This document shows positions 1 to 64,000 of a DNA stretch of 64,000 nucleotides, piece after piece; within the stretch, counting starts at the first letter, position 1; the number at the start of each line of letters is the position of its first letter. Origin of the DNA: Ancylobacter aquaticus (lineage in GTDB: Bacteria; Pseudomonadota; Alphaproteobacteria; Rhizobiales; Xanthobacteraceae). The position numbers and the translations under genes are program-made. Under the pieces are notes generated by a model, which saw only the letters and a program-made list of their open reading frames with translations, searched no databases and was not told the DNA's origin. The stretch lies in assembly GCF_004339465.1 (NCBI RefSeq), contig NZ_SMFY01000002.1, positions 558,001-622,000 of the forward strand. Direction: 5' to 3'.

Positions 1-237
1 CTGAAGGGCGGCGACGGTGCGGCCAACGCGCTGGCGCTGCGCGCCGTGCTGAATGGCGAACCGAGCGCCTATGCCGACGTCGCCCTCCTCAACGCCGCCG
101 CCGCGCTGGTCGTCGCCGGCAAGGCGGACGAACTCGGCGCCGGGCTGGCACTCGCCCGCGCCAGTCTCGATGGCGGCCATGCGGCGGCGGCACTCGACCG
201 GCTGGTCGCGGCCTCCGCCGTTGCGGCGGCGGAATAG
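1..237 (+). CDS. trpD: Anthranilate phosphoribosyltransferase, C-terminal fragment (5' end outside window)
   Basis: TrpD transfers the phosphoribosyl group of PRPP to anthranilate, the second step of tryptophan synthesis. Only the last 78 residues are present, open from the first base. The stretch [17 protein letters not shown] followed by a helical tail ([15 protein letters not shown]) is the characteristic TrpD C-terminus. The TAG stop lies 9 bp before trpC, so the two genes are co-transcribed. The fragment is cut only by the window edge. Confidence 0.9.
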
Positions 238-246
238 GAGCGCGCC

Positions 247-1062
247 ATGGCCGACATTCTGGAGAAGATCGGCGCCTATAAGCGCGAGGAGATCGCCACC
301 GCTAAGCGCGAACGTCCGCTGGCTGGGCTGCGTGCGGACGCCGAGGCGCAGCCCCCGGCGCGCGGCTTCCTCAACGCCATCGAGACGAAGATTGCTGCCG
401 GCACCCCCGCGCTGATCGCCGAGATCAAGAAAGCCAGCCCTTCCAAAGGGCTGATCCGCGCGGATTTCGACCCGCCGTCGCTGGCAAAGGCCTATGAGGC
501 CGGCGGCTCGGCCTGCCTGTCGGTGCTGACCGACCGCCCCTCCTTCGAGGGCGCGCCGGAATTCCTCGTCGCGGCGCGCGCCGCCTGTTCGCTGCCGGCC
601 CTGCGCAAGGATTTCCTCTACGACACCTATCAGGTGTTCGAGGCACGGGCCTGGGGCGCCGATTGCATCCTCGTCATCATGGCCTCGGTCGACGATTCGC
701 TGGCGCTCGACCTTGTCGAGACCGCCCACGGCCTCGGCATGGACGCGCTGGTGGAGGTGCATGACGATGCCGAGCTCGACCGCGCGTTGAAACTGCCGGC
801 GAAGCTGGTGGGCATCAACAACCGCAACCTGCGCGATTTCGAGGTGAGCCTGGAAACCTCCGAACGCCTCGCCCCCCGCATACCGTCCGACCGCGTCATC
901 GTCGGCGAGAGCGGCATCTTCACCCCCGACGACATCGCGCGTCTGGCGCAGGTGAACATCAACTGCATCCTCGTGGGCGAAAGCCTCATGCGGCAGCTTG
1001 ATGTTGCAGCAGCGACGCGTGCGCTGCTAGCACCCTCCGCTACCGCGAATGCGGCTGTTTGA
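247..1062 (+). CDS. trpC: Indole-3-glycerol phosphate synthase
   Basis: A 271-residue (beta/alpha)8 enzyme of tryptophan synthesis that closes CdRP to indole-3-glycerol phosphate. Visible family motifs are [10 protein letters not shown] (residues 59-68, with the substrate-binding lysine), LRKDFLYD (119-126, catalytic lysine), GINNRNL (189-195) and VGESGI (219-224). It is a stand-alone enzyme, not fused to TrpF. The ATG follows an AGGAG-like site (taggagcgcc). The gene sits 9 bp after trpD and 3 bp before moaC, in the trpD-trpC-moaC-moeA-lexA order usual in Hyphomicrobiales. Confidence 0.97.
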
Positions 1063-1065
1063 GCA

Positions 1066-1551
1066 ATGAGCGACGCCCCCCGCCTCACCCATCTCGACGC
1101 CTCAGGCGCCGCCAACATGGTCGACGTCGCCGACAAGGCCGTGACCGACCGGATCGCGGTTGCCGAAGGCCAGGTGGTCATGAAGGGAGAGACGCTGGAG
1201 CTCATCGTCTCCGGCAATGCCAAGAAGGGCGATGTCATTGGAACGGCACGACTTTCCGGCATCATGGCGGCCAAGCGCACGCATGAGCTGATCCCCCTCT
1301 GCCACGCGCTTTTGCTCTCCAAGGTCGCCGTGGAGATCGAGCCCGCCCCTGCCTTGCCCGGCCTCATCGTCCGCGCCACCGTCCGCACCAGCGGCCAGAC
1401 CGGGGTAGAGATGGAAGCGCTGACCGCCGTCACCGTGGCCTGCCTCACTGTCTACGACATGGCCAAGGCGGTCGATCGCTTCATGCGGATCGAGAACGTG
1501 CGACTGCTCGAAAAAAGCGGCGGACGCTCAGGCCATTGGCAGGCCGACTGA
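1066..1551 (+). CDS. moaC: Cyclic pyranopterin monophosphate synthase
   Basis: MoaC converts the MoaA product (3',8-cyclo-GTP) to cyclic pyranopterin monophosphate, the first committed molybdenum cofactor intermediate. The 161-residue length is normal. The active-site segment [15 protein letters not shown] (residues 68-82) and the C-terminal [10 protein letters not shown] (128-137, conserved Asp and Lys) are intact. It begins 3 bp after trpC. Its stop lies 11 bp before the moeA ATG, so the four genes are almost certainly one transcript. Confidence 0.97.
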
Positions 1552-1562
1552 GGGAGATACCG

Positions 1563-2783
1563 ATGGCCTTGATGCCGGTCGAGGAGGCGCTGGCCCTCCT
1601 GCTCTCCACCGCCCAGCCCCTTGCCGCCGAAAGCGTTTCGCTTGAGCACGCCGCCGGCCGCGTGCTGGCCGCCCCGGTCATCGCCCGCCGCACCACCCCG
1701 GGCGCCGACGTCTCCGCCATGGACGGCTACGCCCTGCGCGCGCAGGACGCCGCCAGCGTGCCCGCCACGCTTGAACTCATCGGCGAATCCGCCGCCGGCC
1801 GGCCCTATGCCGGGCGCGTCGCACCGGGCACCACGGTGCGGATCTTCACCGGCGCCGTGCTCCCGGAAGGTGCCGACGCCATCGTCATTCAGGAAGACAC
1901 CAAACGCGAGGGCAGCGCTGTCACCGCGACCGAGGCGGCAACGCCGGGCCGCCATATCCGACGTGCGGGAGGCGACTTCGCGACCGGCGAAACGCTTCTG
2001 CACCCCGGCCATCGCCTGCGGGCGCGCGATCTCGCGCTGGTAGCCGCCGCCGATCTTGCCACCGTCAGCGTCGCCCGCCGCCCGCGCGTGGCCCTGCTTT
2101 CCACCGGCGACGAACTGGTCCGCCCCGGCGCCGGGGCGGGCGCGCATCAGGTCATCGTCTCCAATCTCTATTCGGTCGCCGCGCTGGCGCGCGGTGCCGG
2201 GGCCGAGGTGACGGACCTCGGACTCTTGCCCGACACGATGGACGCGACGCAGGCGGGCGTGCGGGCCGCGCTTGATGGCGGCTTCGACGTTCTAGTAACG
2301 ACCGGCGGCGCCTCGGTCGGCGACCACGACCTGATCGCCCCCGCGCTCACCGCGCAGGGTGTCGCCCTCGCGGTTCACAAGATCGCGCTGCGCCCCGGCA
2401 AGCCGCTGATGTTCGGCCGCTCCGCCGAAACGCACACACAGGTGCTGGGTCTTCCCGGCAACCCGGTCTCGGCGCATGTCTGCGCGCTTTTGTTCCTCGT
2501 GCCGCTGATCAAGGCGCTGCAGGGGCTGGCGGTGCCGGCGCATCCCGAGCTGGAGCCGGCGCGGCTGGCCGCCGATGTGAAGGCGAACGAGCAGCGCATG
2601 GATTTCCAGCGGGCGGAGATTGTCGGCCATAACGAGGGCGTGCCGCTGGTGCGGGCGCTGCCGGTGCAGGACAGTTCCATGCTGCGCAACCTCGCCCGCG
2701 CCAACGCCCTGCTGGTACGCCGCCCGCACGCTCCGGCGGCACAGGCCGGGGAGATGTGCGAAATTCTCCGGCTGGAGGATTGA
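1563..2783 (+). CDS. moeA: Molybdopterin molybdenumtransferase
   Basis: MoeA inserts molybdate into adenylylated molybdopterin to finish Moco. The protein is 406 residues. The N-terminal SAMDGYAL (51-58), LSTGDEL (179-185), the MPT-binding TGGASVGDHD (247-256) and the later LPGNPVSA are all present, covering MoeA domains I-III plus the C-terminal beta domain IV. I chose ATG 1563, which follows AGGGAGAT. A longer in-frame TTG start inside moaC has no ribosome binding site. It is co-transcribed with trpC-moaC. Confidence 0.96.
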   Translation: MALMPVEEALALLLSTAQPLAAESVSLEHAAGRVLAAPVIARRTTPGADVSAMDGYALRAQDAASVPATLELIGESAAGRPYAGRVAPGTTVRIFTGAVLPEGADAIVIQEDTKREGSAVTATEAATPGRHIRRAGGDFATGETLLHPGHRLRARDLALVAAADLATVSVARRPRVALLSTGDELVRPGAGAGAHQVIVSNLYSVAALARGAGAEVTDLGLLPDTMDATQAGVRAALDGGFDVLVTTGGASVGDHDLIAPALTAQGVALAVHKIALRPGKPLMFGRSAETHTQVLGLPGNPVSAHVCALLFLVPLIKALQGLAVPAHPELEPARLAADVKANEQRMDFQRAEIVGHNEGVPLVRALPVQDSSMLRNLARANALLVRRPHAPAAQAGEMCEILRLED

Positions 2784-2840
2784 CGCGACCTCGCTCGGCC
2801 TGTGTGCTCGCCGTTTCGGCGGCGAGAGGAAGGGCAGCGC

Positions 2841-3221
2841 ATGGAGATCAATCTTCCCGAGGTGATGGCCGAGGTCCGCGCCGCCTTCGAGCGCTATGAG
2901 CGGGCGCTGGTCGGCAATGATGTCGCCGGACTCGACGCGCTATTCTGGGACGATGCCCGCACCATCCGCTATGGCGGCGGCGAGAACCTCTACGGCATTG
3001 AGGCCATCCGCGCGTTTAGGGCCGCCCGCTCGCCCACGGGGCTGGAGCGCACGCTGGAAGGCACCGTCATCACCACCTATGGACGCGACATGGCGGTGGC
3101 CTCCACCCTGTTCCGCCGGGCGGCCGGCCGCATCGGCCGGCAGATGCAGACCTGGATGCGGACTCCGGAGGGCTGGAAGGTCGTCGCCGCCCATGTCAGC
3201 GTGATCGACGATCCGCACTGA
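2841..3221 (+). CDS. NTF2-fold protein, HpxZ/AtzH-like (DUF3225)
   Basis: A 126-residue single-domain protein of the SnoaL/NTF2-like superfamily, closest in character to HpxZ of oxalurate catabolism and AtzH of cyanuric acid breakdown. The motif [21 protein letters not shown] and the late HVSVIDDPH are typical of that group. ATG 2841 follows GAGAGGAAGGG. Relatives usually sit beside amidase (AtzE-like) genes. Here none is present, only a GntR regulator 86 bp downstream. A role in small-amide or ureide metabolism is suggested by family alone; the real substrate cannot be told from sequence. Both genes interrupt the usual moeA-lexA adjacency. Confidence 0.75.
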
Positions 3222-3306
3222 GCCTCTTGGTGATAGCAGGCGCGGCCGCTAAAGATGCCACCGGCCGTCCGGCGTTCGGGCGCGCCTGTCTGTCGTGTGT
3301 TCGCTC

Positions 3307-4005
3307 ATGTCGGTGCTGCCCATCCGCCTGCCTCTCGATCCGCCAGCCACCGGAGCACGACCCTTGCGCGTCACGCGCGCCGAAGAGCTGCGCCTGCAGC
3401 TGGCCGACGAGATCACGCGCGGCACGCTGCCCCCCGGAACGGCGCTCGACGAGACCGCGCTCGCCGCCCGCTTCGGCGTTTCGCGCACGCCGGTCCGCGA
3501 GGCGCTGCGCGAACTGGTCGCCTCCGGCCTGGTCGATGCCCGCCCGCATCGCGGTGCCGTGGTGGCCCGCCCGAGCGTGGCGCGGCTGCAGAATATGTTC
3601 GAGGTGATGGCCGAACTGGAGGCGCTCTGCGCCGGAATCAGCGCGCTCAACATGACGCCGCCGGAGCGCCAGCAGTTGGAGCGGCTGCACGGAGATATGG
3701 GCGAACTCATGCGGCTGGGCGACTTCGCCGCCTATCGCGAACTCAACGAGCAGTTCCACACCTCGATCTATGCCGGCAGCCACAATGACTATCTGATCGA
3801 ACTGACGCTGGGCACGCGCCGCCGGCTCTCGCCCTTCCGCCGCGCCCAGTTCCGCGCGCTCGGGCGGCTGGCGCTTTCGCACACCGAACATGACCGGGTG
3901 ACGACAGCCATCCTGCGCGGTGATCGCGACGGAGCCGCAGGCGCGATGCGCGACCATATCGCCATCGTCCACGACGCCTATGAGCAATACGCGCAGACGC
4001 TTTGA
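3307..4005 (+). CDS. GntR-family regulator, FadR/FCD subfamily
   Basis: A 232-residue transcription factor. The N-terminal winged helix (about residues 22-90) contains the GntR signature ARFGVSRTPVREALREL (54-70). The C-terminal FCD domain (about 95-225) keeps metal-site-type residues in NEQFHTSIY (H151), HTEHDR (H195) and RDHIAIVH (H217). Such proteins are usually effector-responsive repressors of catabolic operons. The GTG at 3295 is an alternative start; ATG 3307 leaves a normal N-terminus. It probably controls the preceding HpxZ-like gene or a distant amide pathway. I saw no clear palindromic operator in the 85 bp between the two genes. Confidence 0.88.
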   Translation: MSVLPIRLPLDPPATGARPLRVTRAEELRLQLADEITRGTLPPGTALDETALAARFGVSRTPVREALRELVASGLVDARPHRGAVVARPSVARLQNMFEVMAELEALCAGISALNMTPPERQQLERLHGDMGELMRLGDFAAYRELNEQFHTSIYAGSHNDYLIELTLGTRRRLSPFRRAQFRALGRLALSHTEHDRVTTAILRGDRDGAAGAMRDHIAIVHDAYEQYAQTL

Positions 4006-4147
4006 CGGCCCGCAGCGATTCGCCCGGCGGGCGCGGACGGGGCATGCCCGACATTCCGCAACGTCTTGCCAGAGCTCCGGGCCCGCCGATCACGGCCGAA
4101 AAGCGCTTCTTCGGCGCCAAGGCGGGTGTTTGGCCTCCCTTTACCCA

Positions 4148-4193
4148 TTGTGGAACACAATAAGAACGGCTAGTCTTTGTTCGTGATTTGTTT
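4148..4193 (+). promoter_or_regulatory. lexA promoter with SOS box
   Basis: An exact alphaproteobacterial LexA box, GAAC-N7-GAAC, lies at 4153-4167. It sits in the 17-bp spacer of a plausible promoter (TTGTGG 4148-4153, TAGTCT 4171-4176). A second, imperfect half-matching box (GTTC-N7-GTTT) covers 4179-4193 near the expected start point. This arrangement predicts repression of lexA by its own product. The box is seen directly; the promoter hexamers are weaker. Confidence 0.8.
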
Positions 4194-4228
4194 CGTTACG
4201 GCATCGGCCGGCAGACGGGGTTCTCGTG

Positions 4229-4927
4229 ATGCTCACCCGCAAACAGCATGAACTGCTGCTGTTCATCAATGAACGCCTCCAACAGGACGGCGTCCCCCCT
4301 TCCTTCGAGGAAATGAAGGAAGCGCTGGACCTTCGCTCGAAGTCCGGCATTCACCGGCTGATCACGGCTCTGGAGGAGCGCGGCTTCATCCGCCGCCTGC
4401 CGAACCGGGCGCGCGCGTTGGAGGTGGTTCGCCTGCCGGAGGACGCGCAGCCCCAGCGGCCGGCCCGCACTTTCGCGCCCAATGTCATCGAGGGCAGTCT
4501 CGGCAAGGTACGCCCCTCTTCGGAGGACGATGCGGACCGCCGCGTGGTGTCTATCCCGGTCATGGGCCGCATCGCCGCCGGCACGCCGATTTCCGCCATC
4601 CAGTCGCGCGACCACACCATCGGCATGCCGCCGGAGATGCTGTCGGGCGGCGAGCATTACGCGCTGGAAGTACGCGGCGATTCGATGATCGAGGCCGGCA
4701 TTCTCGACGGCGATCTAGCGCTGATCCGCAAATGCGATGCGGCCAGCACCGGCGAGATCGTTGTCGCGCTGATCGACGACGAGGAAGCCACGCTGAAGCG
4801 CCTGCGCCGCAAGGGCGCCTCGGTGGCGCTCGAAGCCGCCAACCCGGCCTATGAGACGCGCATCTTCGGCCCGGACCGGGTGCGTATCCAGGGCAAGCTC
4901 GTCGGGCTTTTCCGCCGCTACTCATGA
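4229..4927 (+). CDS. lexA: SOS repressor LexA
   Basis: A 232-residue repressor of DNA-damage genes that cleaves itself when stimulated by RecA filaments. It has an N-terminal winged helix (1-65) with recognition region [18 protein letters not shown]. The self-cleavage Ala117-Gly118 bond lies within GRIAAGTP. The catalytic pair is Ser152 (RGDSM) and Lys190 (ATLKRL). The peptidase domain is complete. ATG 4229 is preferred over the adjacent GTG 4226. The gene follows an SOS box, so it is autoregulated. Its last 10 bp overlap the convergent comEC. Confidence 0.97.
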
Positions 4928-7257
4928 TCGTCGACGGCCGGCGCCGTCTCGGGCGATGACATTGATGGCGCGGAAAATAAGGGCGCGGTCGACCCGGGCG
5001 TCGCCGGGTTGACCACGGCGGCTGAGGGACGCCGCGCGGAAGGCGGCGGGCGCGGCGCGTTCGTCTCCCAGGGCCGGGTGCCCTGCACCGGACGGGCGCT
5101 GGCGAGGGCGAGGCTGCCGTCGGGCAGCAGGGTGCCGGCCACGCCGCCGATGGCGGTGCGCGTGTCGCGATGGATCACCGTCGCCGCGCAGTCGAGCGGC
5201 GGCGCGAAGGGTGTCACCAGCACCGCCGCCAGGCGGCAATCATCCTCCATCGACTCCCGGTCGCGCGACAGCGCCACCAGCCGGCCATCCGGCAGTGGAA
5301 GAGTGCAGCCAAGCGGATCGCAGGCGGCGGCAGCGGCAAGGTCCTTGGCGCCGAAGCGTCCCCGCTGCCCGTCCGCGTTGAGCCATTGCTCAACCGCGAA
5401 GCGCCCGCCCACCCCGGTGTCGCGGTCGCCCATGACGGCGAGCACGCCGTCCCTCCCCCGCACCGCCACCGTGCGCGCTTCAGTATCCACCAGCAGGTCG
5501 GGACGCGGCACTGTGGCCGACGTGGCCATGCCGGCGAGCGCCAGCACCGGCGCGAGCAGCACCAGCCTTGTGCGGGAGAGGCACAGCACCACAAGCCCGA
5601 GGCTGACCAGCACCAGGCTCGCCGCCGGCATGGCCGGCACGCCGCGATCGGCGCCGGGTAGCGCCGCGACCAGCTCGGAAATGTCGCGCATGCGGGCGAT
5701 GCCCCAGCCCATCAGCCGCCAGGCCGGATCGTCCCAGCCGAACGGCATCAGGATCGAGCCGGCCAGCCCGGCCGGCATGACGATGAACGACACCACCGGC
5801 ATGGCCGCGAGATTGGCCACCAAGCTCAGCGGCGCGAGACGCTGGAAATGATACGCGGCATAGGGCGCTGTCGCCAGGCCAGCTGCCAGCGAGGCCAGCA
5901 CAAGCGCCGCGATATAGCGCCCCGGCAGCCCGAGCCAGCGGCCCGCTTTGCCCGACGGCAGGGCGATGAGACCGCCAAAGCGTTCATAGGCGGCGATCAG
6001 GCCCAGCGTGGCGGCAAACGACATCTGCGCCCCGGGATCGAGCACCGCCCGGGGCGACAGCATCAGCAGGGCCAGCGCTGCCACCGCCAGCGTCCGCAAG
6101 GTCAGCGCCGGCCGGCCGAGCACGATGCCGGCAAGCACCAGCAACGTCATCACATAGGCCCGCTGGGTGGGCACCTCACAGCCCGAGAGCAGGAGATAGA
6201 AGCTGGCGGACAGCATGGCCGGCAGTGCCGCCCAGGCCTTGATCGGCCGGTACAACGCGAGGCCGGGCACCAGCGCCAGCAGCGCCCGCGCCAGGAAAAA
6301 CACGGTGCTGGCCACCAGCGCCATGTGCAGGCCCGAGATCGACAGCACATGCGACAGGCCGGAAATGCGCATGCTCTCCTCAATTGATTCCGGCACGGCA
6401 TCGCGCAGCCCGGTGACGAGCGCGACCGCCACGCCCCCATCCTCCCCCGGCAGTGCCGCGCGGATACGTGCCGCGATGGCGTGCCGGGTGCCATCAAGCC
6501 AGGTGGCCAGCGACAGGCCCCAGGGCGGCGCGCCTGGCGCCGGGCTCAGCTGCGGCCGGCCGAGCGCGTAGCCGGTAGCGCCGATGCCATCCAGCCAGAT
6601 CGCCCGCCCGAAATCGAAGCCCCCGGGATAGGACGGTCCCGGCGGCGGGCCGAGCGTGGCCCGCACTGTTACATGGCTGCCCACCGCCGGCGGGTCCCGC
6701 CCGGCGAGGGTCACACGTACCCGCGTCGGCGCCTCCGTGCGTGCCCGCTCCATCCCAGTGACGGCGAGGGTGACGCGGCTGCCGCGCGGGCGCCGTTCCG
6801 CGACCTCGACATAGCCGCGTATTTCCACCGCGTTCAGCGTCGTGCCCAGCACCGGGTGCGCCATTAGTTGAACCTGCAGCGCCGCCACCGCGAAGCCGGC
6901 GGCAATCACGGCAAGAAGCGCCAGCAGGTGAAAGCCGAAGGGTCGCGCCCGGGCCAGCAGGGCGAGACCGGCAAAGACGAGGGCGGGCACAAAGCCGGCA
7001 TAGGGCAGCGGCTCTCGCGGCGCGGCGAAATAGAGCGCGGCGCCAGCGGCAAAGCCGATCGGCAGGAACAGGAAGCCGCGCCGGTCGTCGAGTTCGCGCG
7101 CCAGCGCTATCGCCGTGCCCTCCCAGAACCCTGCCAGAGACAGGCCACGCAGCTCCCATTTCGCCGGGCTCCGCGTCGCCAGTCCCTTGCCCAGCACAAC
7201 AGCCCGCGCCCGCGCCCGCTGCGCGTTCCCCGGCCCCTGCTGCGGCCCCCCTTGCAT
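4918..7257 (-). CDS. comEC: ComEC/Rec2-family membrane protein, no metallo-beta-lactamase domain
   Basis: A 779-residue polytopic membrane protein of the DNA-uptake channel family. Three or four membrane segments (about residues 60-135) precede a DUF4131 OB-like region (about 140-235). The Competence domain with many helices follows (about 260-560), including [14 protein letters not shown], the family's best-conserved stretch. After it the protein keeps only about 200 soluble residues with no HxHxDH motif, so the C-terminal beta-lactamase-like nuclease domain of Bacillus ComEC is absent. The first 45 residues are basic and doubtful, so the true start may be downstream. Whether the cell is naturally competent cannot be told. 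Confidence 0.85.
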
Positions 7258-7439
7258 TCCCCGTCGCCCCTGCGCGCTTGCCCTGCTGTCCGGTCCTGCT
7301 GCTCTGCCCTGCTATGCAACCGTGAGAGCGACCACAGGCGGCGGAAGCCCCGCTTTTCCCGTGTCGCACACCTATGGTACACGCACGCTCCCCGCCCGCC
7401 ATGCTTCGACGCCGTCCCTCCGGCGCAGACGGAAGAGAT

Positions 7440-8876
7440 ATGTCCGAGACCGTCGTTACCCGCTTCGCCCCCTCGCCCACCGGGTTCCTGCACATTGGCG
7501 GCGCCCGCACCGCGCTGTTCAACTGGCTCTATGCTCGTGCCAAGGGCGGAACCATGCTGCTGCGCATCGAGGACACGGATCGCCAGCGCTCCACCCCCGA
7601 GGCGATCGACGCCATCATCGACGGGCTGAAATGGCTCGGCATCGATTGGTCCGGCGAGGTTATCTATCAGTTTGCCCGCGCCGAGCGGCACCGCGAGGCG
7701 GTGGAGAAGATGATCGCCGCCGGCCGCGCCTATCCCTGCTACGCCAGTGCGGCGGAGCTTGAGGAGATGCGCGAGACCGCCCGCAAGGAGGGTCGCCCGC
7801 CGCGCTATGACGGGCGCTGGCGCGACCGCGACCCGGCGGAGGCGCCGGCCGACCGCAAGCCGGTGTTCCGGCTGAAGGCGCCGACCGAGGGCGAGACCGT
7901 CATCGACGATCTCGTGCAGGGCCGGGTGGTGATTCCCAACAGGGACCTCGACGACCTCGTCCTGCTGCGCTCCGATGGCACGCCCACCTACATGCTCTCG
8001 GTGGTGGTCGACGACCACGACATGGACGTCACCCACATCATCCGGGGCGACGACCACCTCACAAATGCTGCGCGCCAGACGCAGATCTACCATGCGCTAG
8101 GCTGGGAGGTGCCCAAGATGGCGCACATCCCGCTGATCCACGGACCGGACGGGGCGAAGCTCTCCAAGCGCCATGGCGCGCTCGGCGTCGATGCCTATCG
8201 CGCCATGGGCTACCTGCCCGCCGCGCTGCGCAACTACCTCGTGCGCCTCGGCTGGAGCCATGGCGACCAGGAGATTTTCTCGACGCAGGAGATGATCAGC
8301 CTGTTCGACCTCGACCGGGTCGGCCGCTCGGCGGCGCGCTTCGACTTCGCCAAGCTGGAAAACATCAACGGCCTGTATATCCGCTCGACCCCCGATGCCG
8401 AGCTGATCGAGGCCATCGACGCTGTTCTCCCGCATATTCCCGAAGGTGCCGCGATTGCCGCCGCGCTGACGCCGGAGCGCCGCGCCCAGTTGCTCGCCGC
8501 CATGCCGGGACTGAAGGAGCGGGCCAAGACCCTGCTCGAACTCATTGAAAGTTCAGCCTATATCTGGCGTACGCGGCCGCTTCCGCTGGAAGAGAAGGCG
8601 CAGGCTCTGCTGACCGACGAGGCCCGCCGTCTTCTGGCGGCGGCCGCCGCGCAGCTGGCGAATGTAGTGGAATGGAGCGCGAGCGAGACCGAGGCGGCCG
8701 TGCGGGCGGTGGCGGAGGCGCAGGGGGTGAAGCTCGGCATGCTCGCCCAGCCGCTGCGCGCTGCCGTAACCGGCAAGACCACATCGCCCGGCATTTTCGA
8801 TGTCCTTGCCGTGCTCGGCCGGGAGGAATCGCTGGCCCGCATCGCCGACCAGACGGGCGCCACTGACCCGGCGTAA
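7440..8876 (+). CDS. gltX: Glutamate--tRNA ligase
   Basis: Charges tRNA-Glu (and possibly tRNA-Gln, mischarged for later amidation) with glutamate. The protein is 478 residues, normal for a bacterial class I GluRS. The HIGH-type motif is [13 protein letters not shown] (residues 11-23), and the KMSKS equivalent is [11 protein letters not shown] at about 240. An anticodon-binding helical domain forms the C-terminus. ATG 7440 follows GGAAGAGAT. The longer in-frame extension to 7374 is not conserved-looking. The gene diverges from comEC across a 182-bp gap that must hold both promoters. Confidence 0.96.
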
Positions 8877-8943
8877 GGCCCCCTCGCAGGGTCGCCAAGC
8901 GCGTCTGAAAAGGCATCTTCGCGGGGGCCCGCCGCAATGCGGC

Positions 8944-8983
8944 AGCGGTTTCGCTGCGCTTGCGAGGGCGGATCGAAACCGCT
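8944..8983. repeat. Inverted repeat in the gltX-gltA gap
   Basis: Two perfect 10-bp arms, AGCGGTTTCG (8944-8953) and CGAAACCGCT (8974-8983), surround a 20-bp centre between gltX and gltA (gap 8877-9113). No T-tract follows, so a rho-independent terminator is unlikely. An mRNA-stabilising hairpin at the gltX 3' end or an operator-like element upstream of gltA are both possible. The rest of the gap holds GGGAGA before the gltA ATG and a near-repeat (gatccgtttc / gatccggttc, 9070-9092). Confidence 0.5.
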
Positions 8984-9113
8984 ACGACTTTGGTGATGGG
9001 CCGCCGTGGGACATCCCCCGTCTCCGCTGCACATTGCCGCAAGGCAGGCGCGGCCCCCGCAAAAAGACGCGATCCGTTTCAGATCCGGTTCTCAAGGTTC
9101 AGGGAGACTCCGC

Positions 9114-10421
9114 ATGGACGCCAGCCAAAGCAACGCGCCAAATTCCGCCACGCTCACCATTGGCGATGAAAGCTGGGAGCTTCCGATCCTGAATGGCACA
9201 ATAGGGCCGGATGTCATCGACATCGCCAAGCTCTACGGCCAGACCGGCATGTTCACCTACGATCCCGGCTTCACCTCCACCGCCTCCTGCGAAAGCCAGA
9301 TCACCTATATCGACGGCGACGAGGGCGTCCTTCTCTATCGCGGCTACCCCATCGAGCAGCTGGCCGAGAGCGACTTCCTCGAAACCTGCTACCTGCTGCT
9401 GTACGGGGAACTGCCAACCGCCGCCCAGAAGGCCGATTTTGACTACCGCGTCACGCGCCACACGATGGTGCATGAGCAGATGAGCCGCTTCTTCCACGGC
9501 TTCCGTCGCGACGCACACCCCATGTCGGTTCTGGTGGCTTCGGTCGGCGCGCTGTCGGCCTTCTACCACGACAGCACCGATATCTCGGATCCGCAGCAGC
9601 GCATGATCGCCTCGATCCGCATGATCGCGAAGATCCCGACCCTGGCGGCGATGGCCTATAAATATTCGATCGGCCAGCCCTTCGTGTACCCGAAGAACGA
9701 TCTCGACTACGCCTCGAACTTCCTGCGCATGTGCTTCTCGGTGCCCTGCGAGGAGTACAAGGTCAACCCGATCCTCTCGCGCGCCATCGATCGCATCTTC
9801 ATCCTGCACGCCGACCACGAGCAGAACGCGTCGACCTCGACGGTACGGCTCGCCGGCTCCTCGGGCGCCAACCCGTTCGCCTGCATCGCCGCCGGCATTG
9901 CCTGCCTGTGGGGCCCCGCCCATGGCGGCGCCAACGAGGCGGCGCTGAAGATGCTCGGCGAGATCGGCTCGGTCGACCGTATTCCCGAATTCATCAACCG
10001 CGCCAAGGACAAGAACGACCCGTTCCGGCTGATGGGCTTCGGCCACCGGGTCTACAAGAACTACGACCCGCGCGCCAAGATCATGCAGCGCACCTGCCAT
10101 GAAGTGCTCGGCGAGCTCGGCATCAAGGACGATCCGCTGCTCGACATCGCGGTCGAGCTGGAGCGCATCGCTCTGCAGGACGAGTATTTCGTCGAGCGCA
10201 AGCTCTACCCCAATATCGACTTCTATTCCGGCATCACCCTGCGCGCCCTCGGCTTCCCCACCTCCATGTTCACCGTCCTGTTCGCGCTCGCCCGCACCGT
10301 GGGCTGGATCGGCCAGTGGAAGGAGATGATCGAGGACCCGAGCCAGCGCATCGGCCGGCCGCGTCAGCTCTATACCGGCGCCACCCAGCGCGATTACGTC
10401 CCCATCGCCCGCCGCAAGTAA
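9114..10421 (+). CDS. gltA: Citrate synthase (type II, hexameric class)
   Basis: Condenses acetyl-CoA with oxaloacetate, the entry step of the TCA cycle. The protein is 435 residues. The catalytic residues lie in [12 protein letters not shown] (His), [14 protein letters not shown] (His) and YPNIDFYSG (Asp). The N-terminal beta-rich domain (about 1-60, including [13 protein letters not shown]) marks the Gram-negative NADH-sensitive type. ATG 9114 is 6 bp after AGGGAGA. Upstream in-frame codons are poor coding sequence. Transcription ends at the terminator about 30 bp downstream. Confidence 0.97.
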
Positions 10422-10448
10422 GGCCGCGCGGAACACCGCCAGAGACAG

Positions 10449-10490
10449 AAATCCCCGCCCTCCGGACCGGACGGCGGGGATTTTTTTGTC
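10449..10490 (+). terminator. Rho-independent terminator of gltA
   Basis: Arms AAATCCCCGCC (10449-10459) and GGCGGGGATTT (10473-10483) form an 11-bp stem that runs into seven consecutive T residues on the + strand. On the other strand only three T follow, so termination of the convergent lpxB transcript here is possible but weaker. Confidence 0.9.
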
Positions 10491-10511
10491 GGGCGTGCCG
10501 CGCCGCGCGCG

Positions 10512-11690
10512 TCAGGCCACGCTGCGCCGGACCGCCAGAGTCTCCAGCACCGCCCTTGCCGCGCGCCGGCTCGGCGGTTCGGCGCCCTCGCCCATCACCG
10601 CGTCGAGCAGCGCGAAGGCGGTAAGCTGCGCCTCCCGCTCCGCCCCGCCCGCGATCAGCCGTGCGAGCTGCGCCGCCATGGCCGGCGGGTCGATGTGCCA
10701 TTGGAGATATTCCGGCATGGCCGGCGCATCGAGAATGAGATTGGGCAGGATCGCCGTCTTCACCCGGATGAAATAGGGCACAATCCGGCCTTCAAGCCAC
10801 GGCACTCTGTAGGCCGCCACCGTCGGGACACCCGCCAGCGCCAGTTCCAGCGTCACCGTGCCGGACGCGGCCAGCGCCGCCCGCGCCACACGAAAGGCGG
10901 CACGCTTCTCGTCGTCTTCCACCAGAATGCGTGGCTTGACCGGCCAGGACGCCACCATCTCCTCGACCTGCGCCCGGCGGCCCGGCAGGGTCGGCAACAC
11001 CGGCTCGAACCCCGGCCCTTCCGCCTTGAGCCGCGCTAACACCTCACCAAACGTCGCGCCAAGCCGCACCAGCTCCGCCCGCCGGCTGCCCGGCAGCACC
11101 AGCAGCACCGGAGGCGCGGCGACGCGGCGGCGGGCCTCGTCGGAATTCGGCCTAAGCGTGGCCAGTTCGCCCAGCAGTGGATGCCCGACATAGGTGGTCG
11201 GCGGCCCGCCCAGCGCGTGCATCGCCTCCGGCTCGAACGGCAGCAGCGCCAAAACGCGGTCGAAGTCCGGCGCCATCGCCCGGGCACGCCCGGGACGCCA
11301 GACCCACACCGTGGGCGCGACATACTTCACGATCGGCAGCCCGGGCAGCCGCGCCCGCACCTTGCGGGCCACGCGATGGGTGAAATCGGGCGCGTCAACC
11401 ATCACCAGCACGTCCGGCGGCTGGGCAACGATGGCCTGCGCCGTCTCGCCCATGCGCCGCAGGATGCGCGGCAGGCCGGAGATCACCTGCGCGAAGCCCA
11501 TGGCGGTGATGTCGTCCATGGGAAAGAGCGGCACCAGCCCCTGCGCCTGCATGCGGGCACCGCCGACGCCGCGACACCGCACCGGCCCGGCATGCAGCGC
11601 CGTCAGTTCCGCCATCAGCCCGGCGGCGAGCACATCGCCCGATTCCTCGCCGGCGACGATGAACACGTCGAGCGGAGCCGTCCCGCTCAT
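10512..11690 (-). CDS. lpxB: Lipid-A-disaccharide synthase
   Basis: A 392-residue GT19 glycosyltransferase that joins lipid X and UDP-2,3-diacylglucosamine into the lipid A disaccharide at the inner membrane. The N-terminal VAGEESGD (12-19) is the family signature. VDAPDFTHRVARK, PTVWVWRPGRA, LLVLPGSRRAE and SGTVTLELALAGVP are also present. The start codon overlaps the lpxI stop (ATGA), showing translational coupling. It is the last gene of the lpxD-fabZ-lpxA-lpxI-lpxB run. Confidence 0.97.
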   Translation of the reverse strand: MSGTAPLDVFIVAGEESGDVLAAGLMAELTALHAGPVRCRGVGGARMQAQGLVPLFPMDDITAMGFAQVISGLPRILRRMGETAQAIVAQPPDVLVMVDAPDFTHRVARKVRARLPGLPIVKYVAPTVWVWRPGRARAMAPDFDRVLALLPFEPEAMHALGGPPTTYVGHPLLGELATLRPNSDEARRRVAAPPVLLVLPGSRRAELVRLGATFGEVLARLKAEGPGFEPVLPTLPGRRAQVEEMVASWPVKPRILVEDDEKRAAFRVARAALAASGTVTLELALAGVPTVAAYRVPWLEGRIVPYFIRVKTAILPNLILDAPAMPEYLQWHIDPPAMAAQLARLIAGGAEREAQLTAFALLDAVMGEGAEPPSRRAARAVLETLAVRRSVA

Positions 11691-12538
11691 GAGCCTTGTG
11701 TCCCCTCGCGTTCGAAGCCGTGGATGAACAGTCCCGCCTGATCGGCGAGCCGGATCAGCGCCGCGCTGTCGGCCATGATGACGCCGCCAGCCTCCAAAGC
11801 GATGCCCGCCAGGCCGGCCCGCACCGCACCTTCAACCGTCCGACTGCCGAAAGAGGGCAGATCCAGCCGCAGATCCTGTCCCGCCTTGGGCCGCTTGACC
11901 AGAACGCCGCAGCGCGCCGGCATCTTGATACGCCCATTGACCCGCAATTCCGCAACCCGCCCCAGCATGAGATCGGTGCCTTCGGCCGCCTCGACCGCGA
12001 CGACATGGCGGTTCATCACCACCAGCCCCTGCCCAATGTCGAGCGGCCCCATCACCGCCAGCGCCTCACGCCCGCGGGCGATGTCCTCGCGCGCGCCGGC
12101 GTCCGGCGCCACGGCACCGAGCTGGCCGGCGGGCATGAGAATTTCCGGCGCCACTTCATGCGCGCCGACCAGGCGGAAGCCCGATTCCTCCATAAGCCGG
12201 CCAAGACCCGTGAGCAGATAGTCGTCGCCGCCGCGCAGCGTCGCAAAGGCGCGTGGCAACAGCTTCAGCGTCGTCCAGTCGAGGCGGAGATCACGGATGC
12301 GCGGGCGCAGCACATTGCCGATGAAGACGATGTCGCGGCAGCCCCTGCGGCGCAGCTCGCTCTTCAGGAAGCCGAAGCGGCCGAGCGAAATCCACACATG
12401 CGGCCAGGCGGTAAAATCAACGTCGGCAAAGCCGCGCACTGGAAACAGCACCACTTTGCGCCCGGCCTTGCGGGCGCCTGCGGCCACGGCGAGAGGAAAA
12501 GTCCCGCCGCCGCAGATGATCGCCAGCGGCGCGTCCAT
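11687..12538 (-). CDS. lpxI: UDP-2,3-diacylglucosamine diphosphatase LpxI
   Basis: A 283-residue enzyme that cleaves UDP-2,3-diacylglucosamine to lipid X and UMP. It is the alphaproteobacterial substitute for LpxH. The N-terminal AIICGGGTFPLAVA and the C-terminal domain (NGRIKMPARCGVLVKRPKAGQD, then DLPSFGSRTVE) match the DUF1009/LpxI family. ATG 12538 is chosen because the conserved N-terminus starts directly at it. A 41-residue in-frame extension is out of family. It overlaps lpxB by 4 bp and starts 31 bp after the lpxA stop. Confidence 0.94.
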   Translation of the reverse strand: MDAPLAIICGGGTFPLAVAAGARKAGRKVVLFPVRGFADVDFTAWPHVWISLGRFGFLKSELRRRGCRDIVFIGNVLRPRIRDLRLDWTTLKLLPRAFATLRGGDDYLLTGLGRLMEESGFRLVGAHEVAPEILMPAGQLGAVAPDAGAREDIARGREALAVMGPLDIGQGLVVMNRHVVAVEAAEGTDLMLGRVAELRVNGRIKMPARCGVLVKRPKAGQDLRLDLPSFGSRTVEGAVRAGLAGIALEAGGVIMADSAALIRLADQAGLFIHGFEREGTQGS

Positions 12539-12569
12539 GGGATCGCCCTCCCCCTGCAAGGACCGCGCT

Positions 12570-13403
12570 TCAGGCGGCGTCGGGTTCGGCGACATGGTCG
12601 GCCGTGTCGTCAGGCACGGTGAGGCGGCGCTTGCCGCCGTTGCGCACGAAATCGACGACATGCATCACATTGGCGTCGTCGGTATAGCGCTCGGCTACCC
12701 GCGCGGAGCGCTCGCCCAGTGTCCCCCCGGAATAGAACAGCTCGCGATAGGCCGCGCGCAGCGCGTGAATCTGCGGCCGGCTGAGGCCACGACGCTTCAT
12801 GCCGATGATGTTCAGCCCGCCGAGCCCGCTGCGGCCATAGATCATGGCGCCGAACGGGATGAGATCATGCTGCAGCCCGCAGAGGCCGCCGACAATGGAG
12901 TAATCGCCGATGCGGACGAACTGATGGATCGCCGCCATGCCACCGAGGAAGACGTTGTTTCCCACGCTCACATGACCGGCCAAGGTCGCGTTATTGGCGA
13001 AGATCACATTGTTGCCGACGATACAGTCATGTGCCACATGGCTGTTCACCATGAACAGGCAATTATCGCCGACGAGCGTCTCCTGATGCCCGCCTGCCGT
13101 GCCGGTGTTCATCGTCACATGCTCGCGGATCGAGCAATTGCTACCGATCACCAACCGTGTCGGTTCGCCTTTGTAGCTGAGCGACTGCGGCGCGAAGCCG
13201 AGCGAGGCGAAGGGATAGATCGTCGATCCCTCGCCGATGGATGTGTGCCCGCTGATCGCGACATGCGAGATCAGCTTCACGCCGGCCCCGAGCACCACAT
13301 TCGGACCCACCGTGCAGAACGGGCCGATCTCGACACCGGCGCCAAGAACGGCGCCCGCCTCGACACGCGCCAGCGGGTCAACCTTCGCCTCGGTCTCGTT
13401 CAT
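12570..13403 (-). CDS. lpxA: Acyl-ACP--UDP-N-acetylglucosamine O-acyltransferase
   Basis: Performs the first step of lipid A synthesis, moving a 3-hydroxyacyl chain from ACP to UDP-GlcNAc. It has 277 residues with left-handed beta-helix hexapeptide repeats over about residues 8-190 and an alpha-helical C-terminus. The catalytic histidine is H125 in NSHVAHDC, at the same number as in E. coli. The start overlaps the fabZ stop by 4 bp. Confidence 0.97.
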
Positions 13404-13888
13404 TTACGCTCTCCGCGGGCGATCATGGCGCCCACTTCCGCCTCGGCGACGATTTGCCCGCCGACCTTGGCCTCGCCGCGGAACCACCACATGTTCCGCC
13501 GCTTGCTCATCTGCGTCATGTGATACTCAAGCACGTCGCCCGGCAAAACCGGCTTGCGGAACTTGGCCTTGTCGATGGTCATGAAATAGACCAGCGAGGG
13601 TGCGCCGTCCTCGGGGCGGTTCAGCAGGCAGATGGTGCCGGCGGTCTGCGCCATGCCCTCAAGGATGAGAACGCCCGGCATGACCGGGTTGTCCGGGAAA
13701 TGGCCCTGGAAATGCGGCTCGTTCGCCGAGACGTTCTTGATGCCGATCGCCTTCTTGTCGCCCTCGATGCCGACGATCCGGTCGACCATCAGGAACGGGT
13801 AGCGGTGCGGCAGCGTCGCCAGGATACGCTGAATATCGGCAACACCCAGCGCCGTGGTTTCAACTTCGGCTTGCGACTGCACGTCCAT
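13400..13888 (-). CDS. fabZ: 3-hydroxyacyl-ACP dehydratase FabZ
   Basis: Dehydrates beta-hydroxyacyl-ACP in fatty acid elongation and competes with LpxA for the same 3-hydroxyacyl-ACP pool. The 162-residue hot-dog enzyme carries [12 protein letters not shown] (catalytic His63) and LILEGMAQ (Glu77). The start at 13888 gives the family-normal N-terminus and lies 2 bp after the lpxD stop. The reading frame upstream lies inside lpxD and is not used. The tight lpxD-fabZ-lpxA order balances membrane lipid and lipid A supply. Confidence 0.97.
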
Positions 13889-13890
13889 CC

Positions 13891-14991
13891 CTACTGCCCC
13901 TGTTGTTCGCCGGCGGCGCCGCGCCGGGCAGAACTCGACCCCTCGCCACGCCCCAGCCGCTGGACCGCCATCACCTCGCGGAACCAGTCGCGCATCGGCT
14001 TGGCCGGCGAACCGCCCCATTCGGCGCCCGGCGGCACGTCGTCCTTCACATTGCTGGTCGCGGCGATGCGTGCCCCGTCGCCGATGCGGACATGGCCGAT
14101 GACACCGACCTGCCCGCCCAGCATCACGAAATCACCCAGAGTCGCGCTGCCGGCAATGCCGGTCTGGGAGACGATGATGCAGTGGCGCCCGATGACCACG
14201 TTGTGCGCGATCTGCACCAGATTGTCGATCTTGCTGCCCTCGCCGATCACCGTGTCGCGCAGCCCACCCCGGTCGATCGTCGTCGAGGCGCCGATCTCCA
14301 CGTCGTCCTGCAGGATCACCCGGGCGATCTGCGGAATCTTGGCGTGGCCGCTGGCGCTGCCGACATAGCCGAAACCGTCCTGGCCGATCCGCGCGCCGGG
14401 ATGGACGATGACCCGGTCGCCGAGCAGCGCGTGCTGCAGGGTCGCCCCGGCGCCGATGGAGCAGTTCCGCCCTATGCGGACCCCCGGCCCGATCACGGCC
14501 CCGGCGGCGATCACCGTCCCGCTGCCGATTTCCGCCCCAGTGCCGATCACGGCGCCGGGATCCACCGTCACCTCCGCCTCGATCCGCGCCTGCGGGTGCA
14601 CCACCGCACCGGCGGCTATGCCGAAATGGCCGAACATCGAGCCCGGCCGCAGGCTGGCGGCATAGAGGTGGCGGGTGACGGCGACGAAGGCCGCGTGCGG
14701 CTTCGCCACGCGCAGCGCCACCGTGCCTTCCGGCACATGGTCGGCGAAGCGCTCGGTGACGAGGCAGGCGCCGGCCCGGGTCTCGCGCAACGCCGGCACA
14801 TGGCGGGCGCCGTCCATGAATGCGATATCGCCGGGGCCGGCCTCTTCGAGCGAGGCCACGCCGGAAATCCGCACCGCCGGCGCGCCGGCGGAAGCGTCCC
14901 CGGAAGCGTAGCCAATCTGCGCCCCGAGAAGTGCGGCGATCTCGGCCAGCGTCAGCGGCACCGGCGCGGAATGGAAGAAGGGATCGCTCAT
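13891..14991 (-). CDS. lpxD: UDP-3-O-(3-hydroxyacyl)glucosamine N-acyltransferase
   Basis: Third enzyme of lipid A synthesis; adds the N-linked hydroxyacyl chain. The protein is 366 residues. An N-terminal uridine-binding domain (about 1-100) precedes a hexapeptide-repeat beta-helix (about 115-330) with catalytic His263 in [10 protein letters not shown]. An Arg/Ser/Ala-rich tail of about 20 residues follows the C-terminal helix. ATG 14991 gives the standard N-terminus. It lies 88 bp after bamA, also a common arrangement. Confidence 0.97.
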
Positions 14992-15079
14992 TGCCGCCTG
15001 TCGACTGCCGTGCCGGTTCCCAAACGCACAAGCGGCCCGGATGACCGGACCGCCGTGCTGTACGATGGGCTGAAGCTTA

Positions 15080-17506
15080 TCAGAAACGGGTGCCGCCGCT
15101 GAAGCGGAACTGCTGCACCTCGTCATACCACTCCTTGGTCAGCGCCCAGGCATAGTCGAAGCGGAGCGGACCGAAGGGCGACTGCCAGATCAAGCTGACA
15201 CCGACCGAGGAGCGGATGCTGTCGCTGTCGGCGACGCAGACATTCGCGTTGCCCTTGGTGGATGAGCCCGCGAGCGTGCTGCAATCCACGAGATTGTCTT
15301 CCCAGTTCGGAATGTTCGCGAAGGTGGTGTTGCCCTGGTAGTCCCAGAGCGAACCGGCATCCGCGAACACCGCCGCCTTCAGGCCGAAATCCTTGGGCAG
15401 GAAGGAGAGCGGGAACTGGATTTCCGCCGACGTGCCCCAGTACATCGTACCACCGAGCGCATCCATGTCCTGGCCATAATAGCCGGAAGCCAGATCGCGC
15501 GGGCCGATGCCGTTCGGGGCGAAGCCGCGAACGAGGTCGGGACCCTTGAAGAAATTGTCGGTGATACGCAGGTCCTCGTCACCCCACCCAGTCACGTTGC
15601 CGACCTGGCCGCGCAGCAGCAGCACGAAATCGCCGACGATCGGGGTGTAGAAGCGGGCATCGAAAGTCGAACGAATATAGGTGGTGTCGCCGCCCAGGCC
15701 GGCAAAGTCCTGCTTCAGCTCAAGCAGGTACCCGTTCGACGGGTTCCGGTTATCGTCGAGCATGTTGTAGGACAGGGTGTAGCCGACCGCCGAGGTGATG
15801 ATCGACTCGTTGTTGATTTCCAACAGCGCCCACGAGACGTCGTTAAAGACCTCGTCCTCGATGCTGACTGAGATTTCCTTCTGCGACAGCATGTAGCGCA
15901 GGCCCAGCGTCAGTTCGTCGGTCAACGGCAGGGCGATGCGCAGCGTGCCGCCCATCGTCTCCGTGTCGTACTGGCTGTAGCTGTTCGCGGTGGTCGTCTT
16001 CCAGAACAGGTCGAACCCGGCGGCAATGCGGTAATCAAGGAAGTAGGGTTCGGTGAAGCTGAAATCGGCGCCCTGAACGTTCTCGCCGAGCTGACCGGCG
16101 AGGCGGACATACTGGCCGCGACCGAGGAAGTTCTTCTCCGATATCGCCACTTCGCCGATGAAGCCGTCCGAGGTCGAATAGCCGCCCGAAACCGAGAACT
16201 CGCCGGTGGGCTGATCCTCGACGGTCACCACGAGGATGATGCGGTCCGGCGCTGTGCCCGGCTCGTTCGTGATCTTGACGTCCTTGAAGTAGCCGAGATT
16301 GCGCAGGCGACGCTCGGCCCGGTCCACCATCACCCGATTATAGGCATCGCCCTCGGCGAAATCGAACTCGCGACGGATAACCCAGTCGCGGGTACGGACA
16401 TTGCCGCGGATCTCGATGCGCTCGACATAGACGCGCGGGCCTTCCTCGACGGCGAAGACCAGCGAGATGGTGCGGGTCTCGACATTGCGGTCGCCACGCG
16501 GGCGGACCTGAGCGAAGGCATAGCCCGACTTCGAGACTTCGATGGTCGCGTTCTCGACCGACTTCTCGACCAGCTCGGCATTGTAGACCTGGCCGGGCGC
16601 GACGCGCAAAGCGGCGCGCAGATCGTTGATGCTGACATCCTTGATGCCGGTGACGACATCGACCGTGCCGACCCGGTACTGCGGGCCTTCGTCAAGCACA
16701 TAGGTCAGGACGAAGCCGTCGCGCTCACGGTCGAGATCGGCCGTCACCGAGATGATGCGGAAATCGGCATAGCCGTGCTTCAGGTAGAAGCGGCGCAGCA
16801 GCTCCTGGTCGGTGTTGATGCGGTCGACGTCATAAATGTCGGTGTTCTTCAGCCAGGAGAGCCAATTGGTCTCCGTGGTCGTGACCTCTTCCTTCAGCTT
16901 GTATTCGGAATAGGCCTTGTTGCCGACGAACTTGATCTCGGCCACGCCCAGCTTGTCGCCCTCATTGATCTCGAACACCAGATCGACCCGACCCTGGCCG
17001 CGCTCGATGACCTTCGGCTCGACGCGCACGTCGTAGCGACCGGCGCGGTGATAGACGTCGATGATGCGCTGCGTGTCCGCCTGCACCGTGGTCCGGGAGA
17101 GCGGGCTGCGGGGCTTGGACTGAACTTCCAGCGCCAGCTGGTCGTCCTTGACCTTCTTGTTGCCCTCGAAGGCAACGCGGTTGATCACCTGATTCTCAAC
17201 GACCGAAACGACCATGCGACCACCGCGGTTACTGATCGTGACGTCGGAGAAAAGACCCGTGGCATAGAGCGACTTCAGCGCCTCGTCGATCTTGGAAGGC
17301 GTCAGCGACTGGCCGGGAGTGGTCTGGAAATACGAGCGGATGGTATCGGCATCGACGCGCTGATTCCCCTCGACGACAATTGAATTCGCCGACTGAGCCA
17401 TGGCCACCCCGGGCGCCATGACGGCACCGGAAACACTGCCGACCGCAACCATAACGGCGAAGCCGACAACCGAGGCCAATCTACTCACGAACCGGGAACG
17501 AGCCAT
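15080..17506 (-). CDS. bamA: Outer membrane protein assembly factor BamA
   Basis: The essential Omp85 core of the BAM complex, which folds beta-barrel proteins into the outer membrane. The protein is 808 residues. A signal peptide ends near GVAMAQSA (about residue 37). Five POTRA domains follow (about 40-410), then a 16-strand barrel ending in the outer-membrane C-terminal signature with terminal phenylalanine (FSGGTRF). ATG 17506 places the basic MARSRF directly before the hydrophobic signal. It is transcribed after rseP across a 188-bp gap that contains a likely promoter of its own. Confidence 0.97.
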
Positions 17507-17596
17507 TTGGTGCGCAACCTTACCGTTGTTCTGGGAGACGTCCGACTGCACACCCTTAGGCGCGCACCCGGCGACACTCCTCACCCTGCACTCCGT

Positions 17597-17625
17597 TTGA
17601 TACAGACTTTTCCAGAGCCTGCAAA
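17597..17625 (-). promoter_or_regulatory. Candidate bamA promoter
   Basis: On the minus strand TTTGCA (17625-17620), a 17-bp spacer and TATCAA (17602-17597) lie about 90 bp before the bamA start, in the gap after rseP. Each hexamer matches the sigma70 consensus at four of six positions. This would let bamA be expressed independently of rseP. No experimental support. Confidence 0.4.
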
Positions 17626-17694
17626 CCGGACGTGCTGCTTTCAGTGCCTTTTCCGGACGGCGTGGCGCCTCGGCAACGCCGTCCCGAATCGAGC

Positions 17695-18840
17695 TCAAGA
17701 TTTTGATATATTGAGAATATCGTTCCACGTCGCAAAGAGCATCAGCATAAGCACAAGCGCCAGACCTATGCGGAAGCCCACTTCCTGGGCCCGTTCGCTG
17801 AGCGGTCGTCCGCGCAGCGCCTCGATGCCATAGAAAAGCAGGTGGCCGCCATCCAGAAGCGGTACCGGAAAGAGGTTAAGAAGTCCGATCGACACCGACA
17901 GAACAGCGGCAAGCTGCAGCAGGGCCGCGATTCCGAAGGTCGCGACCTGCCCGGAGACCTGGGCGATGCGGATGGGGCCCCCGAGTTGGTCGGCCCGCTC
18001 GCGCCCCGTCACCACGCCGCCGAGATAGCTGAACGTGCGGTCGACGATGAACCACACTTCAGTCGTCGCCTGGGTCACGGCCTCGATGGGGCCGAATCGT
18101 TCGGTGCGAACCTGCCCTCCCCCGGTATCGCGGGAGATGCCGAGCACGCCGATGCGATGCACATTGCCGAAGGTGTCGGTCACTTCGCGCAGGTCCGGTG
18201 TGGCCTCGAGGGTCACCCGCTGCCCGCCACGCTCGACGTCGATGGCGAGAGGTTCGCCGGCATTGGCGCTGACGATGCGCTGCATGTCGCCAAACGAATC
18301 GATGGGATCGCCGTTGATCGCCAGGATCACGTCGCTGGGCTGGAAGCCGGCGCGCTCGGCGGCGCTGCCGGCCTGCACCGCGTCGACCTGCGGCGTCGTC
18401 ACCTGCCGGCCCACGGTCATGAACAGCCCGGCGAAAATGACGATCGCCAGGATGAAATTGGCGATCGGCCCGGCCGCGACGATCGCGGCGCGGGCGCCGA
18501 CCGATTTGTGGAAGAAGCTGTCGCGGCGGTCGCTCTCGCTCATTTGGGAGATCGCGCCACGGTCCGGGGCACTGGCCGCATTCTCATCGCCGAGGAACTT
18601 GACGTAGCCGCCCAGGGGAATCGCCGAAATCTTCCAGCGCGTGCCGTGCCGGTCATTGAAGCCGACAATCTCGGGGCCAAAGCCGACCGAGAACGCCACC
18701 ACCTTCACCCCGGCCCGCCGCGCCACCCAGAAATGACCGAGCTCGTGGAAGAACACCACGATCGTCAGCACGAACAGAAACGGCACGACATAGCCGAGCA
18801 GCCAGCTCGCATTGCCGCCCATCGAGGCAAGAAATTCCAT
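17695..18840 (-). CDS. rseP: RIP metalloprotease RseP (site-2 protease)
   Basis: An intramembrane zinc protease that trims anti-sigma factors and leftover signal peptides. The protein is 381 residues. The first membrane helix carries HELGH (32-36, zinc ligands and catalytic Glu). A single PDZ domain spans about 125-205. The C-terminal helices carry FPVPLLDGGH, supplying the third zinc ligand. E. coli RseP has two PDZ domains; one is usual in alphaproteobacteria. ATG 18840 places MEFLASMGG just before the first helix. It follows cdsA by about 145 bp. Confidence 0.95.
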   Translation of the reverse strand: MEFLASMGGNASWLLGYVVPFLFVLTIVVFFHELGHFWVARRAGVKVVAFSVGFGPEIVGFNDRHGTRWKISAIPLGGYVKFLGDENAASAPDRGAISQMSESDRRDSFFHKSVGARAAIVAAGPIANFILAIVIFAGLFMTVGRQVTTPQVDAVQAGSAAERAGFQPSDVILAINGDPIDSFGDMQRIVSANAGEPLAIDVERGGQRVTLEATPDLREVTDTFGNVHRIGVLGISRDTGGGQVRTERFGPIEAVTQATTEVWFIVDRTFSYLGGVVTGRERADQLGGPIRIAQVSGQVATFGIAALLQLAAVLSVSIGLLNLFPVPLLDGGHLLFYGIEALRGRPLSERAQEVGFRIGLALVLMLMLFATWNDILNISKS

Positions 18841-18985
18841 CAGCGATTTCCCAGACACGCACGCCGACGGGCGCGCCGCTTGTTGCATAAGGAGCGTTTA
18901 AGGCGAAGGTGAGCAAAATACGGCACGACACCCGAAATTGCGCCGCCCCCGCACGGCGCAACGGCCGATGTCGTACCTGGGCGGG

Positions 18986-19807
18986 TCACCACAGCAGAAA
19001 CCCGCGCGCCGGCGCGTCGGGGTCCCGGATAAGCCCGATCAGCAGCGCCAACGCCGCCGCCGTAATGAAACCGTCGAGACGGTCCATCAGCCCCCCGTGG
19101 CCGGGAATCAGCTGGCTGGAATCCTTCACCCCGAAATGCCGCTTCATCCCCGATTCGAACAGGTCGCCACCCTGGCTGGCAAAACTGGCCAGCAGCGCCA
19201 CCGGCGCCGCCAGCAAGGCGGTTTCGACACCGGCCAGATACAGCGTCGCCATCCCCGCGAGCATGCCGAAGAACGCCCCGCCGAGCGAGCCGGCCCACGT
19301 TTTGTTGGGGCTGACGCGCGGCCAGAGTTTGGGGCCGCCGATCAGGCGACCGCAGAAATAAGCGGCGATGTCCGTCGACCAGACCACCGCCAGCAGCCAG
19401 ACCAGGCTCACCAGCCCGAAGGAGCTATCGTCGCGCAGGATCAGGGTGGGGAGCGCTAGCGCGCCGGCATAAAGCACGCCGAAGGGCGCCCAGGTCCTTC
19501 GCTCCCGATTGGAGCGGGCGACGAGCGCCGCCATGATTGCCCCCAGGACCACCATGCCGATAGCAGCCGGAGGCGGGCGGATGGCAAGCAGCAGAATCGC
19601 GCCGACCAGCGCCGTCCCGCCAATGACCAGCAGCGGCGTGCGCGGTTTGGCGCCGATCATCCGCAGCCATTCCCACAAGAGAATTACCGCAGCGAGAGTG
19701 ACGAGAACACTGAAGGCCCAGCCGCCGACGACCGCCACCAGCACGACGAAAGGCCCGAGCACCAGTGCCGAGCCCAGGCGGGGCAGGAAATCCTCTCCAA
19801 TTCGCAA
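18986..19807 (-). CDS. cdsA: Phosphatidate cytidylyltransferase
   Basis: Makes CDP-diacylglycerol, the precursor of all phospholipids, from phosphatidate and CTP. About 273 residues with seven or eight membrane helices. The family signature is SQLIPGHGGLMDRLDG near the C-terminus, preceded by RVSPNKTWAGSLGG. I chose TTG 19807, 5 bp after the uppS stop and behind GGGGAAAG. No ATG or GTG lies near a suitable site and the frame above it lies inside uppS. The start is therefore the least certain part. Confidence 0.92.
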   Translation of the reverse strand: MRIGEDFLPRLGSALVLGPFVVLVAVVGGWAFSVLVTLAAVILLWEWLRMIGAKPRTPLLVIGGTALVGAILLLAIRPPPAAIGMVVLGAIMAALVARSNRERRTWAPFGVLYAGALALPTLILRDDSSFGLVSLVWLLAVVWSTDIAAYFCGRLIGGPKLWPRVSPNKTWAGSLGGAFFGMLAGMATLYLAGVETALLAAPVALLASFASQGGDLFESGMKRHFGVKDSSQLIPGHGGLMDRLDGFITAAALALLIGLIRDPDAPARGFLLW

Positions 19808-19811
19808 CGGC

Positions 19812-20600
19812 TCAGCTTTCCCCGGCGGCGTCGACGCCGCCAAAGCGGCGTTCGCGCTGGCGATACTCGCCAAGCGCCCGCTCAAGCCAGCTCCGGTTGA
19901 AGTCCGGCCAGAACACCGGCAGGAACACCAGCTCGGCATAGGCCGCCTGCCACAGCAGGAAATTCGACAGGCGCTGCTCGCCACTGGTGCGGATCATCAG
20001 GTCGAGCGGCGGCAGCCCCGCCGTGTCGAGCGCCTCGGCAAAGCGCTCGGCGGTAATGTCCTCGGCACGCAGCTCGCCCGCCGCCACCTGCCGCGCCAAC
20101 GCCTGCGCCGCGCGGGCGATCTCGCCGCGCGAGCCGTAATTGAACGCCACGGTCAGCCGCACCCCGGTATTGTCGCGGGTGAGCGTTTGCGCCTCGTCGA
20201 ACAGCGCCTGGACTTCGCTGTCGGTGGGATGGCCTTCGCCGATGATGCGCAGGCGCACATTCTTGGCGTGGAGTTCCTTGAGGTCGGAGCGGATGAAGCG
20301 CTTGAGCAGCCCCATGAGCTCGCCGATCTCCCGCTCCGGACGCGACCAGTTTTCGCTGGAGAAGCTGTAGAGGGTCAGCGCCTCGATGCCGAGCTCCTTG
20401 GCGTCGGCGACGATACGGCGCACCGCCTCCGCGCCACGCCGGTGCCCCTCGAAGCGCGGCAGGCCCTGGCTTTTCGCCCAGCGGCCATTGCCATCCATGA
20501 TGATGGCCACGTGGCGCGGCACCGGGCAAGGCGAAGTGGCCTCGCCCCCGACGGTCTCGATGGCGGCACCTGAGGCCTCGCCGCGCCTTGCAATGTTCAC
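19812..20600 (-). CDS. uppS: Isoprenyl transferase (undecaprenyl diphosphate synthase)
   Basis: Condenses isopentenyl units onto farnesyl diphosphate to give the C55 carrier used for peptidoglycan and O-antigen. The protein is 262 residues. The signature [15 protein letters not shown] (catalytic Asp36), [10 protein letters not shown] and the C-terminal [19 protein letters not shown] are intact. GTG 20600 is used, behind GGGGG; the frame above overlaps frr and is noise. It sits 23 bp after frr. Confidence 0.95.
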
Positions 20601-20623
20601 GGAGCCCCCCTGGCGCCCGCCGA

Positions 20624-21187
20624 CTAGACCGCGAGGATTTCCTTTTCCTTCGCGGCAACGACCTGGTCGATGTCGGCGATGGACTGGTCGGTTGCCTTCT
20701 GGACCTGCTCGGCGAGCCGGTCGAGGTCGTCGGAACTCATCTCGCCGTCTTTTTCCGCCTTCTTGATGATGTCGAGCCCGTCGCGGCGCACATGGCGCAC
20801 GGAAACGCGCGCGGCCTCGGAATATTTGTGCGCCACCTTGACCAGTTCCAGGCGACGATCCTGCGTCAGCTCGGGAATACGCACGCGCAGGACCTGGCCC
20901 TCGGTCTGCGGATTGAGGCCCAGATTGGAATCGCGGATGGCCTTTTCGACCGCCGCCACCATGCCGCGGTCCCACACCTGCACCGACAGCAGGCGCGGCT
21001 CCGGCACGTTCACCGACGCGACCTGGTTGAGCGGCATGTTGCTGCCATAGGCATTCACCTGGATCGGCTCAAGCAGGCTGGCCGAGGCGCGGCCGGTACG
21101 CAGGCCGGAAAGCTCGGTCCTGAGAACGGAGATCGCGCCCTGCATGCGACGCTTGATATCGGCGATGTCGATCGGACCAGTGCTCAT
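20624..21187 (-). CDS. frr: Ribosome-recycling factor
   Basis: Splits post-termination ribosomes together with EF-G. The protein is 187 residues, the family length. Motifs include [20 protein letters not shown] near the N-terminus and the C-terminal [26 protein letters not shown] 21187 ([15 protein letters not shown]) is preferred over the ATG four codons earlier because it fits family N-termini. It is transcribed after pyrH with a 119-bp gap. Confidence 0.97.
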
Positions 21188-21306
21188 CACGAACCTCATT
21201 CATTCATCAGCCGGCACGAGGCCGACAGGCGCCGGTTGGCGGCTTATCCAACCTAACGGCGCCCATGGCAAGCCTTACGCCGTCACCGCGACGCGGCTTG
21301 GGCGTG

Positions 21307-22038
21307 CTAGGGCGCCACCGTCGTGGCGCGCCCCTCGCCACGGATGGCGGCGGCGATCGCCCCCGGCTCGCGGATCGAGAACACGACGATCGGCAGCTTG
21401 GCCTCCCGTGCCAGCGCGAAGGCGGCAGCATCCATCACCTTGAGGTCCTTCGCCAGCGCCTCGTCATGGGTAAGGCGCTCATAGCGGCGCGCCGACGGGT
21501 CTCGCTTGGGGTCGGCGGTGTAGACGCCATCGACATTGGTCGCCTTCATCACCGCGTCGCATTCCAGCTCGGCGGCGCGCAGGACGGCGCCGGTGTCGGT
21601 GGTGAAATAGGGGTTTCCGGTGCCGCCGGCCAGCAGCACGATACGCCCGCGCCCCAGATGGCGCGATGCGGTTTGGCGGGCATAGGGCTCGCAGATGGTC
21701 GGCATGGGAATGGCGGAAAGGGTGCGGGCGGGAACACCGGCCTTCTCAACCGCCTTCTCCAGTGCCAGCGCGTTCATCACTGTCGCCAGCATACCCATAT
21801 GGTCGGCGGTGGCGCGGTCGAGCCCCTGCCCCGCCACGCTGGCGCCGCGCAGGATGTTGCCGCCGCCCACCACGACGGCAATCTCAGCCCCGGTGGCCCG
21901 TGCTTCGACGAGATCCTGGGCGATGTTCTCGATGGTCGGCCAGTGCAGGCCGAACGCCTCGTTACCCATCAGCGCCTCGCCGGAGACCTTGACCAGGACA
22001 CGCCCGTAAATGGCGCCGTGCGGCTCAGGGATCGACAT
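21307..22038 (-). CDS. pyrH: Uridylate kinase
   Basis: Phosphorylates UMP to UDP in pyrimidine nucleotide synthesis. A 243-residue amino-acid-kinase-fold enzyme with [10 protein letters not shown] (17-26), [10 protein letters not shown], the [13 protein letters not shown] segment and [13 protein letters not shown]. It follows tsf behind a terminator hairpin, so it may start a new transcript with frr, uppS and cdsA. Confidence 0.97.
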
Positions 22039-22081
22039 GGGGCACCTCTGACTTGGCGCGACTCGCGACGCCGCGCACAGT

Positions 22082-22117
22082 AAAACACGCCGGGCTGCCC
22101 GTGGGCGGCCCGGCGTG
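22082..22117 (-). terminator. Terminator after tsf
   Basis: Perfect 10-bp arms CACGCCGGGC / GCCCGGCGTG (22086-22095 and 22108-22117), with a further inner pairing, directly follow tsf. On the minus strand the stem runs into TTTT. This is a rho-independent terminator for the rpsB-tsf transcript, probably partial since pyrH follows. Confidence 0.8.
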
Positions 22118-22137
22118 ACTTATCAACGCAATCCGAC

Positions 22138-23061
22138 TCAGACGCCGGCGGCAGCGGCGACTTCGGCGGCGAAGTCGCTCTCCTGCTTCTCGACACCCTC
22201 GCCAAGGCCGAAGCGGACGAAGCCGACGAGCTTGATCGGCGCGCCGACCTTGCCTTCGCTTTCCTTCACCGCCTGGGCGACGGTCTTGGAAGGGTCGTGG
22301 ATGAAAGCCTGCTCGACGAGCGTGACTTCCTTGAAGAAGGTCTTGAGGCCGCTCTCGACGATCTTCTCGACGACGTTGTCGGGCTTGCCGGAGGCCTTGG
22401 CCTTCTCCGCGAGCACGCCCTTTTCGCGCGCGATCACGTCCTCGGCGATGGCGGCGGAGTCGAGCGCCTGCGGGTTGGCCGCCGCGACATGCATCGCGAT
22501 CTGGCGACCGAGCGCGGCGAGCTCATCCGCCTTGCCTTCCGACTCGAGCGCGACCAGCACGCCGATCTTGCCGAGGCCTTCGCCGACCGAGCCATGGACG
22601 TACGAGCCGATGACGCCCGCCGAGACGGAAAGCTTCTTGGAACGGCGCAGGTTCATGTGCTCGCCAATGGTGGCGACTGCGGTGTTGATGGCGTCGGCGA
22701 CAGTGGCACCGGCCGGGTAGGCAGAGGCCTTCAGCGCCTCGACATCGTCCTCGGCGCCCAGCGCCACGGTGGAGATGTCGCGCACCAGCTGCTGGAACTG
22801 CTCGTTGCGCGCAACGAAGTCGGTCTCCGAATTCACTTCGACGACGACGCCCGTGGTGCCCGACACGGCGAGGCCGATCAGACCCTCGGCGGCGACGCGC
22901 CCGGCCTTCTTAGCCGCCTTGGCGAGGCCCTTCTTGCGCAGCCAGTCGATGGCGGCCTCGATGTCGCCGTCCACTTCGATCAGCGCGGCCTTGCAGTCCA
23001 TCATGCCCGCGCCGGTCTTCTCGCGCAGTTCCTTCACCATGCCCGCGGTGATGTTGGCCAT
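22138..23061 (-). CDS. tsf: Translation elongation factor Ts
   Basis: Nucleotide exchange factor for EF-Tu. The protein is 307 residues. The N-terminal UBA-like domain contains [19 protein letters not shown] and the core has the EF-Tu-contacting [16 protein letters not shown] 23061 ([10 protein letters not shown]) is the family start; codons upstream belong to the leader. It is paired with rpsB in the universal order, with a 123-bp intercistronic gap containing a strong hairpin. Confidence 0.97.
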
Positions 23062-23097
23062 GTTCCGTTCCTCAACGATCTCTGTGTCAATCGACAA

Positions 23098-23131
23098 CAC
23101 GGCCGGCCGGACGAAATCCGGGCCGGCCGTG
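23098..23131 (-). promoter_or_regulatory. rpsB-tsf intercistronic hairpin
   Basis: A very GC-rich stem of 11 perfect pairs (CACGGCCGGCC with GGCCGGCCGTG), extended by three more after a bulge, lies between rpsB and tsf. It is followed on the minus strand by TTGTCGATTG, which is not a convincing T-tract. It most likely acts as a processing or attenuation element setting the S2:EF-Ts ratio; that role is inferred. Confidence 0.6.
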
Positions 23132-23184
23132 CGATACAATGCTTGGCGCCGGAATGTGACGCCGTTGCGAAGCGGACGCCGGGG

Positions 23185-24183
23185 TCACTCGACCTCGGCG
23201 GTCAGCTCCTTGGCTTGTGCCACCCAGCCATCGACACGGCCCGGCAGGCCGACTTCTTCGCCGAGACGGTGAGCGTCATCGGCGTTGAGCGCGGCGATCT
23301 GCCAGAAATGGAAGATGCCCAAATCAGTCAGCTGCTTCTCGATCGCGGGCGACACGCCGGTCAGCTTCTTCAGGTCGTCGGCGATGCCGCGCGGGCCCGA
23401 AAGCGCTTCGAGGCTGGTCCAGGTCGACTCAGCCGGCAGTTCCTCGACCATCGGGGCCTCGGAAGCGCCGACGTCGATGCCGAGATCGCCATGCGAGCGG
23501 CCGATGCCGTCAATGGCGGCGCGGGCGACGAGGTCGCAATAGAGGTTGATGGCGCGGCCGGCGTCGTCATTGCCGGGAACCGGGAAGGCGATGCCGTCCG
23601 GATCGCAGTTGGTGTCGAGGATCGCCGCGACCGGGATGCCAAGGCGGCGGGCCTCGGCGACCGCGAGGTCTTCCTTGTTGGTGTCGATGACGAACAGCAG
23701 GTCGGGGATGCCGCCCATGTCGCGAATGCCACCGAGAGCGCGATCAAGCTTTTCCCGCTCGCGCTGGAGCGTCAGGCGCTCCTTCTTGGTGTAGCCGACG
23801 CCCTCGCCGGCCGCGAGCAGCTCTTCAAGCTTCTTCAGGCGCGCGATGGAGTGGGAAATGGTCTTCCAGTTGGTCAGCATGCCGCCGAGCCAGCGGGAGT
23901 TTACATAGTACTGGGCAGAACGCTTGGCGGCATCCGCCACGGCATCGGCCGCCTGGCGCTTGGTGCCGACGAACAGCACGCGGCCGCCACGGGCCACGGT
24001 GTCGGACACGGCCTGCAGGGCGCGGTGCAGCGCCGGCACGGTCTGGGCCAGGTCGAGAATGTGGATGTTGTTGCGGGTGCCGAAGATGAACGGTGCCATC
24101 TTCGGGTTCCAGCGGTGGGACTGATGCCCGAAATGCACGCCAGCTTCCAGGAGCTGGCGCATGGTGTAGTCAGGGAGTGCCAT
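23185..24183 (-). CDS. rpsB: 30S ribosomal protein S2 with C-terminal HhH-like extension
   Basis: A ribosomal protein bound near the head-body junction of the 30S subunit. At 332 residues it is about 90 longer than E. coli S2. The core S2 fold is complete ([18 protein letters not shown] at the start; [20 protein letters not shown] in the middle) and ends near residue 240. An acidic linker then leads to a small helical domain (about 265-332) with [17 protein letters not shown] and [12 protein letters not shown]. This resembles the helix-hairpin-helix-type domain found at the C-terminus of many rhizobial proteins, including some NuoE. ATG 24183 ([10 protein letters not shown]) is the family start. 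Confidence 0.96.
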
Positions 24184-24324
24184 TGTCGTCTCTCGTCCGG
24201 TTGAGCCTCCGCGGACATGGCCGTGCCGAGGGATTCGGCTTACGGCACCGGAGCGGCGCTGGAGCCCGTAATCACGTCGTGACAATGGGCTTCCGGCCGC
24301 GAGTCCGCGTGCGGAATGGCGCGG

Positions 24325-24353
24325 CTTATAGGGGAGTGCGGTCCATGTGGCAA
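24325..24353 (-). promoter_or_regulatory. rpsB promoter
   Basis: On the minus strand TTGCCA (24353-24348), a spacer of exactly 17 bp, and TATAAG (24330-24325). Each hexamer matches consensus at five of six positions, making this one of the best promoters in the window. It predicts a leader of roughly 135 nt before the rpsB ATG, long enough for S2 autoregulation. Confidence 0.7.
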
Positions 24354-24369
24354 GTCTGCGTGGCACGTG

Positions 24370-24395
24370 TGCGAGACACGTCTGCGAGACACGTC
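24370..24395. repeat. Tandem 13-bp direct repeat upstream of the rpsB promoter
   Basis: TGCGAGACACGTC occurs twice in immediate succession (24370-24382, 24383-24395). The pair ends at the stop codon of the sulfotransferase-like gene and lies about 17 bp upstream of the rpsB -35. One repeat unit also contributes to a 6-bp hairpin ACGTGT/ACACGT (24365-24381). It could be an activator-binding element or the 3'-end structure of the upstream gene. Confidence 0.75.
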
Positions 24396-25351
24396 TACGC
24401 CGGCGCCGGCACCCGGCCACTGGAGGCGCGGCCGGCGCGCAGGCTGCATTCGGCCAGGGCCACGGCGAGAAGGCCCGGCGTGGCGGAGGGCCGCTCGACG
24501 AGGCGACGGGCGAAATCGCGATAGAGCAGGCCGGCGATTGCCGTTCGACCGAGGCCGGACTTGGGCACCTCGATGGTGTGATGGCGCAGGGTCGGTGTTA
24601 AAAATTCGTCGATCGTTGCCGCGACCTCTGGTGTCATTTCAGGCCAATGGCCGCCCAGCTGCTGCTTCATACGGTCTGTCGTGCCCCGCCAGTCGGCAAG
24701 CAGGTCTTCATAGACCACCAATGCCCGGGGAAGGCCGCGGGTCCCACGTTCCGCGTCCAGCGTGTAGCGCATCCAGACGCCGAGCGCCCGGCGGGGCTCC
24801 ATGTCGTCGCGGCGCGCCAGCGACTGGGCAACCTCCAGCGGATTGCGCAGGGTGAGCAGGGCCTCGACCCCATAGCCGGCCTCTGCCAGCGCTTCCCGAT
24901 AGAGCGGAACCAGGCGGCTGATGCGCGGGTCCTTCAGCACCACCGTGGACGCGCCGTCAAACTCGCTTTCCAGCGTGTCGCGCAGCCGCTGCCACATGCC
25001 GTTGGCCCGCACCACCTCGCTCGGCGACACCGCGATCGGTCGGCGCGAATACCATCTGTGGCCGCAGGCCGCGAGAATCTCGTCGTTCAGATCGACGATC
25101 GGCTTCGATTCCCAGTGGCCGCGAAGGTTTCCAGACGTGGCGCCCATCAACGTCTGTGGCGTGGCGGCCCCGAGCAGATTGACCGTCCGCGTCAGTGCCG
25201 ACGTGCCGCTCCGGTGCATGCCCAAAATAAGAATTGCCCGCCGCTTTTCCGAACCCTCGACTACCACCGACCTTAACGCCCCCGCTGAATCATCGGCGGC
25301 AAAAAGGGTGTTCGCCCCAAAAATATCAAGCAAAAACGACACCGGAGGCAT
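24395..25351 (-). CDS. Sulfotransferase-like P-loop protein
   Basis: A protein of about 318 residues from ATG 25351, resembling PAPS-dependent sulfotransferases. The N-terminal phosphosulfate-binding loop [16 protein letters not shown] and the later [15 protein letters not shown] (the 3'-phosphate-binding region) are typical. The acceptor is unknown; cell-surface glycan or lipid is common for this family. The first codons have unusually low third-position GC (runs such as TTTTTG and ATTTTT) and the frame is open to 25504. The true start is uncertain, and a GTG at about 25266 is possible. It sits alone between dnaE and rpsB, an unusual place that suggests insertion. Confidence 0.7.
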
Positions 25352-25634
25352 CACGAAACCATACAGAAATAATTCGGAAACAAAGAGACAGACATGGCGT
25401 CTCCCAGAAATACCTGTCGCTCTTTCTTTCAACGTGGAGTTGATCGCGTCTTCGGTTGAATAGTGCCCGGATAAAGCCTGGAGTTTAATCGGTCGTGCGA
25501 GCATGCGTCATCTGCCGCGTGCAGCCCCCATTGCGGACGTCGATGGCCGCGAACGTGGCGGGCGGCCGGCACCGGCGGAAGGGCTGTGCGCCGTCCGCCC
25601 TTCTGTCGGCGGTCGGCGGACCTGGGGCCGTGCG
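25352..25634. other. Gap between dnaE and the sulfotransferase-like gene
   Basis: AT-rich relative to the rest of the window, especially 25300-25480 (several A and T runs). It may hold the 5' part or the promoter of the downstream sulfotransferase-like gene. I found no terminator for dnaE and no RNA gene in it. Confidence 0.4.
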
Positions 25635-28600
25635 CTACGCCATCTCGACCATTTCGACACCGGGAACGGCCTTCAGCGCGCCGGCGATCTGCGGCGACAG
25701 GCTGAAGCGGCCGGGCAGTTTCACCTCGACCTCGGTATCACCACGCTCGCCCAGCAGCAGCACCAGAGACACCTCGCCATCGCCGCGCCCGCCGCCGAGC
25801 GAGCCGAGGCGCGCCGCCACGCTGTCCAGCGGCTCGGCCGAGCGCAGGAAGACCCGCATGCCCTTCTGTGTCTTCGAGGCCGCCTCGTCGAGCGGCTCGA
25901 CCGTCTGGATGCGCGCCCGCACCTCCTCGCCCTGCAGTTCCGCCGAGACCTGAAGAAGCAGCGCCTTTCCCGGCTCCAGCAATTCGCGATACTGCGCCAG
26001 GGCCTCCGAGAAGAGCACCGCCTCAAACTGGCCGGACGGGTCCGACAGGCCGACAATGCCCATCTTGTTGCCGCTCTTGGTGCGCCGCTCCTGCCGGCTC
26101 ACCACCGTAGCGGCAAGGCGCCCGGCCATGGAGCCGGCCCGTACCGAGCGGGTGAAGTCGGTCCAGCGCTGCACCCGCAGACGGTCAAGCGCCTTGCCGT
26201 AATCATCGAGCGGATGCCCGGTCAGAAAGAAGCCGATGGCATCATATTCGCGCTGGAGCTTCTCGGCCGGCAGCCAGGGGGCGGCATTGGGAATCGGCAG
26301 TTCCGCCTCCACTGACGGCCCACCGAACATGTTGCCCTGCCCCGAAGCCACTTCGGCCCCAACAGAGGCGGCATGGGCGAGAATGGAATCGACGGCCACC
26401 TGGGCCCGCGCACGGTTCTTCTCCACCGTGTCGAAGGCGCCGGCGCTGACGAGGCTCTCCATCGTCCGCTTGTTCAGCGCCTTGGCGTTGATGCGCGAGG
26501 CGAAATCGGCAAGGCTGGCAAAGGGCCTCCCGCCGCGCGCTTCCACAATGGCGTCGACCGAGTGGCCGCCAACGCCCTTGATGGCGGCAAGCGCGTAGAG
26601 GATGCGCCCATCCTTCACCGAGAATTCGCGCCCGGAAAGGTTCACCGAGGGCGCCACCACCTCAATGCCGAGGCGTTGCGATTCCTGGCGGAATTCCGCC
26701 AGCTTGTCGGTGTTGCCCATGTCGAGCGTCATGGAGGCGGCCATGAACTCGGTGGCGTAGTTCGCCTTCATGTAGGCGGTCTGGTACGACACCAGCGCAT
26801 AGGCCGCCGCGTGGCTCTTGTTGAAGCCGTAATCGGCGAATTTGGCGAGCAGGTCGAAAATCTCAGAGGCCTTGGCCTTCGGTACCCCGCGCTCCACCGC
26901 GCCATCGACGAAGCGGGCGCGCTGCTGGTCCATCTCGGCGCGGATTTTCTTGCCCATGGCGCGCCGCAGCATGTCGGCCTCGCCGAGCGAATAGCCCGAC
27001 AGGGTCTGCGCGATCTGCATCACCTGTTCCTGGTAGATGATGACGCCGTAGGTTTCCTTCAGGCTGGCCTCCAGCGCGGGATGGGCATAGGCGGCCTTCT
27101 CCTGCCCGTTCTTGACCGCGCAATAGACCGGAATATTCGCCATCGGGCCCGGACGATACAGGGCGACGAGGGCGATGATGTCCTCCAGCCGGTCCGGCTT
27201 CATGTCGACCAGCGCACGCCGCATGCCGGCGCTTTCCACCTGGAACACGCCGACCGTCTCACCGCGGGTCAGCATCTCGTAGGTCTTCTTGTCGTCCAGC
27301 GGGATGGTCGACAGGTCGAGCGTGATGCCGCGCTGTGCGACGAGGCGCACGGCGGTCTGCAATACGGTGAGCGTCTTCAGGCCGAGGAAGTCGAACTTCA
27401 CCAGCCCTGCCTGCTCGACCCATTTCATATTGTACTGGGTGACGGGCATGTCCGAGCGCGGGTCTCGGTAGAGCGGCACCAGCTGGGATAGTGGCCGGTC
27501 GCCGATGACGATGCCGGCGGCGTGGGTGGAGGCGTGGCGGTTGAGCCCTTCCAGCCGGGTTGCAATGTCGAAGGCGCGCTTCACCACCGGGTTGGCGTCG
27601 CTCTCGCCCTGCAGCTTGGGCTCGTCGTTGATCGCCTGCTTCAGCGTGACCGGGTTGGCCGGGTTCTGCGGCACCAGCTTGCACAGCTTGTCGACCTGGC
27701 CATAGGGCATTTCCAGCACGCGGCCGACATCGCGCAGCACGCCGCGCGCCTGCAGCGTACCGAAGGTGATGATCTGCGCCACCTGGTCACGCCCATAGCG
27801 CTGCTGCACATAGCGGATCACCTCGTCGCGCCGCTCCTGGCAGAAGTCGATGTCGAAATCCGGCATCGACACGCGCTCGGGGTTCAGGAAGCGCTCGAAC
27901 AGCAGGCCGAAGCGCAGCGGGTCGAGATCGGTGATGGTCAGCGAATAGGCAACGAGCGAACCCGCGCCCGAGCCACGGCCCGGCCCCACGGGAATGCCCT
28001 GCGCCTTCGCCCATTTGATGAAGTCGGCCACGATGAGAAAATAGCCGGGGAACTTCATCTTCTCGATGATGCTGAGCTCGAAGGCTAGCCGGTCTTCATA
28101 GTCCTTCTCGCTCAAGCCGGGCGTGGCGCCATGGACCGCCAGACGGTTGCGCAGCCCCTCCTCCGCCTGCAGGCGCAGTTCCTCCGCCTCGTCGCGATCG
28201 AGGGTGAAGCGCGGCAGGATCGGCTTGACCGTGCGAGGCCGGTACGCGCAACGCCGGGCAATCTCGACCGTATTGGCGAGCGCCTCGGGCAGATCGGCAA
28301 ACAGTGCCGCCATCTCGGCGCGGGTGCGGAAACGGTGATCGGGCGTGAGTTGCCGGCGATCGGCCTCCGCCACCAGCCGGCCCTCGGCGATGCAGATGAG
28401 GGCATCATGCGCCTCATAATCGTCCTGGGCGGCGAAGAAGGGCTCGTTGCTGGCCACCAGGGGCAGGTCGAGCCGGTAGGCCAGTTCGATCAGTGCTGGC
28501 TCGACGCGGCGCTCCTCGGCGACGCCATGGCGTTGGATTTCCACATAGAGCCGGTCGCCGAACAGCCCCTGCAGCACGGCGAGCCGCTGCTCGGCGTGGT

Positions 28601-29069
28601 CGGCGCTGCCGGCCGCGAACGCACGGTCGATGGGGCCGTTGGGGCCGCCGGTGAGGGCGATCAGGCCGTCCGTGTGGTCGTCCAGCCAGTCGGCCTTGAT
28701 ATGGGGGGCGCCGTCCGTCGCGGTTTCGAGAAAGGAGCGCGAGACAAGCGCCATCAGGTTCTTCCAGCCTTCCTCGCTGGCGGCGAGAAGAACGATGCGC
28801 GGGCGCTCCAGGCTGGCGGGGCCGCGCGGGGCTGGGCCGGGGAAATCCACCGCCACCGCGCACCCCAGAATCGGCTGGATGCCGGCGCCGGCCATCTTCT
28901 CGGAGAATTCCAGCGCGCCGAACAGATTGCCGGTGTCGGTCAGCGCGATGGCCGGCTGGCGGTCCTTCTTGGCGAGATCGGCCAGCTTGCCGATGCCAAG
29001 CGCGCCCTCCAGCAGCGAGAAGGAGGAATGGACATGAAGATGCACGAACCCGACATCAGCCTGCGCCAT
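25635..29069 (-). CDS. dnaE: DNA polymerase III subunit alpha
   Basis: The replicative polymerase catalytic subunit, 1144 residues. The PHP domain starts at once with HLHVHSSFSLLEGAL (about 9-23). The polymerase core holds the catalytic Asp pair in MPDFDIDFCQERRDEV. The tandem HhH and C-terminal OB domains (FTRSVRAGSMAGRLAATVVS onward) complete it. Length and position beside lolD mark it as the replicative DnaE1, not the SOS-linked DnaE2. ATG 29069 gives MAQADVGFVHLHVH; the frame above is leader. The mRNA leader carries hairpins at 29156-29208. Confidence 0.97.
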   Translation of the reverse strand: MAQADVGFVHLHVHSSFSLLEGALGIGKLADLAKKDRQPAIALTDTGNLFGALEFSEKMAGAGIQPILGCAVAVDFPGPAPRGPASLERPRIVLLAASEEGWKNLMALVSRSFLETATDGAPHIKADWLDDHTDGLIALTGGPNGPIDRAFAAGSADHAEQRLAVLQGLFGDRLYVEIQRHGVAEERRVEPALIELAYRLDLPLVASNEPFFAAQDDYEAHDALICIAEGRLVAEADRRQLTPDHRFRTRAEMAALFADLPEALANTVEIARRCAYRPRTVKPILPRFTLDRDEAEELRLQAEEGLRNRLAVHGATPGLSEKDYEDRLAFELSIIEKMKFPGYFLIVADFIKWAKAQGIPVGPGRGSGAGSLVAYSLTITDLDPLRFGLLFERFLNPERVSMPDFDIDFCQERRDEVIRYVQQRYGRDQVAQIITFGTLQARGVLRDVGRVLEMPYGQVDKLCKLVPQNPANPVTLKQAINDEPKLQGESDANPVVKRAFDIATRLEGLNRHASTHAAGIVIGDRPLSQLVPLYRDPRSDMPVTQYNMKWVEQAGLVKFDFLGLKTLTVLQTAVRLVAQRGITLDLSTIPLDDKKTYEMLTRGETVGVFQVESAGMRRALVDMKPDRLEDIIALVALYRPGPMANIPVYCAVKNGQEKAAYAHPALEASLKETYGVIIYQEQVMQIAQTLSGYSLGEADMLRRAMGKKIRAEMDQQRARFVDGAVERGVPKAKASEIFDLLAKFADYGFNKSHAAAYALVSYQTAYMKANYATEFMAASMTLDMGNTDKLAEFRQESQRLGIEVVAPSVNLSGREFSVKDGRILYALAAIKGVGGHSVDAIVEARGGRPFASLADFASRINAKALNKRTMESLVSAGAFDTVEKNRARAQVAVDSILAHAASVGAEVASGQGNMFGGPSVEAELPIPNAAPWLPAEKLQREYDAIGFFLTGHPLDDYGKALDRLRVQRWTDFTRSVRAGSMAGRLAATVVSRQERRTKSGNKMGIVGLSDPSGQFEAVLFSEALAQYRELLEPGKALLLQVSAELQGEEVRARIQTVEPLDEAASKTQKGMRVFLRSAEPLDSVAARLGSLGGGRGDGEVSLVLLLGERGDTEVEVKLPGRFSLSPQIAGALKAVPGVEMVEMA

Positions 29070-29155
29070 CCCTGATCCTCCCGCGACTCGAAGCCCTGCA
29101 TGGTGGGCGCCCATCCGGGCGGCGTCCACCCTCGCGGGGTCTTCCTCCCCGCTGT

Positions 29156-29208
29156 CCTCAGGCTGAAGGTCGGGGACCTTCATGCCTCAGGCTGAAGGCT
29201 TGACCTTC
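29156..29208. repeat. Direct repeat and hairpins in the dnaE leader
   Basis: A 14-bp direct repeat CCTCAGGCTGAAGG occurs at 29156-29169 and 29185-29198. Between the copies is a perfect 6-bp stem with 3-base loop, AAGGTC-GGG-GACCTT (29166-29180). A second short stem GAAGG/CCTTC follows the second copy (29194-29208). It lies between the 32-residue ORF and dnaE, so on the minus strand it could terminate or attenuate the upstream transcript. No T-tract is present. Confidence 0.6.
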
Positions 29209-29237
29209 GGCCCCAAGGTTGAGACCCGCGCCTAAGC

Positions 29238-29336
29238 TCACACCCCGGTGATGACGCCGGCCCACAGGCCGATCATGGCGACGAAAAGAGCGATGGACGC
29301 GAGCGCAGCGGTTTCCTGGACTAGAACGCGGATCAT
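29238..29336 (-). CDS. 32-residue single-pass membrane protein under SOS control (SidA-like candidate)
   Basis: A tiny ORF with a short amphipathic start (MIRVLVQETAALAS) and one hydrophobic helix (about residues 11-30, including ALFVAMIGLWAGVITG). A near-ideal ribosome binding site, GGAGG, lies 5 bp before ATG 29336. An in-frame ATG at 29348 would add four residues but has no such site. Two exact LexA boxes lie just upstream. Size, topology and SOS control match the Caulobacter division inhibitor SidA, a 29-residue inner-membrane protein acting on the FtsW/FtsN stage. Homology is not shown, so this functional link is inference. The gene lies between lolD and dnaE, 168 bp before dnaE. Confidence 0.65.
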   Translation of the reverse strand: MIRVLVQETAALASIALFVAMIGLWAGVITGV

Positions 29337-29349
29337 GTCGACCTCCATG

Positions 29350-29410
29350 GAACATAGAGAGAACATGACGCCCATTATCCCCGCAATCAATCCATGTTCT
29401 TCTTTCGTTC
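29350..29410 (-). promoter_or_regulatory. Double LexA box over the promoter of the small ORF
   Basis: GAAC-N7-GAAC at 29350-29364 and GTTC-N7-GTTC at 29396-29410 both match the alphaproteobacterial LexA site exactly. On the minus strand a GATAAT -10 lies between them (29379-29374). The downstream box covers the expected start region and the upstream box covers the -35 region, so LexA binding should block RNA polymerase completely. The remaining 29411-29477 stretch, next to the lolD stop, holds only a short CGCCG-ATT-CGGCG hairpin (29453-29465). Confidence 0.82.
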
Positions 29411-29477
29411 CAGTTCATGGTTGACGAAATCAAAACAGCCACGAACCCACCGCGCCGATTCGGCGTCAGGCCGCCTC

Positions 29478-30173
29478 TCAGGCCAGCTCGACGACCTTCC
29501 CCTCCCGCAGCGTCACGCGGCGGTGCATGCGGGAGGCGAGTTCGAGATTATGGGTGGCGATGACAGCCGCCAGCCCGGTGGCCTCCACCAGCTGCGACAG
29601 CGCATGGAAAACGTGGTCGGCGGTGTGCGGGTCGAGATTGCCGGTCGGCTCATCGGCCAGCAGCACGCGCGGGGCGTTGGCGACGGCGCGGGCGATGGCG
29701 ACGCGCTGCTGCTCGCCGCCGGAGAGTTCGCCGGGCCGGTGCTCCAGCCGCTTGGCGAGGCCGAGATAGCTCAGCAGTTCCTTCGCCCGCGACGCCGCCT
29801 CGCGGCGCGAAAGGCCACGGATCATCTGCGGCAGCATGACGTTTTCCTGCGCCGAGAACTCGGGCAGCAGATGGTGGAACTGGTAGACGAAGCCGACGCC
29901 GGTGCGGCGGATGCGCGTGCGCTCGGCATCGGGAAGCCCGGCCGTCGCGGTGCCGCCGATGAAGACCTCGCCGGCGTCCTGATTCTCCAGCAGGCCGGCA
30001 ATGTGCAGCAGCGTCGACTTGCCGGTGCCGGACGGCGCGACGAGGGCCACCGACTGGCCCTCCAGCACGGTGAAGTCGGCGCCGCGCAGGATTTCCAGCG
30101 TGCCCTCGCCCTGGACATAGCGGCGCTCGACCCCTTCGAGGTGGAGAGCGGCGCGCGGTGGAGTGGTCGACAT
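29478..30173 (-). CDS. lolD: Lipoprotein-releasing ABC transporter ATP-binding protein
   Basis: The ATPase of the LolCDE-type complex that extracts outer-membrane lipoproteins from the inner membrane. The protein is 231 residues. Walker A is APSGTGKST (46-54), the Q-loop is in [13 protein letters not shown], the signature is [14 protein letters not shown] and Walker B is [12 protein letters not shown]. The [17 protein letters not shown] segment is typical of LolD. The start lies 11 bp after the lolC stop. Confidence 0.96.
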
Positions 30174-30184
30174 TGCTCGCCCTC

Positions 30185-31519
30185 CTATTCGTAGCGCAGC
30201 GCTTCCACCGGATCCAGGCGCGCGGCGCGCCAGGACGGGTAGAGCGGAGCGAGAAGGGACAGCACGAGCGCCATTAGAACAACCGTCGCGGTTTCGCCGG
30301 CGTTCATCTCAGCCGGCAGGCGGCTGAGGTAATAGAGCTCCGGCGAGAACAGCTCGGTCGCGGTGAGCCACGAGATGAACTGGCGAATTTCCTCGACATT
30401 GAGGCACACAAGAAGCCCGAGCAGGAAACCGGCCAGCGTGCCCACAACGCCAATGGCGGCGCCAGTGACGAGGAAAATGCGCATAATCGCCCCGCGCGTC
30501 GCCCCCATGGTGCGCAGGATGCCGATATCGCGGCCTTTGTCCTTCACCAGCATGTTGAGCCCCGACACGATGTTGAACGCGGCGACGACCACGATCAGCG
30601 TCAGGATCAGGAACATCACGTTGCGCTCCACCTGCAGCGCGTTGAAGAAGGTGGCGTTTCGCTGTCGCCAGTCGACGATGTAGATCGGCCGTTCCGCCGC
30701 CGCCTGCACCAACGGGCGGTAACGCTCCACATCGTCGGGATTGTCGACATAGACCTCGATAGCGGTCACATCGCCATCCTTGTTGAAATAGGCCTGGCTT
30801 TCCGCCAGCGGCATGAACACGAAGGCACTGTCATATTCCGACATGCCGATCTCGAACACCGCGGCGATCTTGTAGACCTTGATGCGCGGCGTCGTGCCCA
30901 TGGGCGTCACCGCCCCGCGCGGGGCGACAAGGGTGAGGTTGTCACCCGCCTGCAATGAGAGCTGGTCGGCGAGGCGCTTGCCGATGGCGATCCCGGAGCC
31001 CTCGTCGAAGCCCTCCAGCGTGCCCGCCCGGATATTCACGCCAATGGCCGGGAGCGCCCGCAGGCTGGCCTCCGAGAGGCCGCGCACCAGCACGCCGCCG
31101 GCATTGAAGGCCGAAGAGGCGAGCGCCTGTCCTTCCACCAGCGGCACCGCCAGCGTCACCCCCGGCACGCCGGCAATACGCTTGGCGACCGCGTCATAGT
31201 CGGTCAGAGGGCCGTCGACCGGCTGCACCAGCATGTGGCCGTTGAGACCGAGGATTTTCGACAGAAGCTCGGTGCGGAATCCGTTCATCACCGCCATGAC
31301 AATGATGAGCGTCGCCACGCCCAGCATGATCCCCAGAAACGAGAACCCGGCGATGACCGAGATGAAGCCTTCCTTGCGGCGCGCCCTGAGATAGCGCAGC
31401 GACAGCATCCACTCGAAGGCGCTGAACGGCTTCGAGCCGTTCGGCTCCTCGCCTGCAGTCGCCTGCGCCGATTGGGCCTTTGCTGTCTTCACCCGACGCG
31501 CTGCGCTCTTGGCCGCCAT
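30185..31519 (-). CDS. lolC: Lipoprotein-releasing ABC transporter permease (LolC/LolE type)
   Basis: A 444-residue membrane subunit partnering LolD. An Ala/Lys-rich cytosolic start of about 35 residues precedes [21 protein letters not shown] and the first membrane helix (about 55-80). A large periplasmic domain follows, with three C-terminal helices (about 305-440, the FtsX-like domain). It is the only permease gene here. Many alphaproteobacteria use one such protein (LolF type), which combines LolC and LolE roles, so the symbol is approximate. It follows proS by about 50 bp. Confidence 0.92.
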
Positions 31520-31568
31520 GCCTGCTCCGCCCTTCGCCCGGCCCCGATCGGCCGCGCGCGTCCTGAGG

Positions 31569-32891
31569 TCAACCGATGATCCGCTCCAGCGCCGCCGCGA
31601 TGGTGAGCGTCTCGCGCGTGCCGTCTGCCCGCCGCTTCAGTTCCACCGTGCCGGCCGCCAGTCCCTTGGGGCCGACGATGATCTGCCAGGGAAGTCCGAT
31701 CAGGTCGGCGGTGGCGAATTTCGAGCCGGGCCGCTCCGCCGTGTCGTCGTACAATACGTCGACATTGCGCGCGACCAGTTCGGCATAGATCGCCTCGCAG
31801 GCCTCGTCCGTCGCCGCGTCGCCCACCTTGAGGTTCAGCAGGCCGACCCGGAACGGCGCGATCGCCTCCGGCCAGATGATGCCGTTCTCGTCATGCGACG
31901 CCTCGATGATGGCGGCGACCAGACGCGAGGGACCGATCCCGTAGGAGCCCATGTGAACGGGCGTCTCCACGCCATCGGGGCCCGTCACCTTGGCGCCCAT
32001 CGGCTCGGAATATTTGGTGCCGAAATAGAAGATGTGACCCACCTCGATGCCGCGCGCCGACACCTGCTGCTCGCCGGGAATAGCCTCGAACGCGGCCTCG
32101 TCATGCTTCTCTTCCGTGGCCGCATAAAGGCTTGTCCAGCGGTTCACGATCTCTTGCAGCGCCGCCGGGTCCTGGAAGTCCACGCCCTCTTCCGGCGTAT
32201 CCATGCCGAGATAGTCGGAATGGCAGAACACCTGGCTCTCGCCGGTCGAGGCGAGGATGATGAATTCATGGCTGTGATTGCCGCCGATCGGGCCGGTATC
32301 GGCCACCATCGGAATCGCCTTCAGCCCGAGCCGGGCGAAAGTGCGGAGATAGGCCACGAACATGCGGTTATAGGCGACGACCGCGCTCTCGAAATCGAGG
32401 TCGATCGAATAGGCGTCCTTCATCAGGAATTCGCGCGAGCGCATGACGCCGAAGCGCGGGCGCACCTCGTCGCGGAACTTCCACTGGATGTGGTAGAGAT
32501 TCAGTGGCAGTTCCTTGTAGGACTTCACATAGGCGCGGACGATCTCGGTGAGCATTTCCTCATTGGTCGGCCCGAACAGCATGTCGCGCTCGTGCCGGTC
32601 CTTGATGCGCAGCATCTCCTTGCCATAGTCGTCATAGCGCCCGCTCTCGCGCCAGAGGTCGGCCGACTGGATGGTCGGCATCATGATCTCGATGGCGCCG
32701 GAACGGTTCTGCTCCTCGCGGATGACGTTGCAAATCTTGTCCAGCACGCGCTTGCCCAGCGGCAGCCACGCATAGATGCCCGCGCCCTCCTGGCGCACCA
32801 TGCCGGCGCGCAGCATGAGGCGATGCGAGACGATTTCCGCTTCCTTCGGGACTTCGCGGAGGATGGGAAGGAAGTAGCGGGACAGGCGCAT
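31569..32891 (-). CDS. proS: Proline--tRNA ligase (short, alphaproteobacterial type)
   Basis: A class II synthetase that charges tRNA-Pro. The protein is 440 residues and lacks the roughly 180-residue editing (INS) domain of E. coli ProRS, as is standard for alphaproteobacteria. Motif 2 appears as [27 protein letters not shown] and motif 3 as [16 protein letters not shown]. The C-terminal anticodon-binding domain begins near residue 345. ATG 32891 ([15 protein letters not shown]) is the family start; the upstream frame is leader. Confidence 0.96.
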
Positions 32892-33256
32892 TAGCGGAAA
32901 CTCACGATTCGGCCGGGATCGGCAGCGCGGCAGCGATGGCGGAGTGAAACCGGATCGTCCGGCAAAAGACAAGCCCTTGCGCCCTCCCCGCACCGTGAAG
33001 CGGCGCGCCCTGCCTGTGTTTGGGGCGATAGCGTGCCAGCGCGCCCAATTTTGTTGCAATGCACCATGGCTCTATTGCGACGCAAGGATGACAAGGTCGT
33101 ATTTTCTGCTTTATGGTGCCGGTCTCTAGAAAGAGGTCCGCTGAACGCTTCCAAGCGTGCAGAATGGTCCAGGTCTCGGGAGGAATGACGGCTAAGAAAG
33201 CCCCCTGGCAGACGTCGAAACGGCGCGGAATCAGGTGCGGGCGGCCAGACAAGGAA
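32892..33256. other. Intergenic region upstream of proS
   Basis: There is no convincing protein gene here. The long + strand frame that begins near 33113 runs straight through the terminator at 33257-33285 and into antisense of other genes, and its apparent ribosome site is only 1-2 bp from the ATG. The region must hold the proS promoter (minus) and may hold a structured + strand transcript. Confidence 0.5.
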
Positions 33257-33285
33257 GGCGGGACTTCGGTCCCGCCTCTTTTTTT
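33120..33285 (+). ncRNA. Candidate structured small RNA ending at a strong terminator
   Basis: A possible promoter (ATGACA 33088-33093, 17-bp spacer, TTATGG 33111-33116) is followed by several potential stems. These are CTCTAGAAAGAG near the 5' end, ACGCTT-CC-AAGCGT (33145-33158) extended by CTG/CAG, and GGCT/AGCC at 33190-33202. The transcript would end at the UUCG-capped terminator about 165 nt later. No + strand gene accounts for that terminator. I recognise no Rfam family; it is not SRP RNA or tmRNA by eye. Confidence 0.3.
33257..33285 (+). terminator. UUCG-loop terminator
   Basis: GGCGGGAC-TTCG-GTCCCGCC (8-bp stem with the extra-stable UUCG loop) is followed on the + strand by TC and seven T. 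On the minus strand, the direction of the DUF1467 gene that ends 23 bp away, the stem is followed only by TTCCTT. It could terminate both directions but is best for the + strand. Confidence 0.85.
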
Positions 33286-33307
33286 GCCTCGATTCCGGCG
33301 GGGCCGG

Positions 33308-33583
33308 CTATTTCATCTCGTAGAGATTGAACGGCATGGGAAACATGTCGAGGCGCAGCCGCTCGGTTTCCACCAGCCAGGCGAAGAGCAGCACGATCAC
33401 CGCCGCAACCACCGTCGTCACCAGCGCCTTGCGCAGCAGCAGCGGCCGCTGCGGCGCCCCCGGCTCGGTGCCGTCGGTCACGGTGCCGTCCTCGTGCTGG
33501 GAGCGCACGCCGAAGGGCAGCACGGCGAAGATCACCACCCACCAGACAATGAAATAGATCGCGAAATAGGTACCGACGCCCAT
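33308..33583 (-). CDS. DUF1467 family membrane protein
   Basis: A 91-residue protein with two membrane helices (about 5-25 and 53-75) joined by a charged loop with SQHEDGTVTDGTEPGAPQRP. Found almost only in alphaproteobacteria in the mce-DUF1467-proS order seen here; function unknown. The start is 9 bp after the mce stop, so the two are co-transcribed. WWVVIFAVLPFGVRSQ is the characteristic N-terminal stretch. Confidence 0.88.
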   Translation of the reverse strand: MGVGTYFAIYFIVWWVVIFAVLPFGVRSQHEDGTVTDGTEPGAPQRPLLLRKALVTTVVAAVIVLLFAWLVETERLRLDMFPMPFNLYEMK

Positions 33584-33592
33584 GGTGCCGCC

Positions 33593-33997
33593 TTACGCCT
33601 GTTCCAGCTCGACCAGCGTGCCGAGAAAATCCTTCGGGTGCAGAAAGAGCACCGGCTTGCCATGCGCGCCGGGGCGCGGCTCGCCCGAGCCCAGCACCCG
33701 GGCTCCCGCCGCCACCAGCCGGTCGCGGGCGGCAACGATGTCGTCGACCTCGTAGCACAGATGGTGGATGCCGCCCTCGGGGTTGCGGTCGAGGAACCGC
33801 GTGATCGGCGAGTTCTCGCCGAGCGCGCCCAGCAATTCGATCTTGGTGTTGGGCAGGGTGACGAAAACCGTGTTCACCCCATGCTCGGCCTGGGGCTCGA
33901 TGGCGGAAACCTCGCCCCCCAGAGTGTCGCGATAGGTCGCGATCGCCGCCTCCAAGTCCGGCACGGCGATGGCGACGTGGTTCAGACGGCCGATCAT
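33593..33997 (-). CDS. mce: Methylmalonyl-CoA epimerase
   Basis: Interconverts (S)- and (R)-methylmalonyl-CoA in propionyl-CoA breakdown. A 134-residue VOC-fold protein made of two beta-alpha-beta3 repeats. Metal-ligand positions appear in RLNHVAIAVPDL (His), HHLCYEVDD (His) and GTLVELEQA (Glu). ATG 33997 gives MIGRLNHVA, the standard start. It sits between rnj and the DUF1467 gene, 129 bp after rnj. The partner mutase is not in this window. Confidence 0.93.
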   Translation of the reverse strand: MIGRLNHVAIAVPDLEAAIATYRDTLGGEVSAIEPQAEHGVNTVFVTLPNTKIELLGALGENSPITRFLDRNPEGGIHHLCYEVDDIVAARDRLVAAGARVLGSGEPRPGAHGKPVLFLHPKDFLGTLVELEQA

Positions 33998-34126
33998 GCA
34001 GGTCCCCTCCCCGTTCAGCCCCGCCCGGGACAAGATCCCCGGGCGTTTCGGCGGCAGTACCGGGAGAGTACGCGCGCCGCGCGGGATATGGTCACTTTCC
34101 GCGCGGCGTGGCACCCGGCCGGGCTT

Positions 34127-35815
34127 TCATACCGTGATGACAAGCACATGGCAGAGCGGCTTCTTGCCCCAGGCGGCGTTGATCTGCCCGCGCACCGCCC
34201 GCGTGACCGATTCAGCCACCGCGTCGGGATCGCGCCGGCGGCCCTTCGGAAGGCCGTCGAGACAGTTCAGAACCGCGTCTTCCACCACCTCGTCAAGCGG
34301 CGTACCGCCAAGGCCGAGGCGCGGCAGGCCGGACAGGTCGATCATCGGGTCGCCCACCACCTCGCCCTTGGACGACATGGCGATGGCCACAGAAACCAGC
34401 CCGCTGAAGGAGAGCCGCCGGCGCTCGGCAACCGCCGGGTCGTCGGCGGCGATCAGCACCTGCCCATCCTTGTAAAGCTTGCCGGCATGGATCTCCTCGA
34501 TCACCTCGGCACTGAGCGAGGGATCGGCGCTGATCAGGCGCACCACGTCGCCATCGACCAACCGGATCACCTCGCGCACGCCCATGCGGCGGGCAAGCTC
34601 GGCATGCTCGTGCAGGTGCAGCGGCTCGCCATGCACCGGCACCGCCACCTGCGGGCGCAGCCATTGGTACATCTGCTCCATCTCGCCGCGACGCGGATGA
34701 CCGGATACGTGCACCAGCCCGTCGCGGTCGGTGATGACCTTCACCCCCTGCAGGATCAGCGCATTGATGATGCGGTTCACCGGCCGCTCGTTGCCGGGGA
34801 TGGTGCGCGAGGAGAAGATTACCTGGTCGCCCGGCGACAGCGCGATCTCGGGATGGTCGTCATCGGCGATACGCGCCAGCGCGGCGCGGGGCTCGCCCTG
34901 GCTGCCGGTGAGGATCGCCACCACCTTGTCGCGCGGCAGGAAGCCATAGGCGTCGGCCGAGCGGAACGGCGGCAGGCCGTCGAGCATGTGCTGCTCGCGT
35001 GCCACCCCGATCACCCGCTCCATCGCCCGCCCGACCAGCACGACCTCGCGGCCGTTCTTCATCGCCGCCTCGGCGATGGAACGGATGCGCGCCACATTGG
35101 AGGCAAAGGTCGTCACCGCGACCCGGTTCGGCGCGGCGCCGATCAGTTCGGTGAGCACCTTCTGCACGTCGACTTCCGAGGGCGAGATGCCGTCGCGAAT
35201 GGCGTTGGTGGAATCGCAGATGACCGCCCGCACGCCCTCGTCGCCCAGCGCCGAGAAGCGCACGGGATCGGTGACGTTGCCGACCACCGGCGTCGGGTCG
35301 ATCTTCCAGTCGCCCGTATGCACCACCATGCCCAGCGGGGTGCGGATGGCCAGCGCGTGGCTGTCCGGGATCGAATGCGCCACCGGCACGAATTCGACAT
35401 CGAACGGGCCAATGCTGGTGCGCCCGCCGGTGGGTACGATGTGGAAGGGAATCTTGGGCGCCCCCGGCTCGCCCAGGCGCCGCGCCTCGGCCAGCGCATG
35501 GGTGAAGGGGGTGGTGTAGACGGTGCAGCGCAGGCGCGGCCACAGATCGACCAGCGCGCCGACATGGTCCTCATGCCCATGGGTGATGACCAGACCGACC
35601 AGATTGCCCGCCTCCGCCTCGCGTTCGAGGAACGCGACATCGGGCATGATCAGGTCGATGCCCGGCACTTCCGGAGGAGCGAAGGAGATGCCGAGATCGA
35701 CCGCGAGCCATTTACGCCGGTTGCGTGGCCCCAGACCATACAGCCCGAGATTCATCCCGATCTCGCCGACCCCACCGAGGGGAGCGAAGACCAGTTCGTC
35801 CGGCCACTTGCTCAC
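34127..35815 (-). CDS. rnj: Ribonuclease J
   Basis: A metallo-beta-lactamase/beta-CASP nuclease with endo- and 5'-exonuclease activity, active in rRNA maturation and mRNA decay. The protein is 562 residues. The zinc motif THGHEDHVGAL starts near residue 78, VHTGDWKIDPTP and IPGNERPVNRI follow, and HVSGHPRRGEMEQMY lies in the beta-CASP part. GTG 35815 is chosen (MSKWPDELVFAPLGG) with AGGA just upstream, 11 bp after birA. A GTG five codons earlier is an alternative. Co-transcribed with birA and nuo. Confidence 0.94.
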   Translation of the reverse strand: MSKWPDELVFAPLGGVGEIGMNLGLYGLGPRNRRKWLAVDLGISFAPPEVPGIDLIMPDVAFLEREAEAGNLVGLVITHGHEDHVGALVDLWPRLRCTVYTTPFTHALAEARRLGEPGAPKIPFHIVPTGGRTSIGPFDVEFVPVAHSIPDSHALAIRTPLGMVVHTGDWKIDPTPVVGNVTDPVRFSALGDEGVRAVICDSTNAIRDGISPSEVDVQKVLTELIGAAPNRVAVTTFASNVARIRSIAEAAMKNGREVVLVGRAMERVIGVAREQHMLDGLPPFRSADAYGFLPRDKVVAILTGSQGEPRAALARIADDDHPEIALSPGDQVIFSSRTIPGNERPVNRIINALILQGVKVITDRDGLVHVSGHPRRGEMEQMYQWLRPQVAVPVHGEPLHLHEHAELARRMGVREVIRLVDGDVVRLISADPSLSAEVIEEIHAGKLYKDGQVLIAADDPAVAERRRLSFSGLVSVAIAMSSKGEVVGDPMIDLSGLPRLGLGGTPLDEVVEDAVLNCLDGLPKGRRRDPDAVAESVTRAVRGQINAAWGKKPLCHVLVITV

Positions 35816-35826
35816 ATTCCTGCCTT

Positions 35827-36582
35827 TCACACTGGCGCGGCGGGCGTGGGAAACACGTCGCCGGCGCTGATCGTCTCGCGCACGCCGTCGGGACGGCGCA
35901 GAACCATGGCACCCGAAAAATCGAGTGCCTCGAATACTCCCTCGACCTCGCGGCTGCCAAGCCTCGCGGTCACGGCCGTGCCAAGGCCCTGCGCCCGGCG
36001 CAGCCACGCTTCGCGGGTGCGGGCAAATCCCGTCCCCCGCTCCCATTCGGCAAGCCGCTCGCCCATCGCCACGTCGAGCGCGGCGAGCAGGGCGGGCGGG
36101 TCGGTCGGATAGCCGGATGCGGCAAGATCCGTCGTCGGATAGGTCGTGTTGGCTGGATGGTGCGCGCAATTCACCCCGAAGCCAATCACCGTCGCCGCCT
36201 GCCCGCCCGGGGGCACGGCCCCCTCAAGCAGGATGCCGGCGAGCTTGGCGCCGTCGATCATCACGTCGTTCGGCCATTTCAGGCCAATGCGCAAGGGGTC
36301 GATGCCGGTAACGGCGCGCACCGCGTCATAAAGCGCCAGCGCGGCGACGAAGCAGAGTTCGGGTTGGCGCGCCACCGGCCCGGCGTCCACCAGAAGCAGC
36401 GAGGCATAAAGATTGCCCGGCTCGGAGGCCCAGGGGCGGCCCCGCCGACCGCGCCCGCCGGTCTGCCGCTCGGCGACAAACCAGCGCGGCGCCGCACCGC
36501 CCGCCTCGGCGAGAGCAGCCTCATTGGTCGAACCGACCGTAGCGAAACGGACGACCGGCGTGGCAACCGGCGTGGGCGCCAT
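35827..36582 (-). CDS. birA: Biotin--[acetyl-CoA carboxylase] ligase (no DNA-binding domain)
   Basis: Attaches biotin to carboxylase carrier domains. At 251 residues it is the short class lacking the N-terminal HTH of E. coli BirA, so it is an enzyme and not a repressor. The biotin/ATP loop is GGRGRRGRPW (42-51) and the conserved LKWPNDVMIDGAKLAGIL follows at about 100. The start lies 2 bp after the nuoN stop, extending the nuo transcript, as in other Hyphomicrobiales. Confidence 0.95.
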   Translation of the reverse strand: MAPTPVATPVVRFATVGSTNEAALAEAGGAAPRWFVAERQTGGRGRRGRPWASEPGNLYASLLLVDAGPVARQPELCFVAALALYDAVRAVTGIDPLRIGLKWPNDVMIDGAKLAGILLEGAVPPGGQAATVIGFGVNCAHHPANTTYPTTDLAASGYPTDPPALLAALDVAMGERLAEWERGTGFARTREAWLRRAQGLGTAVTARLGSREVEGVFEALDFSGAMVLRRPDGVRETISAGDVFPTPAAPV

Positions 36583-36584
36583 TC

Positions 36585-38012
36585 TCAGAAGAGCGCCCGG
36601 GCCGCCACACCCGCCGCCGCGATCAGCGGCGCCGGATAAACGAAGAACAGCAGCGTGAAGGCGCCGGACACGGCGAGCACGACCTTCGGCTCCGAGCGCA
36701 TTGGCATGAAGGGCGCCGCCGGCTCATCGAAATACATGATCTTGACGATGCGCAGATAGTAGAACGCGCCGACCACGCTGGTGAGCACGCCGATGACGGC
36801 AAGCGCATACAGCCCGGATTCGATGGCGGCGAGGAAGACGTAGTACTTGGCCAGGAACCCGGCCAGCGGCGGAATGCCGGCCAGCGAGAACATCAGCGCC
36901 GCCAGCATGAACGCCTTCACCGGGCTGGTATGGGCAAGCCCCGCCAGCTCGTCATAGGTCTCGACCATGCCGTCCTTGCGCCGCATCGACAGGATGCAGG
37001 CAAAGGTGCCGAGCGTCATCGCCATGTAGATGGCCATGTAGACCAGAACGCCCTGCACGCCCTGCTCGGTGCCGGCGGCGAGGCCGACCAGCGCGAAGCC
37101 CATATGGCCGATCGAGGAGTAAGCCATCAGGCGCTTGAAATTGCGCTGGCCGATAGCGCCGAACGAGCCCAGCGCCATGGAGGCGATGGATACGAAGACG
37201 ACGATCTGCTGCCACTGGTGGGTGACATTGGGCAGCGCCTCCATGGCGAAGCGCACGAACACCGCCATCGCCGCCACCTTCGGCGCCGAAGCGAAGAACG
37301 CCGTCACCGGCGCCGGCGCGCCTTCATAGACGTCCGGCGTCCACATGTGGAACGGCACCGCCGACACCTTGAAGCACAGGCCGGCAAACATGAAGACGAT
37401 GCCGAAGATGAGACCCAGCGAGGGCTCGCGGGCGGACAGCGCGATCTGCGCGAAGTTCACCGAGCCGGTGAAGCCGTAGATCAGCGAGGCGCCGTAAAGC
37501 AGCATGCCGGAGGACAAGGCGCCGAGCACGAAATACTTCAGGCCGGCCTCGGTGGAGCGCACGGAATCGCGGTTGTTGGCCGCGATCACGTAAAGCGCCA
37601 GGCTCATCAGTTCGAGGCCCATATAGAGCGCGATCAGGTCGCCGGCCGAGATCAGCATCATCATGCCGAGCGTCGAAAGCAGCACCAGGATCGCGTATTC
37701 AAAGCGGTCCTGCTTCTCGGCCTTCAGCCAATCCACCGACATCGCCAGCGTGCCGCCGGCGCCGAGCAGCGCCAGCACTTTCATGAAGCGGCCGAAGGCG
37801 TCGACATGGAACGCGCCGTTGAACAGCGTCGCGTTGGTCGGCCCCAGCAGCACCAGCACCAGCGCCGCGAACAGGGCGGCGAGCGCCAGCCCGTTCACCG
37901 TATCGGTCGATTTCGGTCCGGCAAAGGCGCCCAACATCAGCAACGCCAAGGCGGAGAAGGCCAGCAGCAGTTCGGGCAGCGCGGGGCCGAGCGCGGCGAG
38001 GGTGAGGGTCAT
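36585..38012 (-). CDS. nuoN: NADH-quinone oxidoreductase subunit N
   Basis: An antiporter-like membrane subunit of complex I and one of its proton-pumping channels. The protein is 475 residues with about 14 helices. It keeps the Glu-containing [15 protein letters not shown] and the central-axis lysines in [18 protein letters not shown] and [17 protein letters not shown] 38012 ([17 protein letters not shown]) is the family start. The last nuo gene, 31 bp after nuoM. Confidence 0.96.
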
Positions 38013-38043
38013 TGAACGGGCTCCGCGATGGTCATGTGTCGGA

Positions 38044-39558
38044 TCAAGGCAGCACCAGCGCGGCGGCCTTGATGGCGCCGGCCGCAACATCGGCGCGCGC
38101 GACAATCGCGTTCACCGCAACATTGCAGGCGTCGAGGATCGGCTGCGGCCAGATGCCGAACAGGATGGTGAAGAACAGCAGCGGAACGAGCGTGGCCAGT
38201 TCGCGCGGGCTCACATCCTGGATGTTCTTCAGGCTTTCCTTCTCCAGCGCGCCGAAGACGACCCGTCGATAGAGCCAGAGCGCATAGGCGGCGGAAAGGA
38301 TGACGCCCGTGGTGGCGAAGAAGGCTACCCAGGTGTTGCGCCCGAAGGCGGCCAGCAGGGTCAGGAACTCGCCGACGAAGCCCGACGTCCCCGGCAGGCC
38401 GACATTGGCCATGGTGAAGACCATGAACAGCGTGGCGTAGACGGGCATGCGGAAGACGAGGCCGCCATAGGCCGCGATCTCGCGGGTGTGCATGCGGTCA
38501 TAGAGGACGCCCACGCACAGGAACAGCGCGCCCGACACAAAGCCGTGGCTGACCATCTGGAACACCGCGCCCTGGATGCCCTCCTGCGTCAGCGTGAAGA
38601 TGCCCATCGTCACGTAGCCCATATGGGCGACGGAGGAGTAGGCAATCAGCTTCTTCATGTCATCCTGCCGCAGCGCGACCAGCGACGTGTAGACGATCGC
38701 GATCACCGAGAGGGTGAAGACGAAGGGCGCGAAATAGGTCGAGGCATCGGGGAACATGGGCAGCGAGAAGCGCAGCAGGCCGTAGCCGCCCATCTTCAGC
38801 ATGATCGCCGCCAGGATCACCGAACCCGCCGTTGGCGCCTCGACATGCGCGTCGGGAAGCCAGGTATGCACCGGCCACATCGGCATTTTCACCGCGAAGG
38901 AGGCGAAGAAGGCGATCCAGAGCCAGTACTGCATGCCCTCCGGGAAATCGTGCTTCAGGAGAACGGCGATGTCGGTGGTGCCCGCCTGCCAGTAGATGGC
39001 CATGATGGCGAGCATCATCAGCACCGAACCGGCCAACGTGTAGAGGAAGAACTTGAACGCAGCGTAGACCTTACGCCCATGCCCCCAAATGCCGATGATA
39101 AGGAACATCGGGATCAGGCCGCCCTCGAAGAAGAAGTAGAACAGCAGCAGATCGAGGACGGAGAAGGTGCCGATCATCAGCGTTTCGAGCACCAGGAAGC
39201 AGATCATGTACTCCTTCACGCGGTGCTGGATCGCGTCCCAGCTCGCGAGAATGCACATGGGCATGAGCAGCGTCGTCAGCAGCACGAAGGGCAGCGAAAT
39301 GCCGTCGACGCCCATCCGGTAGGCGGCGACGTCGCCGAGCCAGGCCTGGTACTCGACGAACTGGAAATCGGGATTCGACGGGTCGAAGCCAAACAGCAAC
39401 AGCAGCGAGATGACGAAGGTGACGAGGGTCGCCCACAGCGCCACCCAGCGGGCGTTGCGCTTGGCCACCTCGTCGTCGCCGCGGATCATCAGGATGATCA
39501 GCAGCGCACCGACCAGCGGCAGGAACGTGACGACGGAAAGAATGGGCCAGTCGTACAT
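38044..39558 (-). CDS. nuoM: NADH-quinone oxidoreductase subunit M
   Basis: A proton-pumping antiporter-like subunit in the complex I membrane arm. The protein is 504 residues. The conserved Glu lies in [19 protein letters not shown]. The pump lysines lie in [17 protein letters not shown] and [16 protein letters not shown]. The start overlaps the nuoL stop by one base, so translation is coupled. Confidence 0.97.
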
Positions 39559-41489
39559 CAGTGCGCGCCCCCGAACATGAACCAGGTGATGAAGGCTGCG
39601 ACACCCACCAGCATCACGAACGCATAGTGGTAGAGATAGCCGGTCTGCAGCCGCACGACGCGGTTGGTCACGTCGATGACGCGGGCTGAGACGCCGTTCG
39701 GGCCGTAGCCGTCAATGACCCGCATGTCGCCCTGCTTCCACAGGAAGCTGCCGAGCCACATGGTCGGGCGCACGATCAGGAAGTCATAGATCTCGTCAAA
39801 GTACCACTTGTTGAGAAGGAAGCGGTACAGCACGTCGTTCTGCTTGGCGAGCGCCTTGGGAACGGCGGTGTTGGCGATGTACATCCAGTAGGCGATGGCG
39901 AAGCCGATCGCCATCATCACCGTCGGGGCCCATTTCGCCCAGGCCGGGATGTGGTGCATCTCTTCGAGGATCTTGTTGTCCGAGGCCATGAAGATCGACT
40001 CCCGGAAGAAGTGATCCACGTCGTGCCCGACGAAATAGGGGTAGAGTATCATGCCGGCGAAGAGCGCCCCGAGCGAAAGCACGCCAAGCGGGATCAGCAT
40101 GGTCAGCGGCGATTCATGCGCGTGGTCGAAGGTGTGGTGGTCCGCGCGCGTCTTGCCGTGGAAGGTCATGAACATCTGCCGCCAGGTGTAGAAGGCGGTG
40201 AGCGCTGCCGCCGCGACCGTCATCACCCAGGCATAGGTGGCGAAGGGGCTGTGGCTGACGAAGGCGGTCTCGATGATCGCGTCCTTGGAGAAATAGCCGG
40301 CGGTGAAGGGGAAGCCCGTCAGCGCCAGGCCGCCGATCAGCATGGTGGCATAGGTGAAGGGAATCTTCCGCCACAGGCCGCCCATGTGGCGCATGTCCTG
40401 CTCATGGTGCATCGCGTGGATGACCGAGCCGGCGGCAAGGAACAGCAGCGCCTTGAAGAAGCCGTGGGTCAGCAGGTGGAACACGCCGACCGAATAGGCA
40501 CCCGTGCCGAGCGCGGTGAACATGTAGCCGAGCTGCGAGCAGGTGGAATAGGCGATCACCCGCTTGATGTCGTTCTGCACGCAGCCGATCGTCGCCGCGA
40601 AGAAGGCGGTGGACGCACCGACGAACAGAACCACGTTCAGCGCCGTCGTCGAGAGTTCAAACAGCGGCGACATGCGCGCCACCATGAACACCCCGGCCGT
40701 CACCATGGTCGCCGCGTGAATGAGCGCGGAGACCGGGGTCGGGCCTTCCATGGCGTCCGGCAGCCAGGTGTGCAGGCCGAGCTGCGCCGACTTACCCATG
40801 GCGCCGATGAACAGCAGCAGGCAGATCACCGTCGGCGCGTGCCACTCATGGCCGAGGAACAGGATGTTCTTGTCCATCAGCGCCGGAGCGGCGGCGAACA
40901 CCTGCTCGAAGGCCACCGAGCCGGTCATCAGGTAAATGGCGAAGATGCCCAGCGCGAAGCCGAAATCGCCGACGCGGTTGACGATGAACGCCTTCATCGC
41001 CGCCGCACAGGCCGAGGGCTTGTCGTACCAGAAGCCGATCAGCAGATAGGACGCAAGGCCCACGCCCTCCCAGCCGAAGAACAGCTGCACGAGGTTGTCG
41101 CTCGTCACCAGCATCAGCATGGCGAAGGTGAACAGCGAGAGATAGGCGAAGAAGCGGGGCCGGCTCGGGTCCTCGTGCATGTACCCCATGGAGTACAGGT
41201 GCACGAGCGAGGACACCGTGGTTACGAGGATCAGCATCACCGCTGTGAGGGTGTCGACGCGGATCGCCCAGGTGACGACAAGGTCGCCCGAGGCCATCCA
41301 GGTGAACTGCTCGACCGTGCCGTCATGGCCGCCAAAGGCGGTCTGGAAGAACACGATCCACGCGAAGAAGGCGGAGAGGGCGAGCAGCCCGGTCGTGACC
41401 AGCTCCGAGGCGCGTGCGCCAATCAGCCGGCCGAACAGGCCGGCGATGAGGAAGCCGACAAGGGGGAGAAATACGATCGCCTGGTACAT
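39558..41489 (-). CDS. nuoL: NADH-quinone oxidoreductase subunit L
   Basis: The distal proton-pumping subunit of complex I, with the long lateral helix that runs along the membrane arm. The protein is 643 residues. Conserved segments include [22 protein letters not shown] (Glu), [27 protein letters not shown] (Lys/His) and [15 protein letters not shown]. The C-terminal 100 residues form the amphipathic arm and its anchor helix. It begins 9 bp after nuoK. Confidence 0.97.
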
Positions 41490-41498
41490 GAAGCCCGC

Positions 41499-41804
41499 TC
41501 AACCCTTCATGGTGTTGATGTCCTCGACGGCGATCGACCCGCGATTGCGGTAGAACACCACGAGGATGGCGAGGCCGATGGCGGCCTCTGCGGCGGCGAC
41601 CGTCAGCACGAACAGGGCAAAGACCTGTCCGACGATGTTGCCGAGGAAGATCGAAAAGGCGACGAGGTTGATGTTCACCGCCAGCAGGATGAGCTCGATC
41701 GACATCAGAATGACGATGACGTTCTTCCGGTTGAGGAAGATACCGAGCGTGCCCAACGTGAACAGGATCGCCGCGACAGTCAGATAATGGGGAAGGCCGA
41801 TCAT
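41499..41804 (-). CDS. nuoK: NADH-quinone oxidoreductase subunit K
   Basis: A 101-residue protein with three membrane helices. It carries the two conserved membrane glutamates in [14 protein letters not shown] (helix 2) and [14 protein letters not shown] (helix 3), part of the charged axis linking quinone reduction to proton pumping. ATG 41804 lies 2 bp after the nuoJ stop. The longer frame covering this region starts inside nuoJ and is not real. Confidence 0.96.
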
Positions 41805-41806
41805 GC

Positions 41807-42412
41807 TCAGAGCCCCTTGCCTGACGGCACCTTGACGACGTCGATCGCCATCGCCTTGGTGCGCGCATTCTGGACCGGGATGCTCTGGCGCTTGACGTTC
41901 TCCTTGTGACGGAGCGTCAGCACGATGGCACCGATCATGGCAACCAGCAGGATGAAACCGGCCGCCTGGAAGAAGTAGACATAATCCGTGTACAGCACCC
42001 GGCCGATCGCCACCGCGTTCGACACTTCCGGCGCGGCCGAAGTCACGGCGCCGGTGACGCCCGCACCGAAGGTCCAGGAACCAACCACCAGCACCAGCTC
42101 GGCGAGGAAGACCAGCCCGATCAGCACGCCAACCGGCAGATATTGCAGGAAGCCCTGGCGAAGCTCGACGAAATCGACGTCGAGCATCATCACCACGAAC
42201 AGGAACAGCACCGCCACCGCGCCGACATACACGACGATGAGAAGCATCGCGATGTACTCGGCGCCGATCAGGATGAACAGGCCCGAGGCGTTGACGAAGG
42301 TCAGGATCAGGAACAGCACCGAATGAACCGGGTTCCGCGACGCGATGACCATGAAGGCCGAGGCCACGGCGACCCCGGCGAAGAGATAGAAGAACAGCGC
42401 AGCGAGGCTCAT
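41807..42412 (-). CDS. nuoJ: NADH-quinone oxidoreductase subunit J
   Basis: A 201-residue membrane subunit with five helices. The conserved third helix [20 protein letters not shown] contains the pi-bulge region next to the E-channel. An unusual basic tail (after residue 165) ends [10 protein letters not shown]. The ATG overlaps, as ATGA, the stop of a possible 30-codon ORF lying between nuoI and nuoJ. Confidence 0.96.
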
Positions 42413-42501
42413 GCCCGGCCCCCCTCAATCAGTCCGGCGCCCGTCATCCCGGCGGTCGCGGCGCGAAGGGCCTTGGCGGCCCGTATCGTTTCGGTCTTCA
42501 C
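42409..42501 (-). CDS. Possible 30-residue leader ORF coupled to nuoJ
   Basis: The 109-bp space between nuoI and nuoJ contains a GTG-started ORF of 30 codons behind GGGAAC. Its TGA overlaps the nuoJ ATG. The product is basic and Ala-rich (begins [14 protein letters not shown]) and matches nothing I know. ATGA overlap is the usual sign of translational coupling, but chance overlap cannot be excluded in GC-rich DNA. Confidence 0.3.
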
Positions 42502-42521
42502 GTTCCCAGCCCCCTGCGCGC

Positions 42522-43010
42522 TCAACGGTACGGCGCATCCAGCGCCATGTTGCGCGCGATCTCGCGCTCCCAGCGGTCGCCATTCGCGAGCAGCTTGGCC
42601 TTGTCGTAGTAGAGTTCTTCGCGCGTCTCGGTGGCGAACTCGAAGTTCGGCCCCTCGACGATGGCATCCACCGGGCAGGCTTCCTGACAGAAACCGCAAT
42701 AGATGCACTTCACCATGTCGATGTCGTAACGGGTGGTGCGGCGGGTGCCGTCATTGCGGCGCGGGCCGGCCTCGATGGTGATGGCCTGCGCCGGGCAGAT
42801 CGCCTCGCAGAGCTTGCAGGCGATGCAGCGCTCTTCGCCGTTGGGATAGCGGCGCAGCACATGCTCGCCCCGGAAGCGCGGAGACACCGGGTTCTTCTCG
42901 AAGGGGTAGTTTATGGTCGCCTTCGGCTTGAAGAAATAACGCATCGCCAGGAAGAACGCCGAGACGAACTCGGTGAGCAGCAGCTGGCGTGCGGCCAGAT
43001 CCAATCTCAT
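42522..43010 (-). CDS. nuoI: NADH-quinone oxidoreductase subunit I
   Basis: A 162-residue ferredoxin-like subunit carrying clusters N6a and N6b. Two CxxCxxCxxxCP motifs are present: [12 protein letters not shown] (62-73) and [12 protein letters not shown] (102-113). The amphipathic N-terminus (1-30) attaches it to the membrane arm. ATG 43010 gives MRLDLAARQ. It follows an extra small gene (43021-43284) by 10 bp. Confidence 0.97.
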
Positions 43011-43020
43011 GTCGCTCTCC

Positions 43021-43284
43021 TCAATCGGCCATGGCCGCGGCAAGGCCGAAGCCCACCAGCGGCATCGAAACGGCGAAAACGCGGATGACCGTCTTCCACC
43101 ATGAAATCACTCCCGCCAGCTGGTCAGAATCCAGCTTGCGGGCCTCCTTGGAACCGCGGATCGACGTTTCGACGATCCCCGGCAGAATGAACCATTCGAG
43201 GGCACCGAAGACGGCACCCGCAGCCGCGCCCGCCCAGCCTATGGCGGACGCTTCCATCAGGGCGTGAAGCGTGCCCTCATCCAT
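43021..43284 (-). CDS. Unassigned small membrane protein inside the nuo operon
   Basis: An 87-residue protein encoded between nuoH (1-bp gap) and nuoI (10-bp gap), so it is certainly co-transcribed and probably made in similar amounts. It has two hydrophobic segments (about 14-38 and 64-85) separated by a charged stretch [18 protein letters not shown] do not recognise the family. It is not one of the 14 Nuo subunits and not an NdufA12/ NDUFS4/S6 homologue by eye. A structural accessory or assembly role in complex I is a fair guess from position only. Confidence 0.8.
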
Positions 43285-43285
43285 C

Positions 43286-44317
43286 TCATCCCCCTGCGGC
43301 CATGCCGCTGAAGTGCAGGACGGAGGCCACGATCACGACCATCGCCAGCGAGATCGGCAGGAACACCTTCCAGCCGAGCCGCATGAGCTGGTCATAGCGG
43401 TAGCGCGGGACCATCGCCTTCACCATGGCGAACATGAAGAAGACCAGAAGTACCTTGAGCAGGAACCAGATGATGCCCGGCACCCAGGTAAACGGCGCCA
43501 CCGGCACCGGCGGCAGCCAGCCACCCATGAACAGGATGGCGGTCAGCGCGCACATGGTCATGATCGCCACATACTCGCCGAGCATGAACATCATGTACGG
43601 CGTGGAGCCGTACTCCACCATGAAGCCGGCGACCAGCTCCGATTCCGCTTCTCCCAGATCGAAGGGCGGGCGGTTGGTCTCGGCGAGCGCCGAGATGAAG
43701 AAGATCACGAACATCGGGAACAGCGGCAGCCAGTACCAGCCGAGGATGCCCCACGGGGTGTTCTGCGCCTCGACGATGGCCGTCAGGTTCAGCGAGCCGG
43801 CGCAGAGCAGCACGGTGACGATGACGAAGCCGATCGAGACTTCATAAGACACCATCTGCGCGGCAGCGCGTAGCGCCGACAGGAACGGGTATTTCGAGTT
43901 CGACGCCCAGCCGGCCATGATGGTGCCGTACACGCCGAGCGAGGAAATGGCGAAAATGTAGAGCACGCCGACATTGATGTCCGCGACCACCCATCCGGCG
44001 TCGATCGGCACCACCGCCCAGGCGGCCAGCGCCAGCAAGCAGGTGACGAAGGGCGCCAGCAGGAACACGCCCTTATTGGCGCCGTCGGGTATCACCGGCT
44101 CCTTCAGCACGAATTTGAGCAGGTCGGCGAAGGACTGGAACAGGCCGAACGGCCCGACCACGTTGGGGCCGCGTCGAAGCTGCACCGCCGCCCAGATCTT
44201 GCGATCGGCCAGCAGCACATAGGCGACGACGATCAGCAGGCCGACCAGCAGCGCGAGGCTCTGGGCGACGATGATGAGCACCTGTATCAGCGTGTCGAAC
44301 CAAGTCGTTTCGGTCAT
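43286..44317 (-). CDS. nuoH: NADH-quinone oxidoreductase subunit H
   Basis: A 343-residue, eight-helix subunit at the junction of the two arms, forming much of the quinone tunnel. Conserved loops are [18 protein letters not shown] and [21 protein letters not shown] (the acidic E-channel loop), plus [15 protein letters not shown] near the C-terminus. It begins 13 bp after nuoG. Confidence 0.97.
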
Positions 44318-44330
44318 GTGCTCCCTCCCC

Positions 44331-46409
44331 TCACTCGGCCGCCGCCGCGAGGCGGCTGGACGCGAGCGCGGAGCATTCGGCCATCACGGCAGACGCGCGT
44401 GCGATCGGATTGGTGAGATAGAAATCGGTGACGACGCCCCGGAACGGCCCGCTCACCGGCGTTCCACTCGCCGAGGCCAGCGCGGTTACGCCGGCCGGGT
44501 CCGCCGGGGTCACATGGTCGATCCGGGCCAGATGCGGATGCGCCGCATAGAGCGCCGCGCGAAGCTGCGCCAGATTGTCGAACGGCAGGCGATGGCCGAC
44601 GACGTCGGACAGGGCGCGCAGCACGGCCCAGTCCTCGCGCGCCTCGCCGGGCGGGAAGGCGGCGCGGTTGGCGATCTGCGCCCGCCCTTCCGTGTTCACG
44701 TAAGTGCCGGACTTCTCTGTGTAGGCGGCGCCCGGCAGGATGACGTCGGCGCGATGGGCGCCGCGATCGCCATGGGTGCCGAGATAGACCACGAAGGCCC
44801 CCGGGGCGATGTCGATCTCGTCGGCGCCGAGGGCGAACACCACATCGGCGCCGCCGGCATTGGTCATCGTCACCGCGTCGAGCCCGTTCTCATCAGGCAC
44901 CGCGCCGATATCGAGCGCACCGACGCGGGAGGCGGCCGTGTGCAGCACGCAGAAGCCGTTCCAGCCTTCCGCCACCGCGCCGACACCGACCGCCACGCGG
45001 GCGGCCAGCGCCAGCACCGCCGCCCCGTCAGCACGGGCGAGAGCGCCCTGCCCGATCAGGATCAGCGGACGCTTGGCGCCCTTCAGCGTCTCGGCAAAGC
45101 TGCCGCTGGCGAGCAGGTCCGCCAGCGTGTCGGAACCGGCGCCGAGATAGTCATAGGGGTAGGTCAGATCGACCGGCTCGCCGATCAGGCCAATCGGGAA
45201 GCCCCCCTGCAGCCAGCGCTTGCGGATGCGGGCATTGAGCACGCTCGCCTCAAGGCGCGGGTTGGAGCCGATGATCAGCAGCGCATCCGCCTGCTCGATG
45301 CCGGCAATGGTGGCGTTGAACAGATAGCTGGCGCGGCCGAGCGACGGGTCGATCTTCGCCCCGTCCTGGCGGCAGTCAATGCTGGACGAGCCGAGCGCGG
45401 CCAGCAGCGCCTTCAGCGCGAACGCCTCTTCCACCGAGGCGAGATCGCCAACCAGCCCGCCGATGCGGTTGCCGGGCACGCCCTTCACCTTCTCGGCGAT
45501 AGCGGCGAAGGCTTGGGGCCAGCTCGCTGGCGTCAGCTTGCCGCCGACGCGCACATAGGGGCGATCGAGGCGCTGGGTTTTCAGACCGTCCCAGATGTAG
45601 CGGGTCTTGTCGGAGATCCACTCCTCGTTCACGTCCTCATTCAGACGCGGGAGGACGCGCATGACCTCGCGGCCGCGCGTGTCGACGCGGATGTTGGAGC
45701 CGACGGCGTCCATCACGTCGATGGACTCGGTCTTCGTGAGCTCCCAGGGTCGGGCATGGTAGGCATAGGGCCGCTGCGTCAGCGCGCCGACCGGGCAGAG
45801 GTCGGCGACATTGCCCTGGAGTTCCGAGGACATCGCCGCTTCGAGATAGGTGGTGATCTCCATGTCCTCGCCGCGCCCGATGGCGCCGAGCTCGGCGACC
45901 CCCGCCACCTCGGTGGTGAAGCGCACACAGCGGGTGCACTGGATGCAGCGCGTCATCGAGGTCTTGATCAGCGGGCCGATATATTTGTCCTCGACCGCGC
46001 GCTTGTTCTCGGCATAGCGGGACGTGTCCACGCCATAGGCCATGGCCTGGTCCTGCAGGTCGCACTCACCGCCCTGGTCGCAGATCGGGCAGTCGAGCGG
46101 GTGGTTGATGAGCAGGAACTCCATCACCCCTTCGCGCGCCTTCTTCACCATCGGGCTCTTGGTGAGCACGACGGGCGGCTCGCCATTCGGGCCTGGGCGC
46201 AGGTCGCGTACATTCATCGCGCAGCTTGCCGTCGGCTTGGGCGGACCACCCTTCACCTCGACAAGGCACATGCGGCAATTGCCGGCGATTGACAGCCGCT
46301 CATGGAAGCAGAAGCGCGGGATTTCCGCGCCCGCCGCCTCGCAGGCCTGGAGCAGCGTGAACTCCGGCGGAACATCAAGCTCGATGTCGTCGACGATGAT
46401 CTTGGCCAT
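44331..46409 (-). CDS. nuoG: NADH-quinone oxidoreductase subunit G
   Basis: The largest peripheral subunit, 692 residues, holding one 2Fe-2S and two 4Fe-4S clusters. N-terminal ferredoxin cysteines lie in [15 protein letters not shown]. The His/Cys cluster is in [15 protein letters not shown], and the third is in [12 protein letters not shown]. The molybdopterin-oxidoreductase-like domain after residue 220 binds no Mo. The extra fourth cluster N7 of E. coli is not evident. It starts 9 bp after nuoF. Confidence 0.97.
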
Positions 46410-46418
46410 GATGCTCTC

Positions 46419-47720
46419 TTACTCCGCCGCCACCGGCACCGGGTCGGAATGCGGGTTCGCCGAATACTGGTCGATCCGCCTTTCGATCTCGGGACGGAAA
46501 TGCCGGATCAGCCCCTGCACCGGCCACGCCGCCGCGTCACCGAGCGCACAAATGGTGTGGCCCTCGACCTGGGTCGTGACCTGCAACAGCAGGTCGATCT
46601 CGCGCTTCTGGGCCCGGCCCTCGACCATGCGGTCGAGCACGCGCCACATCCAGCCCGTGCCCTCGCGGCAGGGCGTGCACTGGCCGCAGCTCTCGTGCCG
46701 GAAGAAATAGGAGATACGGGCGATGGCCCGAACCACGTCGGTGGATTTGTCCATGACCAGCACGCCGGCGGTGCCGAAGCTGGACTTCACGGCGCGGCAG
46801 CCGTCGAAATCCATGATCAGGTCGCCGCACTGGTCGGCCGGGATGATCGGGCACGACGCGCCGCCGGGAATGATGGCGAGCAGATTGTCCCAGCCGCCGC
46901 GAATGCCGCCGCCGTGCTTGTCGATCAGTTCCTTGAACGGAATGCTCATCGCCTCTTCGACGACGCAGGGCGTGTTCACATGGCCGGAGATGCCATAGAG
47001 CTTGGTGCCCACATTGTTCGGCCGGCCGATGGAGGAGAACCAGGACGCGCCGCGCCGCAGGATGGTGGGCGCCACGGCGATGGACTCGACGTTGTTCACC
47101 GTCGTCGGGCAGCCATACAGGCCGACATTGGCCGGGAAAGGCGGCTTCAGCCGGGGCTGGCCCTTCTTGCCCTCAAGGCTCTCCAGCAGCGCGGTTTCCT
47201 CGCCGCAGATATAAGCGCCGGCGCCATGGTGGACATAGATGTCGAAGTCCCAGCCATGCACGTTGTTCTTGCCGATCAGCCGGGCCTCATAAGCCTGGTC
47301 GACCGCCGCCTGAAGGTTCTCGCGCTCCTGGATGAACTCACCGCGCACATAGATGTAGGCGGTGTGGGCGCCCATGGCGAAGCCGGCAATCAGGCAGCCC
47401 TCGACCAGATGGTGCGGGTCGTGGCGCAGTATCTCGCGGTCCTTGCAGGTGCCCGGCTCGGATTCGTCGGCATTGACGACGAGGTAGTGCGGGCGCCCGT
47501 CATTGTTCTTGGGCATGAACGACCATTTGAGGCCCGTCGGGAAGCCGGCGCCGCCGCGCCCGCGCAGTCCCGAGGCCTTCATATGCTCGATGATGAAGTC
47601 GCGCCCGGCATCGAGGAACAGCTTGGTCCCATCCCACGAGCCACGCTTGAGCGCGCCCTGCAGGCCCCAGTCGTGGTGGCCGTAGATATTGGTGAAGATG
47701 CGATCCTTGTCGGCAAGCAT
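46419..47720 (-). CDS. nuoF: NADH-quinone oxidoreductase subunit F
   Basis: A 433-residue flavoprotein that oxidises NADH with FMN and passes electrons to cluster N3. The glycine-rich NADH/FMN site is [17 protein letters not shown]. The 4Fe-4S cysteines are in [12 protein letters not shown] plus a later Cys in [11 protein letters not shown] 47720 ([14 protein letters not shown]) is the family start; the Arg/Pro-rich frame above it is antisense-type noise inside nuoE. Confidence 0.97.
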
Positions 47721-47730
47721 GGTTCGCTCC

Positions 47731-48612
47731 TCATTCCGCCTTGGGGTCCGCAGCCTTGCCGGCGATCGGCGGGGCGACGGGCTTCTTCGGCTTCTCCTTG
47801 TCGGCCTCGCCAGCGGCCTCGACTGCCTTGGCAGCGGGCGCGGCGGCGGGGGCCGGGTCGCTCTTGGGCGGGGGCGGCGGCGCGGCGGCCGCGGCAGCCG
47901 GCGGCGGGGCGTCCGGTGCCGCTTCGCCCTTGGCCTTGGCGGCAAGCGCCTCACGGGCAAGCGCAAGGCCAGCGCCCTGCCCGACCATCGACCCGTCGAA
48001 CAGTTCCGGGGCGGTCAGCACCCGCAGCCCGGTGACGGGCGCCGAGGTGTGCCGACCATTTTGCGGACCGGGAGCCGGCGTTTCGCCGCGCTCGAACGCG
48101 TCGAGAATCTTTTCCAGATCTTCCGGCGTCAGGTCCTCATAGACATCCTTCCACACCTGGATCATCGGCGCGTTCACGCAGGTGCCGGCGCATTCCACTT
48201 CTTCCCAAGAGAAGTCGCCGCTGGCGGAGAGGTGGAACTGCTCGTCGTGAATACGGCTCTTGCAGACCTTGATCAGGTCGCCCGCCCCGCGCAGCATGCA
48301 GGGCGTGGTGCCGCACACCTGGATATGGGCGCGCTTGCCCACCGGCTGGAGCTGGAACTGGGTGTAGAAGGTTGCAACCTCGTAGACACGGATCGGTGCC
48401 ATGCCGAGCATGTCGCCGACATAGCGCATCGCCGGCTCCGACACCCAGCCGCCCGCCTGCTCCTGCGCGCGCATGAGCAGCGGAATCACCGCGCTGGCCT
48501 GCCGGCCGGGCGGGAATTTCGCGATGGTCATCTCGGCCCAGGCGAGATTATCCCCCGTGAACACGAAGCTCTCGGGCTGAACCTCTTTTGGAGCAAGCCT
48601 ACGGACAGACAT
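47731..48612 (-). CDS. nuoE: NADH-quinone oxidoreductase subunit E with Ala/Pro-rich tail
   Basis: A thioredoxin-fold 2Fe-2S subunit (cluster N1a). The cluster cysteines are C100, C105, C141 and C145 (VCGTTPC and ECAGTC). The catalytic core ends near residue 178. The remaining 115 residues form a low-complexity extension with runs of Ala and Pro and a Lys/Glu-rich end. Many rhizobial NuoE proteins carry such a tail followed by a small HhH-like domain. Here the protein stops without that domain. It starts 36 bp after nuoD. Confidence 0.96.
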
Positions 48613-48648
48613 GCCGTACCCTTCCGATCGAACCGCGTCCCCGAGGGA

Positions 48649-49848
48649 TCAGCGGTCCACTTCACCGAACACGATATCCAGCGATCCGAGGATCGCCGAA
48701 ATGTCCGCGAGCATGTAGCCGCGGCACAGGAAATCCATCGCCTGAAGATGCGCGAAGCCAGGTGCGCGAATCTTGCAGCGATAGGGCTTGTTGGTGCCGT
48801 CGGCGACGAGATAGACGCCGAATTCACCCTTGGGGGCCTCCACGGCGGCGTAGATCTCGCCGGCGGGAACGTGGAAGCCTTCCGTGTAGAGCTTGAAATG
48901 ATGGATGAGCGCTTCCATCGAGCGCTTCATCTCGCCACGCTTGGGCGGCACGATCTTGTTGTCGACCGCCGACACCGGGCCGGCTTCCTTCAGCAGGCGC
49001 TCGCAGCACTGGCGCATGATTTCGGCCGACTGCCGCATCTCTTCCATGCGGATGCAATAGCGGTCGTAATTGTCGCAGTTCTTGCCGATCGGAATGTCGA
49101 ATTCCAGCTCGTCATAGCACTCATAGGGCTGCGACTTGCGCAAATCCCACGCCGCTCCCGAGCCGCGCACCATCACGCCGGAGAAGCCCCACGCCCAGGC
49201 GTCTTCGAGGCTGACGATGCCGATATCGACATTGCGCTGCTTGAAGATGCGGTTGTCGGTGAGCAGGCCTTCGAGGTCGTCCATGAAACCAGGGAACGTG
49301 TGGGTCCAGGCGAGAATGTCCTCGACCAGCGCGCGCGGCAGGTCCTGATGGACGCCGCCGGGACGGAAATAAGCCGCGTGCATGCGCGAGCCGGAGGCCC
49401 GCTCATAGAACATCATCAGCTTCTCGCGTTCCTCGAAGCCCCACAGCGGCGGGGTGAGCGCGCCGACGTCGAGCGCCTGCGTGGTCACGTTCAGCATGTG
49501 GGAGAGGATGCGGCCGATCTCGGAATAGAGCACGCGGATCAGCTGGCCGCGCTTGGGCACGGTGATGTCGAGCATGCGCTCGATCGCCAGGCAGAAGGCG
49601 TGTTCCTGGTTCATCGGCGCGACATAGTCCAGCCGGTCGAAATAGGGGATCGCCTGGAGATAGGTCTTGGCCTCGATCAGCTTCTCGGTGCCACGATGCA
49701 GCAGGCCGATATGCGGGTCGACGCGCTCGACGATTTCGCCGTCGAGTTCAAGGATAAGGCGCAGCACGCCGTGCGCCGCCGGATGCTGCGGGCCGAAATT
49801 GATCTGGAAATTGCGGACGTTGGGGTCGATCTTGCCGGGTGCGTTCAT
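48649..49848 (-). CDS. nuoD: NADH-quinone oxidoreductase subunit D
   Basis: A 399-residue hydrogenase-derived subunit that forms the quinone site with Nuo[17 protein letters not shown] (quinone-site His loop) opens the protein and [16 protein letters not shown] follows. C-terminal [39 protein letters not shown] is the classic end of NuoD. NuoC and NuoD are separate genes, unlike the E. coli fusion. It begins 15 bp after nuoC. Confidence 0.97.
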
Positions 49849-49863
49849 CGCTCGGACCTCACC

Positions 49864-50478
49864 TCAGCCCGCCTTCGGGGTGGTTGCCTTCTCGTCGCCG
49901 GGGAGCACGTAGTCGGGCCCCTCCCATGGCGAGAGAAAGTCGAAGCTGCGGAACTCCTGCGCCAGCTTCACCGGCTCGTAGACCACGCGCTTGCGCTCGT
50001 CGTCATAGCGCACCTCGACGAGACCCGTGGTCGGGAAGTCCTTGCGCAGCGGATAACCGTCGAAGCCGTAATCGGTGAGGATTCGGCGCAACTCGGGATG
50101 TCCGGAGAACAGGATTCCGTACATGTCGAACGCTTCGCGCTCGAACCAGAAAGCGCCGGCAAACACGGACGTGGCGGAGGCAACCGGCGTCGTCTCATCC
50201 GTCTCGACCCGCACGCGGATGCGGGCATTCAGGGTCGGCGACATCAGGTGGTAGACCACGTCGAAGCGCTTCTCGCGCTGGGGCCAGTCGACGCCGCAAA
50301 TGTCGATGAAGCTGACAAAGCGGCAGGACGGGTCGTCGCGCAGGAAGGTCAGCACCTTGATGACCTCGGGAGCCGACGCCACCAACGTCAGCTCGCCATA
50401 GGACATGATCACTTCCTCGACCGCGTCGGGAAGCGACTCCTTCACATGCGCGCCCAGCTCTTTCAGCGTCTCGTCCAT
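49864..50478 (-). CDS. nuoC: NADH-quinone oxidoreductase subunit C
   Basis: A 204-residue peripheral subunit supporting NuoD and NuoB. The family signature [28 protein letters not shown] is followed by [19 protein letters not shown]. The C-terminal extension ([17 protein letters not shown]) is standard. It lies 14 bp after nuoB. Confidence 0.97.
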
Positions 50479-50492
50479 ATCGCCTCGAACCC

Positions 50493-51071
50493 TCAGCGCT
50501 CGATCGTCCCGGTGCGGCGGATCTTCTTCTGCAGCAGCAGCACCCCGTACAGCAGGGCTTCTGCGGTCGGCGGGCAGCCGGGGATGTAGATGTCCACCGG
50601 CACGATGCGGTCACAGCCGCGCACGACCGAATAGGAATAATGGTAGTAGCCACCGCCATTGGCGCAGGAGCCCATGGAGATGACGTAGCGCGGCTCCGGC
50701 ATCTGGTCGTAGACCTTGCGCAGCGCCGGAGCCATCTTGTTGGTCAGCGTGCCAGCAACGATCATCACGTCGGACTGACGCGGAGACGCACGGGGCGCGA
50801 AGCCGAACCGCTCCACGTCGTAGCGCGGCATCGACGTCTGCATCATCTCGACCGCGCAGCAGGCGAGGCCGAAGGTCATCCACATCAGCGAGCCGGTACG
50901 CGCCCAGTTGATCAGGTCATCCGTCGCGGTGACGAGAAAGCCCTTGTCAGCGAGCTCCGCATTGACCTCGACGAAGAACGGGTCGGTGGCGCCGATCGGG
51001 CGGCCCGTATTGGGGTCGATGATACCCTTGGCCGCCGGGGCGACGAGAGGGCTATGCGCGCTCAATCCCAT
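50493..51071 (-). CDS. nuoB: NADH-quinone oxidoreductase subunit B
   Basis: A 192-residue subunit with cluster N2, the last electron carrier before quinone. The cluster cysteines are C71 and C72 (ACCAVEM), C136 (MGSCANGGG) and C166 ([10 protein letters not shown]). ATG 51071 overlaps the nuoA stop by 10 bp, giving coupled translation. The ATG seven codons earlier lies further inside nuoA and is less likely. Confidence 0.97.
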
Positions 51072-51427
51072 TCGAGCGCTCCCTTCTTCCACTCGTAGAC
51101 AAAACCAATGGTGAGCACGAAGAGGAACACCATCATGGACCAGAAGCCAAAATTGCCGAGTTCCCCGAATGTGATCGCCCAGGGAAACAGGAAGGCGACT
51201 TCCAAATCGAAGATGATGAAGAGAATGGCCACCAGATAGAATCGCACGTCGAACTTCATGCGCGCGTCATCGAACGCATTGAAGCCACATTCATAAGCCG
51301 ACATCTTCTCCGGATCGGGCCGGCTGAAGGCGACAAGGAACGGCGCAACCAGAAGGGCGATGCCGATGAATCCCGACACGCCGATAAAGATCACGACGGG
51401 CAGATAATCCTGAAGCAGGCTGCTCAT
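51062..51427 (-). CDS. nuoA: NADH-quinone oxidoreductase subunit A
   Basis: A 121-residue, three-helix membrane subunit at the arm junction. The conserved cytosolic loop [37 protein letters not shown] contains the quinone-site cysteine (YECGF) and the Asp/Glu pair of helix 2. A strong ribosome site, GAGGGAGGATC, precedes the ATG. First gene of the operon. Confidence 0.97.
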
Positions 51428-51892
51428 GGATGGGATCCTCCCTCGTCAGGACAGGTCATCGGTCGTGCAATCGCAGTTGCGAAATATTCAAAGCACGCGG
51501 CAGGCTTATCGCACCGCCCGGACCGAGGCAAGGGCATCGGCCGGCAATCACGCAGGTCTGGTATACAGAATTCACACCTTGCGCAGGGGCACGGCGCGCA
51601 CCGGCGTATCCCCCCGAAGGGACCCGTAAAATAAAGGCAAACAACAGGGATTGCCGCGCAATCGGCGGCAGCAACGCCCGGCCCGCGTGCAGGCAATTAC
51701 CAAAGGCAGGCCGGCGAACGCGACGCGCCAAAGAACGGCGCCTCGCCCGGTGTGCGCATCGGCGCGCGCCGGGGCATCAGCCAAGCGGCGAGAGCATCGG
51801 CGACGCCATCCGCAAGCCACTTGCTACCCGCTGAGGCCGCCCAAGCCTTCCGCCCCCATCCGAAGGCCGAGGCGAAAGGAGCCCCCCTGCGC
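51428..51892. other. nuo upstream region (no gene seen)
   Basis: A 465-bp gap between the agcS stop and nuoA. A candidate nuo promoter lies on the minus strand (TTGCCT 51531-51526, 17-bp spacer, TAAGCC 51508-51503). A near-palindrome with GTATAC core (51557-51569) sits about 26 bp upstream of it. Short open frames here have no family features. No tRNA or terminator recognised. Confidence 0.5.
51503..51569 (-). promoter_or_regulatory. Candidate nuo promoter with GTATAC operator-like site
   Basis: TTGCCT-N17-TAAGCC on the minus strand is a moderate sigma70-type match about 80 bp before nuoA. Upstream, TCTGGTATACAGA is almost a perfect palindrome (one extra G) around GTATAC, a core shared by many FCD-type GntR operators. 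Both are read directly; their function is untested. Confidence 0.35.
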
Positions 51893-53311
51893 TCAGGGCC
51901 GGCTCCAGATATCGGCATCGATCTGGCCGGCGAGTTCGGGCATGGAAGCCGCCGTGAAGCGCGGCTTCTTGCCGGCCCGCCGCTGCTCCAGATAGTCGCG
52001 GGTCAGCCGCGACACGAGGCCCGACAGCAGGACGATGGCGATGAGGTTGACGCTCGCCATCAGCCCCATCGAGGCATCGGCGGCGTTGAACACGGTCGCC
52101 ACCGATTCGTAGGCACCCCAGATCACCATGACGAGCACCGCCACGCGCAGCACCGCCCTGCCGGCATGCCCGCCTATGCCGAGATAGACCAGCGCCCCCT
52201 CGGCGTAGGAGTAATTGCCGATGATCGAGGTGAAGGCGAAGAAGAAGATCGCCACGGCGACGAAGTAGGTTCCGGCCGAGCCGATATGGTGCTCCATCGC
52301 CGCCTGCGTAAGCTGGGTGCCGGTGAGACCGGAGCCCGGCTCCAGCAGGCCGGAAAGCAGGATCAGGAACGCCGTCGCGGTGCAGATGAGGATCGTGTCG
52401 ATGAACACGCCCAGCGCCTGCACGAAGCCTTGGCTGACCGGATGGTGCGGATCGGGAGTCGCCACGGCGGCAATGTTGGGCGCCGAGCCCATGCCGGCCT
52501 CGTTGGAGAACAAGCCGCGCTTCACGCCGTTGAGCATCGCCGCCGCCACAGAGCCGGCGACGCCGCCCGCCGCCGGGGCAAAGCCGAAGGCGCTGGCAAT
52601 GATGAGCGAGAACATGGCGGGGACCTCGCCGATGTTCATCGCCACGGCAAAAAGCGCCATGCCGAGATAGCCCACTGCCATGAACGGCACGACAATTTCG
52701 GCGACGCGGGCGATAACGGCGATGCCGCCGAAGATGATGATGCCGGTGATGGCGGCAAGCACCAGCCCGGTGGCGAGCTTGGGTGCGCCGAAGGCGCCCT
52801 CCATGGCGTCGGCGATGGAGTTGGCCTGCACCGCATTGAAGATGAGGCCGAAGGAGAGGATCAGGCACACCGAGAAGATCGACCCGGCCCACGGCGCCTT
52901 GAGTCCCTTGGCCATGTAGAAGGCGGGGCCGCCGCGATAGTGGCCGTCCTCGTCCTTGATCTTGTAGAGCTGGGCGAGCGTGCTTTCGGCGAAGGCGGTC
53001 GCCATGCCGAGCGAGGCGACCACCCACATCCAGAAGATCGCCCCCGGCCCGCCGAGATAAAGCGCCACCGCCACGCCGGCGATGTTGCCGGTGCCGACGC
53101 GGGAGGCCAAGCTGGTGCAGAGCGCCTGAAACGGCGTGATGCCGGCATGGTCGGTTTCACTGGACCCGAGGACCGAGCGGATCATCTCGGGAAAATGCAG
53201 GATCTGCAGGAATTTCAGCCGGATGGTGAAATAGACCCCCACCGCCAGCAGACCGTAAATCAGCACATAGCCCCAGAAGACGGTATTCAGAAAGTCGATG
53301 ATCGCGTCCAT
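51893..53311 (-). CDS. Sodium:alanine/glycine symporter (AGCS family)
   Basis: A 472-residue inner-membrane transporter with about 10-11 helices that imports alanine or glycine with sodium. The family signature is LFSNEAGMGSAPNIAAVA in the middle. The N-terminal TSLASRVGTGNIAGVAVAL and GGPGAIFWMWVVA are also conserved. A charged C-terminal tail of about 35 residues is cytosolic. Monocistronic by spacing on both sides. Confidence 0.93.
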   Translation of the reverse strand: MDAIIDFLNTVFWGYVLIYGLLAVGVYFTIRLKFLQILHFPEMIRSVLGSSETDHAGITPFQALCTSLASRVGTGNIAGVAVALYLGGPGAIFWMWVVASLGMATAFAESTLAQLYKIKDEDGHYRGGPAFYMAKGLKAPWAGSIFSVCLILSFGLIFNAVQANSIADAMEGAFGAPKLATGLVLAAITGIIIFGGIAVIARVAEIVVPFMAVGYLGMALFAVAMNIGEVPAMFSLIIASAFGFAPAAGGVAGSVAAAMLNGVKRGLFSNEAGMGSAPNIAAVATPDPHHPVSQGFVQALGVFIDTILICTATAFLILLSGLLEPGSGLTGTQLTQAAMEHHIGSAGTYFVAVAIFFFAFTSIIGNYSYAEGALVYLGIGGHAGRAVLRVAVLVMVIWGAYESVATVFNAADASMGLMASVNLIAIVLLSGLVSRLTRDYLEQRRAGKKPRFTAASMPELAGQIDADIWSRP

Positions 53312-53677
53312 GGCCGCCTCGTTGAATCACCGTCCGAGTCGCGTATGCAGCTACCACGCTACACGAGCGGTCATGCCATTGTCACACGGTCAATGGACTC
53401 GGGATGCCGTGACGTTTCGAGAGCGCGGCCCCGGCTCGCGCCAGGGCGCTCGCCTCTTCGCGGCCTCTTGGGGCGGCAGCGGGGCCTTTTGGAGTTCGCG
53501 CATGGCCGCGCGACCGAGGGAAGCGCGGATTCAATGCGGGGCCGTGGCGGAGTCGACTCCCAGTAAGTGATTTTTCTGGACGGGGCCGGATAGCGGGCAG
53601 CGCGTGTTCGCGCTTCGGGCGGGTGGCCCCTGCCCCGGCTCATGCGTCGTCCGGCGTGTCGCCGACAATGCCAGGCG
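53312..53677. other. Intergenic region upstream of the symporter gene
   Basis: A 366-bp gap. On the minus strand TTGACC and GTGACA motifs at about 53375-53395 could provide a -35 for the symporter gene, but no good -10 is paired with them. I see no gene, repeat or terminator. Confidence 0.4.
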
Positions 53678-53950
53678 CTATTCCATGATCTGCGGCGTCC
53701 CGCAATTGGGCGGCGCGCAGTCGGGAAGCTTCATCTCGGCGTCCTTGCCCTCGGGCGGCGGGCCCGGCAGCGGCACCAGTTCGCCGGTTTGCGGCTGCGG
53801 CGCATCCGGACCGAGACTGTCGACATAGGGGTTGGGGGAGACTTGACCCGGCGGCGGGGTCATTCCGTCCTGGGCGAGCGCCGGCACGGCAGCGCCGGCC
53901 AGCAGCAGTACGGAAGCCAGAAGGCTGGCCGACGGAAATTCTTTCATCAT
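53678..53950 (-). CDS. Small exported Pro-rich protein of unknown function
   Basis: A 90-residue protein starting MMKEFPSASLLAS, with a clear Sec signal peptide (hydrophobic LLASVLLLAGAAVPA) and likely cleavage at ALA-QDG near residue 27. The mature part is about 63 residues, Pro-rich and acidic. It ends with two cysteines six residues apart (DCAPPNCG) that could form a disulfide. GAGG lies 8 bp before ATG 53950. No family recognised; periplasmic location is inferred from the signal. Confidence 0.7.
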   Translation of the reverse strand: MMKEFPSASLLASVLLLAGAAVPALAQDGMTPPPGQVSPNPYVDSLGPDAPQPQTGELVPLPGPPPEGKDAEMKLPDCAPPNCGTPQIME

Positions 53951-54143
53951 GCGCCCTACCTCGCTCGCAACGCCTGACATGAACCTATCAGGCGATCCGC
54001 GTGCGCAAAAGCCGGCGCTGCGAGGAAACAGGACTGCGTTGGCGGCCGCTTCGATGGCGACAGCTTCAAAGCGACAAGGAAGGCTGGTGATCGCGAGACA
54101 AAACAGGGAAATCGTTCTCGCTCGGCCGCTCCATCACAAGGGA

Positions 54144-54220
<77 letters not shown>

Positions 54221-54261
54221 CGGCGCGGGTCCGAAGCAACGGCCCCGCAGCGAGTGGCCGG

Positions 54262-54290
54262 GTGTTAAGGCACGCCCCGGCGGGTGTCAA
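54262..54290 (-). promoter_or_regulatory. tRNA-Asp promoter
   Basis: On the minus strand a consensus TTGACA (54290-54285), exactly 17 bp, then TAACAC (54267-54262). The start point would fall about 35 nt before the mature tRNA 5' end. It lies in the 100-bp gap after the permease gene. Confidence 0.65.
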
Positions 54291-54320
54291 GCGTGGGGCC
54301 TCCCAAGCCTGTGAATAGTC

Positions 54321-55430
54321 TCAGCCCGGAAGCTGCGGACGGTTTTTGGTGAGCAGACTGTCGCCGAGCGCCATGGCGGCAATGAGCAGCGGCACCGACA
54401 GGAAAGTTCCCGCCGGTCCCCACAGCCACGTCCACAGGGCCATGGAAAGGAACACAGCGAAGGGATTGAGCGACACGCGCCGTCCGATGATCATTGGCGT
54501 CAGAAACTGCCCTTCTATGCTGGTAATGAACAGGAACGCCGCCGCCGGCAGCAGGCCCGGCAGGAGGCCGGGAAAGGAAACAATGCCGGCCATGGCGAGG
54601 ATCAGTGTCGTCACCGCCGGCCCGACATAGGGCACATAGTTGAGCACGGCGGCCAACACGCCCCAGAGCAGGGGATTGGGCAGGCCAAGACCCCACGTCA
54701 TCAGGCTGGTGGCGATGCCGAGGCCGATATTGATGAAGGTCGCGGTCACGAGATAGGCGCCAAGCCGTTCCTCGATCTCGCGGAACACCCGCAGCGCGGC
54801 CAGCCGCGTCTTGCGCGGGGTCATCACCTGCACCACCCGCCGCTTGATCTGCACGCGGCCGGCCAGAAAGAACAGCAGCGAGCCGAGAAACAGGATGAAC
54901 TGGCCGATCACCGGCGTGACCAGCGCCACCACGCTGCCCAGCATCTGCGAGTCAGCCACCTCCACCACCATGGGCGGTTCGGCGACGCGGCCGATCGACT
55001 GGATCGATTCGAACACCGAGGCGAAGGTCTGCATCGCGGGCTTCAGCGAAGCGAATCGTTCGCGCAGCGTTTCGCCGATCTCCGGCGCCCGAGCGGTCCA
55101 GTCGGCGAGCGGCGTGGCCAGGGCAGCCGCAAGAGCATAGAAAAGCCCGGCAATGCCGGCGACCATCAGCATCGAGCCCAGCCAGGTGGGCACCCCCCGG
55201 CGTGACAAGCCCTCGATTGCCGGGCCGATCACGCTGCCGATGATAATGGCGGCGACGATGGGAACCAGCACCGGGCGCGCGGCGACCAGGGCCGCGCCGA
55301 CCACCACCACGGCGATGGCGACTGCCGCCACCTGCGACAGGCGCCGCCACAGCCACTCATTGCGCTTTTCCGTGACCACGACTTCCGCAGAGGCCCCCGT
55401 CCCGCCAGCCCCGTCGCGCCCCATATTCAT
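54321..55430 (-). CDS. AI-2E family (PerM/TqsA-like) permease
   Basis: A 369-residue membrane protein with seven or eight helices: two adjacent near residues 30-75, one near 75-110, a soluble region, then four or five C-terminal helices. Typical segments are VIGPAIEGLSRRGVPTWLGSML, NYVPYVGPAVTTLILAM and ITSIEGQFLTPMIIGRRVSLNP. Family members export AI-2 or act as Na+/H+ antiporters, so the substrate is unknown. ATG 55430 avoids the out-of-family upstream frame. Divergent from kdsD. Confidence 0.88.
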   Translation of the reverse strand: MNMGRDGAGGTGASAEVVVTEKRNEWLWRRLSQVAAVAIAVVVVGAALVAARPVLVPIVAAIIIGSVIGPAIEGLSRRGVPTWLGSMLMVAGIAGLFYALAAALATPLADWTARAPEIGETLRERFASLKPAMQTFASVFESIQSIGRVAEPPMVVEVADSQMLGSVVALVTPVIGQFILFLGSLLFFLAGRVQIKRRVVQVMTPRKTRLAALRVFREIEERLGAYLVTATFINIGLGIATSLMTWGLGLPNPLLWGVLAAVLNYVPYVGPAVTTLILAMAGIVSFPGLLPGLLPAAAFLFITSIEGQFLTPMIIGRRVSLNPFAVFLSMALWTWLWGPAGTFLSVPLLIAAMALGDSLLTKNRPQLPG

Positions 55431-55624
55431 TCTTCTGCCCTCTAGCCGCGGCCATCCGCGCCACCCAACGTGCGGGAGGTATCGGCGGTTCCGTGCGCCA
55501 CTCCTGCTCCGGGGGTGGCTCTTCCATTGCATCGCGGGCGTTTGGCGACTATTGACGCCCTGCGTGGCGCTGAAGGGTGTCCGGGCTCAGCGCGCCCGGT
55601 CGCCAGGAGCAAGGGAGACTAACC

Positions 55625-56647
55625 TTGGGCACCGCCCAGCCTCAGACAAACTCCGCCACAGCCGCGCCCCCGCGGGACGACCGATTGCGTGCGCAGGTGC
55701 TGCGCACCCTCGCCATCGAGGCGAAGGGTCTGGCAGCGCTCAGCGCTGCGATCGAGGCGCAACTCGGCGACGCGGTGGAAAACGCCATCGGGCTGATCGA
55801 GGGCGCGCGCGGCCGCGTCATCGTCACCGGCATGGGCAAGAGCGGCCATATCGGGCGCAAGCTCGCCGCCACCTTCGCCTCCACCGGCACGCCCGCCCTG
55901 TTCCTTCACGCTGCCGAGGCCAGCCATGGCGACCTCGGCATGGTGACGCCGGACGACGTGCTGCTCGCCATATCCTGGTCGGGCGAGACCGCCGAACTCG
56001 GCGATATCGTCCATTATACGCGCCGCTTTGCCGTGCCTCTGGTCGCCATCACCTCCAGCGCCGAGAGCACTCTCGGCCGTGCCGCCAATGTGGCGCTGGT
56101 GCTGCCGCGCGTCGAGGAAGCCTGCCCGAACGGCCTCGCCCCCACAACCTCCACCCTGATGCAACTCGCCATTGGCGACGCGCTGGCGGTGGCGCTGCTG
56201 GAGCGCCGGGGCTTCTCCGCCTCCGATTTCCGCGTGTTCCATCCCGGTGGTAAGCTCGGCGCGCGCCTGCTGAAGGTCGCCGACATCATGCACCAGGAGG
56301 CGGAAATGCCGCTGGCGCGGCTCGGCACGCCGATGAGCGAGGTGCTGATCGAAATCACCGGCAAGCGCTTCGGCTGCTGCGGGGTTGTCGACGGCTCGGG
56401 CGCGCTGGCTGGCATCGTCACCGATGGCGACCTGCGCCGCCACATGAGCGACGCGCTTCTGGTCACGCCGGTCGAGAAGGTGATGACGTCCTCGCCCTTC
56501 GTCGTCGATCCGCAGGAACTCGCCAGCGCCGCGCTGGGCCTGATGAACCGGCGCCCGGTACCGATCACGGTCGTCTTCGCTGTGGCGGATGGCAAGCCGG
56601 TCGGCATTCTCCACATTCACGACATCCTGCGCGCCGGCGTCGTCTGA
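55625..56647 (+). CDS. kdsD: Arabinose-5-phosphate isomerase (KdsD/KpsF)
   Basis: Converts ribulose-5-phosphate to arabinose-5-phosphate, the first step toward Kdo. The protein is 340 residues. An N-terminal SIS domain (about 25-200) contains [20 protein letters not shown] and [13 protein letters not shown]. Two CBS domains follow (about 210-335). TTG 55625 is used because AAGGGAGA precedes it; no ATG or GTG fits between it and the conserved region. It is followed 29 bp later by kdsA, pairing two consecutive Kdo enzymes. Confidence 0.94.
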
Positions 56648-56676
56648 CCCGAGCGCCCGATTTCAAGGAACATCTC

Positions 56677-57525
56677 ATGAGCGGCTCAGGCGCCAATTCC
56701 GTGGTCACCATTGGCAATGTGCGGTTCGGCAACGACCTGCCGCTGGCGCTGATCGCCGGCCCCTGCCAAATGGAAAGCCGCGACCACGCGCTCGAATGCG
56801 CCGCCGCGATCAAGGAAATCGCCACCCGCCTAGGTGTCGGCGTGGTGTTCAAGGCCTCGTTCGACAAGGCGAATCGCACCTCGATCAAGGGCGCGCGCGG
56901 CATGGGTATGGCGGCCGCCCTGCCCGTCTTCGCGGAAATTCGCGAGCGCTACTCCATGCCGGTGCTGACCGATGTGCATGAGAACGACCAGTGCGCACCC
57001 GTCGGCGAAGTGGTCGACATCTTGCAGATTCCCGCCTTTCTCTGCCGCCAGACCGACCTGCTCATCGCCGCTGCCGCCACGGGACGGGTCGTCAACGTGA
57101 AGAAGGGCCAGTTTCTCGCGCCTTGGGACATGAAGAACGTCGTCGCCAAGCTCATCGAGGGTGGCAATCCGAACGTGCTGGTGACGGAACGGGGCGCCTC
57201 CTTCGGCTACAACACGCTTGTCACCGACATGCGGGCGCTGCCGATCATGGCGGAGACTACCGGCGCGCCGGTGATCTTCGATGCCACCCATTCGGTGCAG
57301 CAGCCGGGCGGACAGGGCACCTCCTCGGGCGGACAGCGCGAATTCGTTCCGGTGCTGGCGCGGGCGGCGGTGGCGGTCGGCGTTGCCGGCGTGTTCATCG
57401 AGACCCACCCCGATCCCGACAAGGCCCCCTCCGACGGCCCCAACATGTTGCCGTTGAACGAGTTCGAGGCCCTTGTCGCCCGCCTGCAGGCATTCGACCG
57501 GATAGCGAAAGACCGCGCCGGCTGA
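56677..57525 (+). CDS. kdsA: 3-deoxy-8-phosphooctulonate synthase
   Basis: Condenses arabinose-5-phosphate with phosphoenolpyruvate to give Kdo-8-phosphate. The protein is 282 residues, (beta/alpha)8 fold. The motifs [10 protein letters not shown] (25-34), [27 protein letters not shown] and [13 protein letters not shown] are intact. The cysteine in AGPCQ is normal for the metal-ligand position of metal-dependent forms. It takes kdsD's product as substrate. The 3' end faces the convergent 57535 gene with 9 bp between. Confidence 0.97.
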
Positions 57526-57534
57526 GCGCGGGCT

Positions 57535-58407
57535 TCAGGCTGCGCGGGCTACCCTCCGCAGCATCCCCGCGCCGCGCCAGAGCCGCCACAGGCGGGAGAG
57601 CGCGGGTGCGACCGGGACGACAGCGAATGGGTCGTGCGGCCGCTCCATGCGGTCGAGATCGCCCGGCACCAGGATCAGCGGCAGGAAGGCCGGCAATTCG
57701 GCCGGGTCCACGCCCGCCAGCGCCGTCATCGCCGCCCCGTAATGCCGGCGCGCCAGAGCGCGTAGCGTGGCGAGAACTTCGGTGAGCGCCGGACTGGCGT
57801 GTCCCGAGACCGCGTCCTCGCGCGTCAGTCCGTGGGCGTTGAGCAGATCGAGCGGCACATAGCACTGGCCGCGCCGTGCATGGACGGGAAAGGCCCGCAG
57901 GAGCCCGGTCACCGCATAGGCCACCCCCGCATGGCCCGCCGCCTCGGCGGAGCCCGCGCCTTCCTGCGGCGCCAGCACCAGCGTGGCGAGCCGGATCAGC
58001 GCCGAGGAGGTCTCGCCGGCATAGCCTTCGAGGTCATTCACCGTCGGCATCGGGTCGTCATAGAGATCGAATTGCCGAGCCTCCAGCAGCGCCTCCAGGC
58101 TCGCACGCGGCAGGCGGTGGGTCTCGATGGCCTCCAGCAACGCCGCCGCCACCGGGTTGGCGCGCACGTCGCCCCGCGCCCCACCGGCCAGCGCCTCGCG
58201 CCACCAGTGCAGCCGCACCTCGCCGGCAAGCGGGGTGGTGATCGCCTCACGCACCCGCGACACCTCGACGTTGAAGGCATGCAGCGCGAACAGCGCCCCC
58301 CGACGCTCGGCGGGAGCGAACAGGTCGGCGACATAGCGGTCGCGGTCGAGATCGCGCACCAGCGCCGCGCAATACTCCGTGTCCGTTGTCAGGCTCGGCC
58401 GGCTCAT
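57535..58407 (-). CDS. Degenerate phytoene/squalene-synthase-fold protein, NDUFAF6-like
   Basis: A 290-residue all-alpha protein of the squalene/phytoene synthase superfamily. The first Asp-rich (DDxxD-type) substrate motif is replaced by LHAFNVEVSRVREAI. The second appears only as LLNAHGLTREDAV after GLLRAFPVHARRGQCYVPLD. That pattern matches the human complex I assembly factor NDUFAF6 (C8orf38) and its alphaproteobacterial relatives, not carotenoid or hopanoid enzymes. It follows the NDUFAF3-like gene, which supports an assembly role for complex I. Annotation as an active synthase would probably be wrong. Confidence 0.8.
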   Translation of the reverse strand: MSRPSLTTDTEYCAALVRDLDRDRYVADLFAPAERRGALFALHAFNVEVSRVREAITTPLAGEVRLHWWREALAGGARGDVRANPVAAALLEAIETHRLPRASLEALLEARQFDLYDDPMPTVNDLEGYAGETSSALIRLATLVLAPQEGAGSAEAAGHAGVAYAVTGLLRAFPVHARRGQCYVPLDLLNAHGLTREDAVSGHASPALTEVLATLRALARRHYGAAMTALAGVDPAELPAFLPLILVPGDLDRMERPHDPFAVVPVAPALSRLWRLWRGAGMLRRVARAA

Positions 58408-58442
58408 GTCTCGGGTCCGAAAGGGTTTGCGGCGCGGTGGCG

Positions 58443-58820
58443 TCAGGGCAGCGCGAGAAGCGCGGCGGCGACCGCACGGCCTTCCGCCAGAAGCACATTA
58501 TAGGTCGAGGCGGCCGACCGTGTAGGGAGGGTGTCCACCGACACACCGGCATCGCGCAATTGCCAGCGCAAGGCGTCGGGCAGCGGCCATGGGTCGGGGC
58601 CGGTGCCGATCAGCAGGAGTTCGATGCGCCCGGCCTCGGCCAGCACGCGCGCCAGCGCCTCCGCGTCGATTTCCGCCGGCACACGCGGCGCCCACGCGTG
58701 AATGCCGGACGGCAGCGCCAGGATGGAGCCCGACGACGCCATGCCGGCAAAGTGGAACGCGCCGCGGCCGTAGCCGTCGATCGGCACCTGAGTAGGCAGG
58801 TGGGCGTCCGGCATCGCCAT
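58443..58820 (-). CDS. Mth938-domain protein, NDUFAF3-like
   Basis: A 125-residue single-domain protein of the Mth938/DUF498 family. The signature IDGYGRGAFHFAGMASSGSIL starts near residue 15, and ELLLIGTGPDPWPLP follows in the centre. Human NDUFAF3, an early complex I assembly factor, belongs to this family. ATG 58820 has GGAGG 8 bp upstream. It sits 31 bp after secF and 35 bp before the NDUFAF6-like gene. Gene neighbourhood with secDF is well conserved in alphaproteobacteria. Confidence 0.87.
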   Translation of the reverse strand: MAMPDAHLPTQVPIDGYGRGAFHFAGMASSGSILALPSGIHAWAPRVPAEIDAEALARVLAEAGRIELLLIGTGPDPWPLPDALRWQLRDAGVSVDTLPTRSAASTYNVLLAEGRAVAAALLALP

Positions 58821-58851
58821 CAGCCCATCCTCCGGACCGGCACGCCCGCGC

Positions 58852-59817
58852 TCACGGCGCGAGGCGTTCCGCCTTGGAGTTGGCGCTCTTGGCTTCCTTC
58901 TCCGCCTTCTCCGCCATCGCCCGGGTCGAAACACCGAGATAGATCAGCAGAGGCGACGCGATGAAGATCGAGGTGTAGGTGCCCACCAGCACCACGCCGA
59001 ACATCATCGTCACCGAGAAAGAGTGAATCGCCCGGCCGCCGAACAGCACCAGCGCCAGCAGCGCCAGCGTCACTGTCACATGGGTGATGACCGAGCGCGA
59101 CAGGGTCGAGTTGATGGAAGCGTTCAGCAGTTCGTCCGTCGGCATTTTCTTGTAGCGCCGCAGCATTTCGCGGATGCGGTCATAGATGACGATAGTGTCG
59201 TTCAGCGAGTAGCCCAGAATGGTGAGTAGGGCGGCGACGCTGGTCAGGTCGAAGTCGATCTGGAAGATCGCCATGAACCCGATGGTAAGCACGATATCGT
59301 GGAAATTGGCGATCGAGGCGCCGAGCGCGAACTGCCACTCGAAGCGGAACCAGAGATAGATGAGGATGCAGACCACCGCCATCATCAGCCCGACAATGCC
59401 GTAGCTGAGCAGTTCCTGCGACACGCGCGGGCCCACCACCTCGATACGGCGGTACTCGACCCCCTCGCCGAGCGCCGCCCGCACCTTGCTGACCACCTGC
59501 TGCTGCGCCTGCTCGCCGCCTGGCTGCTGGGCGACGCGGATCAGCACCTCGCCCTCGCCGCCGATCTCCTGGATCTGCACCTCGCCAAGATCGAGCGACT
59601 CCAGCCGGGAGCGGACATCGGCAATGTTCAGCGTGTTGTTGGCGTAGCGCACTTCAAGCAGCGTGCCGCCCTTGAAGTCGATGCCGAAATTCAGACCCAT
59701 GGTGAAGAACGCCACCAGCGCCACGATCGACAGCAGGGCCGAGATCGGGAAACTGATCCGCCGGAAGCGGATGAAGTCGAAATTCGTGTCGTCCGGAACG
59801 ATGCGGAGCAGACGCAT
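58852..59817 (-). CDS. secF: Protein translocase subunit SecF
   Basis: With SecD uses the proton gradient to pull proteins through SecYEG. The protein is 321 residues and has six membrane helices. FGIDFKGGTLLEV near residue 50 is the SecF-type D/G motif; SLNDTIVIYDRIRE is the conserved helix 4-5 region. ATG 59817 (MRLLRIVPDDT) fits the family. Transcribed directly after secD, with a 17-bp gap. Confidence 0.96.
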   Translation of the reverse strand: MRLLRIVPDDTNFDFIRFRRISFPISALLSIVALVAFFTMGLNFGIDFKGGTLLEVRYANNTLNIADVRSRLESLDLGEVQIQEIGGEGEVLIRVAQQPGGEQAQQQVVSKVRAALGEGVEYRRIEVVGPRVSQELLSYGIVGLMMAVVCILIYLWFRFEWQFALGASIANFHDIVLTIGFMAIFQIDFDLTSVAALLTILGYSLNDTIVIYDRIREMLRRYKKMPTDELLNASINSTLSRSVITHVTVTLALLALVLFGGRAIHSFSVTMMFGVVLVGTYTSIFIASPLLIYLGVSTRAMAEKAEKEAKSANSKAERLAP

Positions 59818-59834
59818 GGAGATGCTCGCCTTTC

Positions 59835-61433
59835 TTAGATCGGCACGCGCTGGGGGCGCTGCCAGCGCACCCACAGCGCCACCATAAGGCGGGTCAGCGT
59901 GAAGGCGGTGAAGACGGTGGTCATGATGCCGATGCCGAAGGTGATGGCGAAACCACGCACCGGGCCGGAACCGACATAGAACAGCACCGCTGCCGCGATG
60001 AAGGTCGTGATGTTGGAATCGAGAATCGTCGACAACGCGCGGGAGAAGCCGGCGTCGATGGCCGAAATCGCCGATCGTCCCGCCCTCGCCTCCTCGCGGA
60101 TGCGCTCATAGATCAGCACGTTCGAGTCCACCGCGATGCCGACCGTGAGCACGACGCCGGCGATGCCGGGCAGCGACAGCGTCGCCCCAAGCATGGCCAG
60201 AAGCCCGAAGATCATGCCGACATTGATCGCCACGGCGATGTTGGCGATGACGCCGAACAGGCCGTAGGTCGCCACCATGAACAGTGCCACCAGAGTCGCG
60301 CCGACAATCGAGGCGATGAGGCCGGCCCGGATCGAATCGGCGCCGAGGCCCGGCCCGACCGTGCGCTCTTCCACCACCTGGAGCGGCACCGGCAGGGCAC
60401 CGGCGCGTAGCAGGATGGAGAGGTCGTTCGCTTCCTGAACGGTGAAATTGCCGCTGATCTGGCCGGAACCACCCAGGATCGGCTCGCGGATGACCGGCGC
60501 CGAGATGACGTGGTTGTCGAGGATGATGGCGAAGGGCCGCCCAACATTGGCCTGCGTCGCTTCGGCGAAGCGGCGGGCGCCATTGGTGTTGAAGCGGAAG
60601 GTGACGACCGGCTCGCGCGTCGTCGGTTCAAAGCCCGGCTGCGCGTCGGTGAGGTCCTCGCCGGCGACCAGCACGCGCTGTTCGATCAGATACGGAACCG
60701 GCGGGTTGTCCTGGGAGGTGAGGACGTCCGTCCCGGCCGGCGCGCGGCCCTGCAGCGCCTGCTGCGGGCTCATCGTGTTATCGACGAGGCGAAAGGTCAG
60801 CTGCGCGGTCTGGCCGAGAAGGGCCTTCAGCCGCGAGGGGTCCTGCAAGCCCGGCACCTGCACCTGGATGCGGTCGGCACCCTGGCGCTGGATGGAGGGC
60901 TCGGTAGTGCCGAGCTGGTCGATGCGCTTGCGGATGATTTCGATCGACTGCGACACCGCCTGTATGGTGCGGGACTGGACGCCGGCCGAAGTCGGCGCCA
61001 GCTCGATGGTGTTGCCTGAGCGCGAGACATCGGTGTCGAGCTGGCCCGTCGTCGCCATGGCGCCGCCGATCGGCAGCGCCAGCGTGCGCAGCTGGGTGAG
61101 CGCCGCCTCGACATCCTGGCCCTCGCGGATACGCACCTCGACCGCCTCGCCCTGGATGGCAAGGCCGGTATAGCCGATCTTGGCGTCGCGCAGCACGCGA
61201 CGGGCGTCGTCGCGCAGCTGCTCAAGCCGGATCTTGCGCACCGATTGGGCATCGACCTGCAGGACGATGTAGGACCCACCCTGGAGGTCCAGGCCCAGCA
61301 CGATCTTGCGCTGGAGGAAGCTCGGCAGGCTGTCATAGGCGGACTGCGACAACAGGCTGGGCACGGCCATCAGACAGATGATGGCCGAGACCGCCAGGAT
61401 CGCGAACGCCTTCCATTTCGAGAAGTAAAGCAT
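59835..61433 (-). CDS. secD: Protein translocase subunit SecD
   Basis: The partner of SecF, 532 residues. After one N-terminal helix (8-30), LGLDLQGGSYIVLQV opens the large periplasmic P1 region (about 45-360). Five more helices follow, with GVVLTVGIAVDSNVLIYERIREE holding the proton-path Asp. The C-terminal motif RGFAITFGIGIMTTVFTAF is typical. Follows yajC by 49 bp. Confidence 0.97.
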   Translation of the reverse strand: MLYFSKWKAFAILAVSAIICLMAVPSLLSQSAYDSLPSFLQRKIVLGLDLQGGSYIVLQVDAQSVRKIRLEQLRDDARRVLRDAKIGYTGLAIQGEAVEVRIREGQDVEAALTQLRTLALPIGGAMATTGQLDTDVSRSGNTIELAPTSAGVQSRTIQAVSQSIEIIRKRIDQLGTTEPSIQRQGADRIQVQVPGLQDPSRLKALLGQTAQLTFRLVDNTMSPQQALQGRAPAGTDVLTSQDNPPVPYLIEQRVLVAGEDLTDAQPGFEPTTREPVVTFRFNTNGARRFAEATQANVGRPFAIILDNHVISAPVIREPILGGSGQISGNFTVQEANDLSILLRAGALPVPLQVVEERTVGPGLGADSIRAGLIASIVGATLVALFMVATYGLFGVIANIAVAINVGMIFGLLAMLGATLSLPGIAGVVLTVGIAVDSNVLIYERIREEARAGRSAISAIDAGFSRALSTILDSNITTFIAAAVLFYVGSGPVRGFAITFGIGIMTTVFTAFTLTRLMVALWVRWQRPQRVPI

Positions 61434-61482
61434 GGGGTTCCTTCCGGCCGCCCTAGCGGTTACGGCCGCAAGAGGTCAGCGG

Positions 61483-61821
61483 TCAGGACTCGGTATCTTC
61501 CTTGGCCGGCTCGCCCTTGGCGCGAACCTCGGAAATCATGCCGCGCAGCTGGCGAATCTTCACGCCTTCCGCAAGCTGCAGCTCGATCTCGCCATCGTCG
61601 ATCACCCGGGAAACCTTGCCGATGAGGCCGCCGGAAGTCACGACCGTGTCGCCGCGACGCACGCTCTTCACCATTTCCTGGTGCGCCTTCACCTTCTTCT
61701 GCTGCGGGCGCAGAATCAGGAAATACATGATCACGAAGATCAGCACGAAGGGCAGTAGCGACATCAGCATGTCTGTACCGCCGGCGCCGCCGGTCTGCGC
61801 AAAAGCAGGCGTGATGAACAT
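61483..61821 (-). CDS. yajC: Preprotein translocase subunit YajC
   Basis: A 112-residue bitopic protein of the SecDF-YajC complex. A short periplasmic N-terminus and one helix (about 20-38, LMSLLPFVLIFVIMYFLILRPQQKK) precede a cytosolic domain with VRRGDTVVTSGGLIGKV. The tail is charged. Start MFITPAFAQ is the common form. First gene of its operon. Confidence 0.96.
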   Translation of the reverse strand: MFITPAFAQTGGAGGTDMLMSLLPFVLIFVIMYFLILRPQQKKVKAHQEMVKSVRRGDTVVTSGGLIGKVSRVIDDGEIELQLAEGVKIRQLRGMISEVRAKGEPAKEDTES

Positions 61822-62016
61822 GTCGGTTCCTTGTCCGTCGAAAAAAGGCGGGCGAAAGGCCCGGCGAAGCGGCGCGGACTATACTGACGCGCCCGCCGAT
61901 TGCAAACGCCCTCGCCCGAATGCGCGGTCACAGCCGCGCCATGGCGTACCGAACGTTACGGTTCTGCTTGTCCCGCGCCGGCGCAATGGCTATTCCCGCA
62001 GGCGGAGGAGCCCATC

Positions 62017-62913
62017 ATGACCCATACACCGGCCGATCTCGGCGCCGTTCTCACCCGCATCGCCGACGCGCTCGAACGCCTCGCCCCCGCCCGCGCCGCC
62101 ACCGCCGACTTCACCCAGGCCGACGCCTTCATCTGGCACGCCGACGAACGCCGGCTGGAAGCCGTGCCGCGCGTCAGCCGGGTCGAGATGGAACTGCTCA
62201 AGGGCATCGAGCGGACCCGCGATCTGTTGATGGACAACACGCTGCGCTTCGCCCGCGACCTGCCGGCCAACAACGCCTTGCTATGGGGCGCGCGAGGCAT
62301 GGGCAAGAGCTCGCTGGTCAAGGCCGCGCATGCCTCGGTCAACGCGGATATGGCACGCGAAGGCAAGCCGCCGCTCAAGCTGGTGGAAATTCACCGCGAG
62401 GATATCGAGACACTGCCGGCGCTGATGAGCCTGGTGCGGCCGGCCCCGTTCCGATTCGTCATCTTCTGCGACGACCTGTCCTTCGACGCCGACGACACCT
62501 CGTACAAGTCGCTCAAGGCGGTGCTGGAAGGCGGCATCGAGGGGCGCCCGGAGAACGTGATCTTTTACGCCACCTCCAACCGCCGCCACATATTGGCGCG
62601 CGAGATGGTGGAAAATGAGCGCTCGACCGCCATCAATCCCGGCGAGGCGGTGGAGGAAAAGGTCTCGCTGTCCGACCGTTTCGGGCTGTGGCTCGGTTTC
62701 CACAAATGCAGCCAGGACGATTATCTCGCGATGATCGACAGCTACATCGCCCATTTCGCCATCCCCATCGCGCCGGAAACGCTGCGGCAGGAGGCGCTGG
62801 AATGGTCGACCACGCGCGGGGCGCGTTCGGGCCGCACGGCGTGGCAATATGTGCAGGATGTCGCGGGGCGGCTTGGCGTTTCCTTGTCCGAACCGCCGGC
62901 CGCCCCGCGCTGA
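62017..62913 (+). CDS. DUF815 AAA-type ATPase
   Basis: A 298-residue P-loop ATPase. Walker A is WGARGMGKSSLVKA (91-103). Walker B is FVIFCDDLSFD, and the sensor-like ATSNRRHIL follows. A C-terminal helical domain contains WSTTRGARSGRTAWQY. The family is widespread in bacteria, function unsettled. GGCGGAGGAG precedes ATG 62017; upstream frame is leader. It lies divergently from yajC. Confidence 0.9.
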   Translation: MTHTPADLGAVLTRIADALERLAPARAATADFTQADAFIWHADERRLEAVPRVSRVEMELLKGIERTRDLLMDNTLRFARDLPANNALLWGARGMGKSSLVKAAHASVNADMAREGKPPLKLVEIHREDIETLPALMSLVRPAPFRFVIFCDDLSFDADDTSYKSLKAVLEGGIEGRPENVIFYATSNRRHILAREMVENERSTAINPGEAVEEKVSLSDRFGLWLGFHKCSQDDYLAMIDSYIAHFAIPIAPETLRQEALEWSTTRGARSGRTAWQYVQDVAGRLGVSLSEPPAAPR

Positions 62914-62949
62914 CCGGCGCCAAGGTCCTAACGTCGCGCCGGATGGGTG

Positions 62950-62972
62950 CGGCGGAGCGCACGGCTCCGCCG
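62950..62972. terminator. Bidirectional hairpin between convergent genes
   Basis: GGCGGAGC-GCACG-GCTCCGCC (62951-62971) plus one flanking C-G pair lies in the 78-bp gap between the DUF815 ATPase and the LysM/M23 gene, which converge here. No T-tract, so it may work as a 3'-end stabiliser or a weak terminator for both. Confidence 0.5.
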
Positions 62973-62991
62973 TCGGATAGGCAATGGCGGC

Positions 62992-64000
62992 TCAGAGGCC
63001 GGCGAGATATTGCGACGGATCGACCGGCTGCGAGCCCTTGCGGATCTCGAAGTGCAGCTGCGGCGAGGTGACGTTGCCGGTCTGGCCAGCCTTGGCGATC
63101 ACCTGGCCGCGCTTGACGGTGTCCCCCTTCTTCACGTCCAGCGCGCTGTTATTGGCATAGGCCGTGACCCAGCCGTCGGCGTGCTTGACGAGGACGAGAT
63201 TGCCGTAGCCCTTCAACTCGCTGCCGGCATAGGCGACGACGCCGTCCTCCGCCGCCTTTACCGAGGTGCCTTCCGGCACCGAGATGTTGATGCCCTCGTT
63301 CTGCTGGCCGCCGGGCTTGGGCCCGAAGCCGGAAATGACGCGCCCACGCACCGGCCAGCGGAACTGCGGGCCGGCAGCGGTGGCGGTGCGGATCTCGTCC
63401 GGGGTCTCGGAAGGCTTGACGGCGGCGATGGTCTGCGGCTTCGGCCCGGCAGGCGCCTGGGCGACCGGCGTGGCAGCAGGTGTCGCAGGTGCAGTGGCGA
63501 CCACCGGGGTCGGCTTCGGCGTCGCCGGGGTGGCGACGGCCGGCTTCGGCGCGGCGGCAATCACCGCCCCGCCCGTGGAGCCGGGAATGGTCAGCTTCTG
63601 GCCGATCCGCACCATGGTGTTGAAGTCGATGCCGTTCGCATTCGCCAGTTCGCTGCGCGTCAGGCCGTAATTGCGAGCGATCGAGCTCAGCGTCTCGCCC
63701 GGCGCCACTACATGCGCGCCGCCGCTCGCCGCGACCTGCGGGGTGGAGGTGCGAACCGGGGCGGCGGCAACCGGCGCGCTCAGCTGCTGCGGCTGGCTGC
63801 CATAAAGCGGCTGCGTACCGCCATAGGCCGGCTGCGGCGCGGCGGCGGGGGGAACATAGGTCGGGGCGGCCGAAAGCTGCGCCGGGGCGCCATAGGGGGC
63901 GTTTGCCACCGGCGTGCCGTAGGGAGCGGGGGTGCCATAATTAGCCGGGGCGCCGTAGGGGCCGGGCGCGGCGCCGGCTACCGGCTGGCCAGCCGGCGGC
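62992..64000 (-). CDS. LysM and degenerate LytM/M23 protein, NlpD/DipM-like (5' end outside window)
   Basis: At least 335 residues, open to the window end. The N-terminal part is low complexity, with repeats of the form PYG(A/T)P. A LysM domain follows (HVVAPGETLSSIARNYGLTRSEL, then GQKLTIPG) and an Ala/Pro linker. The C-terminal M23 fold has lost its zinc ligands: HxGxD is NEGINIS, the second His lies in YANNS, and HxH is QLHFEI. That marks it as an amidase activator like NlpD, EnvC or DipM, used in daughter-cell separation. Active peptidase function is unlikely. Confidence 0.87.
   Translation of the reverse strand, partial: PPAGQPVAGAAPGPYGAPANYGTPAPYGTPVANAPYGAPAQLSAAPTYVPPAAAPQPAYGGTQPLYGSQPQQLSAPVAAAPVRTSTPQVAASGGAHVVAPGETLSSIARNYGLTRSELANANGIDFNTMVRIGQKLTIPGSTGGAVIAAAPKPAVATPATPKPTPVVATAPATPAATPVAQAPAGPKPQTIAAVKPSETPDEIRTATAAGPQFRWPVRGRVISGFGPKPGGQQNEGINISVPEGTSVKAAEDGVVAYAGSELKGYGNLVLVKHADGWVTAYANNSALDVKKGDTVKRGQVIAKAGQTGNVTSPQLHFEIRKGSQPVDPSQYLAGL

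Follow-up and report, generated by a model that had tools for sequence, protein, structure and literature searches.

The window analyzed here is a stretch of 64,000 nucleotides from Ancylobacter aquaticus (contig NZ_SMFY01000002.1), and the locus of interest lies on its minus strand between a lolD-type gene and dnaE. The dnaE open reading frame (ORF), encoding the DNA polymerase III alpha subunit, occupies 25635..29183 (minus strand; NF004226, 1504.8 bits, cut-off 1002), and judging from the conserved N-terminus its start is likely at 29069. The upstream neighbor (29478..30173, minus strand) encodes a lolD-type ABC ATPase, for which TIGR02211 LolD was the best of 98 families with 244.2 bits, a score under the cut-off of that model (307.75). 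In the gap between them, the sequence reads as a minus-strand ORF of 32 codons plus TGA (29238..29336; ATG at 29336-29334, TGA at 29240-29238) that would encode a SidA-like small membrane protein, MIRVLVQETAALASIALFVAMIGLWAGVITGV, and stop 168 bp before the likely dnaE start. A ribosome-binding site, GGAGG (29342..29346, minus strand), is located 5 bases upstream of the ATG. The peptide is predicted to form a single hydrophobic helix (best 19-residue Kyte-Doolittle mean 2.34) with a low hydrophobic moment (0.34), and its only charged residues, R3 and E8, lie outside the helix. The small ORF, its GGAGG and its one helix, all of which had been pointed out in a sequence-only reading of this DNA, were thus borne out by the reading of the sequence and by hydropathy. 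A Pfam search of the peptide returned zero matches, and an NCBIfam search returned nothing above any cut-off, SidA appearing below its cut-off together with a chance methyltransferase match.

The peptide was matched in 29 of 30 same-genus genomes, the source genome included (E ≤ 2.7e-8), and the one genome of the 30 without a match (G021) is a 220-contig assembly with 8% contamination. Matches were also found in 41 of 61 further genomes of the same family (E ≤ 0.0055), while at E ≤ 1 a total of 97 of 151 genomes matched, many of the weak matches probably by chance. Among the 29 genus copies, the length is 32 residues in 28 and 34 in one, and GGAGG occurs within 18 bp of the start in 25. The 27 distinct coding sequences of the genus gave a pN/pS of 0.30 (pS 0.388, pN 0.115), against a mean of 1.04 and a minimum of 0.49 in a column-shuffle control (200 shuffles, 60 pairs each), and the variable columns at codon positions 1, 2, and 3 numbered 18, 6, and 27 of 31. 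Kept in 29 of 30 same-genus genomes and under purifying selection, the ORF is a real gene whose frame is selected as a protein. Searches by tblastn found nothing in plasmids and phages with this peptide, and nothing in phages with the peptide of a second copy (see below), such short queries being weak there. An HMM search of 385 genomes of the class with a profile of Hyphomicrobiales peptides returned 21 genomes at E ≤ 0.05, two of them family members; it gave no convincing match outside the family, the rest being short or partial and mostly inside longer frames. By sequence alone the family looks narrow, and its breadth is visible only through the synteny survey described below.

Two exact LexA boxes precede the small ORF, box 1, GTTCTCTCTATGTTC (29350..29364, minus strand), and box 2, GTTCTTCTTTCGTTC (29396..29410, plus strand), 46 bp apart from start to start. 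The earlier reading had described two exact boxes of the form GAAC-N7-GTTC; the boxes are indeed there and exact, but they are direct repeats, GTTC-N7-GTTC; GAAC-N7-GTTC has only two exact matches in the window, at 4250 and 22640, away from this locus. The direct repeat occurs six times in the window against 1.09 expected, a number reached in 0 of 100 shuffles, and 121 times in the whole genome, compared with 52 for the backwards pattern. According to a review, the SOS box of Caulobacter is the same direct repeat (PMC9578287). The lexA gene lies in the same window (4232..4918, plus strand; TIGR00498, 180.7 bits, over the cut-off) with an exact box upstream (4153..4167, minus strand), which supports this box form here, and recA of the source genome has an exact box 120 bp before its matched start. 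Because both lexA and recA carry it, we take GTTC-N7-GTTC as the LexA box form in this genome, and we infer that LexA binds the predicted boxes of the small ORF. Three more exact sites lie inside long frames (38173-38187, 46359-46373, and 59968-59982) and may be due to chance.

The GATAAT proposed earlier as the -10 element is present between the boxes (29379-29374), but it is not kept in the genus; the alignment columns are not conserved there, and this candidate was rejected. Between the boxes, the genus copies preserve a TTGA motif directly following the upstream box, together with the beginning of the downstream one. These columns suggest a putative promoter (29363..29390, minus strand) with a -35 element, TTGATT (29390-29385), a spacing of 16 bp, and a -10 element, TCATGT (29368-29363), overlapping the downstream box, box 1; a scan for consensus promoters at the locus found nothing. 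The pairing of the boxes around the promoter suggests tight repression, as a potent inhibitor would need.

The boxes accompany the gene well beyond the genus. Of 92 loci, 91 could be oriented (L146, without a start, was dropped), and 79 oriented Hyphomicrobiales loci were flanked by dnaE or lolD in the sequence examined (78 by dnaE, 59 by lolD); L061 and L065, also linked, fall outside the 79, as members of the SidA-bearing family introduced below. An exact box was found within 100 bp of the start in all 79 copies, and two boxes in 65. The spacing from the first forward to the first reverse box is 46 bp in 26 and 47 bp in 3 of the 29 genus copies; in the 50 Hyphomicrobiales copies from outside the genus it is 18 bp in 32, and 14 have no such pair. 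Among the 10 copies with neither dnaE nor lolD in view, L101 is boxed and nine are without an exact box. We also looked for boxes that persist where the reading frame is not conserved, the outcome set beforehand as speaking against a small SOS effector, and found instead that frame, length, and boxes are kept together.

SidA of Caulobacter is a 29-residue inner-membrane protein described as the main SOS-induced division inhibitor, which binds FtsW and has been proposed, together with DidA, to keep FtsW/I/N inactive (PMC4211646). Loss of LexA in Caulobacter leads to filamentous cells through sidA (PMC12700426), and SidA was recently modeled, with low confidence, on TM7 of FtsW (2026 paper; PMC13396833). 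Run against 289 genomes of the class, the SidA model NF033228 gave no match over its cut-off, and its best and fifth-best matches (G427 and G213) were located just before dnaE. In the order of G427 and G213 the cut-off was passed in 25 of 200 genomes, all 25 in one family, and we infer that this family is the Caulobacteraceae because it alone has ORFs over the SidA cut-off. All 25 copies are followed by dnaE within 400 bp on the same strand, and lolD was found upstream in 21 (1.5 kb upstream examined); an exact LexA box is present in 16, and the remaining 9 show one-mismatch box pairs. Since 25 of 25 copies over the cut-off precede dnaE, SidA by NCBI's own criterion occupies the slot before dnaE. 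The one-mismatch boxes of the nine copies (L153-L156, L158-L160, L169, and L170) are 18 bp apart, the same spacing as in 32 of the 50 Hyphomicrobiales copies from outside the genus. In the portion of the literature covered by our search there was no report of SidA outside Caulobacter, and an earlier notice is possible; nor did that portion explain how the division arrest that follows DNA damage is brought about in other alphaproteobacteria.

The window ORF scored 13.9 bits (E 0.04) against NF033228, under the equivalog cut-off of 35, and by that measure is not a SidA equivalog; only 2 of 37 Hyphomicrobiales members matched this model at E ≤ 1. Because the SidA-bearing family itself has dnaE-linked ORFs that miss the cut-off (for example, with 33.2, 26.3, and 18.1 bits), the cut-off marks a narrow group. 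Two profiles were built, one from the 37 Hyphomicrobiales peptides and one from 18 peptides that occupy the slot in the SidA-bearing family, 13 of them over the cut-off and 5 below, and hhalign aligned them with an E of 6.9e-5, a probability of 63, which is not high, and 28% identity. The window ORF scored 12.7 bits against the 18-peptide SidA profile, above all 3000 of its own block shuffles, in which the N-terminal and helix blocks were kept (maximum 11.9), and above all 193 unrelated short hydrophobic ORFs (maximum 4.6). Similarity beyond composition was thus found for the window ORF and is weaker for many other members: measured against block shuffles, 14 of the 37 ranked within the top 1% and 22 within the top 5%, and 18 scored above the best natural control. 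In the reverse direction, with SidA peptides against the Hyphomicrobiales profile, 11 of 18 ranked in the top 1% and 16 in the top 5%; the best of 3000 block shuffles (16.1) exceeded every real SidA peptide (best 12.4), and whole-peptide shuffles reached 12.4, equal to the best SidA peptide. As for the natural controls, the maxima in a first set of 88 ORFs were 12.3 and 59.0, of which the 59.0 presumably belongs to a longer version of the window ORF itself; a second set, of 245, contained four ORFs that outscored all 37 members (13.9-16.8). The second set included loci chosen by their match to the SidA model and was redone without them, so that the third (193 ORFs) left out the SidA-model loci, the window ORF, and a Methylobrevis frame taken as a family member.

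The regions up to 900 bp before dnaE were surveyed in 60 genomes of the order (roughly one from each family), 60 genomes of the class, and 80 genomes of a named collection. Exact boxes were present in 30, 15, and 57 of these regions, respectively, and in none of 78 comparison stretches of 900 bp from other places, which were not matched for being intergenic, while the reversed pattern occurred in 3, 3, and 3. A small hydrophobic ORF, chosen without any profile, lies just after the box in 25 of 30 boxed order regions, 11 of 15 class regions, and 56 of 57 named-set regions, compared with 30 of 980 random positions in box-free regions. Where the box is absent, the ORF is nearly always absent too. 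When an ORF was counted by a profile score above 6.5 bits (the next control after the Methylobrevis frame scored 6.1), the 200 regions, with kin genomes counted as independent, comprised 84 with both, 18 with the box only, 3 with the ORF only, and 95 with neither. The threshold matters, in that at 18 bits the numbers were 60, 42, 1, and 97, and the class set alone then shows no coincidence of box and ORF. The 80 named-set regions divide into 56 with both, 1 with the box only, 1 with the ORF only, and 22 with neither. Two reverse-strand control matches (17.8 bits) proved to be one Methylobrevis frame in two copies of one genome.

The peptides of these regions share a spacing pattern with SidA. 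An acidic residue followed by phenylalanine ten residues on ([DE]-x9-F) is found in 18 of 18 SidA-group peptides, in 47 of 53 peptides of the named set, and in 20 of 25 of the order survey, against a background of 13% in shuffles and 9% in natural controls. In the peptides of the order and class surveys, x9 is clearly the preferred spacing, found in 22 of 36, with 13 for the runner-up. Outside the order the pattern weakens, and the class survey gives a fainter picture than that of the order: of its 60 regions, 15 have an exact box, 11 of these 15 have a small hydrophobic ORF, and only 2 of those 11 have [DE]-x9-F. A tryptophan at +17, seven residues past the phenylalanine, distinguishes 43 of the 53 named-set peptides from the SidA group (0 of 18).

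Among the 23 box-free regions of the named set are all nine from Xanthobacter and Aquabacter and also, for example, four from Enterovirga. The nine Xanthobacter and Aquabacter regions (L339-L343, L345, L347, L349, and L352) have neither boxes nor ORF, an apparent joint loss of box and gene beside genera that keep both. Whole-genome searches found no copy elsewhere in six of seven Xanthobacter and Aquabacter genomes; in the seventh, a weak match fell within a frame of 553 residues. The only boxed named-set region lacking a forward ORF is that of Methylobrevis albus (L401), in which a longer ORF on the opposite strand starts just past the boxes and ends in MVRDVAALGALTAFATMLAVVVGGA, a SidA-like helix. 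Because box and ORF coincide in the survey and the Methylobrevis boxes front an opposite-strand ORF, the boxes seem to follow the small gene rather than dnaE. In L211, from the same family as the Methylobrevis genome G760, the helix lies at -298 and the box at -574; this is perhaps an N-terminally extended form.

Second SidA-like copies were observed in nine same-genus genomes (L091, L092, L095, L126, L135, L140, L142, L145, and L150), away from dnaE and with no exact LexA box within 200 bp. Those of L095 and L140 start right at the end of a ProQ/FinO-family gene (Pfam), similar upstream frames were seen by eye in at least L091, L142, and L145, and an HTH gene lies near the copy in L095. The regions look mobile, by eye only. 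The source genome has no second copy at E ≤ 0.05.

Judging from place, control, size, and pattern, the window protein in all likelihood works like SidA and shares its origin. We consider it quite probable that this LexA-repressed, one-helix inner-membrane protein is the positional and probably the true ortholog of Caulobacter SidA, a division inhibitor acting on FtsW. The suggestion of the sequence-only reading that the locus encodes a small SOS effector, possibly a SidA-like division inhibitor, is therefore supported as far as sequence goes, by the frame, the boxes, and the slot shared with SidA. By homology and place, we carry the mechanism of SidA over to the window protein. DNA damage would activate RecA, and LexA would be cleaved and leave both boxes, whereupon a short mRNA would be made. 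The 32-residue protein would then insert into the inner membrane, with the N-terminus probably inside, as its charge indicates. As in Caulobacter, it would bind the septal cell-wall synthase FtsW and hold FtsW/FtsI/FtsN inactive, so that division would wait for repair. The further idea of a special role for the polymerase gene, whose neighborhood would tie replication stress to division arrest, gained no support; the cue would come through LexA, and the Methylobrevis boxes appear to face an ORF on the strand opposite to dnaE.

It might be argued that the boxes serve dnaE and place the polymerase under LexA, with the small ORF acting as a leader or upstream ORF that adjusts dnaE translation. 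Indeed, dnaE follows about 168 bp further on, on the same strand, and a terminator scan found one site, upstream of the boxes (29440-29454), and none between the small ORF and dnaE. Moreover, Ribo-seq in Sinorhizobium placed sORF25 in the 5'-UTR of dnaE1, and upstream-ORF roles were suggested for such ORFs (PMC10117765). We nevertheless hold this to be very unlikely: dnaE is in every surveyed region, yet the boxes come and go with the ORF, as the named set illustrates, and even the lone box-only region of that set, from Methylobrevis, has an ORF that starts just past the boxes on the other strand and ends in a SidA-like helix. The amino-acid conservation also exceeds the needs of a plain leader, and the two starts, that of the small ORF and the matched one of dnaE, are anywhere between 220 and 361 bp apart in 28 of the 29 genus copies (in the remaining copy, L036, dnaE was not seen in the stretch examined).

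Two other explanations accept the small gene and question its target or its origin. TisB is an SOS-controlled single-helix peptide, amphipathic with charged residues, and is paired with an antisense antitoxin RNA. DinQ is an SOS-regulated, toxic peptide with a single transmembrane segment (PMC3567139). A membrane-depolarizing peptide of this kind would lower the membrane potential and slow growth without blocking FtsW, and the size, the single helix, and the LexA control of the window protein would all fit. The helix here is uncharged with a moment of 0.34, unlike the amphipathic TisB; Rfam, which covers known families only, gave no match in 28900-29700 and hence no known antitoxin RNA; and SidA, in the same slot, acts on FtsW (PMC4211646), which together make a depolarizing peptide improbable in our opinion, and markedly so. 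It is also conceivable that separate LexA-run small membrane peptides converged in this slot, possibly with other targets such as FtsN, and that the window protein is no homolog of SidA. The similarity between the two groups is low (28% identity, probability 63), and Caulobacter itself has another small division inhibitor, DidA, that acts on FtsN (PMC4211646). Against this, slot, strand, control, and size are common to both groups, as is the peak of the [DE]-x9-F spacing (22 of 36; 18 of 18 in the SidA group), and we judge convergence unlikely.

On balance, SidA may well be no specialty of Caulobacter but one local version of an ancient SOS division checkpoint of the Alphaproteobacteria, encoded beside dnaE, the sequence of which drifts fast while box, place, size, and pattern persist. 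Box and gene would then have been lost as a unit in Xanthobacter and Aquabacter, and the unboxed Ancylobacter copies would be under another controller. Because of the fast drift, homology searches and gene finders would miss such a checkpoint, proteins of 32 residues being easily missed by gene finders in any case, and in our best reading a SidA-like inhibitor is older and more widespread than annotation shows. The locus offers an easily cloned candidate for an SOS division inhibitor in many genera, and nature supplies, by the dozen, variants of a helix that may bind FtsW. It provides a rule for finding more as well, namely a LexA box and a one-helix ORF of 25-40 residues just before dnaE, and it cautions against assigning every LexA box upstream of dnaE to the polymerase gene.

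Among known systems, TisB and DinQ of Escherichia coli resemble the window peptide as SOS-controlled single-helix peptides; they are toxic membrane peptides with antisense RNAs, whereas no known RNA family was found at the window locus. YneA of Bacillus subtilis, SosA of Staphylococcus, and ChiZ of Mycobacterium are damage-induced small membrane inhibitors of late division in other lineages. YneA binds FtsW, a LysM domain that is absent from SosA is mentioned, and SidA is predicted to lie on the opposite side of FtsW TM7 (PMC13396833). DidA of Caulobacter, compared here by its description only, is a small damage-induced membrane inhibitor of the FtsW/I/N complex, as proposed for the window protein, and differs in being induced through DriD instead of LexA and in having FtsN as its target (PMC4211646). 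The window ORF differs from SidA in its score (13.9 bits against a cut-off of 35), in being known here from sequence alone, and in lacking the F-x-W of the SidA group, with a tryptophan at +17 instead. SidA (NF033228) is nevertheless the closest counterpart: the two have in common a length of 29-32 residues, one helix, and one or more LexA boxes just upstream, a glutamate or aspartate near the helix start with a phenylalanine ten residues on, and, as seen here rather than taken from the literature, the same strand and the same place before dnaE with lolD upstream.
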